A stretch of 42,986 nt of DNA from Reinekea forsetii (GTDB taxonomy: Bacteria; Pseudomonadota; Gammaproteobacteria; Pseudomonadales; Natronospirillaceae), in NCBI RefSeq assembly GCF_018860385.1, contig NZ_JAHKPH010000009.1, positions 1-42,986 on the forward strand, read 5' to 3'. This document shows positions 1 to 42,986 of this stretch, piece by piece (the stretch's first letter is position 1; every line of letters begins with the position of its first letter). The position numbers and the translations under genes are program-made. The notes beneath the pieces were generated by a model. That model was not told the DNA's origin and did not search any database. It saw only the letters and a program-made list of their open reading frames with translations.

Positions 1-13
1 ATATCAGCATTAT

Positions 14-89
14 GGGTGTGTAGCTCAGTTGGGAGAGCATCGCCCTTACAAGGCGAGGGTCAGCGGTTCGAACCCGTTCACACCCACCA
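14..89 (+). tRNA. tRNA-Val (anticodon TAC)
   Basis: A 76-nt cloverleaf with an encoded CCA end. The acceptor strands GGGTGTG and CACACCC pair fully, and the anticodon loop CTTACAA carries TAC, which reads GUA valine codons. Only 6 nt separate it from the following tRNA-Asp, so the two are probably cut from one transcript. The window begins just upstream, so its promoter is not visible and further tRNAs could precede it. Confidence 0.97.
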
Positions 90-95
90 TAATGC

Positions 96-172
96 GGAGC
101 GGTAGTTCAGTTGGTTAGAATACCGGCCTGTCACGCCGGGGGTCGCGAGTTCGAGTCTCGTCCGTTCCGCCA
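96..172 (+). tRNA. tRNA-Asp (anticodon GTC), copy 1
   Basis: A 77-nt cloverleaf with acceptor strands GGAGCGG and CCGTTCC, anticodon loop CTGTCAC (GTC), discriminator G and an encoded CCA. It is identical to the copy at 467-543. Its last 18 nt (GTCTCGTCCGTTCCGCCA) recur three more times in this region without the rest of the tRNA. Confidence 0.97.
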
Positions 173-266
173 CTTTTCCTAAGTATAAAAGGAGCGTTAA
201 GTTTGACGACTTAGCATCGCGACCAAAGCAGAGCTTCGGATCGCAAGCCGGAATGCCGGACCATCG
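155..266 (+). repeat. tRNA-Asp 3'-end repeat, unit 1
   Basis: The first of two 112-bp direct repeats. It begins with the last 18 nt of functional tRNA-Asp copy 1 and continues through a spacer with the TTAAG/CTTAG hairpin, a GCGACC-type stem and a CCGG-containing hairpin. Unit 2 starts at 267 with the same 18 nt. The two units differ at only a few positions, mainly around 235-240 and 252, which indicates recent duplication or gene conversion. Confidence 0.9.
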
Positions 267-378
267 GTCTCGTCCGTTCCGCCACTTTTCCTAAGTATAA
301 AAGGAGCGTTAAGTTTGACGACTTAGCATCGCGACCAAAGCAGAGCCTAGGGTCGCAAGCCGGGATGCCGGACCATCG
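267..378 (+). repeat. tRNA-Asp 3'-end repeat, unit 2 (tRNA remnant at 267-284)
   Basis: A 112-bp repeat that starts with a detached 18-nt tRNA-Asp 3' end: the end of the T-loop, the 3' strand of the T stem, the 3' acceptor strand, G and CCA. There is no tRNA body upstream of it. In this copy the GCGACC/GGTCGC stem is perfect (332-337 with 351-356). Confidence 0.9.
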
Positions 379-466
379 GTCTCGTCCGTTCCGCCACTTC
401 TCCTAAGTATAAAAGGAGCGTTAAGTTTGACGACTTAACAAGCCGAAAGGCTTTAAATTACTACCT
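379..466 (+). repeat. tRNA-Asp 3'-end repeat, unit 3 (shortened; remnant at 379-396)
   Basis: It begins with the same 18-nt tRNA remnant and shared spacer. After a perfect GTTAAG/CTTAAC hairpin it diverges into an AAGCC-GAAA-GGCTT hairpin (440-453) and then runs into the second full tRNA-Asp. The spacer changes exactly after the shared hairpin, so this looks like the join between the repeat array and the ordinary leader of tRNA-Asp copy 2. Confidence 0.85.
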
Positions 467-543
467 GGAGCGGTAGTTCAGTTGGTTAGAATACCGGCCT
501 GTCACGCCGGGGGTCGCGAGTTCGAGTCTCGTCCGTTCCGCCA
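467..543 (+). tRNA. tRNA-Asp (anticodon GTC), copy 2
   Basis: Identical over all 77 nt to the copy at 96-172, with anticodon GTC and an encoded CCA. It lies downstream of the repeat array and is itself followed by another repeat unit, so the array brackets this gene on both sides. Confidence 0.97.
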
Positions 544-653
544 CTTTTCCTAAGTATAAAAGGGATGTTAAGTTTGACGGCTTAACACTGCGACCAAAGC
601 AGAGCTTAGGATCGCAAGCGGGGGATGCCCGGTCGAAGCGTCGAACCGCATCG
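526..653 (+). repeat. tRNA-Asp 3'-end repeat, unit 4 (128 bp)
   Basis: It starts with the 3' end of tRNA-Asp copy 2 and carries the same spacer with about 16 extra bases before the next remnant. The first hairpin here is a perfect 7-bp TGTTAAG/CTTAACA stem. Relative to units 1 and 2, both arms have changed in a way that keeps pairing, which suggests the hairpin is selected. Confidence 0.85.
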
Positions 654-688
654 GTCTCGTCCGTTCCGCCACTTTTCCTAAGTATAAA
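654..688 (+). repeat. Terminal tRNA-Asp 3'-end remnant and spacer start
   Basis: The last 18-nt remnant of tRNA-Asp (654-671), followed by about 17 nt of the shared spacer, after which similarity stops. There is no tRNA body. It closes the array. Confidence 0.85.
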
Positions 689-996
689 GAGAATCCTCCG
701 TTCGAATTTATAAACAACCTCTTTGTCGTGATCGCCGTTCGAAATTTATTTTGTGTTCTAAGCCTTTTCTTTGCGGCATTTTGCATGTTCTTTTCTTTAT
801 CTATTTTCTCTATTCTAAGCCGATCATTTTCAACGCTTCTTCTCGTATAACCTAAATCAAAGCTTGCGCCCGAAATCGCTCTCAACTAAAGTAGTTTGTC
901 CAATTGAGTGCCTAAATGCGGTAAAATCGCCTAATTTCGCATTTTGAGCGCCGACAAGATCACACTTTCGATAAAAACTACAAAAGAAAGTAGGAA
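689..996. other. Intergenic region without a supported gene
   Basis: About 300 bases of AT-richer sequence between the tRNA array and the first protein gene. The only open frame, on the minus strand, runs into the tRNA repeats and looks accidental. A TAAAAT at 922-927 could be a -10 box for the next gene, but no convincing -35 element lies at the right distance. I see no terminator with a clear T-tract. Confidence 0.5.
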
Positions 997-2805
997 GTGT
1001 TGTGGAAGTCACAGTTAGAAAATGGATTTTATTCTACTATTCATAGACTAAATCTACCCTATGACCCGCTGTACGATAAGAGTGTTTTGAGGCTAAATAT
1101 GTCGTCTAGGAAGAACAAAGAACTTTTTGAAGCGATCTGCTTTTTTGGCAAAAAGGCCGTTATCAAAGAAATGCGTTATTCAGAATTTGAAGCCGTGCTC
1201 GATGGGGTTGTGGGTGTTTCTGAGTTAGCGAATAAAACCGTCAATGCCGCCTACTTGAAAATTAATCATTCTTTACAGGTTCATAGCATCGTTACCTTCA
1301 CAATTGAATTTAACGAGCGCGGCTTTGCAGATGAAGATTGGAACATACCTTTAAGGCACCTTGCAGATAATGCCGGACCTGGCCCAGACTTAGGTGCCGG
1401 GCCCATTCGTTTAGCTTGCCGAAGCCAATGTTCAGTTTCTTGGTATCAACGAGAGTTGTGGGAGCCAAGTCAAGACGGTGTGAATCATTTTGTTTTATTA
1501 AAAGACGCCGTGAAACGCAATAAGTTGGGCCTAATTGTTGATGACCTAGGCTTTGACGAAATACCTACTTTATCGCCGCCGCCAGCACCAGAAGTTCCGG
1601 TAATATCCGAAACAGTAGAAGTGCCAACGCTAACGGCTACGTCTGAAGAAGACATTAATGCTCGCTTAGAAGCTCAAGCCAAAGAATTTCAAAAGCAAGT
1701 CGATCAATTGGTTCAACGCCAAAAGCAAACTTTGCATGGCTTGGAAGAAAAATATAAAGACGAAATTGATCAAGTTAAACGAGCAATGCGTAATGAAACA
1801 CAAACGTATCGCCACCAAGCACAAGAATTAGAGCAACAAGCTAATCACAACAAAGTATTGCTTGAGAAAATTCAATCTCGAAATACTCGTTTAGAGCGCG
1901 ATCATATTCAGCTCGCCGACCAAGCAGAAACTCAAAAGGCTCAATATGACGAACTGAAAGATGAATATTTGGGGCTTTTGCGTAATCAACGTTCAAATGA
2001 GAACGAAGAATCTGAAAAGGTTGTTGAGTTAAAAGAGCAGCTCACCCTAAAAAGTGTGGAAATAGACGATCTGAAAGACGATGTCACCGCACAAAAAGCA
2101 ATGGTTTCAGAGCTTCAGGCTAAAATTGAAAGCTTTGAACAGCAAAATCAGCAAGTGTCTGAAAGCAGTTCTGAAGAAATTGAAAATTTACGTTCATTGT
2201 TAGCCGATAAGCAATCTGAAGCAGCTGCGCTTGCTGCTAAGGTTACGCAATTGGAAGCCAATGTAGAAAAGCTTACGGCTCAGCTAGAATCAAGCCAGTC
2301 GGAAGGCTCGGAACATGTTCAGCAATTGAAGAAATCAGAATCCGAAAACAAGAAGCTTCAAGAGCAATCGAAGTCGGCCGAATTCAAGTTACAAGAAGCG
2401 AATCGTGCGTTGGCAGCTCTCACCACTAAATACGAAGGCATTAAGCAAGAGCTTTCAGAGGTCGAAGCCGCAGAAGCATCTTCGTCTGATTTATTCGATA
2501 AAATGGAAAGCTTGGAGTTAGTCTTTGTTGCGTACCATGCTGGAGCAGGGCATATCAGCTTACCCGCACGGCAATTGGAAGACTATTTAGAAAAACCGCT
2601 CGTGTTTGCGGCCCAAAAATGCAGTGTAACCTTGGGTCAATATAAGAGCTGGTTGCTACATTACGATAATCCTGAGTGTGGTGAATGCCATGTCCCAGTA
2701 AAACGAATTGATGCACCTTCTGATTTTCAGGCTGGCGTTAATGACCGATGCACCAAACATCGTGTCGATAATGGCAATGTAGCGATGTTCCGTAAAACCA
2801 GTTAG
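997..2805 (+). CDS. Coiled-coil protein of unknown function with C-terminal Cys cluster
   Basis: I do not recognise a characterised family. The 602-residue protein has no signal peptide or membrane segment. Three parts can be seen: an N-terminal globular region (about 1-190), a Pro-rich linker (about 190-215), and a long Gln/Glu/Lys-rich coiled coil (about 220-510). It ends in a compact domain holding C561, C564, C585 and H588, a spacing that could bind zinc. The start is uncertain: GTG at 997, or TTG at 1000, which sits better behind AGGA at 992-995. The gene is 6 nt upstream of the PLP-enzyme gene, so the two are probably co-transcribed. The layout would suit a cytoplasmic scaffold or DNA-associated structural protein, but that is only inference. 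Confidence 0.85.
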   Translation: MLWKSQLENGFYSTIHRLNLPYDPLYDKSVLRLNMSSRKNKELFEAICFFGKKAVIKEMRYSEFEAVLDGVVGVSELANKTVNAAYLKINHSLQVHSIVTFTIEFNERGFADEDWNIPLRHLADNAGPGPDLGAGPIRLACRSQCSVSWYQRELWEPSQDGVNHFVLLKDAVKRNKLGLIVDDLGFDEIPTLSPPPAPEVPVISETVEVPTLTATSEEDINARLEAQAKEFQKQVDQLVQRQKQTLHGLEEKYKDEIDQVKRAMRNETQTYRHQAQELEQQANHNKVLLEKIQSRNTRLERDHIQLADQAETQKAQYDELKDEYLGLLRNQRSNENEESEKVVELKEQLTLKSVEIDDLKDDVTAQKAMVSELQAKIESFEQQNQQVSESSSEEIENLRSLLADKQSEAAALAAKVTQLEANVEKLTAQLESSQSEGSEHVQQLKKSESENKKLQEQSKSAEFKLQEANRALAALTTKYEGIKQELSEVEAAEASSSDLFDKMESLELVFVAYHAGAGHISLPARQLEDYLEKPLVFAAQKCSVTLGQYKSWLLHYDNPECGECHVPVKRIDAPSDFQAGVNDRCTKHRVDNGNVAMFRKTS

Positions 2806-2811
2806 GTATTC

Positions 2812-3678
2812 ATGAAAAAAATAGCCGTAGCGCCTCTTTTATCAAGCTCATGGTTTGGTTATCGAAATGTGAAGATTGTGAGAGGCGATTTACTGCATCC
2901 CATCGTTTCTGGTAATAAACTTTTTAAGTTAGCGCCTTTAATTGAACGAATCGAAAGTCAAAATATTCATTCGATTCTATCGGTTGGCGGGCGCTACTCA
3001 AATCACCTACATGCTTTGGCTTTTGTCGCTAAAGAATATGGTCTTCCTTCTGTTGGCATTGTCCAAGGTTATCCCGATCAAGAACTCACCCCCACGTTAA
3101 AAGATTGTCAACGCTGGGGCATGGAGTTGCATTGGGTCAATAAAGTTGAGTTCCAACAACGCTACGAACCAGAGTTTTGGCTTAAATGGCAAGAAAAGTA
3201 CCCAAACAGTGAAGTCGTTCTTGAGGGCGGTTGGAGCGAGTCGTCTATTAAAGGCAGTCAACAATGGTGGAGTGGAATCCCATCAGACACTGATTTAGTT
3301 GTTACGGCTGTCGGCTCAGGTACCACGTTGGCCGGATTAGCATTGGCTGCACCAAAGCACGTGAAGGTCGTCGGAATCCCCGTTTTCCAAGATCCAGATA
3401 ATTATTCCGCTCTAAAACAAAAATTGATTCAAGCAGGAGTGTCTCAAGACCAATATGAACTTTGGTCGGGTTTTGCTGGGAAAAAATTTGGCAAACCGAG
3501 TTTGGAACAAGCCGAGTTTTCTAAAGCCTTTTATAAAGATAACCGAATAAAACTCGATACGGTTTATAATTCAAAAGTGTTTCACGCCGTTCAAACAAAG
3601 TTAGATCAAGACAAATCATTGCTAAGTCAGCAAATAGCCGTTTTGCATACCGGCGGATTACAAGGGAACCGAAAATAA
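2812..3678 (+). CDS. PLP-dependent ACC deaminase / D-cysteine desulfhydrase-like enzyme
   Basis: A tryptophan-synthase-beta-fold PLP enzyme of 288 residues. The cofactor lysine is K36 in the SGNKLFK motif, the GG-x-YSNH element near 79-85 matches the substrate-binding loop of ACC deaminases, and VGSGTT (about 167-172) is the phosphate-binding loop. The C-terminal LHTGG is also typical. Family members break down 1-aminocyclopropane-1-carboxylate or D-cysteine, releasing ammonia and a keto acid. Which substrate applies cannot be read from the sequence; D-cysteine desulfhydrase activity is the more common outcome for bacterial relatives. It is slightly shorter than typical ACC deaminases (about 330-340). 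It follows the coiled-coil gene by 6 nt. Confidence 0.85.
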   Translation: MKKIAVAPLLSSSWFGYRNVKIVRGDLLHPIVSGNKLFKLAPLIERIESQNIHSILSVGGRYSNHLHALAFVAKEYGLPSVGIVQGYPDQELTPTLKDCQRWGMELHWVNKVEFQQRYEPEFWLKWQEKYPNSEVVLEGGWSESSIKGSQQWWSGIPSDTDLVVTAVGSGTTLAGLALAAPKHVKVVGIPVFQDPDNYSALKQKLIQAGVSQDQYELWSGFAGKKFGKPSLEQAEFSKAFYKDNRIKLDTVYNSKVFHAVQTKLDQDKSLLSQQIAVLHTGGLQGNRK

Positions 3679-3716
3679 CTGTGTTACACTACCCTTTTTA
3701 GTTACACAAAAAGATC

Positions 3717-4577
3717 ATGGCAAAAATAAACTGGTTCCCCGGCCATATGGCCAAAGCAAAGCGTCAAATTAGTGAGATTATTCCTAAAATAGACGTTGTT
3801 ATTGAAGTGTTAGACGCACGAATCCCTCTTTCTAGTATGAATCCGGTACTTACTAAAGTACGTCGAGATAAACCAGTTTTGCGCCTGCTCAGCAAAAGTG
3901 ATTTAGCCGATCCGGCCGTTACCGAAAAATGGCAGCGTTTTTATGAGCAAGAAAAAAACATCATTGTACTGCCCATAGTGATGCAAGATAAAAAGCAGTT
4001 GGCCCGTATTCCTAATTTATGTCGAAAACTAGCCCCTTTCAGAGGCGGTATCGGAAAGCCTGTGCGCAGTGTCGTGGTAGGCATTCCGAACGTTGGGAAA
4101 TCTACTCTGATTAATGGGTTGGCCGGCAAAAAAGTAGCCCGAGTGGGTGATGAACCCGCTGTCACGAGAGCTCAGCAACGCATTCAGATTGCCAATGACT
4201 TTACGTTAATGGATACGCCCGGAATTATGTGGCCATCGCCAGAGAGTGAGTTAGGCGGGTACCGTTTAGCAGCTTCTGGGGCCATTAGAGACACGGCGGT
4301 TGAATATGAAGATATTGCTCTGTTTGCGATCGATTATTTAGCTCAACGTTACCCTGAAGCGCTAAAGCAACGCTATAAGTTAGATACGATTGCTGAAACG
4401 GCAATGGAATGTATGGAAGCGATCGCAAAGCACCGAGCCTGTGTGAAGGGCGGCAGTGTAGATTGGCATAAAGTGAGTGAAATTGTACTGAAAGATTTGC
4501 GAAATGGGTCTTTAGGTAGAATCAGTTTAGAGGAGCCCGATAATGAAATTTTATATCGGGATCTGCTAGAGCATTAA
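3717..4577 (+). CDS. ylqF: Ribosome biogenesis GTPase YlqF/RbgA
   Basis: A circularly permuted GTPase that assists late assembly of the large ribosomal subunit. The permuted motif order is visible: the G4-like SKSD at 59-62 comes before G1 GIPNVGKS (122-129) and G3 DTPG (166-169). The N-terminal INWFPGHMAKA is the family signature. At 286 residues it has normal length, with a C-terminal helical RNA-binding part (about 190-286). G4 reads SKSD instead of the usual NKxD, a mild variation. The stop codon overlaps the stop of the convergent deacetylase gene (4574-4577). Confidence 0.95.
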   Translation: MAKINWFPGHMAKAKRQISEIIPKIDVVIEVLDARIPLSSMNPVLTKVRRDKPVLRLLSKSDLADPAVTEKWQRFYEQEKNIIVLPIVMQDKKQLARIPNLCRKLAPFRGGIGKPVRSVVVGIPNVGKSTLINGLAGKKVARVGDEPAVTRAQQRIQIANDFTLMDTPGIMWPSPESELGGYRLAASGAIRDTAVEYEDIALFAIDYLAQRYPEALKQRYKLDTIAETAMECMEAIAKHRACVKGGSVDWHKVSEIVLKDLRNGSLGRISLEEPDNEILYRDLLEH

Positions 4578-5500
4578 TCCTCAAGTAAGGCTTGAATATG
4601 CAGTGATGCCGATTCAGCCAAGCTAGGCAGGTGATAACCCCCTTCCAGCATCGAAATAATGCGGTCGTCACAGTGTGTGGCCGCAAATTTTGTAATTTGT
4701 TTGGTTAGCCAATAGTAGTCTTCGTTTTGCCAGTTTAATTGTCCCATCGTGTCTAAAGTATGCGCATCAAAGCCAGCTGAAATAAAAATCATATCGGGTT
4801 GATGTCGTTCTAACTCTGGCAACCATTGCGCTTCCCATGCATGTTTCATATCTCGAATATCAGAAAAAGCAACGAGAGGCGTTAATATCATATGGGGGTG
4901 TTCACTTGCCCAATGGCTATTTGGGTAAAAAGGGTGTTGAAAGCTGGTGCAGACCATAACTTCGGGTTTGTCAGCGAATGCTTCAATGGTGCCGTTACAC
5001 TGATGAACATCAAAATCTAAAATGGCGACTTTATTTATACCTTCTTGCTCAAGTGCATGTGCGACAGCGACAGCAATGTTGTTGAAAAAGCAAAACCCCA
5101 TGGTGGCGGCCGGTTCAGCGTGATGGCCAGGTGGACGAATATTACAAAATGCCCGCTTATACTGCCCAGATAAAACACCATCGACCGCCTGAACGCCTGC
5201 CCCCACGGCTAAATAACTCGCATCGTAACTGTGTGGTCCCATAAGAGTATCGGGGTCGGCCTGAATGAGACCATGGCTTGGATTTATGCGCTCAAGTTGT
5301 TCAACATAGGTGGCGTGATGAATTTTGAGTACATGGTCACTGGTGCCCATTTTAGCTTGGTGTACTTTGATCTGCTCGAAAAGCCCTTTATCCTTCAGGC
5401 GCTGCATGATTGCTTTCGTTCGCAAGGGCGATTCAGGGTGGTCTTCACCCATGTCGTGTAATTCACAATCAGGATGGTAAATGAGCGCTGTCGGTATCAT
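4574..5500 (-). CDS. Histone deacetylase family protein (zinc amidohydrolase)
   Basis: A class II HDAC-like/AcuC-type deacetylase of 308 residues. The charge-relay histidines are H126-H127 in RPPGHHAEP, the zinc ligands are D164, H166 and D245, and Y289 in GGYH is the transition-state tyrosine. All are present, so the enzyme should be active. The motif after the zinc ligand reads HQCNG where most members have HHGNG. Bacterial relatives remove acetyl groups from acetyl-lysine, acetylpolyamines or related amides; the substrate is unknown here. It is divergent from the acetyltransferase gene pat, with only about 75 bp between starts, which hints that the two enzymes act on the same modification. 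Confidence 0.9.
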   Translation of the reverse strand: MIPTALIYHPDCELHDMGEDHPESPLRTKAIMQRLKDKGLFEQIKVHQAKMGTSDHVLKIHHATYVEQLERINPSHGLIQADPDTLMGPHSYDASYLAVGAGVQAVDGVLSGQYKRAFCNIRPPGHHAEPAATMGFCFFNNIAVAVAHALEQEGINKVAILDFDVHQCNGTIEAFADKPEVMVCTSFQHPFYPNSHWASEHPHMILTPLVAFSDIRDMKHAWEAQWLPELERHQPDMIFISAGFDAHTLDTMGQLNWQNEDYYWLTKQITKFAATHCDDRIISMLEGGYHLPSLAESASLHIQALLED

Positions 5501-5575
5501 TTTTGATATAGGCCATTGTTATTAAGGGCATTATACGTCTAGAGTAGGGCATCTGCATCACGACTTTGGTTGAAT

Positions 5576-8209
5576 ATGCCTAATTTAACATCCTTTTTTT
5601 ATCCGAAATCCATTGCGGTCATCGGCGCGTCTGAGCGAGAAGATAGCTTGGGCGGTATCGTTATTAAGAATCTGCAAGATTCTGGTTATGATTTTCCAAT
5701 AACAGGGGTCAATTTAAAAGGCTATAAACAGGTACATGGTATTCCATGCGTTCGTTATTTAAGAGAGTTACAAACCTCAGTCGATCTAGTCATCATATGT
5801 GTACCTGGAGACGCCATCACCAGTGTATTGCGGCAAATGGGCAGGAAAAAGCTTCGCTCGGCACTGATTCTCACAGGCGGAATGGCTCGGCAACTTAGCC
5901 AATCGGACACACAAAACCGGAAAATTAGACATTTGGCAAAAGAACTTGGCATCCGCGTGTTAGGACCAAACTGCCTAGGTATCTTAGTTCCTGATCATCA
6001 TTTGAATGCTAGCTACACCCACATAGACGCTCTGCCAGGGCACGCGGCTTATGTTGGGCACTCTGCTGCGTTGGGCTCGGCATTATTAGATTGGGCCGGT
6101 GCACGAGGCATAGGTTTCTCGCATTTTTTAACGGTCGGAGCTAGCGCAGATTTGCGCATTTCTGATTTTGTGGACTACTTAGCCTCAGACAGGCGGGTTA
6201 AGGCAATTTTGGTCCATTTAGAGCAAATAAGAGATTCAAATCGTTTACTCATTGCTTTACGCGCAGCATCACGCTCCAAAAAAGTGTTGGCAATACGTAC
6301 ACGACCCAACAACGATGCACCAGCTGGCATTATCGATATTACTAAAGTAGATGATGAATACTTTTCTAGAGCGGGTGTTCTAAAAGTAGATACCCTCAAC
6401 GAACTATTTTCTGGATTAGAGTTTTTAAGTCGAGCCAAACCAATATACCGCCGAAACCTCACGATAGTCAGTAATGGTCTAGGCACGGCATTGATGGCAC
6501 GACAGTTTTTGGAAAGCCAAGGGGGTGAACTTGCGCAGTTTAAGCTCAATAGCACGCTTTCTAAAATGGCTTGGTATCAAAAGGAAGTGTCCGGCAACCC
6601 AATAGTGTTGCCAACGCAAGCACAGGGTAATGATTATCTAGAAGCCTTAAAACAGCTCGAGCAAATCAAAGAAATAGGGGTCATTCTAGTTATTCACAGT
6701 CCGAATCGCGCGACCCGCAGTGTCGATTTTTCTCAAACCTTATTGCCGTATCTTAAACGCAGTCGTCGTTTAATTCTCACCTGTTTTTTAGGAGGTCTTT
6801 CGACACGAGATGCTCGACAGTCATTTGATGGCGCTGGCTTATTGAGCTTTGATACGCCCACAGACGCCGTTGACGCTTATCTTACGCTGGCAAAATATCA
6901 ATCTGCCCAAGAACAATTAAGAGAAACCCCTTCATCAGATGATCTCGGTTTTGTGGCGAATGTAAAGCAAGCGAAAGCGCTTTTGTATAAAGCTAGAAAA
7001 GCGAATAGAGATTACCTCACTTGGCCAGAGTCGCGGCAGTTGCTGCGCTTATATGGATTCAACTTGGTCGATAGCTTATTCGATGTTGATTTTAAGCATT
7101 TGGTTAATCAGGCCCATCAGCGTTATTTTCCAGCAGCGCTGAGAATAATACATGAAACCTACAGTTATCCGTTTGCTTACCAACACGTTCCAGCCGCACG
7201 ATGGCGAGGCGCAAAAACAGATATTCCAAATCGAGAAGCGCTGATGACTGCGCAAAAAGAGTTAGCACAAGAAAAACAAAAACGATTGCCGCGCTCGAAA
7301 GTCTTGGGTTATTCCATTCAGCCCATGAGAAGAAAAGTAGATGCTCTACAATATAGTATAGGCATCACCAGAGACGAAACCTATGGGCCTTTAGTGTTTT
7401 TCGGAGGGGGTGGCTCGCATGCCAACATGCTGGCCGATCGTCAAGTGTCTCTAGCGCCTCTCAATTCTACTTTAGCTAAACATCTCATTTTAAAATCGCA
7501 AAGCTACCAAGTATTGTTAGAGCGCAGTGAAGATGTTGAAGGGGATGTAACAAAGCTGATTAAAGCGCTCATTACGTTATCGCAAATGGTTATTGATTTG
7601 CCCCGTTTAAAGGGTGTAGAAGTAAACTTGTTATTGCAAAATGATCAAGCGCCCTTAGTGTTAGGAGTGGCTGTCGATCAGGGTGAAAAAATAAGGCCCG
7701 CTTTGAATCCGTATCCCGTCGAGTATGAAGAAACGGTGAAATTGAAAGATGCGCGCACGGTAATTATTCGTCCAATTAAAGGCGAAGACGAGCCGATGCT
7801 TAAAAACTTTATGGCCGCATTTGATGCTGAATCGCTCAGGTTGCGTTTTTTTTATAGCCGAATGAATTTTGAACATTTAGAGTTGGCGACGATGAGCCAA
7901 ATAGATTATCGACGTGAAATGGTGTTTATCGCAGTCGATCACGATACCATGCTAGGGGAACAACGGCTGTGGTTTGATATCAATAACAATGAGTTAGAGT
8001 TTGCCATTATGGTAGCGCCTCTCGCTCAAGGGACAGGGCTAGCCAGCCGGCTTATGCAAAAAACGGTCAGTTATGCTCAACAAATAAAAGCCAGTAAAAT
8101 AGTGGCGGATATACTTCCAGAAAACACAGCCATGTTGGGTTTAGCGAATCGATTTGGTTTTGAGTTTCACCACGAAGAAGAAGTGGTCCGCGCCGAAAAA
8201 ATTATTTAA
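5576..8209 (+). CDS. pat: Pat/YfiQ-type protein lysine acetyltransferase (acyl-CoA synthetase-like plus GNAT)
   Basis: A large two-part enzyme matching the roughly 880-residue Pat/PatZ family, which acetylates lysines of metabolic enzymes such as acetyl-CoA synthetase. The N-terminal 700 residues resemble NDP-forming acyl-CoA synthetases: a CoA-binding Rossmann domain opening with SIAVIGAS, then ligase domains, then an ATP-grasp-like part. The C-terminal 150 residues form a GNAT acetyltransferase with the acetyl-CoA loop AQGTGLASRLM. I place the start at ATG 5576; a TTG two codons earlier (5570) is possible, and neither has a strong ribosome site. NudC follows after 14 nt and is probably co-transcribed. 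The divergent neighbour is a deacetylase. Confidence 0.92.
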   Translation: MPNLTSFFYPKSIAVIGASEREDSLGGIVIKNLQDSGYDFPITGVNLKGYKQVHGIPCVRYLRELQTSVDLVIICVPGDAITSVLRQMGRKKLRSALILTGGMARQLSQSDTQNRKIRHLAKELGIRVLGPNCLGILVPDHHLNASYTHIDALPGHAAYVGHSAALGSALLDWAGARGIGFSHFLTVGASADLRISDFVDYLASDRRVKAILVHLEQIRDSNRLLIALRAASRSKKVLAIRTRPNNDAPAGIIDITKVDDEYFSRAGVLKVDTLNELFSGLEFLSRAKPIYRRNLTIVSNGLGTALMARQFLESQGGELAQFKLNSTLSKMAWYQKEVSGNPIVLPTQAQGNDYLEALKQLEQIKEIGVILVIHSPNRATRSVDFSQTLLPYLKRSRRLILTCFLGGLSTRDARQSFDGAGLLSFDTPTDAVDAYLTLAKYQSAQEQLRETPSSDDLGFVANVKQAKALLYKARKANRDYLTWPESRQLLRLYGFNLVDSLFDVDFKHLVNQAHQRYFPAALRIIHETYSYPFAYQHVPAARWRGAKTDIPNREALMTAQKELAQEKQKRLPRSKVLGYSIQPMRRKVDALQYSIGITRDETYGPLVFFGGGGSHANMLADRQVSLAPLNSTLAKHLILKSQSYQVLLERSEDVEGDVTKLIKALITLSQMVIDLPRLKGVEVNLLLQNDQAPLVLGVAVDQGEKIRPALNPYPVEYEETVKLKDARTVIIRPIKGEDEPMLKNFMAAFDAESLRLRFFYSRMNFEHLELATMSQIDYRREMVFIAVDHDTMLGEQRLWFDINNNELEFAIMVAPLAQGTGLASRLMQKTVSYAQQIKASKIVADILPENTAMLGLANRFGFEFHHEEEVVRAEKII

Positions 8210-8223
8210 ACAAAGGGTATTGA

Positions 8224-9030
8224 ATGCTATACGAGTTTGGTCAACATACAATCGAATTGCCGTTTCGAAAAGGTTCTATTGACGAACAAGGTCGAATGTT
8301 ACTTTGGTTCGAAGGGCAATTGTTGGCTGATCAGAATAATGTAGTTTGGCCAGCATACGACCACCCCTTTAAAACGAGCTCTGAACTGTTTGTAGGGCTG
8401 TTAGATGGAAAGCCTTATTATTGCGCGAAAGTCTCAAGTCCTGGTAATGCCGAGCTTCTAGGGCTTAGGGATGTCGCTTCTAAGAGTGAAACGCTATTTT
8501 CACTCGCATCAAGAGCTAAAGGGTTGCTGGATTGGCAAAACCAGCACCAGTATTGTGGACAATGTGGGCAGCCGACTCAACAAATTGCCACTGAATTTGC
8601 TTTAACCTGTCAGCCTTGTCGTTTGCGATTTTATCCCAGAATATCGCCATGCATCATTGTATTAGTTACGCACGGTGATAAGGTGTTGTTGGCGCAAGGC
8701 GAGCGACACAAAAAGAGTGGTTGGTACAGCACGTTGGCGGGTTTTATCGAAACAGGCGAATCAGCCGAACAAGCCGTTGCAAGAGAAGTGTTTGAAGAAG
8801 TTGGCGTTCAGTTAAAAAATATTCGCTACATGAACAGCCAAACTTGGCCCTTCCCTAATCAGTTAATGTTGGGGTTCATGGCTGAATACGATGGCGGTGA
8901 CATCACCCCTGCGCCGGGAGAAATTGCCGATGCTCAATTCTTTGAATTAAACAATTTGCCAAAGCATCCACCAGGCATGACGATAGCGGGCTGGTTGATT
9001 CAAGCTTATAAAAAAGAGCGATTAGGCTAG
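8224..9030 (+). CDS. nudC: NADH pyrophosphatase / NAD-RNA decapping Nudix hydrolase NudC
   Basis: It hydrolyses NAD(H) to NMN(H) and AMP and removes NAD caps from RNA in family members. The zinc ribbon has C111, C114, C129 and C132. The Nudix box spans 173-195 (G-x5-E-x7-REVFEEVGV). The NudC-specific array is SQTWPFPNQ (205-213), close to the usual SQPWPFPxS. The length of 268 residues is normal (E. coli about 257). ATG at 8224 follows an AAAGGG ribosome site. It lies 14 nt after pat, linking protein acetylation and NAD metabolism in one transcript. Its stop overlaps the end of the small convergent gene at 9027-9146. Confidence 0.95.
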   Translation: MLYEFGQHTIELPFRKGSIDEQGRMLLWFEGQLLADQNNVVWPAYDHPFKTSSELFVGLLDGKPYYCAKVSSPGNAELLGLRDVASKSETLFSLASRAKGLLDWQNQHQYCGQCGQPTQQIATEFALTCQPCRLRFYPRISPCIIVLVTHGDKVLLAQGERHKKSGWYSTLAGFIETGESAEQAVAREVFEEVGVQLKNIRYMNSQTWPFPNQLMLGFMAEYDGGDITPAPGEIADAQFFELNNLPKHPPGMTIAGWLIQAYKKERLG

Positions 9031-9146
9031 CACTCAGGGTCGTTACGATGGCCTTCTTTACGCAGTATATAGAAAAAACCTACTAAAAAAGCGACCATTA
9101 AGCCAACGACACCAATGCCAGATAATACAATTATGTCTAAATACAT
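9027..9146 (-). CDS. Small single-pass membrane protein (39 aa), Fnr-box associated
   Basis: A 39-codon gene. It has an ATG at 9146 preceded by a strong ribosome site (GAGGTGAG, 5-6 nt spacing) and ends at 9027. The product opens with a short MYLD, has one hydrophobic helix (about 5-28) and a charged tail with the sequence RKEGHRNDPEC. I do not recognise a named family. Upstream at 9209-9222 is an Fnr/Anr-type palindrome at the distance expected for oxygen-dependent activation. The gene lies just after fnr and the cbb3 oxidase cluster, so a role as a small subunit or accessory of a respiratory complex is plausible, but not shown. Its 3' end overlaps the stop of nudC on the other strand. Confidence 0.75.
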   Translation of the reverse strand: MYLDIIVLSGIGVVGLMVAFLVGFFYILRKEGHRNDPEC

Positions 9147-9208
9147 AACTCACCTCTAAATGGTTTACATGTGTTGAAACCAGTGTATTAAAAGGTGAGT
9201 TAAGTGTG

Positions 9209-9222
9209 TTGATATAGATCAG
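9209..9222 (-). promoter_or_regulatory. Fnr/Anr-type box upstream of the 39-aa gene
   Basis: TTGATATAGATCAG matches the TTGAT-N4-ATCAA consensus at 9 of 10 defined positions. Read towards the small gene, a TACACT at 9182-9187 lies where a -10 box should be if the palindrome is centred near -41.5, the layout of class II activated promoters. This is a pattern match only. Confidence 0.65.
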
Positions 9223-9269
9223 TCAATGCATCGATTAACCGATCTAAAGAGTGATAACTAAGCAGCGTT

Positions 9270-10007
9270 CTAAGCGGTACCCAGCTCCAATCGTTCACAT
9301 TCAGCCAACGATGCCATTTTAGTTAATTCATCGAAGTTTGTGATGATGATATCTTTCGCGCTGCCAGAATTGTCTAATAAACCTTGCTTTTGAAAACGAG
9401 TAAACACACGGCTGACCGTTTCTACCGCTAATCCTAAATAATTCGCAATGTCAGCTCGGGACATCGTCAGGCGGAAAGACGTTCCAGAAAAACCGCGTCG
9501 TTTAAATCTAGCGGCTAAATTAACCAAAAAGGAGGCGATACGCTCTTCTGCGCTTTTCTTGCTTAACAGCAGCATCATCTTTTGCTCATCTCTGAGTTCT
9601 TTGCCCATCAGGCGCATTAACTGGCGACGAAGCTCTGGCATTTTACCGGCCAAGTCATCGAGCTTTTCGATCGGTATTTCACAGACATTGGTGGTTTCTA
9701 GTGCTTTGGCAGACGAAGGGTATGTCACGGAATCGTAGCTCTCTAAACCCACCAACTCACTGGCCAGATGAAACCCGGTAATCTGCTCTTCGCCATCATT
9801 AGTTAGCGAATAGGTTTTAAGGGTTCCGGTTCTAACGGCGTATATGGCTTTAAATTCATCGCCCTGATAATACAAGTGTTCGCCTTTTTTAATAGGGCGA
9901 CCACGGTTTATGATGCCATCAAGCGTATCCATGTCTTCAACGTTTAAAGCCAGTGGTAAACACAGGGGATGTAAGCTGCAATTTTTGCAGGCCGTTGACA
10001 AAGACAT
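9270..10007 (-). CDS. fnr: Fnr/Anr oxygen-sensing transcription regulator
   Basis: A CRP/FNR-family regulator that binds DNA as a dimer when its oxygen-labile [4Fe-4S] cluster is intact. The four ligand cysteines are C7, C10, C16 and C109, with the spacing of FNR/Anr but a shorter N-terminus than E. coli FNR. The cyclic-nucleotide-like beta barrel covers about 30-130, the dimer helix about 130-160, and the helix-turn-helix 182-203. The recognition helix reads ETVSR (196-200), identical to the FNR specificity residues, so its sites should be TTGAT-N4-ATCAA. It lies downstream of ttcA and the cbb3 cluster on the same strand; such linkage is common in pseudomonads and relatives. The name anr would be equally suitable. 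Confidence 0.95.
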
Positions 10008-10033
10008 GAACGTGCTCCAACTCTATAAGTAAC

Positions 10034-10047
10034 TGGATAATAGTCAA
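10034..10047 (-). promoter_or_regulatory. Possible Fnr-type site in the fnr leader
   Basis: On the minus strand TTGACTATTATCCA matches TTGAT-N4-ATCAA with one mismatch in each half. It sits 27-40 nt before the fnr start codon, where binding could repress transcription, as known for fnr autoregulation in E. coli. The match is imperfect. Confidence 0.35.
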
Positions 10048-10069
10048 TTGAACCCAAAGCTTAAAGCGT

Positions 10070-10975
10070 TTAGTCTGCAGTATTCGTGTTTAGAGCCTCT
10101 GGGACCCAAGTGTTTACTGTAGTAGATGCCATAGGTGCGTATTGGCTATTTTCGTCAATATTAACAGCACGAATGCCGGAAACCTGTAACGATTCGAAAT
10201 CAAATGCTTCTCGGTCTGCCAACTGTGAAAGTGACACGTTCGCCATGCTGCGGAATATACTGTCTAAGCGGCCAGGGAAGCTCTTCTCCCATTCCTGACA
10301 CATCGCTTTAATGTTTTGGCGCTGCAAGTTTTCTTGTGAACCACACAGGTTACAAGGAATGATAGGGTATTGCTGATATTGAGCGAAGCGAGCGATGTCG
10401 GCTTCTTTACAATAAGCCATCGGGCGGATAAGCACGTTAGTGCCACTGTCGCTGAGCAATTTCGGCGGCATCGCTTTTAATTTGCCACCATAAAACATAT
10501 TAAGGAACAGTGTTTCGACAATATCGTCACGATGATGCCCTAAAGCCACTTTTGTGGCACCAATTTCATCTGCAAAAGCGTATAGAGTACTTCTTCTTAG
10601 CCTAGAGCATATCCCACAGGTGGTTTTACCTTCAGGGACCGTTTCTTGAACAATCGAATAGGTATCCCGTTCTAAGATATGGTACGGCACGCCTAGCTTT
10701 TGTAAGTAATTTGGTAAAATGTCTTCAGGAAAGTCAGGTTGCTTTTGGTCTAAATTCACGGCGACCAGCTTAAAGGACACAGGCGCACTTTTTTGTAAAT
10801 TCAGCAGAATATCTAACATGGTAAATGAGTCTTTACCGCCCGATAAACAAACCATGATTTTATCGCCATCTTCGATCATTTTATAATCGGCAATGGCCTT
10901 ACCGACATCACGACGAAGTCTCTTATGCAGCTTGTTGTATTCGAGTTTATCTTTGCCGATCAGTGTATCTTTCAT
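10070..10975 (-). CDS. ttcA: tRNA 2-thiocytidine biosynthesis protein TtcA
   Basis: It makes 2-thiocytidine at position 32 of some tRNAs, using ATP and an iron-sulfur cluster. The PP-loop is SGGKDS (45-50). The cluster-binding cysteines are C120 and C123 in CGIC plus C208, with an extra C211. The length of 301 residues is usual. The gene lies 62 bp upstream of fnr on the same strand, with a possible fnr promoter between. Both products carry oxygen-sensitive Fe-S clusters and both sit next to an oxygen-regulated oxidase cluster. Confidence 0.95.
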
Positions 10976-11062
10976 GGTTTGTCAGTCTAGGTATAAATTG
11001 GCCGCGTGTTGTAACACGAGAGAAGCTTTCAGTAAATGCCCAAAACAGCGTTAGCCTCAGTT

Positions 11063-11662
11063 TTATTTAGGTTCAAGTGGCTTACGTTCAGTCCACAACT
11101 CTGGCTGATTCTCAGCAATTAGCTTGTCTATCAACTCAAGGCGGTGAGTTGAGTTTAGAGGTCGCACATACTGCGGGTTGCTGCGGTCGTCAATGAGATG
11201 CTGCCAATGCCCAGTAAGCTGCAAGAACCGAGCGGCAAAATGCTCGCTAAAGTCTAAACAGCCATTTAAGATCACATCTAGGTAGCTTTGCATGATAGGG
11301 CGTTCGGGCAAAGGCGTGACATTGTTGTTTTTGCCAACATATACCCATAAGTTGCCAGATTCAGGTAAAGGCTGTGTACAACTCGGCGCAACCGACTCCC
11401 AAGGTATTTGGACACGGTTATAACCTTGTTCTCTGCGGTCAAACTGCTTTAAATTGGCTTCATCGACTTCAAAATAAACCCCAGTACAGTGGCTGGATTG
11501 TTTTTGCGTCACACTAACCGCCGTGGCTGGCCAATCAGGCGTATGAACAGACCAATTACGGCTAATGCCTTTTACTTCGATGGCGTAAGCTTTTGAGCTT
11601 GTTCCGGTGCGACTGCGGCTGTCTTGGCAAATAAGTGAGCCGTACCCGAAAATATAATGCAT
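11063..11662 (-). CDS. Gamma-glutamylcyclotransferase-like protein
   Basis: A GGCT/AIG2-fold protein of 199 residues. The substrate-binding loop is YGSL (7-10) and the likely catalytic acid is E78 in DRREQGY. Relatives convert gamma-glutamyl amino acids, or glutathione in the ChaC branch, to 5-oxoproline; which one is not decided by these motifs. The gene lies 9 nt after the TauE/SafE-like gene, so it is probably read with the cbb3 assembly genes, and 87 bp before ttcA. A link to thiol or copper handling is inference from context only. Confidence 0.8.
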   Translation of the reverse strand: MHYIFGYGSLICQDSRSRTGTSSKAYAIEVKGISRNWSVHTPDWPATAVSVTQKQSSHCTGVYFEVDEANLKQFDRREQGYNRVQIPWESVAPSCTQPLPESGNLWVYVGKNNNVTPLPERPIMQSYLDVILNGCLDFSEHFAARFLQLTGHWQHLIDDRSNPQYVRPLNSTHRLELIDKLIAENQPELWTERKPLEPK

Positions 11663-11671
11663 GGATAAACC

Positions 11672-12310
11672 CTAGTGTTGAATAAGCGTTGAGGCTAATA
11701 ATAACGCAGTGAACAACAACACACTACCAAGCGCGATTCTTACCGAGTGCCTATTTAGAATGGGCCGAATTCGATTCGCCGCTAACCCAGAGAACACCAT
11801 CGCTGGTAAAGTACCCAGGCCAAAGGCAAGCATGGCTAAAATGGACTGAGTTAAGCTACCTAGGCTTATGGCAAAGGCCAGTGCGGTATACACTAACCCA
11901 CAGGGAATAAACCCCCAAAGCAACCCGAGTCGTAAGGCGGAAGCCGAGGACGATACCGGTAAAAATTGCTTGGTCAGTGGTTGTAACTTTTTCCAGATAG
12001 GAAGCCCTAATCGCTCTAATTGAGTGACGGCCGATGTTATGCCCATGAAATACAATGCCGTCAGCACCAGTAACGTGATGGACATAAGTTTAAGCCAAGG
12101 TACGGTCGCGGCAGGTAAGGCCGCGAAGGTTAGGCCAAAGAAGCCACCGAGCAGTGCATAGGTTAAGATTCGGCCTAAATTATAATACCAAATGTAAGAA
12201 GGTGCTTGGCTGTTAAAACCAGCAGCTACAACCAGCCCCCCACACATGCCAAAACAATGGCCTGCCGAAACTAACCCAATGATAAAGGCTGAAAGAAGTG
12301 TACTGATCAT
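11672..12310 (-). CDS. TauE/SafE (sulfite exporter-like) membrane protein of the cco cluster
   Basis: A 212-residue integral membrane protein with about six hydrophobic segments. GHCFGMCGG near the N-terminus and a PCGLVY motif near the middle are typical of the DsbD-like branch of the TauE/SafE family, which is routinely found beside ccoS in gammaproteobacteria. The paired cysteines could handle thiol or copper transfer across the membrane. The start ATG overlaps the ccoS stop (ATGA), indicating translational coupling and a role in oxidase assembly. The substrate is unknown. Confidence 0.85.
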   Translation of the reverse strand: MISTLLSAFIIGLVSAGHCFGMCGGLVVAAGFNSQAPSYIWYYNLGRILTYALLGGFFGLTFAALPAATVPWLKLMSITLLVLTALYFMGITSAVTQLERLGLPIWKKLQPLTKQFLPVSSSASALRLGLLWGFIPCGLVYTALAFAISLGSLTQSILAMLAFGLGTLPAMVFSGLAANRIRPILNRHSVRIALGSVLLFTALLLASTLIQH

Positions 12311-12489
12311 TGCTTTTTAGAAGATTTAGTTTTGGTCGGAACCATATGATGATCGTCGTCGAATAAAATCCGTTGAGCTGGGCTGTCTAAATCATCGTAC
12401 TGACCGGTTTTAACAGTCCACCAAAATAAAACGCCGCCAATGGTTAATAAAAAGAGCGTAACAGGGATTAGAATCAGCAGGATATCCAA
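12307..12489 (-). CDS. ccoS: cbb3 oxidase maturation protein CcoS
   Basis: A 60-residue single-pass membrane protein needed for cofactor insertion into the cbb3 oxidase in studied bacteria. One helix spans about 3-26, and is followed by the family hallmark FWW and a YDDLDSPAQRILFDDD tail. The gene starts 1 nt after the ccoI stop and overlaps the next gene by 4 nt, so it is tightly embedded in the assembly operon. Confidence 0.95.
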   Translation of the reverse strand: MDILLILIPVTLFLLTIGGVLFWWTVKTGQYDDLDSPAQRILFDDDHHMVPTKTKSSKKQ

Positions 12490-12490
12490 T

Positions 12491-14875
12491 TTACTTCCTT
12501 AGTCGAACAGCGTTGCCGACGACAATGAGTGAGCTTAGCGACATTCCAATGGCGGCTTGCCACGGAGTGATTAATCCCATAGCGGCCACTGGCAGCGCCA
12601 CCACATTATAGACTAATGCCCAAGCTAAATTCTGTTTAATAATGCGATGCGTTTTCTTCGCAATGATGATGGCCTGCGTAATCGTCAAAAGGTTATCATT
12701 GAGTAAGATCGCATCGGCTTGTGTTTTGCTTAAGTCTGTTGCGTTATTCACGGCAATCGAAAGGTGTGCTCCGGCTAAGACGGGTCCATCATTGATCCCA
12801 TCACCAACGAAAGCGCTGTCTTTATCGGCTTGTTTTAAAATAGTGAGCTTGTCATCGGGTTTCGCTCCGAAAAAGTAGTGACCCTTAAGCCCCAATTCTT
12901 GAAAGGCATTCGCCGCTTTCGGGTTTGGATCGCCGGAAATTATGTTGGTCTGAATATTTAATTTTGTAAGTTCCGAAAATAACGCTGAGCATGAGGCACG
13001 AGCCCTATCTTTCAGCCGAATAGCCGCTAGCCGTTCTGTATTCAACGTTAAGAATAAAAAGGTATCGTTGTTTGGCTGCTCAGACTGATGGGTAAACTGT
13101 GCGTTTCCTAATTTAATTTCACCAATAGAGGCGACAGCAGAAACGCCAAGACCCGCATTGTAAACTATGTTGTTTATGCCTATCGGGCTGCTGCTAGCTT
13201 GTTTTGGAAACGCTTTTGCGATGGGGTGATCGCTTTGCTTTTCGAGTAAATGACAAAGGGCGAGTACCTCATCATTCGTCCAGTCCAACGAATCTAATTT
13301 AGGGTAGCGTTCTAAGTGATCAACTACAAAATGTCCTTCAGTTAAGGTGCCGGTTTTATCAAATGCAATGGTCCTAATAGAGGCTAAGCGCTCGATGGTG
13401 TAGCCTTTGGTAAGCAAGAAGCCAATGTTTTTTAGCTGATTTAATGACTGTGATAACGCCGTGGGGGTAGCAAGGCTCAATGCACATGGGCAAGTTACAA
13501 CCAAAACACTGATCACAACCCAGAATGCACGGTCAGGGTCATAATAAAGCCAGAACAATCCAATAAATAAGGTAATGATTAACGTCGACCACACAAATTG
13601 CTGTGCGCCGCGATCAGCCATTAACGCTAATCGAGGTTTGCTTTGGCTAGCTTGTTCAATGAGCCGTTGAATTAGGTTGTAACTGCTGTTGGCACCTAGA
13701 GCCGTTACTTTTAAGGTAATGGGCTGTGCCAAGTTGACGGAACCTGCCAGTACTGCATCCCCAACGCTTTTTCGGACACCAGTAAATTCACCGGTAAAAG
13801 TAGATTCATCAAACTCAGAAGTGCCGCTCACTAATTGACCATCAACAGGGCAGGCTTCACCGGCTTGGAGTTCAATCAAATCATTAACGTTTAAATCGGT
13901 TACCGAACAAGTTTGAAGCTCGCCTTCGCTCAGTATTTTTTTACACAGAGTCGGGAGTGTGACTTGATTGTGGTGATTACGATTCGATTGCGTACGAGCC
14001 CTAAACTCTAAGAATCGACTCAACACCAAGAAGAAGGTAAACATATTGACCGATTCGTAATAAACCTCTCCATGCCCTATAACTGTTGCGTATAAACTCG
14101 CAAAAAAAGCACTTAAAATGGCCAGAGAAACGCTCACATCCATGGACAATTGTTTTGCTCGTAACGCTTGCCAAGCGGATGTGAAGAATGGCCTTGCCGA
14201 TATCAGCATCACAGGCACCGTCAAAAATAAACTCGCCCACCACAGCCACTGTTCATGTTGTTGGGTGATTTGCCCTGAATAAAGCGCAACAGCATTCATC
14301 ATGGCCTGCATCATGCCTATCCCGGCAATACCTAACCTTAAGATGTATTGGCGTTGCGTGCGTTTAATAACAGTATCTTCTTCACTCGGTAAGAAAGGCG
14401 TGACTTGATAGCCAATAAAGAAGAGAGTTTTAGCAATTTCGGACAACCCGATTTGGTTAGGGTCCCACTCCAGCAACAGCCGATGTGTGGCTGAATTAAC
14501 GTGCGCTTTAGTTACGCCGTTTAGTTGAGTTAGACGTTTGTCAATCAACCAAGCACAAGCCGAGCAGCTAATGCCTTCAATCAGAAAAATAGCGTGGTGT
14601 TCGTTAGGTGATATCTGATGTACAAATTGAGCCTGAATGTCATTTCGCTCTAGAATTTGGAAGGCTTGCTGTTGCCGGTCCGATAAATCAATGAAGACTG
14701 GGTTTTGGTCGGGCTGATGAAACTTATAGTAATCTCCCAAACCTGATTCGATAATGGTTTTCGCCGCGCCTTGGCAGCCAATACAACAAAAGGCGAGTTG
14801 ATCGCCTTCTGTTGTCAGTAGATGGGGTTGCTTAGGATTAGGCAACCCGCAGTGAAAACAGTGAGAAGAGGTCAT
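12491..14875 (-). CDS. ccoI: Copper-transporting P1B-type ATPase CcoI
   Basis: An inner-membrane ATPase that supplies copper for the CuB site of the cbb3 oxidase. In order it has an N-terminal Cys-rich extension (C6, C9, then CC-x2-C at 30-34), a heavy-metal-associated domain with C104-x2-C107, eight predicted membrane helices, TGE at 361-363, the ion-binding CPC at 462-464, the phosphorylated D506 in DKTGT, and GDGINDGP near the C-terminus. The length of 794 residues fits the FixI/CcoI branch. Its start overlaps the ccoH stop (ATGA). Confidence 0.95.
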   Translation of the reverse strand: MTSSHCFHCGLPNPKQPHLLTTEGDQLAFCCIGCQGAAKTIIESGLGDYYKFHQPDQNPVFIDLSDRQQQAFQILERNDIQAQFVHQISPNEHHAIFLIEGISCSACAWLIDKRLTQLNGVTKAHVNSATHRLLLEWDPNQIGLSEIAKTLFFIGYQVTPFLPSEEDTVIKRTQRQYILRLGIAGIGMMQAMMNAVALYSGQITQQHEQWLWWASLFLTVPVMLISARPFFTSAWQALRAKQLSMDVSVSLAILSAFFASLYATVIGHGEVYYESVNMFTFFLVLSRFLEFRARTQSNRNHHNQVTLPTLCKKILSEGELQTCSVTDLNVNDLIELQAGEACPVDGQLVSGTSEFDESTFTGEFTGVRKSVGDAVLAGSVNLAQPITLKVTALGANSSYNLIQRLIEQASQSKPRLALMADRGAQQFVWSTLIITLFIGLFWLYYDPDRAFWVVISVLVVTCPCALSLATPTALSQSLNQLKNIGFLLTKGYTIERLASIRTIAFDKTGTLTEGHFVVDHLERYPKLDSLDWTNDEVLALCHLLEKQSDHPIAKAFPKQASSSPIGINNIVYNAGLGVSAVASIGEIKLGNAQFTHQSEQPNNDTFLFLTLNTERLAAIRLKDRARASCSALFSELTKLNIQTNIISGDPNPKAANAFQELGLKGHYFFGAKPDDKLTILKQADKDSAFVGDGINDGPVLAGAHLSIAVNNATDLSKTQADAILLNDNLLTITQAIIIAKKTHRIIKQNLAWALVYNVVALPVAAMGLITPWQAAIGMSLSSLIVVGNAVRLRK

Positions 14876-15384
14876 TGGGCTTTCGGGGTAAGTGCCACAT
14901 AACTGGAAAGAGGGGGCAGTTGAGCTTTTGCGTGTAGGCGCCAGCTGTTTTCAACGGAACCAGAAACAGGCTCTAATTGTAATTGACGAGTGCCAGTTAC
15001 TTTTTCCGTTAATGCGCCTTTATACACACCTGCACCTTGGTGATTTAAAAAGACTTGAATATCGCGTGAGCTTTTAGTTGGAAAAACGATTAACAGTGAA
15101 AGCTGATCAGGATAGCCGGTGGTTAAACCTTTCAGTTCAACACTTAAGGTTCGCCCTGCCCATTTTAGATTGGCATTTAACCCAAGGTTTCTGGCCACCA
15201 TATCTTGTTCCGTTCGGACTTCAATGCCAAGGCCATCTTTATAAAAATTATCAACGATGACACCATCGTTGGTCGTTATGGCCATGTAAAGCATCCAAAA
15301 TCCCGCGCAGATGACAATTAGTAACGGCGATAAAATGAACCAAGGCCAAAATTGTTTGTACCAAGGGGTAGTGTCGTTTATCAA
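14872..15384 (-). CDS. ccoH: cbb3 oxidase assembly protein CcoH (FixH family)
   Basis: A 170-residue protein with one N-terminal membrane helix (about 12-35, rich in Trp and Phe) and a periplasmic beta-rich domain. The WYKQFWPWFIL opening and the VDNFYKDGL motif right after the helix are FixH signatures. It helps assemble and stabilise the cbb3 complex. The gene lies 15 nt after ccoG and overlaps ccoI by 4 nt. Confidence 0.93.
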   Translation of the reverse strand: MINDTTPWYKQFWPWFILSPLLIVICAGFWMLYMAITTNDGVIVDNFYKDGLGIEVRTEQDMVARNLGLNANLKWAGRTLSVELKGLTTGYPDQLSLLIVFPTKSSRDIQVFLNHQGAGVYKGALTEKVTGTRQLQLEPVSGSVENSWRLHAKAQLPPLSSYVALTPKAQ

Positions 15385-15399
15385 GTGCTTACTCCAAAA

Positions 15400-16806
15400 T
15401 TAAAAATTGGCCGGTCCAAAGAATCGGCTCTCTTCTCGGGTCTTTAAAGATTCATCATCAATACTTTGAATACTGAAATAAATTTCATTCGTCGGCAGCT
15501 TGTTTAAGGCTGGTGGTAATACTAACGTAGCGGATATATCTTCTGATTCGCTCGCGCGAACAGTAAAGGTGGTATCGCTGCGTAATTCTAAACCTTCCAT
15601 TCCCTCGACAAAAAGTTGAAACGTTTGCGGTTCATTTGTCATGTTGATGACTTTTAACATGTAGTTATTTTCTATTAACCCGTCACTGGTCATTTGGTGT
15701 AATGCATTGCGATCACGGGAAATATGCAACTCTAAAGGAACGCGACTGAGAATCACCCAAGTAAACGCAATAATCATGATCAACAGCGCCACGGCATAGC
15801 CTACCAATCTCGGTCTTAATAAATGCGACTTCTTACCTTCTAGTTCGTTTTCTGTTGTATAGCGGATTAGACCTTTATCATAATCCATTTTTTCCATCAC
15901 ACTGTCGCAAGCGTCAATGCATGCCGCGCAGGAAATGCATTCGTATTGCAAGCCGTCTCGAATATCGATACCCGTAGGACAAACCTGAACGCATAATTCA
16001 CAGTCAATACAGTCACCAAGACCTAAAGTGTCTGGCTCTACACCACGTTTTCTTGTACCTCGGCTTTCACCTCTTGCGGCATCGTAGCTCACAATTAGGG
16101 TGTCTTCATCGAACATGACCGACTGAAAGCGAGCGTAAGGGCACATGTAAATGCACACTTGCTCTCTTAACCAACCGGCGTTGCCGTAAGTTGCTAAGGT
16201 AAAAAATGCTATCCAGAACACACTCCAACCGTGAGCTTGGAATGTTGCTAAATCAGGGATAAGTTCCTTAATGGGCGCAAAATACCCAACAAAGGTAATG
16301 GCAGTTACTAAAGCAACTAAAGTCCATAAAATATGCTTAGCTGTTTTCCTAAGCAGTTTTTCAAGCGTGAATCCAGTTTGATCCATCTTAATACGGGCGT
16401 TGCGCTTGCCCTCAGTTTTTTCTTCTATGAACATGAAGATCCACGTCCAAACGCTTTGCGGGCAGGTATAACCACACCATACTCGGCCTGCATAGACCGT
16501 GATAAAAAAGAGTGCGAAAGCCGCTATGATGAGTGCCCAAGCCAGCAGTGCAAAATCTTGAGGCCAGAAAGTTATACCAAATATGTGAAATTGCCGAGCA
16601 GGTAGATCGAAAAGTACCGCCTGCCTGCCATCCCAATCTAACCAGAGCACACCAAAATACAGCGCAAATAAAAATAGCCCACCAATGACGCGTAAATTTC
16701 GAAATAACCCTTTAACGCGACGGATGTAAATTTTTTCTCTTGCTTGATAAAGGTCAGTTGAAATGATTTCAGGAGAGGAGGCGGAGCTTTTTGAGGTCTT
16801 AGACAT
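15400..16806 (-). CDS. ccoG: Cytochrome oxidase accessory protein CcoG (RdxA/FixG family)
   Basis: A polyferredoxin-type membrane protein of 468 residues, which in studied bacteria reduces copper during cbb3 assembly. It has membrane helices near 40-56, 85-105, 160-175 and 340-360, the CGYTCP motif at 111-116, and two [4Fe-4S] motifs: C266, C269, C272, C276 and C290, C293, C296, C300. The C-terminal 100 residues form an Ig-like periplasmic domain. It is separated from ccoP by a 98-bp gap with a terminator-like hairpin, so the assembly genes may be expressed at a lower level than the structural genes. Confidence 0.95.
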   Translation of the reverse strand: MSKTSKSSASSPEIISTDLYQAREKIYIRRVKGLFRNLRVIGGLFLFALYFGVLWLDWDGRQAVLFDLPARQFHIFGITFWPQDFALLAWALIIAAFALFFITVYAGRVWCGYTCPQSVWTWIFMFIEEKTEGKRNARIKMDQTGFTLEKLLRKTAKHILWTLVALVTAITFVGYFAPIKELIPDLATFQAHGWSVFWIAFFTLATYGNAGWLREQVCIYMCPYARFQSVMFDEDTLIVSYDAARGESRGTRKRGVEPDTLGLGDCIDCELCVQVCPTGIDIRDGLQYECISCAACIDACDSVMEKMDYDKGLIRYTTENELEGKKSHLLRPRLVGYAVALLIMIIAFTWVILSRVPLELHISRDRNALHQMTSDGLIENNYMLKVINMTNEPQTFQLFVEGMEGLELRSDTTFTVRASESEDISATLVLPPALNKLPTNEIYFSIQSIDDESLKTREESRFFGPANF

Positions 16807-16880
16807 AAGAAGTTGATTCCAGTCATAAACGTGCGTGAAGACTTATTTGCGGATTGTATTCGCCTTTAACAGGAAAATCA

Positions 16881-16897
16881 GGGAGGCGTTGCCTCCC
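16881..16897 (-). terminator. Hairpin between ccoP and ccoG
   Basis: A perfect 7-bp GGGAGGC/GCCTCCC stem with a 3-nt loop, placed 8 nt after the ccoP stop. On the minus strand it is followed by TGATTTTCC, a weak T-run. It probably acts as a partial terminator or as a stabilising 3' end for the ccoNOQP message. Confidence 0.65.
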
Positions 16898-16904
16898 TTA
16901 CGGT

Positions 16905-17795
16905 TTAATTACGTAGGCTATATACGTATCCAGACACTAGATGGACTTTCTCTTCCCCTAAAATATCTTTCCAAGCTGGCATGTTGCCGGCACGGCCATT
17001 CATAACGGTAGTCATTATGTCGCGTCGCAATTCTTGCTCAGGTAGGTCGTATAACCAAATATTGTTGGTAAGGTTAGGTGCACCTAACGCTATATTACCT
17101 TGCCCTTGGGCGCCGTGGCAGGCCACACACATTTGCTGGTAAATGACTTCGCCTTTCTTAGCTTGAGACTCAATATACTCATTACCTGAAATGCTGAGTA
17201 CATATTCTGTCACGGCAGAGACACCCTGTGTACCTAGTGTATCTTTCCACGCTGGCATTTGACCCATGCGACCGAAATTAATGGAATGTTTAATTTGATC
17301 GGCATCACTGCCATACAACCAATCATTGTCGGTTAGGTTAGGGAAACCATAATAGCCCTGCGCGTTTTGACCGTGGCATAGAGAACAATTGTTAACAAAT
17401 AAGCGCTGGCCAATGCGTTTTGCTTGAGCATTGTTTTGCAGTTCTTCAACAGGTGTATCTAAAAAGCGTAGGTAAATATCACCATACTTTTCATTGTACG
17501 CCGCGGTTTCTGCTTCGAGTTGATTAGCAGATGTCCACTTACTAATACCTTCCCAATTACCCACCGGGTAATAGATCATGTAGCCGACAGCAAATACGAT
17601 GGTGATATAAAATAAATTCAACCACCATTTTGGCATTGGGTTGTTGTATTCCTCAATGTCATCAAATTTATGGCCAGTTGTTTCGCCTATTTTATCATCG
17701 CCCGGCATACGTCGAGTGAAGTAAATTAGGCCGATAATACCTAATAAAAATATTCCGGTGAGTACGAAAATATAGGCATTCCAAAAAGAACTCAT
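16905..17795 (-). CDS. ccoP: cbb3 cytochrome c oxidase subunit CcoP (dihaem)
   Basis: The electron-entry subunit of the oxidase, 296 residues. It has membrane helices at about 8-27 and 58-77, then two periplasmic cytochrome c domains with haem motifs CSLCH (137-141) and CVACH (223-227) and axial methionines at about M180 and M272. The PMPKWW motif before the second helix is a CcoP hallmark. It overlaps ccoQ by 4 nt (ATGA). Confidence 0.97.
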   Translation of the reverse strand: MSSFWNAYIFVLTGIFLLGIIGLIYFTRRMPGDDKIGETTGHKFDDIEEYNNPMPKWWLNLFYITIVFAVGYMIYYPVGNWEGISKWTSANQLEAETAAYNEKYGDIYLRFLDTPVEELQNNAQAKRIGQRLFVNNCSLCHGQNAQGYYGFPNLTDNDWLYGSDADQIKHSINFGRMGQMPAWKDTLGTQGVSAVTEYVLSISGNEYIESQAKKGEVIYQQMCVACHGAQGQGNIALGAPNLTNNIWLYDLPEQELRRDIMTTVMNGRAGNMPAWKDILGEEKVHLVSGYVYSLRN

Positions 17796-17962
17796 TCTTT
17801 CTCTCCCTTTGTGGGCTGTTGTTCTGGGTCATCAGCAAATGGCAAATTTGCCGCTTCGTCAAAGCGAGCTTTGTTTTTACTGCTGTACGCCCAAACGAAA
17901 ACAATTATAAAAGCAACAGTGGTGAAAACTGTTGCTAGGGCTCTTAAGTCATTAAGGTCCAT
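17792..17962 (-). CDS. ccoQ: cbb3 oxidase small subunit CcoQ
   Basis: A 56-residue single-pass membrane protein that sits exactly between ccoO and ccoP. It starts with MDLNDLRAL, has one helix (about 8-26), then a charged tail containing FDEAANLPFADD, typical of CcoQ. It begins 2 nt after the ccoO stop and ends within the ccoP start. CcoQ stabilises the complex and protects it from oxygen in some species. Confidence 0.92.
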   Translation of the reverse strand: MDLNDLRALATVFTTVAFIIVFVWAYSSKNKARFDEAANLPFADDPEQQPTKGEKE

Positions 17963-17964
17963 TT

Positions 17965-18570
17965 TTATTGACCTGCCATGACAGTGCCAAGATTTTGTAG
18001 GTAAGCTATTAACGCTTCTACTTCTTTAACGCCGTCAGCTTCTTGCTCAGCCTTTGCAATATCATCTTCTGTATAAGGCACGCCCAAACGTTGTAGCGTT
18101 TTCATTTTCTGAGCAGTTTTAGAGCCATCTACTTCGTTTTCAAACAGCCAAGGGAAAGCCGGCATGTTTGACTCTGGTACTACAGACCGAGGGTTGAAAA
18201 GGTGGTAACGGTGCCATTCATCAGACCAACGACCGCCGACTCGTGCTAAATCTGGTCCAGTACGCTTAGAACCCCATAAAAATGGGTGGTTATAAACTGA
18301 TTCACCTGCTTGGCTGTAAGGTCCGTAACGTTCAACTTCAGCACGCAAAGGACGAATCATTTGTGAGTGGCAGTTACTGCAACCTTCACGTATATAAATG
18401 TCACGCCCTTCAAGCTGTACTGCCGTTAATGGCTTTAAACCAGGGACTGGTTTCGTTGTGTCTTCTAAGAAAAACAACGGAACAATTTCAACTAATCCAC
18501 CAAAGCTGATGGCAATGGCGATAAAAAAGGCCATTAACCCAACGTTTTTTTCGACCTGTTCATGTTTCAT
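17965..18570 (-). CDS. ccoO: cbb3 cytochrome c oxidase subunit CcoO (monohaem)
   Basis: A membrane-anchored monohaem cytochrome c of 201 residues. It has an N-terminal helix (about 10-30), the haem motif CSNCH (64-68) followed by SQMIRP, and the conserved PHLFNPRSV-type segment (here [17 protein letters not shown]) with the axial methionine. It passes electrons from CcoP to CcoN. A strong AGGAG site precedes the ATG and overlaps the end of ccoN, so the two genes are closely coupled. Confidence 0.97.
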
Positions 18571-18583
18571 GTTCTATATCTCC

Positions 18584-20023
18584 TTAGGCCGCTTGTACTG
18601 CTGAATTAAGTGATTTTTCTTCAACGCCGTCTTTCACAGTTTTCCAGACGTTGTAAAGCATTAAGATCATGCCAGATAAGAATAAGATGCCGCCGATTAA
18701 GCGCACAACATACCCTGGCCAGCTGGCTTCAACGCCTTGAACAAAGCTGTAAGCCAAGGTTCCGTCATTGTTGATCGCACGCCACATTAAGCCTTGCAAA
18801 ATACCGTTTACCCACATAGAAGCGATATACAATACGGTTCCTATGGTGGCTAACCAGAAATGCACGTTAATCAGTGCCACGCTGAACATTTGGTCTTTGC
18901 CCCAAAGTTTTGGAATGGTGTGGTACATAGCACCAATGGTGATCATAGCAACCCAACCAAGCGCGCCAGCATGCACGTGGCCAATGGTCCAATCGGTATA
19001 GTGAGATAACGCATTAACCGTTTTAATGGCCATCATTGGGCCTTCAAACGTAGACATACCGTAGAAAGAAAGTGAAACAACTAAGAAGCGTAAAATAGGG
19101 TCGGTGCGCAATTTATGCCAAGCCCCAGATAGAGTCATCATACCGTTAATCATACCGCCCCAGCTTGGCGCTAATAGGATAAGAGACATAACCATGCCTA
19201 AGTTTTGTGCCCAGTCTGGTAAGGAGGTGTAATGAAGGTGATGTCCGCCAGCCCACATATAAACAGCGATCAATGCCCAGAAGTGAACTATCGATAAACG
19301 GTAAGAATAGATAGGTCTTTCAGCTTGCTTAGGGACATAGTAGTACATCATACCTAAGAAGCCTGCGGTTAAAAAGAAACCAACGGCATTGTGGCCGTAC
19401 CACCACTGTACCATTGCATCCATGGTGCCCGCGTAGGCAGAATAAGCTTGAGTCGCACTAACCGGTAACGCGGCACTGTTAACAATGTGTAGCACAGCAA
19501 CCGTGATAATAAAGCCAAGGTAAAACCAGTTACCAACATAAATATGAGGCATTTTGCGACGCATAACGGTGCCCGCAAAGACAATAAGATAAGACACCCA
19601 CACAAGCGCAATTAAAATGTCGATAGGCCAAATTAGTTCGGCGTATTCTTTAGAAGAAGTTAATCCTAAAGGCAGTGTAACGACAGCGCTTACGATAACG
19701 GCTTGCCAACCCCAAAAGGTAAAGCTGGCTAAAGGTCCAAAAGCTAAACGTGCTTGAGAAGTACGTTGAACAACGTAATAAGAAGTGGCCATTAAAGCAC
19801 AGCCGCCAAAGGCAAAGATAACAGCGTTCGTGTGTAATGGTCGGAGTCGCCCAAAGTGAAAATAGGGTCCAAAATTTAATTCAGGAAAAGCCATTTGGGC
19901 AGCAATTATGACACCGACTAACATGCCGATGACACCCCAGATGACCGTCATAATAGAAAACTGACGAACTACTTTATAGTTGTAAGTTTCCTGTACTTGG
20001 GACGAGTTTAATACATTGCTCAT
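18584..20023 (-). CDS. ccoN: cbb3 cytochrome c oxidase catalytic subunit CcoN
   Basis: A haem-copper oxygen reductase subunit of 479 residues with about twelve membrane helices. Ligands are visible: H64 (haem b), CuB ligands H211, H261 and H262, the active-site tyrosine Y255, and the haem ligands H349 and H351 in the GHVHAG motif. These positions fit the known cbb3 pattern. The enzyme reduces oxygen with high affinity and pumps protons, supporting respiration at low oxygen. It is the first gene of ccoNOQP, with an Fnr-type palindrome about 85 bp upstream of the start. Confidence 0.98.
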
Positions 20024-20101
20024 TGATACGTTTCCGATCGTTTGAAAAGGGAAGGGTAAAAAAAACGGCGCCAGTATGCTTATAGTGTAAGGTTATTGCA
20101 A

Positions 20102-20115
20102 ATGACTTAGGTCAA
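20102..20115 (-). promoter_or_regulatory. Fnr/Anr-type box upstream of ccoN
   Basis: On the minus strand TTGACCTAAGTCAT forms a TTGAC-N4-GTCAT palindrome close to the Fnr/Anr consensus. A CATACT at 20073-20078 lies about 33 bp downstream of its centre, suitable for a -10 box of an Fnr-activated promoter. Oxygen-dependent control of cbb3 genes by Fnr/Anr is well known in this group. Confidence 0.6.
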
Positions 20116-20247
20116 TCTTTTCTAGAATAAGCATTTACAACATAAGAATAGGCGTTCTAGCGCTAATTGTAGTAGATACAACACGCCTTTCCAATCGGTT
20201 TACAATGGAAAGACGCTATTTTGAATATTTAGGATACTAATAAAAGG

Positions 20248-21717
20248 TTAGGCCATTTGGCTCCGTTTCAGGCGAATTTGATCAACGTGTTGACCTCGCT
20301 GAATGAGCGCTTGAACTCGAGCATCGAGTGATAAATTGTGGCGGACACTTTTTAGACGCACCGGCGTATTACTGGCGCAGTATCCTTTGTGGGTTATTAA
20401 CGAATCGTTATCAGATGTAGAAATGAGTAGCGCTTCAGCAATTTTATCTTGCACTCGAATTGTTACCGGCTGCAAATTACCGACAATGTATTCAACGCCG
20501 AATAATATAGACATGCCAGCACGTTGCAGCCACCGAACAACCGCTAATCTTCCATTGCTCTCATTGGCGTGTTTATGCATGACCACATCGCCAACGGATA
20601 ACTCCAAACCAGAGTTTGCAGATTCTAATTTCACACACGCTCCAGTTTTGCTCATATTAACGGTTGAGCTGTTAATTAGGCTCTCCGAGTAAGATCTTGG
20701 AGAGCGTAAATAATGGTGGATGTTGTTCAGTCCAACCGCCGTTCGAGCGTTGACCGCACAAGAGGCACGTTCAAAACGGCGAGTCGACTCTTGTTTCCAA
20801 GATAACAGCACTTTTTTGAGCGTCATAAAGGCATCGATATTGTCAGTGTTGGGTTGAAAACCGATTTTATCGGCCGACATTGATTTACGCAGCTGGCTCA
20901 TGTGCAGTCTCACCTGCTCTATGATGGGAAGTGGGTTGAGCGCTCTGATGCTCTCACCGTTAGCAACGCCTTCAATGCTGCGCGAGGAAACCGCGCCTTT
21001 TGGAGAGTCGAGATCCACATAAAAATAGCGCGAATTGAACTCGCGTGACTCTTGGTGGCGCAAGTGCGATCTAAAGGCCCATTTCGTCAAATAAGCATTG
21101 AGCAGAATTTGCTCTTTGTCGTTTAAGTGATGCGGTTGAGCGGCTTGAAAGAGTAAGGCTTGTTTGTAGCGGCTTTCAATATCTCGTTTGTCGGGCTTGT
21201 TGTTGTGAAAATCTGTTAAATAGCGAGACTCCGCAAATTGATATATTCGATTAAGCTCTGCCCACAAACCTTCTGGCTGGTTTCTTCGGGTAACGCTATA
21301 GTCTTGCAGTTGTTCGCTGATGGCGCTGACCACCCAATAAACAAAGTTTGCCAGTTCTTCTTTGGAGTGAGATACCGCGTCTCGCAGTAAAAGTTTAGTA
21401 GCAAATGCAAACTCGCGATTCAGTTCTGTAAGACCAGAGGCTGATTGTTCCGTTAGAGATAAATCACCCGTACGGACGTGTTTCATAAACGTCAAATATT
21501 GGTTAATTAAGCTCTCTGTTAATGAGAGGCGAGTATCTCCATCCAGAGACATCCGATTAAGGTTGCTCAAGCTGATCGTAATTTTTTCAAGCTGTTGCTC
21601 AAAATCACCAGAATTTAAAACCTGATTGACCAAAACATCACGATACATAGCTGCCGTTTCGCGACTAAAATGTAAATTTTGTTCAGGTAGCGTCAGTCTG
21701 AGAGATGCAATACTCAT
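20248..21717 (-). CDS. PilZ-like domain protein with helical N-terminal region
   Basis: A 489-residue soluble protein whose function is not recognised. About the first 330 residues look helical and have no clear motif. The last third has a PilZ-like pattern: NMSKTGA (about 353-359) resembles the D/N-x-S-x-x-G motif, followed by a strand-rich stretch with GDVV, VRWLQR and FGVEYI. PilZ domains usually bind cyclic di-GMP; an upstream Arg-rich motif is present only weakly (SPRS), so binding is uncertain. I chose ATG at 21717 because GGAGGGG lies 7 nt before it; an earlier in-frame ATG at 21759 has no such site. It is a monocistronic unit divergent from acyP. Confidence 0.75.
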   Translation of the reverse strand: MSIASLRLTLPEQNLHFSRETAAMYRDVLVNQVLNSGDFEQQLEKITISLSNLNRMSLDGDTRLSLTESLINQYLTFMKHVRTGDLSLTEQSASGLTELNREFAFATKLLLRDAVSHSKEELANFVYWVVSAISEQLQDYSVTRRNQPEGLWAELNRIYQFAESRYLTDFHNNKPDKRDIESRYKQALLFQAAQPHHLNDKEQILLNAYLTKWAFRSHLRHQESREFNSRYFYVDLDSPKGAVSSRSIEGVANGESIRALNPLPIIEQVRLHMSQLRKSMSADKIGFQPNTDNIDAFMTLKKVLLSWKQESTRRFERASCAVNARTAVGLNNIHHYLRSPRSYSESLINSSTVNMSKTGACVKLESANSGLELSVGDVVMHKHANESNGRLAVVRWLQRAGMSILFGVEYIVGNLQPVTIRVQDKIAEALLISTSDNDSLITHKGYCASNTPVRLKSVRHNLSLDARVQALIQRGQHVDQIRLKRSQMA

Positions 21718-21808
21718 GAGCCTTCCCCTCCATGTTGAAATACTTCGCCCTTTGTTCATTATTAAAGTAGTCGGTTTTCAAAAGTGTGAAGTATGTGATG
21801 TCTGTACT

Positions 21809-21824
21809 GTGAACTAGGTCACGT
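21809..21824. promoter_or_regulatory. CRP/Vfr-like palindrome
   Basis: TGTGA-ACTAGG-TCACG matches the TGTGA-N6-TCACA consensus at nine of ten positions. It lies between the divergent PilZ-like gene and acyP, about 92 bp upstream of the former's start and 114 bp upstream of the latter's. No binding evidence exists beyond the pattern. Confidence 0.4.
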
Positions 21825-21937
21825 TTGGATCACTGTTTTTATTCAAAGTGTGGGGTGTGGCCGATTTATAGCTGAAGATTTTGGTGATTCTTAAGTCTGC
21901 TGGTATGCTCATGTCGCTAATTTAAGGGATTGAATAA

Positions 21938-22207
21938 ATGCAACAAACATTGAAAGCTTCGGTTTATGGTAAAGTTCAAGGGGTTGGGTATCGCTTGTTT
22001 TGTAAGAAGATGGCCAAGCAATTTGGGCTGACAGGTTATGCTGTAAACTTACCCGATGGTCGAGTAGAGGTGTTGGTGACGGGTCAGGAGCAAGCTTTGT
22101 CAAAAATGATAGAAGCTTTAAACCAAGGTCCACGCTTTTCAGTGGTTGCTGGGGTCGATGTAGAACCCTGTAAGGCCGAGGAAAAACCAGGGTTCATGAT
22201 TGGTTAA
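21938..22207 (+). CDS. acyP: Acylphosphatase
   Basis: A small enzyme of 89 residues that hydrolyses acyl phosphates such as acetyl phosphate or carbamoyl phosphate. The phosphate loop GKVQGVGYR contains catalytic R19, and N37 in YAVNLPDG is the second catalytic residue. Its length is typical. Its stop codon overlaps the stop of the convergent transglycosylase gene. Acetyl phosphate is also a non-enzymatic protein acetyl donor, but no genetic link to pat is visible here. Confidence 0.95.
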   Translation: MQQTLKASVYGKVQGVGYRLFCKKMAKQFGLTGYAVNLPDGRVEVLVTGQEQALSKMIEALNQGPRFSVVAGVDVEPCKAEEKPGFMIG

Positions 22208-22776
22208 TCATCGAATCGCCAATATTTATACCAGTAGTTGAGAACCCGCCTTGGGTACCAAGTTTGCCCTTTACTGCCGTTATAGCGGGCCAATGCCGGA
22301 ATAACACGGCCTTTTTCAATTTCTATATAGTGCGCCAAAATAGTGGTGCCATACCTTAAATTAGTATCGACATTTAGCAAGTTATCATCTTCTCGGCCAA
22401 TTTCTTTTTTCCAAAAAGGCATAATTTGCATCATGCCACGTGCCCCTGCTGAAGAAATCGCATAACCATTGAAAGCGCTTTCTACCTGGATTAACGCTAA
22501 AACTAGGCCGGGTTCCAAATTGGCTCGAGTGGCTTCGGCATGAATTTTCGTGAGCAGCGTAATGCGTTCTTCAGGGTCTTCTACCCATCGCTCTAGCTTT
22601 TGAGACATGGTGGCAAGCCAAACTTGCCCCATATAAGGGTCTTCAAAGGAAGTACTTTGCTCTAATGCCGATTTAAGAGCATTCGCAACACTTTCATTGC
22701 TGTCAGCCATAGTAAATGCTGGAGACATTATTACCCACAAAAGGCCAGCAAGAGCTATTTTTGGACTTAGATTCAT
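22204..22776 (-). CDS. Lytic transglycosylase, SLT domain
   Basis: A secreted peptidoglycan-cleaving enzyme of 190 residues. The signal peptide covers about 1-24 (cleavage after FTMA). The SLT fold carries catalytic E99 in ALIQVESAFN, followed by the substrate motifs SSAGARGMMQIMP (108-120) and later ARYNGS. It is shorter than MltC or Slt70 and contains only the catalytic domain with a short helical lead. No lipobox is seen, so it is probably periplasmic. Confidence 0.92.
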   Translation of the reverse strand: MNLSPKIALAGLLWVIMSPAFTMADSNESVANALKSALEQSTSFEDPYMGQVWLATMSQKLERWVEDPEERITLLTKIHAEATRANLEPGLVLALIQVESAFNGYAISSAGARGMMQIMPFWKKEIGREDDNLLNVDTNLRYGTTILAHYIEIEKGRVIPALARYNGSKGQTWYPRRVLNYWYKYWRFDD

Positions 22777-22859
22777 AAAAAATGAGCCATATTTAATAAA
22801 ATCAAACAGTTATATCTTACATCATTCATTAATCGGGTTAATTCTTTTATTTTTTCCCG

Positions 22860-22865
22860 TATAAT
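22860..22865 (+). promoter_or_regulatory. Probable -10 box of aspS
   Basis: A consensus TATAAT lies 39 bp before the aspS start codon, with TTAATT at 22838-22843 as a weak -35 element (16-bp spacing). Confidence 0.5.
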
Positions 22866-22904
22866 AGCCGACCTTTGCGAATAGAAACTGAATCGGGATA
22901 ATCC

Positions 22905-24677
22905 ATGCGTAGCCAGTACTGTGGAGCTTTAGATAGCTCATATATTGATCAAACTGTAACCATTTCTGGTTGGGTCCATCGTCGCCGTGATCACGGTGGT
23001 GTGATATTTTTAGACGTGCGAGACCGTGAAGGGTTGATGCAGGTTGTTTTTGATCCAGATGCTGAAGCCAGTTTTAATACGGCTGATAAAGTCCGCAGTG
23101 AATATGTCGTTGAAATCACCGGTCTCGTTCGTGCGCGCCCAGAAGGGACAATTAACAAAAACATGCGAACTGGCGAAGTAGAAATGCTAGGTCGTGAAAT
23201 TAAGGTGCTTAATAAAGCAGCAACACCGCCGTTTCCTCTAGATGAGTATTCTGGTGTGGGCGAAGATACCCGCTTAAAGTATCGCTACATAGATTTACGT
23301 CGCCCAGAGATGCAGCAAAAGCTTATTTTGCGCAGTAAAATTACCTCGGCTATTCGTCGCAGCTTAGAAGATCAAGGCTTTATCGATATCGAAACGCCGA
23401 TCTTAAACCGCGCTACACCAGAAGGTGCTCGTGACTACTTGGTTCCTTCACGTACTCACCCTGGTTCTTTCTTTGCGTTGCCGCAATCACCTCAGCTATT
23501 TAAACAGCTGTTAATGGTGTCAGGCTTTGACCGTTACTATCAAATCGCCAAATGTTTCCGCGATGAAGACCTACGTGCCGATCGTCAGCCAGAATTCACT
23601 CAGATCGATATCGAAACATCGTTCATGGATGAAGAAGGTATCATGGGCATTACTGAAACCATGGTTCGTGAATTGTTCAAAAACGTTCTTGATGTAGAGT
23701 TTGGCGATTTCGAGCAAATGCCTTTCTCTGAAGCCATGGAAAAATACGGCAGCGACAAACCAGACCTTCGTATCCCATTAGAGTTGGTCTCTGTAAACGA
23801 TTTAATGGCCGGCGTTGAATTTAAAGTATTCTCAGGTCCAGCTACCGACCCTAAAGGTCGAGTCGCTGCATTAAAAGTACCTGGTGGAAACAGTCTAACG
23901 CGTAAGCAAATAGACGATTACACCAAGTTTGTCAGCATCTACGGTGCAAAAGGCTTAGCGTACATTAAAGTAAATAATAAAGCCGATTTAGAAGAAGGCT
24001 TGCAATCTCCTATCGTTAAATTCTTACCGGTAGACGTTCGCAAAGCCTTGCTTGAGCGCTTAGATGCCCAGGACGGTGATTTAATTTTCTTCGGTGCCGA
24101 TAAAGCTAACATCGTAAACGACGCGCTCGGTGCATTGCGTTGTAAGATTGGCGAAGACATGAATCTTTACACCAAAGAGTGGGCGCCTTTATGGGTGGTC
24201 GACTTCCCAATGTTCGAAGAAAACAGCCAAGGCAACCTAACGGCATTGCATCACCCATTCACCATGCCATCTTGTTCTCCTGAAGAGCTCGTTGCAAACC
24301 CAGATACAGCATTGTCTCGAGCATACGACATGGTATTGAACGGTGTTGAATTGGGCGGTGGGTCTATTCGTATTCACGACCAAGACATGCAAAATACCGT
24401 GTTCGATGTACTGAAAATCAGTAAAGAAGAGCAGCAAGAAAAATTTGGCTTCTTATTAGATGCCCTACAGTTTGGTGCACCTCCACACGGTGGTTTGGCA
24501 TTCGGTTTAGATCGACTGGTTATGTTGATGACAAACTCAGAATCGATCCGTGAAGTGATCGCCTTCCCGAAAACACAGTCAGCGGCTTGTGTTATGACAC
24601 AGGCACCAGGCCAAGTTGAAGCGGAGCAATTAAAAGAACTCAGTATTCGAGTCCGTAAGCCCGCCGCGGAAAGCTAA
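22905..24677 (+). CDS. aspS: Aspartyl-tRNA synthetase
   Basis: A class II synthetase of 590 residues with the bacterial layout: N-terminal anticodon-binding OB fold (1-105), catalytic core with motif 2 [18 protein letters not shown], the GAD insertion (about 290-420) and motif 3 [12 protein letters not shown] near the end. The anticodon loop reads RRRDHGG with H30; E. coli has Leu at this place, and His is found in non-discriminating enzymes such as that of Pseudomonas aeruginosa, which also charge tRNA-Asn. It is monocistronic, with a terminator at 24711-24741. The cognate tRNA-Asp genes are at the left end of the window. Confidence 0.98.
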
Positions 24678-24710
24678 GCAAGTAACATTGCTAACTCAGT
24701 AGCTAAACTC

Positions 24711-24741
24711 AACGCCCGACTTGCATCGGGCGTTGTTATTT
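24711..24741 (+). terminator. Rho-independent terminator after aspS
   Basis: A perfect 9-bp stem AACGCCCGA/TCGGGCGTT with a 6-nt loop (24720-24725), followed by GTTATTT. It sits 33 nt after the aspS stop. Confidence 0.85.
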
Positions 24742-24808
24742 AAGACAGTATAGTTTTAAGCACGACTTTTTATCCCTTAATAAAAGTTGAGCACTCGACT
24801 AGATGAAT

Positions 24809-24911
24809 ACGTGGTGGTGAGGCTTTATAAAGGCATGAGATGACATGGATGTCATCTTTGAGCGCCCAAGGAGGGGTTCACAGCGTCCTTTTTAAAGGCT
24901 TACCACCACGT
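24809..24911. repeat. 103-bp palindromic intergenic element before yebC
   Basis: The ends ACGTGGTGGTGAGGCTTT (24809-24826) and AAAGGCTTACCACCACGT (24894-24911) pair over 18 positions with two mismatches. Inside is a perfect 9-bp hairpin, AGATGACAT/ATGTCATCT (24838-24857). The whole can fold into a long stem with an internal hairpin. It looks like a dispersed intergenic palindrome or small non-autonomous element, but could also be a structured leader of yebC. No target duplication is evident. Confidence 0.7.
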
Positions 24912-24957
24912 TAAACCAAGCACCCCAAAAATAGGCAAAAAAAACGAGGAAAACATC

Positions 24958-25683
24958 GTGGCCGGTCACAGTAAATGGGCAAACATACGTCATCGTAAAG
25001 CGGCACAAGATGCCAAGCGCGGTAAAATATTCACCAAACTGATTCGTGAGCTGGTGGTCGCCGCTCGGCAAGGTGGGCCTAATCCTGAGGACAACCCAAC
25101 GTTGCGCAGCGTCATTGATAAAGCATTAACTGCAAATATGAAGCGTGACACAATTGAGAAAGCAATTGCTCGGGGCGCGGGCAATATGGAAGGCGACGCT
25201 TATGAAGTGATGACCTATGAAGGTTATGGCGTTGGCGGAGTCGCTGTATATGTTAAGTGTTTATCAGATAATAAAAATAGAACCGTCGGAGATGTTAGGC
25301 ACGCGTTTACAAAGAGTAATGGCAATTTAGGCACCGATGGGTCTGTTGCATTTTTGTTTGAAACCGCCGGCCAGCTCTTCATTGAAAAGGGCGACGAAGA
25401 CGCCATCATGGAGGTCGCCTTAGAAGCCGGGGCTGAAGATGTCATAAGCAATGACGATGGCAGCTTTGAAGTTCGTACAGGGCAAACAGAGTTTCTTGTG
25501 GTTAAGCAGGCACTTATTGCCGCAGGTTACGAGCCCGAGGGAGAAGTTACCATGTTACCGAGCACAGAAGCCGAGGTGACGGGAGAGCAAGCCGAGCAAG
25601 TTCAAAAGCTGATCGACATGCTTGAAGATCTTGATGATGTGCAAGCGGTCTATACCAACGCTTCGTTTGTTGAAAGTGAATAA
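24958..25683 (+). CDS. yebC: YebC/PmpR family protein (translation/regulation)
   Basis: A 241-residue protein with the family opening [20 protein letters not shown] and internal GGVAVYV and GAEDV motifs. The family was described as DNA-binding regulators, while more recent work links members to relieving ribosome stalling at proline-rich stretches. The start is GTG at 24958 behind a GAGGA site. It precedes ruvC by 6 nt, the common yebC-ruvC arrangement. Confidence 0.96.
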
Positions 25684-25689
25684 ACATAT

Positions 25690-26211
25690 ATGGCACTCAT
25701 TTTAGGCATAGACCCCGGTTCACGTAAAACTGGGTTTGGAATAATTAATCAAGTAGGCCAAAAGGCGACCTATGTCACCAGTGGTGTTATTAGGCTGCAC
25801 AAAGAACCCGATTTAGCGGCACGTTTGAATCTAATATTTGAAAGCATCACGCAAATAATTGAAGAGCATTGTCCTCAGAGTTTTGCCATTGAGCAGGTGT
25901 TTTTGGGCAAGGGTCCCGATGCGGCTATCAAATTAGGTCAGGCAAGAGGGGCTGCAATAGTTGCCGCCACTCAAGCCAAATTAGAAGTCTACGAATATGC
26001 CGCCCGTAAAGTGAAGCAGTCCGTTGCCGGAAACGGCAATGCCAATAAAGAACAGGTGGGCTATATGGTGCAATCTATTTTAAAGCTGCCTGGTGTACCA
26101 CAGGAAGATGCGGCTGATGCGTTAGCCATTGCCCTGTGTCATGTCTATAACCATGCAGGATTAGTCAACATAGCGGGTGCCAGCCACTCGCGCAGAGGAA
26201 GAGTGGTCTAA
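25690..26211 (+). CDS. ruvC: Holliday junction resolvase RuvC
   Basis: An endonuclease of 173 residues that cuts Holliday junctions during recombinational repair. The acidic metal-binding residues D8, E68, D140 and D143 match the E. coli set in spacing. Its stop overlaps the start of the TRIC-type gene by 1 nt, so that gene must be co-translated. Confidence 0.97.
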
Positions 26212-26855
26212 TGACCGTACTATATTGGATTGATCTATTTGGAGTGGCCGTATTTGCTATGGCTGGGGCCATAGAAGCCGCGCGAAATCGTTTTGATTTG
26301 TTCGGCGTTCTGGTGCTGTCATTTGTGTCCGCACTTGGCGGGGGCACACTTCGAGATTTGTTGCTCGATGTATCACCCTTGGCTTGGATCGGTGATTTAA
26401 CCCTGGCTTATACCGCCTTAGTTTCTGGTTTTGCTATGTTTGTTTTGGCTAAATTTATCCGAGTTCCCTTTCAGATGATGCTCTATGCTGATGCCATTGG
26501 TCTCGCAGCATTTACCGTAAGTGGCACACAAGCTGCGATAGCGATGGAGCTGCCAGGGCTTATTGTCATCATGATGGGTATGTTGTCGGGGATATTCGGC
26601 GGCATTATTCGCGATATTATGGCCAATGAAATTCCGCTTATCTTTCGCCGAGATGTGTATGCTACAGCATCCTTAACCGGCGCAATTTGGGTGTATTATG
26701 CTCAAAAATTAGGGATGTCGATGAGCTTAGCGGCATTAATTGGGCTAAACATCGTCATCATTATTCGCTTTGCGGCCATTAAATGGCGCTTGTCATTACC
26801 CGCATTCTTAAACACAGCATCGTATCGAAAAGAAAATCATCCGAGGGAACTATGA
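26211..26855 (+). CDS. TRIC-type (UPF0126/YadS) cation channel family membrane protein
   Basis: A 214-residue membrane protein with seven predicted helices formed by two similar halves. Each half carries the family motif: GGGTLRD (about 43-49) and GGIIRD (about 139-144). Prokaryotic TRIC homologues form trimeric potassium-permeable channels in structural studies; the role in bacteria is unclear, and a glycine-related transport role has been proposed for relatives. The gene overlaps both neighbours: its ATG shares a base with the ruvC stop and its TGA is within the ruvA start (ATGA). It is therefore a fully integrated member of the ruv operon, which is unusual. Confidence 0.9.
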   Translation: MTVLYWIDLFGVAVFAMAGAIEAARNRFDLFGVLVLSFVSALGGGTLRDLLLDVSPLAWIGDLTLAYTALVSGFAMFVLAKFIRVPFQMMLYADAIGLAAFTVSGTQAAIAMELPGLIVIMMGMLSGIFGGIIRDIMANEIPLIFRRDVYATASLTGAIWVYYAQKLGMSMSLAALIGLNIVIIIRFAAIKWRLSLPAFLNTASYRKENHPREL

Positions 26856-27457
26856 TAGGTCGAATCTCTGGCATTCTCATTGAAAACAAAGCGCCTGACC
26901 TTTTGGTCGATGTACACGGCGTCGGGTATGACATAAAAGCACCGCTTTCAACAGCGTTTGCACTGCCACACGTGGGCGAAAGCGTCGTCCTACATACCCA
27001 CCTTGCCGTGCGCGAAGACGCTCATGTTTTGTACGGCTTCAACACGCAACAAGAGCGCACGCTTTTTCGTACGCTCATAAAAATCAGTGGTGTGGGGCCA
27101 AAACTAGCTTTAGCTATTTTAAGTGGCATGGAAACACCGCGCTTTATCCAGTGCATTCAAGATCAAGACCCCGGTGGTCTGGTTAAAATCCCGGGTGTTG
27201 GCAAAAAGACAGCCGAGCGATTAATTGTTGAAATGAAAGATAAACTAGCCGCATTGGGCTCAGCAGGCGAAGCACTTATGACGCCATTAGAGGCTCAAGT
27301 GGCACGTGTAGAGCGTCACGATGCATTAGCTGATGCCGAAAGTGCCTTATTGGCATTAGGCTATAAGCCAGCGCAGGCCACTAAAGCTGTTGAAAAAGTA
27401 GCCTTAGACGGCATGAGCTCAGAAGAAATTATTCGCGCTGCATTGAAAGCTATTTAA
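26852..27457 (+). CDS. ruvA: Holliday junction DNA helicase subunit RuvA
   Basis: A 201-residue junction-binding subunit that loads RuvB. The N-terminal OB fold starts MIGRISG, helix-hairpin-helix motifs appear as ISGVGPKLALAILSG and IPGVGKKTAERLIVE, and the C-terminal domain (about 155-201) contacts RuvB. I use ATG at 26852, which overlaps the upstream stop and matches family starts; a longer frame from 26783 adds 23 residues unlike RuvA. Confidence 0.97.
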   Translation: MIGRISGILIENKAPDLLVDVHGVGYDIKAPLSTAFALPHVGESVVLHTHLAVREDAHVLYGFNTQQERTLFRTLIKISGVGPKLALAILSGMETPRFIQCIQDQDPGGLVKIPGVGKKTAERLIVEMKDKLAALGSAGEALMTPLEAQVARVERHDALADAESALLALGYKPAQATKAVEKVALDGMSSEEIIRAALKAI

Positions 27458-27506
27458 CGGTAAACTTTTAAAAAAGCCTTAGACGGACACGGGTAGGAAA
27501 AAACAC

Positions 27507-28526
27507 ATGATAGAAACCGATCGCTTTGTCAGTGCGGTAGAGGAAAGCCCTAGAGAAGTGAGCCAGGATCGCGCTATTCGCCCCGATACGTTGGCTGACT
27601 ACATTGGCCAAGCGGTTGTGCGCGAAAAAATGGAGATTTTCCTTGGCGCGGCTAAAAAGCGAGAAGAGCCGTTGGATCACAGCTTGATATTTGGGCCGCC
27701 AGGCTTAGGAAAAACCACCTTAGCCAACATCATCGCAAATGAAATGGGTGTAAATATCAAGACCACGTCAGGTCCCGTGCTTGAAAAGGCAGGTGATTTA
27801 GCGGCCATGCTGACCAACCTTGAAGAAGGCGATGTGCTCTTTATCGATGAAATTCACCGGTTATCGGCGCATATCGAAGAAATACTATACCCTGCAATGG
27901 AAGATTATCAGCTTGACATTATGATTGGTGAAGGACCCGCTGCGCGCAGCATAAAATTAGATTTACCGCCTTTTACTTTAGTCGGCGCTACTACGCGTGC
28001 AGGGTTGTTAACTTCACCGTTACGCGACCGATTCGGAATTGTAGAGCGACTCGAGTTTTACAGCGTGGCCGATTTAACCACGATTGTGATGCGCTCTGCG
28101 GGGAAAATGAACATTGAAATAGACGAACCTGGTGCTCGAGAAGTCGCGCGTCGTTCGCGAGGAACGCCGCGAATTGCGAACCGTTTGTTACGTCGAGTGA
28201 GAGATTTTGCCGAGGTTCGTCACGATGGTTTTGTGACAGAAGCCATTGCTGATGGTGCTTTGAATTTACTGAATGTAGACCGCGCTGGTTTCGATCAGTT
28301 AGATCGTCGAGTGTTGTTGGCATTAATTGAAAAATTTAATGGCGGCCCCGCCGGTGTCGAAAATATAGCCACTGCACTGAGCGAAGAGCGAGATACGATA
28401 GAAGATGTCGTAGAGCCTTATTTAATTCAACAGGGTTTTTTAATGCGAACGCCTAGAGGGCGTATAGTCACCGATTTGGCCTATTTGCATTTCGATTTAA
28501 AGCCTCCACATAAAGAAACTAACTGA
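27507..28526 (+). CDS. ruvB: Holliday junction branch-migration ATPase RuvB
   Basis: An AAA+ motor of 339 residues that drives branch migration with RuvA. Walker A is GPPGLGKTT (63-71), Walker B is FIDEIHRL (112-119), and the sensor region carries [15 protein letters not shown] with the arginine finger. The C-terminal winged helix ends with TPRGR. It starts 49 bp after ruvA. Confidence 0.98.
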
Positions 28527-28645
28527 GCCATTCTTTTTTGCTTTGCAAAGGCTTAGAAAATTATTCATTACAAAGCTTTAATAGGCTGGAATTAGGTCGA
28601 GAAGTTCTTTAGCCTAAGGGCACTATTCATTGAAAGGACATTCTC

Positions 28646-29350
28646 GTGGGCGATTCCTTGTCGTACTGGCATTTAATTTCTAATGCGTCATTTTTAGTTA
28701 AGCTAGTCATGCTTGTTTTAGTGGGTTTATCTATTGCTACTTGGGTGTTCATTTATGAGCGTCGTAAAGTGATGAATACCGCGTCCGCTAAATTTTCTGA
28801 GTTTGAAGAACGCTTTTGGTCGGGCATAGATTTGGCGCATCTCTATCGCCAAGTTAACGCTAACCCTGATGAAGTTAATGGCGGTGAAGTGTTATTCCGA
28901 GCCGGTTTTAAAGAATTTTCGCGCTTAAGGGCGCAAAACGTGACCGATTCTGATGCCATCATGGCAGCCTGTCAGCGAGCAATGCGGGTGGCACTGAGTA
29001 AAGAAGCCGAACGGCTAGATGCTCACCTTAACTTTTTAGCCACCGTAGGTTCAACCAGTCCTTATATTGGCCTGTTTGGTACGGTTTGGGGCATCATGAA
29101 CTCTTTCCTTGGCTTAGCTTCTGTCGCGCAAGTGTCTTTGGCTACTGTTGCTCCTGGTATTGCCGAAGCTTTGATCGCAACGGCTATGGGTTTATTTGCG
29201 GCTATTCCAGCGGTTATTGCCTACAACAATTTTTCAGCTCGATCCGATAAAATGCTCGGCAACTTAGAAGTCTTTGCTGAGGAGTTTGCGTCTATATTGC
29301 ATCGGCAAACGCATATTTTGGCGAATCAAAACAAAAAACAAGGTGCCTAA
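28646..29350 (+). CDS. tolQ: Tol-Pal system proton channel subunit TolQ
   Basis: An inner-membrane protein of 234 residues, related to ExbB and MotA, that with TolR uses the proton gradient to energise TolA. Three membrane helices are seen at about 16-36, 134-156 and 168-190, with the cytoplasmic loop between the first two. The pore motif GLFGTVWGIMNSF is present. The start is GTG at 28646 behind AAAGGA. The usual upstream partner gene ybgC is absent; ruvB lies 119 bp upstream instead. Confidence 0.97.
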   Translation: MGDSLSYWHLISNASFLVKLVMLVLVGLSIATWVFIYERRKVMNTASAKFSEFEERFWSGIDLAHLYRQVNANPDEVNGGEVLFRAGFKEFSRLRAQNVTDSDAIMAACQRAMRVALSKEAERLDAHLNFLATVGSTSPYIGLFGTVWGIMNSFLGLASVAQVSLATVAPGIAEALIATAMGLFAAIPAVIAYNNFSARSDKMLGNLEVFAEEFASILHRQTHILANQNKKQGA

Positions 29351-29352
29351 AG

Positions 29353-29778
29353 ATGTTGCTTCGTAAGCGCCGTAAACCCGTCGCCGAAATGAACGTTGTG
29401 CCCTATATCGATGTAATGTTGGTGTTGTTGATTATTTTTATGGTCACCGCACCGATGTTAATCCAAGGGGTCGAAGTTGACGTGCCTAAAGTGTCTTCTG
29501 CGCCATTAACGATTGATGAGAAAGAGCAGCATTTAATCGTAGCGTTAACCAAAGAAGGTCAGGCCTTAATTGAACGAGGCGAAGAAGAGCCCGCTAAGGT
29601 AGATGATGTCGGTGTGGCTAATTACGTCGCCGGAATTAAAAAGCAGCAGCCTAATTTACAGGTGCTGTTGCGTGCAGACGCAAATGTGCCTTATGGACGT
29701 GTTATGTCTATTATGTCAAGCTTGCAAGCAGCGGGGATGGATTCCGTTGGCCTAATCACAGAGGCACCTAATGAGTAA
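29353..29778 (+). CDS. tolR: Tol-Pal system protein TolR
   Basis: A 141-residue ExbD-type protein with one membrane helix (about 17-35) containing the proton-carrying D20 in PYIDVMLVLL, followed by a periplasmic domain. The gene begins 2 nt after tolQ and overlaps tolA by 8 nt. Confidence 0.97.
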   Translation: MLLRKRRKPVAEMNVVPYIDVMLVLLIIFMVTAPMLIQGVEVDVPKVSSAPLTIDEKEQHLIVALTKEGQALIERGEEEPAKVDDVGVANYVAGIKKQQPNLQVLLRADANVPYGRVMSIMSSLQAAGMDSVGLITEAPNE

Positions 29779-30622
29779 TTCGTTGCCGGAATCGCTGAAA
29801 ATTTTTGGGGTTCCTGTCGCATTCTCCGTCGTTGTTCATTTGGTTGTGGCTGTGGCTGTGTTTAACTCATGGTCGTTTTCAACCTCTGAACCGAAAGCCT
29901 TTGAGATACCTAATTCCATTCGTGCTGAAGTAGTCACCATAGAAGCACCAAAACCTACACCGAAGCCCGTGGTAAAGCCTAAACCAACGCCGACACCTAA
30001 ACCGGTGGAAAAGACCCAGCCAGCGCCAAAGCCTAAACCTAAGCCCGTAGAGCAGCCTAAGCCTAAAGAAACCGTCCCAAAGGAACTGGCAACGACACCT
30101 ACGGCACCACCCATAGAAAAAGAACCAGAACCTACCGACCCAACACAGGCGGAGCTAGAACAAGCGGCCGCAGAAGCGGCTGCTAAGGCCGCAGCTGAAG
30201 AAGCAGCTTTATTTGATGATTTTTTGGCAGACCTCGACGCCGAAGACGCTGAAATTGATAATAAGCTTGCGCAATTAGAGGCCGATAAAGCCCGTGCTGA
30301 GCAAATTGGTGCCGAGATTAATAACTACAAGGCCGCAATAACTCAGCAAATATCATCGCGATGGTCACGGCCTGCCGAGTTACGCTTAAAAGACCTGACC
30401 GGATTAGAAGCCAAGGTATCCGTTAAATTACTACCCACAGGTGAATTGTCATCGGTTCAGCTCATTGAAAGCAGTGGTATGACTACTTACGATCAATCCG
30501 TATTACGAGCCATTGAACGAGTTCGGCGCTTTGAAGTACCCGAAGACCCAGAAGTATTCGAAGCCGGTGGCTTTCGAAGTTTATCCATTACCTTTATTCC
30601 AGAGGATTTAATGCAGCCATGA
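29771..30622 (+). CDS. tolA: Tol-Pal system envelope-spanning protein TolA
   Basis: A 283-residue protein that links the inner-membrane motor to TolB-Pal. It has a single membrane helix (about 13-31), a periplasmic linker, and the C-terminal TolA III/TonB-like domain (about 190-283). The linker is unusual: residues about 57-103 are a run of Pro-Lys-Thr repeats like TonB, and only about 130-185 is the Ala/Glu-rich helix typical of TolA. The protein is shorter than in E. coli (421). Its stop overlaps the tolB start. Confidence 0.93.
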   Translation: MSNSLPESLKIFGVPVAFSVVVHLVVAVAVFNSWSFSTSEPKAFEIPNSIRAEVVTIEAPKPTPKPVVKPKPTPTPKPVEKTQPAPKPKPKPVEQPKPKETVPKELATTPTAPPIEKEPEPTDPTQAELEQAAAEAAAKAAAEEAALFDDFLADLDAEDAEIDNKLAQLEADKARAEQIGAEINNYKAAITQQISSRWSRPAELRLKDLTGLEAKVSVKLLPTGELSSVQLIESSGMTTYDQSVLRAIERVRRFEVPEDPEVFEAGGFRSLSITFIPEDLMQP

Positions 30623-31923
30623 ATTTAAGACGAATATTTACCAGCCTTAGCTTACTGAGTTTGCTGCTCTTAATGCTGCCTGCCCAAGCCGACCTCGAAA
30701 TTGTGGTAACTAAGGGCTACGATACAAAAACCCGCATAGCGGTGGTGCCGTTTTATTGGTCTGGTACGTCGGTGCTTCCAGAGCGCATTGAAAACACCCT
30801 GACTAATAATTTGGTACGAACAGGGCGGTTTGAGCCGCTGGCCCCGAGTGAAATGTTAAGCCAACCCTCTACCGAAGAAGGCATTTATTTTCGAGATTGG
30901 CAGCTGTTAGGGCAGGAGTATCTGGTGATCGGTAACCTAACGCCTTTGCCAGACAATCAAGTAAAGGTGCAGGTTGCACTCTACGATGTTGTAAAGAAGA
31001 CTCGAATGGTGCGAGTTACGCAGAATATTGGGGTGTATCAGCTTCGTGAATTCTCACACTCTATTTCCGATTTATTTTACGAGCGTATCACCGGTGTAAA
31101 AGGGATTTTCTCAACTAAAATCGCCTTTGTAACGCGAAAATCCCTGGGTGGAAATCAATTCGACTATCGATTACAAATTGCCGACGCCGACGGCCAACGT
31201 GCCAGAACTATCTATAAATCACGTGAACCCATTATTTCTGTATCTTGGGCTCACGATGGTAAAAAAATCGCGTTTGCCAATAAAGTTGGCGACCGTTGGA
31301 AAATATTCATTCAAGAGTTAGCCAGTGGTCAAGTGAGATCCATTTCGGATGCACGTGGGTATACCAGTGCGCCGTCATTTTCTCCCGATGGCCGTTATTT
31401 AGCCTATGTGTCGAGTAATAAAAACAGCCCTGAAATATATTTGTACGATTTTCAGACAGGAAAATCGGAACGAATTACGCGAAATACCTACATTGACACT
31501 GAGCCAAGCTTTGCTCCAGACGCAAAATCCTTTGTTTTTACCTCAGAAAAGGGAGGTAGGCCACAAATTTACAGATATGACCTTGCCAGCAAGCGTTCAG
31601 AGCGATTAACATTCGAAGGATCACAGAATTTACGTGCTCGATATAGCACCGATGGTAAGTACTTAGTCTTTGTTCATCAGCTAGAAGGACGTTTTCATAT
31701 CGCCGCGATGGACTTGGCGACAAGAGATGTTCGAATTCTTACGCAGACAAACTTAGATGAGTCGCCATCTATCGCTCCAAACGGTACGATGTTGGTGTAT
31801 GCTACACAACGAGATTCGCAAGGTGTTTTAGCTTGGGTCTCTTTAGATGGGCAGGTCACCAATCAAATGAAATCTGATTTCGGCGATGTGTTGGAGCCCT
31901 CGTGGTCTCCGTACTTGAACTAA
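30619..31923 (+). CDS. tolB: Tol-Pal system beta-propeller protein TolB
   Basis: A periplasmic protein of 434 residues that cycles between TolA and Pal. The signal peptide covers about 1-24 (ending PAQA), the N-terminal alpha/beta domain about 25-165, and a six-bladed beta propeller follows, with repeats such as SWAHDGKKIAF, SFSPDGRYLAYVSS and SFAPDAKSFVFTS. The TolA-binding strand right after cleavage is intact. Confidence 0.97.
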   Translation: MNLRRIFTSLSLLSLLLLMLPAQADLEIVVTKGYDTKTRIAVVPFYWSGTSVLPERIENTLTNNLVRTGRFEPLAPSEMLSQPSTEEGIYFRDWQLLGQEYLVIGNLTPLPDNQVKVQVALYDVVKKTRMVRVTQNIGVYQLREFSHSISDLFYERITGVKGIFSTKIAFVTRKSLGGNQFDYRLQIADADGQRARTIYKSREPIISVSWAHDGKKIAFANKVGDRWKIFIQELASGQVRSISDARGYTSAPSFSPDGRYLAYVSSNKNSPEIYLYDFQTGKSERITRNTYIDTEPSFAPDAKSFVFTSEKGGRPQIYRYDLASKRSERLTFEGSQNLRARYSTDGKYLVFVHQLEGRFHIAAMDLATRDVRILTQTNLDESPSIAPNGTMLVYATQRDSQGVLAWVSLDGQVTNQMKSDFGDVLEPSWSPYLN

Positions 31924-32010
31924 ATTTAAAAGCAGTTCAAGATAGACAAGTCGACCGAACTTAGAATAAAGTGAACGGACAAACAATAAAACAGGAAATG
32001 GGATAGTAAC

Positions 32011-32580
32011 ATGGCTAAATCCAAACTTTTAACAGCTGCGGTATTCTCTTCAGCATTAGTACTTGTCGCTTGTGGCGGTAATACTCAAGATGAAGATACG
32101 TCTAACTCAACAGAATCTACAGGAACAGCGACTGAAGAGCCGACTGTTGAACTAGTTGTTGATGATGAAATTGTTCTAGAAGTTGAACAAGTAGAATCTG
32201 ACGCAATGGTTGAAGTAGATGACATGGCTAGCGATATCGATCAAGCATTGCTTGACCAAACGTTAGTGTTCTTCGACTTCGATCAGTCTTCTATCCGTAA
32301 AGACTTCATGGCTATGCTAGATGCACACGCTATGTTCTTAATCAACAACCCTAACCAAAACGTTGTTTTAGAAGGTCATGCTGATGAGCGTGGTACTCGT
32401 GAATACAACCTAGGTTTAGGTGAGCGTCGTTCTAAGCAAGTTGCAACATACCTTCAGTTGAAAGGTGTTTCTGCAGCTCAAATCGACGTAGTGAGCTACG
32501 GTGAAGAGAAGCCTTTATCTTTAGGTAAAACTGAAGCTGCTTACTCTGAAAACCGTCGAGTTCAGATCGTTTACAAATAA
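32011..32580 (+). CDS. pal: Peptidoglycan-associated lipoprotein Pal
   Basis: An outer-membrane lipoprotein of 189 residues. The lipobox LVAC puts the lipidated cysteine at C21. An acidic, Val/Glu-rich linker (about 25-75) is followed by an OmpA-like peptidoglycan-binding domain with FDFDQSSI and [19 protein letters not shown]. The gene is separated from tolB by 87 bp, and its codon use looks more biased than that of its neighbours, fitting a high-level product. Confidence 0.97.
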
Positions 32581-32591
32581 GCTGAGCGATT

Positions 32592-33371
32592 ATGCAGTTG
32601 ATGTATAAAAGAATAAGTGCTGCCCTTATGGGCGGCACTTTTGCGTTTATGAGCGCACAACTTTGGGCAGATGTCCCTATTGTACAGTCTCAAGCCGATC
32701 ACGTGGCTCAAAGCCAAGATGCGGTGCCGTTAAACAGGCAAACCACGGTAGCAGCTGCGGATAACGCGGTTATAGAATCGTTGTTGTTTCAGGTGCAAGA
32801 TCTTCAGTCGATGGTTGCTGAGCAGCGAGGCTTGATCGAAGAATTGCATTATCAAGTACAGGTGTTGCAGCAAGAGCAAAAAGAGCGCTATGTAGACTTA
32901 GATCGGCGCATTCTGTCATTGCAAGAGCAGCGCTCTACAGTACAGGCAAGCCCTGTTGCCGCCACGAACAATGCTCCAGATGACGCAGCACTCTCTGATG
33001 AAGAGATTTTAGCGCAATATAATCAGGCTAAAGATCTCATGCGAGAGCGTGATTTTGATAAAGCCATTGCTCAGCTCTCAGTGTTTACTAAACAATACCC
33101 GCAGCACCCGTTAACGCCTAATTCATGGTATTGGATTGGCGAAATCTACCTTGTGCAGCGAGACACAGCCAGTGCACAAAAGGCTTTTGAGCGTATTGTA
33201 AAAGACTACAGTGACCACGATAAAACGCCCGACTCACTCTACAAATTGGGTGTTATTGCACAGCAATCTGGAAATGCCGCAAAAGCCGCTGATTATTTTA
33301 ATCGGGTCATCAAAGAGTATGCAGACACTCAAAGTGCGAAGTTAGCAAAAGCACGGTTAGAAGCACAATAA
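32592..33371 (+). CDS. cpoB: Cell division coordinator CpoB (YbgF)
   Basis: A periplasmic protein of 259 residues that tunes septal peptidoglycan synthesis with Tol-Pal. It has a signal peptide (about 1-27, ending LWA), a Gln/Glu-rich trimeric coiled coil (about 63-112), and three tetratricopeptide repeats (about 135-255) opening with YNQAKDLM. The first codons overlap a terminator-like hairpin (see 32615-32642), which may lower its expression relative to pal. Confidence 0.95.
   Translation: MQLMYKRISAALMGGTFAFMSAQLWADVPIVQSQADHVAQSQDAVPLNRQTTVAAADNAVIESLLFQVQDLQSMVAEQRGLIEELHYQVQVLQQEQKERYVDLDRRILSLQEQRSTVQASPVAATNNAPDDAALSDEEILAQYNQAKDLMRERDFDKAIAQLSVFTKQYPQHPLTPNSWYWIGEIYLVQRDTASAQKAFERIVKDYSDHDKTPDSLYKLGVIAQQSGNAAKAADYFNRVIKEYADTQSAKLAKARLEAQ
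32615..32642 (+). terminator. Terminator-like hairpin inside the 5' end of cpoB
   Basis: AAGTGCTGCCC and GGGCGGCACTT (32615-32625 and 32630-32640) form an 11-bp stem with one G-U pair and a TTAT loop, ending in a four-base T-run. It sits 35 nt after the pal stop, but inside codons 8-17 of cpoB. Confidence 0.6.
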
Positions 33372-33398
33372 TCTAATCCACGTTAGCCTTAGGCGTTA

Positions 33399-33429
33399 AA
33401 AAATACCGACACGAAGCGAAGGTATTTTT
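33399..33429. terminator. AT-rich hairpin between cpoB and queC
   Basis: A perfect 9-bp stem AAAAATACC/GGTATTTTT around a 13-nt loop; the 3' arm ends in five Ts. It lies 27 nt after the cpoB stop and probably ends the tol-pal transcript. Confidence 0.6.
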
Positions 33430-33535
33430 AGTCAGCGATAAGACTTGCGTGGGTTTTCTCAATGGTTCTCCTGTCGTATCTAATTCGCAAAAATTTACTT
33501 AACATTGTAAAAAACATTCAAAAGGACATCTTCCT

Positions 33536-34213
33536 ATGAAGCCGAAAGCCGTCGTACTTTTAAGTGGTGGACTCGATTCAACAACAGTCATTGCAAAGGC
33601 GCAAGCCGATGGTTATGACGTTTATGCGTTAAGTTTTGATTATGGCCAGCGCCATGATTCTGAATTAGAGGCGGCTAGACGAGTCGCACAGCAGTTTTCG
33701 GTGATAGAGCATAAAATTGTACCGATGAACCTGCGCAGCATTGGCGGGTCGGCGTTAACGGATGATTCAATAGATGTGCCTACTGAAGAGTCTGAAGGAA
33801 TCCCTTCTACCTACGTGCCGGCCCGTAATACAGTGTTTTTGTCGGTGGCTTTAGGGTGGGCCGAGGTGATCAATGCAGACGCAATTTGCATTGGTGTTAG
33901 CGCAGTAGATTACTCTGGCTACCCAGATTGTCGTCCAGAATACATCGCAGCGTTTGAAACGCTGGCTAATTTAGCGACCAAGCGAGGTGTTGAAGGGCAC
34001 CCTATTAAGATTGTGACGCCCTTAATTGACCTAAGCAAAGCACAAACCATTGAACTTGGGCACAAGCTGGGTGTCGATTATTCGTTGACAGTTAGTTGCT
34101 ATCAAGCCAATGATGCAGGTGAAGCCTGTGGTCAATGCGACTCTTGCCGCTTAAGAATTAAAGGTTTTAGCGATGCAGGTGTGCCTGATCAAACTCGTTA
34201 TGTGAAGGCTTAA
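33536..34213 (+). CDS. queC: 7-cyano-7-deazaguanine synthase QueC
   Basis: It converts 7-carboxy-7-deazaguanine to preQ0 in queuosine synthesis, using ATP and ammonia. The PP-loop SGGLDS is at 10-15, and the zinc site is C188, C198, C201, C204, the family C-x9-C-x2-C-x2-C pattern. The length of 225 residues is normal. In many gammaproteobacteria queE sits between cpoB and queC; it is missing here and must lie elsewhere if the pathway is complete. Confidence 0.97.
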
Positions 34214-34300
34214 GCCTTATAGAACGCGGCCTGTAGCCCTGTTTTTGTTTTAATGTCTTTAAAAAACAATAACTTGGGTGACTTTTTTTTAATTTAAGGC

Positions 34301-34328
34301 TTGCGTTAGCAGAAAATTTCAATATTAT
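34301..34328 (+). promoter_or_regulatory. Promoter of the tRNA-Lys genes
   Basis: TTGCGT (34301-34306) and TATTAT (34323-34328) are spaced by 16 bp, followed by a GC-rich GCGCC stretch before the first tRNA. A GC-rich discriminator is typical of stable-RNA promoters under stringent control. Confidence 0.6.
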
Positions 34329-34343
34329 ATGCGCCTCTTTCGG

Positions 34344-34419
34344 GGGTCGTTAGCTCAGTTGGTAGAGCAGTTGGCTTTTAACCAATTGGTCGTGCGTTCG
34401 AGTCGCACACGACCCACCA
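34344..34419 (+). tRNA. tRNA-Lys (anticodon TTT), copy 1
   Basis: A 76-nt cloverleaf with acceptor strands GGGTCGT/ACGACCC, anticodon loop CTTTTAA (TTT) and an encoded CCA. It is identical to the copy at 34495-34570, with a 75-nt spacer between. Confidence 0.97.
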
Positions 34420-34494
34420 CTTAAGAAATTGAATGTAAGTGGTTGATTTTACTTGAAATTGTGGATTTCGCTTTGTAAAATACCGACAAGATTA

Positions 34495-34570
34495 GGGTCG
34501 TTAGCTCAGTTGGTAGAGCAGTTGGCTTTTAACCAATTGGTCGTGCGTTCGAGTCGCACACGACCCACCA
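34495..34570 (+). tRNA. tRNA-Lys (anticodon TTT), copy 2
   Basis: Identical to copy 1 over 76 nt, with an encoded CCA. It shares the promoter and ends at the terminator 12 nt further on. Confidence 0.97.
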
Positions 34571-34581
34571 ACTTTTAAAAG

Positions 34582-34606
34582 AAGGAGAGCCTAGCTCTCC
34601 TTTTTT
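34582..34606 (+). terminator. Rho-independent terminator of the tRNA-Lys operon
   Basis: A 7-bp stem GGAGAGC/GCTCTCC with a 3-nt loop, preceded by AA and followed by six Ts. A textbook intrinsic terminator. Confidence 0.93.
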
Positions 34607-34654
34607 GTGCCTGTTAGAATATCCTTTCCACCTACCTGATTTAATTCGAGCCCT

Positions 34655-35707
34655 ATGAAAACTCAAAACCAGTTGTCCGATCTCATCGTTAATTTTGATG
34701 TTCCCGTTGCTCAGCGCACGTCGCAACTTAGCCAGCAAGAAGTTCAACAGTTGAACGACGAGATCATAGAGCGTTTAAAAGAGCAAAATGCCGTGCTCGT
34801 AGCGCACTACTATACGGATCCTTTGGTTCAGGCATTGGCCGAGAAATCAGGTGGCTTTATCGGTGATTCACTTGAAATGGCGCGATATGGTCGGGACGTA
34901 GAGGCTGACACGGTCATCGTCGCTGGCGTCAAGTTCATGGGTGAAACCTCAAAAATACTGAGCCCTAACAAACGCATACTCATGCCAACGTTAGAGGCCA
35001 CCTGCTCACTTGACCTAGGCTGCCCTATCGATGAGTTTGAGGCGTTTTGTGATGCCCACCCAGACCGAACTGTGGTGGTGTATGCCAATACCTCTGCGGC
35101 CGTTAAGGCGCGTGCTGATTGGGTCGTTACTTCGAGCGTTGCATTGGATATTGTCGATCACTTAGATCGCCAAGGTGAAAAGATTCTTTGGGCTCCAGAT
35201 CAGCATCTGGGCGGTTATGTTCAGAAACAAACCGGCGCAGATATGCTGCTTTGGAATGGTAGCTGTATTGTGCATGAAGAATTTAAAGCGAAAGGCTTAT
35301 TGGATATGAAAGCGATGTATCCCGATGCGGCCGTACTCGTGCACCCTGAATCACCCGATTCTGTCATAGAGATTGCTGATGTCGTTGGTTCTACTACGCA
35401 GCTACTTGAAGCCTCAGCAACGATGCCAAACCCTCAATTTATTGTCGCTACCGATCGCGGTATTTTTTATAAAATGCAGCAGCGGTCGCCACAGAAATCA
35501 TTTATTGAAGCGCCTACGGGTGGTTCAGGTGCGCAATGTCGCAGTTGTGCCCACTGCCCATGGATGGCCATGAATGACTTAGAGCGTATCAAGCAAGAAC
35601 TCATCGCGCCTAAGAATGAAGTGTTTGTCGATGATACGTTAATAGAGAAGGCGGTGATTCCGTTGAATCGAATGCTCGATTTTGCCAGTCAGCGTAAGCG
35701 CTCATAA
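34655..35707 (+). CDS. nadA: Quinolinate synthase NadA
   Basis: An Fe-S enzyme that condenses iminoaspartate with dihydroxyacetone phosphate in NAD synthesis. The [4Fe-4S] ligands are C117, C204 and C301, matching the E. coli C113/C200/C297 spacing; the last lies in the [13 protein letters not shown] motif. HYYTDPLVQ near 51 binds substrate. The length of 350 residues is normal. Its 3' end overlaps the convergent bepA by 19 nt. Confidence 0.97.
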
Positions 35708-36990
35708 TGTTCATTGAATGTGTTCAGCTGGTTTTTTAATCGAGCCAGCTGATTCGTATTTTGCTCTCTTGTAATTGAGTTTCTCAACAAGCTCATTGCC
35801 TTTTCTTCTTGTCCTGAACGCCAATAATATCGAGCTTGCCATTCTACCGAGGCTAACGGTTGGCAATGCTGTGCGCCTTGAGCAATAGTTTCTAGTGCAT
35901 CTAAGCTTAAATTGGATTGCGCAAATCCTGCAGGTAAGTTTTGCCAAACTTCGCATTTGTCTTTTGAATTTATTTCCAAGGCAACTTCTAGGCGTTTATG
36001 CCAAGCGGGGAAATAATTAGGAAAACGATTTGTGATTCGACTGAGGCGCTCTAAAAAAGGAGCCTGCTTTTGATCTTGTGTTAACGCAAAGAGTGCAAGT
36101 GCATATTCTAAATGAGGATCATCGCTCATTACAGGGGTTAGTGAGCGCTCGGTTAACGTTCTCTTAAGGAATTCAAAAGTACCGTTTTGATCGTGTTGAA
36201 GTACCAGTAGATTAATAAAATCAAAGACTTTAGGCTGTTCAGAACTAGGAGATTGTTTTTCAGCGCTGCTCAACTTAGAAGCGCGAGTTGAACCAAGTGG
36301 GTGAGATCTTAGAAACTCAGTTTGAGTGTTAGCAAAAGTTTGTTGATCGAGCCGAGTGAAGAAGTGGCGCCCAGCGTGGGGTTCATAGCCCAGATGCTTC
36401 AACAAATCTTGGCCGAACTGATCGGCCTCTAGCTCCATGGCTTGGCTAAAGCTCAAGTTTTGCTGGCTAGCGGCGGCGAAGGAGCTTAAAAGCGCTGCAT
36501 TGGCGGCCTCTGGGTTCTCATTCGCCAACAAAAACGATAACACGATGCCGGAAGCAATTAACCAGCCTTTTTGTGCACGATCTGCGCTTAAACGCGTAAA
36601 ATGGTCTAAAGATATATGGCCCATTTCGTGTGCGAGAACAGACAATAGCTCGTCTTCGGATTGAGCAAACCGCCAAAGGCCTGTATGTATGCCAATTAAA
36701 TTACCGGGCAGTGCAAAGGCATTTATACTGTTTTGGTCTATGAGTAAAGGCGTTGGAGTATTCGTTAAACGCATTTCTGAGAGCTGGAATTGATTCAGCT
36801 TTTCAGACAACCAATAATGCGCCCAATAATTATTTTTAATGCTACTCTTAGCGTTTAAGGCTCGTATGGCATAATCTTGAAAAATTGCAGTATCTTTCGC
36901 CGTCCAGTCTACCGGTCGGTCACCATAGTCGGCACGTACGAAGCCAGAGTAAAATGTAACAAAGAAAATGAGTAGCAGGCGCAATGGCAT
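35689..36990 (-). CDS. bepA: M48 periplasmic metalloprotease/chaperone BepA-like (YfgC)
   Basis: A secreted zinc protease of 433 residues that assists outer-membrane protein assembly, notably LptD, and degrades misfolded ones. It has a signal peptide (about 1-20), the catalytic HEMGH at 121-125, a third ligand in ELEADQFG, and a C-terminal TPR-like helical part (about 260-433) that binds the BAM complex in E. coli. It shares 19 nt with the end of nadA on the other strand. Confidence 0.92.
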
Positions 36991-37096
36991 TGAATCACCT
37001 TGGCTGTGAATATACAGCGTAAAAGTTAATTGTTGTATGATGAGCTATGAGACAATGATAACGAATCCAATAGCAATAGACATTTGAGGCTTGTAA

Positions 37097-37336
37097 TTGA
37101 GTTGTAAAGCACCCCCAAAACAACACTTGGATGCCAGCGGTTTGCGCTGTCCATTGCCATTGTTGAAAGTTAAACAGTGCTTAGCCGGCATGCAGCAAGG
37201 TGAAAGGCTAGAAGTGCTAGCAACGGACGCAGGAGCCATGAGAGACATTCCCGCGTTCATAGATTTAACCTCGCATACCTTGCTCCAATTTGATCAACGA
37301 GATCAGCAATACTATTTTTTAATTGAAAAGGGTTAA
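37097..37336 (+). CDS. tusA: TusA/SirA-like sulfur carrier
   Basis: A 79-residue protein of the TusA family that carries a persulfide on C18 in the LRCPLP motif for tRNA thiolation or other sulfur transfer. The likely start is TTG at 37097, 8 nt after GAGG; no ATG is available upstream in frame before a stop. It could be a paralogue instead of TusA proper. It overlaps the start region of perM. Confidence 0.85.
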   Translation: MSCKAPPKQHLDASGLRCPLPLLKVKQCLAGMQQGERLEVLATDAGAMRDIPAFIDLTSHTLLQFDQRDQQYYFLIEKG

Positions 37337-37340
37337 TGAA

Positions 37341-38432
37341 TTGAAGCTTTACCGTGTAATTAATGACTTTTTTCATCGTTACTTCTCTGATGAAGAAGCG
37401 GTTATCTTATTTTTCTTGTTTGTTATATTTTTCTCCTTAGTTTACTTGTTCGGTAAGGTATTAACGCCTTTGTTTGCCGCCGTTATTATTTCTTACCTAC
37501 TGTCACCTTTAATCGATAAGATCGAGAGCTTTAAAATACCGCATTCGTTGGCTGTTACACTGGTATTCATGAGCTTCTTTGGCATTGTGACCATATCGCT
37601 GCTCATTCTGATTCCATCGTTAGTACGCCAAGTCAGTAGTTTGGTCGCCGATTTGCCTCGAATGATGGCTATGATTCAGATAGAGCTCGGCAATTTGCCT
37701 GAAAAGTTCCCGGATATGTTTTCTGAAGAAATTGTTGGGCAGTGGGTTACCAGCTTTGATTTAAGAAAAATTGGTCAGCAGTTTTCGACCTGGTTACCCG
37801 ATGTTTTAAGTTTCTCACTCAACACGATTCCAAGTTTAGTGTCTTTTATGGTCTACGCCATTGTAGTGCCGTTGATGGTTTTCTTTATTTTAAAAGATCG
37901 GCAGCAATTATGGGGTAGCTTTAAAAGTGTGCTGCCAGAACAACGACGTTTGATGAATCAAATTGCTTTGGAAATGAACGGGCAAATTGCCAATTACATT
38001 CGCGGTAAGGCGGTTGAGATTCTAATTGTCGGCGGAGTCTCGTTTATTACCTTGCAGTTGCTCGGGTTAGAATATGCCGCTTTGCTGGGTGTGTTGATTG
38101 GGCTGTCCGTATTGGTGCCCTATATTGGCGCTATTTTTGTAACGATCCCTGTTTTTGCCGCTGGTGTGATGCAATGGGGGTTTAATTCAGATCTATACAG
38201 CGTATTAATTGCCTACCTGATCATCCAAATGCTCGATGGCAACGTGCTTGTGCCGCTTTTATTCTCTGAGGCTGTTAATCTACATCCGGTGTCGATCATC
38301 GTCGCGGTGATTATATTTGGTGGCATCTGGGGCTTTTGGGGCGTCTTTTTCGCCATTCCTTTGGCGACGCTGGTCAAAGCCATTTTCAACGCCTGGCCAA
38401 AGCATCAGAGCGAAGAAATTGTAAAGCCTTAG
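37341..38432 (+). CDS. perM: PerM/AI-2E transporter family permease
   Basis: An inner-membrane protein of 363 residues in the PF01594-type family, with about seven or eight membrane helices and a soluble loop at about 110-190. I choose TTG at 37341 (protein starting MKLYRV) because AAAGGG lies 8 nt before; a TTG at 37323 inside tusA is possible. The family includes the E. coli PerM permease and putative sodium/proton antiporters; the true substrate is not known. The gene follows tusA directly and its end overlaps bcp by 4 nt, tail to tail. Confidence 0.9.
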   Translation: MKLYRVINDFFHRYFSDEEAVILFFLFVIFFSLVYLFGKVLTPLFAAVIISYLLSPLIDKIESFKIPHSLAVTLVFMSFFGIVTISLLILIPSLVRQVSSLVADLPRMMAMIQIELGNLPEKFPDMFSEEIVGQWVTSFDLRKIGQQFSTWLPDVLSFSLNTIPSLVSFMVYAIVVPLMVFFILKDRQQLWGSFKSVLPEQRRLMNQIALEMNGQIANYIRGKAVEILIVGGVSFITLQLLGLEYAALLGVLIGLSVLVPYIGAIFVTIPVFAAGVMQWGFNSDLYSVLIAYLIIQMLDGNVLVPLLFSEAVNLHPVSIIVAVIIFGGIWGFWGVFFAIPLATLVKAIFNAWPKHQSEEIVKP

Positions 38433-38914
38433 TGAGTGCCGGTTCGGCTTTTAGTGCCGGACTCTATTGACTCCAATACCTTATGAACGTGTTCTCGTAC
38501 TTCTACATCGCGCCATGCCTGTTCGAGAACGCCTTCTTCATTAATTAAAAAGGTACTCCGGCTTACGCTCAATATTTTTGTACCGAACAGTTCTTTTTCT
38601 CGCAATACGTTAAATAGCTCGCATAGCTTGCCATCGTGATCGGAGATGAGTTCAAAAGGAAGCGATTGTTGGTCTTTGAACGCTTCATGTTTTTCGAGAG
38701 AATCACGGCTAACACCAAAAACAAGTATGTTTTTCGCCTTAAAGCGCGGGTAGTTCGCTGCAAAATCTTGGTTTTCGATGGTGCATCCTGGCGTATTATC
38801 TTTTGGATAAAAATAAAGCAGTACTTTGTAGCCTCTCAGTGCTTTTAGTTGAATATTTTTATTGCTCGTAGCGGGTACGATGAAATCAGGTACTGGCTGT
38901 CCTTCTTGAACCAT
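38429..38914 (-). CDS. bcp: Thioredoxin-dependent peroxiredoxin, Bcp/PrxQ family
   Basis: A 161-residue peroxidase that reduces hydrogen peroxide and organic peroxides. The active-site motif is YPKDNTPGCT with peroxidatic C44. The second cysteine usually five residues later is replaced by Q49, so it should work as a 1-Cys enzyme or use an external thiol. It is transcribed away from dapA. Confidence 0.95.
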   Translation of the reverse strand: MVQEGQPVPDFIVPATSNKNIQLKALRGYKVLLYFYPKDNTPGCTIENQDFAANYPRFKAKNILVFGVSRDSLEKHEAFKDQQSLPFELISDHDGKLCELFNVLREKELFGTKILSVSRSTFLINEEGVLEQAWRDVEVREHVHKVLESIESGTKSRTGTH

Positions 38915-39063
38915 ACCGTCCTCCTTTTTGGATCAGTGAATGGGAAAATTGATCAAGGTTTAAACAGTATGGCTCAATATTTTGTTTTTGCCAGTTTTGG
39001 CGCTTGTGCTGGCCTCTACGCCTCAGTACCATTAGCCTAATTTCGGATAAGAGTAGTGAAAGT

Positions 39064-39939
39064 ATGATAACGGGCAGTTTAGTCGCGATTGTGACACCCA
39101 TGAATACTGACGGCAGTATTGCTTGGCAAAGTTTAGAAGATTTGATTGAGTTCCATATCGACAATGACACGGCCGCTATCGTCATTGTCGGCACCACGGG
39201 TGAATCTTCTACTTTAGATATGAAAGAGCATGAAGCCGCAATACGCTTCACAGTCGAAAAGGTTAACTCCCGTATCCCAGTTATCGCCGGTACTGGCGGC
39301 AATTCAACGCGTGAAGCGATCCACTTAACGCAAGCTGCAAAAGACGCAGGCGCCGATGCCGCCCTGATCGTGACCCCTTATTACAACAAGCCTTCACAAG
39401 AAGGCTTATACCAGCATTACAAAGCGATTGCTGAAGCGGTTGATATTCCACAATGGCTGTATAATGTGCCTGGTCGCACAGCCGTAGATTTGCTACCAGA
39501 AACTACCCTTCGTTTAGCTAAAATCAAAAATATTGTCGGTTTAAAAGAAGCCACCGGAAAAATTGAACGCGCTCACTTTTACAAGGCCGAACTGCCCGAT
39601 GATTTTGCCCTTTATAGCGGTGATGACGCAACGGCATTGTCTTTCCTTTTAGCGGGTTGGCATGGCGATATTTCGGTGACAGCGAATGTTTCTCCAAAGG
39701 CCATGGCCAGTATGTGTCAAGCCGCACTGGCTGGAGATACCGCACTGGCCGAGCGCTTAAATGACAGCCTGATGCCTTTGCATGAGAAGCTGTTTGTAGA
39801 CGCAAACCCGGTACCTGTAAAGTGGGCCCTTAATTTAATGGGGCTAATTCCCAATGGTTTAAGACTGCCGTTGGTAACCTTGGGCGAAGAGCACCATGAA
39901 ACCGTGACGCAAGCTTTGATGGAATCTGGGGTGCTTTAA
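39064..39939 (+). CDS. dapA: 4-hydroxy-tetrahydrodipicolinate synthase DapA
   Basis: The first committed enzyme of lysine and diaminopimelate synthesis. Catalytic residues match the E. coli numbering: T44, T45, Y107, Y133 and the Schiff-base lysine K161. The length of 291 residues fits with ATG at 39064; a longer frame from 39004 is unlikely. It is followed by the bamC-like gene after 4 nt, as in E. coli (dapA-bamC). Confidence 0.98.
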   Translation: MITGSLVAIVTPMNTDGSIAWQSLEDLIEFHIDNDTAAIVIVGTTGESSTLDMKEHEAAIRFTVEKVNSRIPVIAGTGGNSTREAIHLTQAAKDAGADAALIVTPYYNKPSQEGLYQHYKAIAEAVDIPQWLYNVPGRTAVDLLPETTLRLAKIKNIVGLKEATGKIERAHFYKAELPDDFALYSGDDATALSFLLAGWHGDISVTANVSPKAMASMCQAALAGDTALAERLNDSLMPLHEKLFVDANPVPVKWALNLMGLIPNGLRLPLVTLGEEHHETVTQALMESGVL

Positions 39940-39943
39940 ACAC

Positions 39944-40501
39944 ATGAAACACACTTTACTCAGTTCCATTTTTGTATCATTTTTTGTATTGGGTTGTAGC
40001 TCCAAGCCGTCAATTGTCAGTTATGATGCCAGCGTTGTCTCTGGTGAAGACCATTTACCTTTACCTGCGGACGCCCCAGCTCAAGTCAATATTGACGATA
40101 TTGAAGTCCCACGTTTAACACTTGATATCAGTTCGGAATCTAACGCTACGACTGCACCGCTAAGTGTTGAAAAGATAACCGATAGCTTTGGACAAACCAG
40201 CTTAAAAATCAACCGTAACACCGCATCGAGTTGGGAGTTAGTGGATCAAGCGTTAATAGAATTGGCGATTGAAACTACCGATAGAAACCGAAGTGAGTAC
40301 CGCTTTGAGCTGGCCAGCAGCGTAGAAAAGCAAGGCTTATTAGCTCGTTTATTCAGTAAAAAGACGAAACCATTGCTACTGGTGCTCATTCCCAGCGGCC
40401 AAAATACAATTTTAAGCTTGGAATCGACTAATGATGAGTTACCCGATAGCAAACAGACCGACGAATTGTTTGAAAAGCTGTTAACGCATTGGTCTGAATA
40501 A
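39944..40501 (+). CDS. bamC: Short BamC-like outer-membrane lipoprotein
   Basis: A lipoprotein of 185 residues with lipobox VLGC (lipidation at C18). An unstructured start (about 19-65, including a DHLPLPADAPAQ segment) is followed by a single helix-grip-like domain (about 75-185). Its place right after dapA and the start segment fit BamC of the outer-membrane assembly machine, which has two such domains and about 344 residues in E. coli. The second domain is missing, so the name rests partly on context. Confidence 0.72.
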   Translation: MKHTLLSSIFVSFFVLGCSSKPSIVSYDASVVSGEDHLPLPADAPAQVNIDDIEVPRLTLDISSESNATTAPLSVEKITDSFGQTSLKINRNTASSWELVDQALIELAIETTDRNRSEYRFELASSVEKQGLLARLFSKKTKPLLLVLIPSGQNTILSLESTNDELPDSKQTDELFEKLLTHWSE

Positions 40502-40505
40502 TACG

Positions 40506-41267
40506 ATGATGAGAGTGGCCTCACTTGGCAGTGGCAGCAAAGGTAATGCCACGCTGATTCAGGCGCAATCAACTACTTTATTGGTTGATTGCGGGTTTGG
40601 GCTAAAAGACATTGAGCAGCGGCTCGCCGTAAAAGGTGTATCCGCGAAAGAATTGTCGGCTATATTGGTGACGCATGAGCATGGTGATCATCTTAAAGGT
40701 GCGCCAATGTTGGCGAATAAATACGCCATTCCGCTATGGACCAGCGCGGGAACCAGTCGTTTTTTTAAGCGCGAAGTGCCAACCTTCCAAACCATAAACC
40801 CCTTACAACGGTTCCAAATTGGCGATATCGAAATTGAACCGGTAACCGTGCCACATGATGCTTCAGAACCCACTCAATTTGTATTTAGAGCGGCAAAACA
40901 ATGCGCAGGGTTACTCACCGACCTTGGGTCTATAACCGAACACGTGAAACAAGCCTATCAACACTGCAACCTGTTAATGTTAGAATGTAATCATGATCCG
41001 CAAATGTTGTTAGATGGTCCTTACCCCTATAGTTTAAAAAAGCGTGTTGGGGGTGATTATGGGCATTTAAGTAATCAGCAGGCGGTCGAACTTTTAAATT
41101 GCATTAATAAGCGTGCATTGTCTCATGTGCTCATTTCGCACATAAGTGAGCAAAATAATGATGAGCAGCTCGCGATACAGGCTGTTGAGTCGGCTCTGGA
41201 GGGTACGAAAGCCGAAATTTTAATGCTCTCGCAAGTCCAAGGCTGTGAATGGATAGACGTAACATAA
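40506..41267 (+). CDS. MBL-fold metallo-hydrolase (YycJ/WalJ-like)
   Basis: A cytoplasmic metallo-beta-lactamase fold protein of 253 residues. The metal motif HEHGDH is at 57-62, and the start MRVASLGSGSKGNATLI is typical of the YycJ group, thought to be a DNA 5'-3' exonuclease or related phosphodiesterase. Later ligands appear in ECNHD and in HISEQN. A second ATG three bases downstream is an equal start. It is 4 nt after the bamC-like gene and 63 nt before purC. Confidence 0.88.
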   Translation: MMRVASLGSGSKGNATLIQAQSTTLLVDCGFGLKDIEQRLAVKGVSAKELSAILVTHEHGDHLKGAPMLANKYAIPLWTSAGTSRFFKREVPTFQTINPLQRFQIGDIEIEPVTVPHDASEPTQFVFRAAKQCAGLLTDLGSITEHVKQAYQHCNLLMLECNHDPQMLLDGPYPYSLKKRVGGDYGHLSNQQAVELLNCINKRALSHVLISHISEQNNDEQLAIQAVESALEGTKAEILMLSQVQGCEWIDVT

Positions 41268-41330
41268 CCGTTAATTTTGGTGGTAAATACACTTACTGCA
41301 ACATCTATAATCTCTGACGAGGCTTTTTTG

Positions 41331-42041
41331 ATGGAAAAAACAGGCGTTCTATACGCAGGCAAAGCAAAGACCGTTCATACCACTGCGGATGAAAATCTGA
41401 TGGTACTTGAGTTCCGAAATGACACCTCCGCCTTTGACGGTGAAAAAATGGAGCAGTTAGACGACAAGGGTCGAGTGAACAATCTATTTAATGCCTATGT
41501 AATGCAAAAGCTTCAAGATGCGGGTATAGAAACGCATTTTGTGAAGTTGATCTCAGACCATGAATCATTAGTCCGTAACCTAAAGATGATGCCTGTAGAG
41601 TGTGTTGTTCGTAACCGAGCCGCGGGCAGCTTAGTAAGACGTTTAGGTGTAGAAGAAGGATTAGAGGTAAACCCTCCTATTTTTGAGTTCTTCTTAAAAA
41701 ACGATGCACTGCACGACCCGATGATTAACGATTACCATATCGAAACATTTGGTTGGGCTACTAAAGACCAAATTGCACGCATGAAAGAGTTAACTTTCCA
41801 AGTCAACTCTGTACTGAAAGACTTGTTCGAAGCAGGCGGCATGATTTTAGTCGACTACAAGCTTGAGTTTGGTATTTTTGAAGATCGCGTCGTGTTAGGG
41901 GATGAATTCTCTCCAGACGGTTGCCGGCTTTGGGATGCCAAAACGTTAGAAAAATTAGATAAAGATAGATTCCGCCAAGGGTTAGGCGGAGTGGTAGAAA
42001 GTTACATTGAAGTAGCGCGCCGAATTGGCTTGGAATTGTAA
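41331..42041 (+). CDS. purC: SAICAR synthase PurC
   Basis: It joins CAIR and aspartate in purine synthesis. The protein of 236 residues shows [26 protein letters not shown] and the [12 protein letters not shown] core. ATG at 41331 with GAGG 8 nt upstream gives the normal length; an upstream GTG frame adds 18 residues without support. The dapA-bamC-purC order resembles the E. coli arrangement, with the MBL-fold gene inserted. Confidence 0.98.
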
Positions 42042-42124
42042 TTAAGAATAGCGTGAGCTGTTGCAAGCTCAGCGATTCACTTCTAAAGTCATACTAAACA
42101 ATGTCACTATTTGAGGAAAACAAC

Positions 42125-42946
42125 ATGAAAAAACTGATTCTAGCCGCTGCTATTGCCGCTACTGTGCCTATGGCCTCTGCCAAAGTACTGATTAACATCG
42201 ATGGTGGTGTGGGTTACAACATCAATTCATTAGGTGAAGGCAGTCACTTGATGAATGAAACTTTTAACTTAACTAGCAAAGACGTAACGTCTGATAGTTA
42301 TGGCTTAAATATGGAAGCTAATAATGGCTTGTATGGTTGGGCATCTATTTCGCTACCATTATTGCCAGATGTTAAATTAAAGTATGAAAGCTTGGTGCTT
42401 GAAGGCACGAACAACTTTACATTAAACCAAGAAGTATATGGTCAGCAATATACGATGGATGGTGACATTGCCTCAACGTTAGACCTATCTCACCTTGATA
42501 TGGCTCTCACCATTGGCCTACCTTTGCCTGTAGTTGATATCGACTTTGGTTTAAACGTTCGTTCTATGTTGGGTGGCTTCAGCGCAACAGGCGATGTTAG
42601 TGGTGAGCGTGAAACAGTAGAAGCACCATTCCAAATTGGTTCTACACCTTTAATCGTTCCGATGGGCTATGTTAGTGCTGCAGGCACCATTCCTGGCGCT
42701 GGTGTTAAGGTATCGGGCGAATTGAGCACGCTTCCATTAGGTGATACTAAAATCTCTGATTGGAATATTAAAGGCACTTGGTATGCGCCATTACCAACAA
42801 ATATGTTGGTTAAGGTTGGCCTAGAAGGCGGTTACCGTAACTTTAGCATGGTTATTGGTGATTCTACTTTGGGTGCCGATACGTCTGATTTCGCATCGGA
42901 TGTTGGTGTAAGTGGTTTCTTCTTAGGTGCAACTGCACACTTCTAA
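42125..42946 (+). CDS. Outer-membrane beta-barrel protein (TIGR04219-like)
   Basis: A 273-residue protein with a clear signal peptide (MKKLILAAAIAATVPMASA), alternating beta strands and a C-terminal phenylalanine (ATAHF), all typical of outer-membrane barrels. It resembles the TIGR04219 family of unknown function. ATG at 42125 is chosen for the GAGG site and the classic MKK signal start; the frame is open further upstream. The gene is 83 nt after purC and probably has its own promoter. Codon use looks adapted to high expression. Confidence 0.85.
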   Translation: MKKLILAAAIAATVPMASAKVLINIDGGVGYNINSLGEGSHLMNETFNLTSKDVTSDSYGLNMEANNGLYGWASISLPLLPDVKLKYESLVLEGTNNFTLNQEVYGQQYTMDGDIASTLDLSHLDMALTIGLPLPVVDIDFGLNVRSMLGGFSATGDVSGERETVEAPFQIGSTPLIVPMGYVSAAGTIPGAGVKVSGELSTLPLGDTKISDWNIKGTWYAPLPTNMLVKVGLEGGYRNFSMVIGDSTLGADTSDFASDVGVSGFFLGATAHF

Positions 42947-42972
42947 GCCGCTTTAGTTTTACTTTAAAAAGC

Positions 42973-42986
42973 GATTCAATTGAATC
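42973..42986. repeat. 14-bp perfect palindrome at the window edge
   Basis: GATTCAATTGAATC is fully self-complementary and ends exactly at the last base. It may be part of a longer hairpin, such as a terminator of the barrel gene, that is cut off by the window. Confidence 0.4.

What the first reader, a model, noticed from the sequence alone, without database searches (positions are those of the whole stretch)
96..688. tRNA-Asp genes embedded in repeats that each carry a detached tRNA 3' end
Seen: the last 18 nt of tRNA-Asp (GTCTCGTCCGTTCCGCCA) occur five times, twice in complete tRNAs and three times alone (267-284, 379-396, 654-671), with periods of 112, 112 and 128 bp. Known: the E. coli tyrT operon has 178-bp repeats carrying the last 19 nt of tRNA-Tyr and yields the rtT RNA; tRNA trailer fragments can also sponge small RNAs. 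Inferred: a parallel architecture has arisen on a different tRNA in another lineage. The released spacer RNAs could be processed by the tRNA end-maturation enzymes and act as small RNAs or decoys.
Basis: partly seen in the sequence, partly recalled or inferred. Interest (0 to 1): 0.7.

Follow-up and report, generated by a model that had tools for sequence, protein, structure and literature searches.

The report
Repeated tRNA-Asp tails with replaced T-loop
Behind the tRNA-Asp genes of a marine Reinekea bacterium lie short tandem repeats that each end in a copy of the tRNA's tail and carry a hairpin where the tRNA's T-loop should be; related bacteria have similar repeats behind several other tRNA genes and E. 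coli has the same layout with another hairpin core (the known rtT RNA), so it looks like a little-studied class of tRNA by-product whose function still has to be tested.

Summary
Confirmed: five exact copies of the last 18 nt of tRNA-Asp, three outside tRNA genes. Each such unit keeps the tRNA's T stem but replaces the T loop by a hairpin ("HP4"). In 35 selected units attached to tRNA-Asp, Gly, Met, Pro and Leu, HP4 forms in 97.8% of cells, and one pair occurs as all four Watson-Crick types. Detached 3' ends are not peculiar to Asp: around 193 tRNA genes of four relatives I found 43, all downstream of the tRNA they match. E. coli K-12 shows the same anatomy behind tRNA-Tyr, Lys and Arg with a different core, Rfam RtT, which the window does not match. 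A 128-bp unit flanked by 35-bp repeats is present here and absent in a same-species genome, so units come and go. I read the array as an rtT-type tRNA-trailer repeat with its own core: co-transcribed and probably cut out during tRNA maturation (inferred), with structural selection on the core (likely, not proved). A role as small RNA or decoy is untested; a passive recombination by-product is a serious rival. CCA is lost in 4 of 17 Reinekea units, a weak argument against a role that needs it.

The parts
14..89 (+). tRNA-Val(tac), first gene of the Val-Asp repeat
   Evidence: ARAGORN and Rfam
96..172 (+). tRNA-Asp(gtc), complete
   Evidence: ARAGORN and Rfam
173..284 (+). unit 1 (112 nt): trailer hairpin HP1 176-194, HP2 196-215, HP3 219-244, T-stem 5' strand 243-247, HP4 248-259 in place of the T loop, detached tRNA-Asp 3' end 267-284
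285..396 (+). unit 2 (112 nt): same layout, HP4 360-371, detached 3' end 379-396
397..466 (+). trailer without a detached end (HP1- and HP2-type letters) leading into the next tRNA-Asp
   Evidence: sequence and repeat family D2
467..543 (+). tRNA-Asp(gtc), second complete copy
   Evidence: ARAGORN and Rfam
544..671 (+). unit 3 (128 nt), enlarged core variant, detached 3' end 654-671; flanked by 35-bp exact direct repeats (526-560 and 654-688); absent in same-species genome G038
672..690 (+). last trailer copy (HP1-type start) that ends the array

Best explanation
The array is an rtT-type tRNA-trailer repeat with a core of its own. SHOWN from sequence: each unit is a 3' part of tRNA-Asp (variable region to CCA) in which the T loop is replaced by a short hairpin that covaries among relatives. 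Units follow a complete tRNA-Asp or another unit, and each detached end is followed by the same trailer as the complete gene. Relatives carry units of this kind behind other tRNAs too. One unit is present or absent between two genomes of one species, with 35-bp repeats at its ends. INFERRED: units are transcribed with the Val-Asp operon, because no terminator-like site lies in the array and a complete tRNA-Asp lies behind two units. INFERRED: they are released as roughly 112-128 nt RNAs by the nucleases that cut the tRNAs, as described for E. coli rtT. INFERRED: selection keeps the structured core, either because the excised RNA does something (small RNA, or decoy for an enzyme that grips the T arm) or because the hairpin insulates the surplus 3' strand so that it cannot mispair with real tRNAs. 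Recombination with the complete gene adds, removes and homogenises units.
For: Anatomy. HP4 in 35 distinct units of five tRNA types: 97.8% of 136 cells paired, pair 11-20 is CG 15, UA 15, GC 2, AU 1; 0 of 500 shuffles reach the covariation score. T stem 89.5% of 171 cells paired in the same units. HP1 (5 of 5 pairs) and HP2 (3 of 6) have changes on both sides among 17 Reinekea units. HP4 core and tRNA end are much better conserved between Reinekea species than HP1-HP3: 0.85 and 0.73 against 0.55-0.66; without G005, whose end is out of register, 0.94 and 0.90 against 0.52-0.64. Detached 3' ends: 43 downstream, 0 upstream around 193 tRNA genes of four genomes, reversed-letter control 0; own genome 7, all exact and downstream, from 30 of 45 tRNA loci. 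The detached end follows the host's own tRNA: CCGTTCC in the window's family, CCAGTCC in family f38. Same anatomy in E. coli K-12 on Tyr, Lys and Arg, where Rfam RtT matches Tyr and Lys units and rttR is an annotated ncRNA. RtT RNAs gave Northern signals in Actinobacillus (passage of PMC4986893). No terminator-like and no +-strand promoter-like site in window 1-1100. Presence/absence of the 128-bp unit.
Against: No RNA data exist here for any Reinekea or relative unit. The 35 units were picked by a pattern that asks for a C-G-rich hairpin and by hand; units with other T-loop hairpins were left out, so the counts describe HP4 units only. In one search only 2 of 4 pairs vary on both sides, and the two measures that count pairs or types do not exceed the shuffles (208 and 358 of 500). 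The lead of the core over the tRNA end in conservation is small once G005 is left out. In some loci (Leu, Ser, one Gly locus of relatives, and tRNA-Gly of the own genome) a terminator-like hairpin with a T run, seen by eye, lies between the tRNA and the unit, so those units may be transcribed little. 9 of 22 family genomes gave no core hit, though several of their arrays are cut by contig ends. HP3 is only moderately supported: 9 of 33 units p<0.05. The downstream-only placement of 3' parts is also what plain tandem duplication gives.
Confidence: 0.52

Rival explanations
1. Passive by-product. Tandem duplications with a breakpoint inside the tRNA leave 3' parts downstream (and 5' parts upstream); recombination between the repeats homogenises them; the hairpins are junction debris or mutational quasi-palindromes, and nothing is selected for.
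For: The asymmetry fits: with up to 2 mismatches 43 detached 3' ends downstream and 0 upstream, 4 detached 5' ends upstream and 0 downstream (one 5' end lies downstream at 3 mismatches, L125). Copy number differs within one species. Exact 102-bp and nearly exact 99-bp arrays look like recent expansions. Met units of G010 and the Arg unit of G094 are plainly degenerate tRNA copies. Ends decay in G004, G005 and R. blandensis.
Against: One hairpin consensus recurs behind five tRNA types in two families, with all four Watson-Crick types at one pair. E. coli has a different but equally recurrent core behind three tRNA types.
Confidence: 0.33
2. A tiny mobile hairpin that inserts site-specifically at about position 54 of T loops (target TTCRA) and spread over tRNA genes; the detached ends are its duplicated targets.
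For: By eye the insert is about 15-17 nt at the same place in tRNA-Asp, Gly, Pro and Leu parts, with one consensus.
Against: Not seen dispersed: of 17 pattern matches in 6 genomes 11 are at tRNA loci; 6 are not known to be (5 with three mismatches, one of them read and coding; one with two mismatches in G193 not looked at); the backward control gave 3. The window's unit matched only array copies in its own genome. No complete tRNA with the insert was seen. No transposase was looked for.
Confidence: 0.1
3. Scars of integrative elements (displaced attB halves left behind after decay of an island), since integrases often use tRNA 3' ends.
For: Displaced 3' ends that start in the T loop are what an island with a T-loop crossover leaves (recalled knowledge).
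Against: Regular tandem units, a common core for many tRNAs, and 35-bp unit-to-unit identity that includes the host trailer are not expected. Of 9 window proteins tested, including the one next to the array, none matched an integrase family.
Confidence: 0.04
4. Assembly artefact.
For: The window begins at a contig end inside the array.
Against: Same kind of units on long contigs of G038, G003, G004 and G008.
Confidence: 0.01

Closest known systems
RtT RNA (Rfam RF00391; E. coli tyrT operon, annotated ncRNA rttR)
   Same: Behind a complete tRNA; tandem in tyrT; ends in the cognate tRNA 3' end; hairpins where the T loop should be; same kind of unit behind several tRNA types (Tyr, Lys, Arg in E. 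coli)
   Different: The core is unrelated in sequence and size: one 4-bp hairpin instead of several hairpins; no RtT match in the window or own genome
3'ETS-leuZ (E. coli tRNA trailer RNA; sponge role recalled; annotated)
   Same: An RNA made from a tRNA operon trailer
   Different: No detached tRNA 3' end was found there
REP/BIME palindromes
   Same: Short GC-rich hairpins; RtT-like elements of enterobacteria were linked to BIMEs (PMC2965389, section 14)
   Different: The HP4 core was found at tRNA loci and not seen dispersed
Degenerate tandem tRNA copies (pseudo-tRNAs)
   Same: Met units of G010 and the Arg unit of G094 are such copies, changed at the anticodon loop
   Different: Most Asp, Gly, Pro and Leu units tested show no tRNA similarity upstream of the variable region

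Membership tests
RtT (Rfam RF00391) | Match to the family covariance model (gathering score 45 bits) | tested here: not met
   Window 1-800 at E<=5: only tRNAs; own genome and 7 other genomes of its family listed without a match (strict filters); L041, L048, L118, L119, L125, L127, L130-L132 and L128, L129, L140, L156, L163, L184 without a match; E. coli controls match
RtT-type tRNA-trailer repeat (architecture, not sequence) | Tandem unit behind a complete tRNA that ends in that tRNA's 3' end | tested here: met
RtT-type tRNA-trailer repeat (architecture, not sequence) | T stem kept, T loop replaced by hairpin(s) | tested here: met
   in window unit 1 four of five T-stem pairs remain (GCAAG/CTCGT, read)
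RtT-type tRNA-trailer repeat (architecture, not sequence) | A stable RNA is released during tRNA processing | not testable with these tools
   No expression data here; reported for RtT by others (PMC4986893, passages)
RtT (E. coli) | Small protein tpr encoded in the unit | not tested
   tpr is annotated in E. coli; a 13-codon ATG frame can be read over window 253-294, but its ATG depends on the HP4 loop letters, which differ in many relatives
REP/BIME element | Dispersed over the genome between unrelated genes | tested here: not met
   Pattern search in 6 genomes: 11 of 17 matches at tRNA loci, the rest near the control level; unit DNA in the own genome only in the array
CsrA/RsmA sponge RNA | Several conserved GGA motifs | tested here: not met
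   GGA count per unit 1 to 4 in 17 Reinekea units; 4 only in the window's species

The most novel reading that the evidence does not exclude
Gammaproteobacteria carry a general class of tRNA-operon RNAs: T-arm mimics in which the T loop is replaced by a lineage-specific hairpin core while the cognate tRNA's 3' strand and CCA are kept. At least two unrelated cores (RtT and the HP4 core described here) have converged on the same position in many tRNA types, because the excised RNA does a common job, such as a decoy for enzymes that grip the T arm or buffering of tRNA 3' processing.
Probability: 0.25. Interest if true: 0.8.

Novelty: new variant of a known kind. Interest (0 to 1): 0.55.

Why it matters
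To my knowledge rtT has mostly been treated as an oddity of E. coli tRNA operons. The genomes examined here indicate that the layout recurs in this order, is attached to several tRNA types, exists with at least two unrelated cores, and turns over within a species. That makes an old question (does the by-product RNA of a tRNA operon do anything?) testable by comparison: one can ask which part is kept when units are gained, lost and decay. It also warns annotators that tRNA operons can hold partial tRNAs that break assemblies.

Tried and rejected
Acceptor-like pairing in the unit (GGAGCG or GGAATG with CGTTCC): possible in the window's units, but not kept in family f38, where the end is CCAGTCC, nor in several Reinekea units; rejected as a conserved feature (by eye).

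HP3 test: my cut removed the partner strand of short-loop hairpins (3 of 33 significant); repeated as local folding (9 of 33 with p<0.05, 28 of 33 with negative z, mean z -1.23). HP3 is moderately supported.

Pseudo-tRNA origin of whole units: upstream parts of 26 units were compared with their tRNA; 6 of 26 at p<0.05, one more at 0.050. It holds for two Met units of G010 and the Arg unit of G094; a Met unit of G094 gave 0.31; 12 of 14 Asp units gave p above 0.05.

Conservation of the core against the tRNA end: my first reading made the core stand out; leaving out G005, whose end is out of register in the alignment, narrows it to 0.94 against 0.90.

CsrA/RsmA sponge, conserved small ORF, dispersed REP: see the membership test. 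R1 hits dropped from counts: G002, G006 and G007 (only tRNA-Asp itself, 33-35 bits); G002 and G249 (contig end, no tRNA found there). Left out of the alignment: units with other T-loop hairpins or decayed ends, among them L043, L044, L129, L045 (third), L123 (second) and window 544-671. Left out: window 544-671 and several G004 units. Controls: opposite strand gave 3 matches, two overlapping tRNA-Glu genes and one outside; 3' ends of random other tRNAs with 3 mismatches gave 10 hits in 1075 tests, 8 of them the same tRNA type from the other genome.

On print: the listings (open-licence library only) showed no title on detached tRNA-Asp ends or this hairpin core; the original rtT paper is not held, so I could not check how far it describes other operons. 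[quoted passage not shown]

Full report
The observation. Five exact copies of the last 18 nt of tRNA-Asp are present, three outside tRNA genes (shuffles expect 0.01). Two complete tRNA-Asp and one tRNA-Val frame them. Identity continues past CCA into the trailer (62-nt family D2). The window starts at a contig end and contig C21 of the same genome ends in the same kind of array. A same-species genome (G038) has the array on one contig: Val-Asp, one unit with a detached end, a further trailer without one, then Val-Asp, Val-Asp, Asp.

What the unit is. Upstream of the detached end lie letters like GGTCGCG, which are the variable region and T-stem 5' strand of tRNA-Asp, then a hairpin, then the T-loop remnant TCG and the T-stem 3' strand. 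The unit is therefore a 3' part of the tRNA with a hairpin in place of the T loop. In window unit 1 the T stem keeps four of five pairs (read). Each detached end in the window is followed by the same trailer as a real tRNA-Asp, with a covarying hairpin (HP1; five of five pairs with changes on both sides) whose loop reads AAGTMTAAA in 16 of 17 Reinekea units.

Relatives. Named neighbours show the genus is Reinekea (R. blandensis, R. marinisedimentorum, Reinekea sp. G2M2-21). A covariance model of the core (R1) finds units in 13 of 22 family genomes (tRNA-only hits removed) and gives hits in 9 of 44 genomes of a second family, f38 (strict filters). I read the loci behind these nine: units stand behind tRNA-Asp in five genomes (G058, G094, G193, G411, G419), behind tRNA-Gly in two (G404, G417), behind both in G371, and in G122 a unit with a tRNA-Gly end lies next to a contig end without its tRNA. 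In f38 the detached Asp end reads CCAGTCC like f38's own tRNA-Asp, not CCGTTCC, so it follows the host gene.

Not only tRNA-Asp. Around the 193 tRNA genes of four genomes (G004, G008, G010, G094), 18-nt ends with up to two mismatches within 800 nt (less where the fetched stretch ends) gave 43 detached 3' ends downstream and none upstream, 4 detached 5' ends upstream and none downstream, and none for reversed letters. With three mismatches one 5' end lies downstream (L125). Tandem arrays stand behind tRNA-Met (six further 3' ends at 102-bp steps, G004), tRNA-Pro (seven at 99-bp steps, G008) and tRNA-Leu (three, G008). In the own genome 30 of 45 tRNA loci were available (36 distinct tRNA contexts): 7 detached 3' ends, all exact and downstream, at tRNA-Asp (3), Val(gac), Gly(gcc) and Arg(tcg) (2). 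Not all of these have the HP4 hairpin: the Ser, Ala, Arg and Val units carry other hairpins, and Met units of G010 and the Arg unit of G094 are degenerate tRNA copies.

The core hairpin. In 35 distinct HP4 units from tRNA-Asp, Gly, Met, Pro and Leu the four pairs form in 97.8% of 136 cells. One pair occurs as CG, UA, GC and AU, and no shuffle reaches the covariation score. Cautions: related sequences inflate such counts, as the tool warns; the units were picked by a pattern and by hand; only two of four pairs vary on both sides, and the measures that count pairs or types do not exceed the shuffles. Sliding the partner by one to three columns drops pairing to 3-46%. The T stem pairs in 89.5% of 171 cells (slid by three columns 69.6%). 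Between Reinekea species, core and tRNA end are far better conserved than the other hairpins. 4 of 17 units have lost CCA and 10 of 17 ends differ from the tRNA.

E. coli. In MG1655 the tyrT repeat has the same anatomy: AAGGTTCGA, hairpins, then AATCCTTCCCCCACCACCA. Of 47 tRNAs in 11 loci examined, 11 detached 3' ends lie downstream of tRNA-Tyr (2), Lys (6) and Arg (3), none at the other tRNAs of these loci, with similar cores; Rfam RtT matches Tyr and Lys units above its cut-off and one Arg unit weakly. RtT also occurs in this order: 30 of 194 genomes at E<=0.001, 14 over the cut-off, none in the own genome. The four RtT loci I read lie beside tRNA-Arg, Lys, Tyr and Ser. The window's unit does not match RtT. 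So two unrelated cores occupy the same place.

Turnover. The window's last unit (544-671) is flanked by 35-bp exact repeats and is missing in G038, where the trailer follows the last tRNA-Asp directly. This is what recombination between the repeats would give.

Mechanism. No terminator-like site and no +-strand promoter-like site lies in window 1-1100, and a complete tRNA-Asp follows two units, so the units should be transcribed (inferred). Excision by tRNA-processing nucleases is inferred from E. coli rtT (recalled; PMC4986893 and PMC2965389, passages and one section). What the RNA does is unknown. I think structural selection on the core is likely; whether it serves a regulatory RNA or only keeps surplus tRNA strands harmless cannot be told from sequence. 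The passive model explains placement and turnover as well as mine does; it does not readily explain one covarying hairpin behind five tRNA types.

Verdict. Real, recurrent in relatives, and an unlisted core within a known kind of element (rtT-type tRNA-trailer repeat). Interest 0.55.

Noticed in passing
window 9007-9179 (-): Rfam PhrS small RNA, 38.6 bits against a gathering score of 37, between a NudC-like NUDIX gene (8224-9030 +) and a Crp/Fnr-type regulator gene (9270-10007 -).
   Followed up: no
window 34344-34570: Two tRNA-Lys genes between queC (33536-34213) and nadA (34655-35707). E. coli's tRNA-Lys array with RtT units also lies upstream of nadA, yet here the scan found no detached ends.
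   Followed up: partly
L124-L127, L133 (genomes G008, G015): Incomplete tRNA-Gly copies, most of them upstream of the real tRNA-Gly, with an 8-nt anticodon loop (TTGACCGA in most) and an insert in the variable region; they lack the 3' acceptor strand or have a decayed one.
   Followed up: partly
L039, L043, L056: 5' parts (or a whole degenerate copy) of tRNA-Val with a hairpin inserted in the D loop, near complete tRNAs.
   Followed up: no
L093 (genome G015): No tRNA-Asp match in this assembly; instead a unit is joined to a leader like the one that precedes tRNA-Val in relatives, probably a collapsed or deleted array.
   Followed up: no
L190, L206 (G010) and L224 (G094): A second class of detached 3' parts, behind tRNA-Met and Arg: degenerate tRNA copies changed at the anticodon loop, two of the three at near tRNA-length period (83 and 84 bp).
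   Followed up: partly
window 997-2805 (+): 602-codon ORF next to the array without a Pfam match; a relative lies next to the array in three named Reinekea genomes.
   Followed up: no
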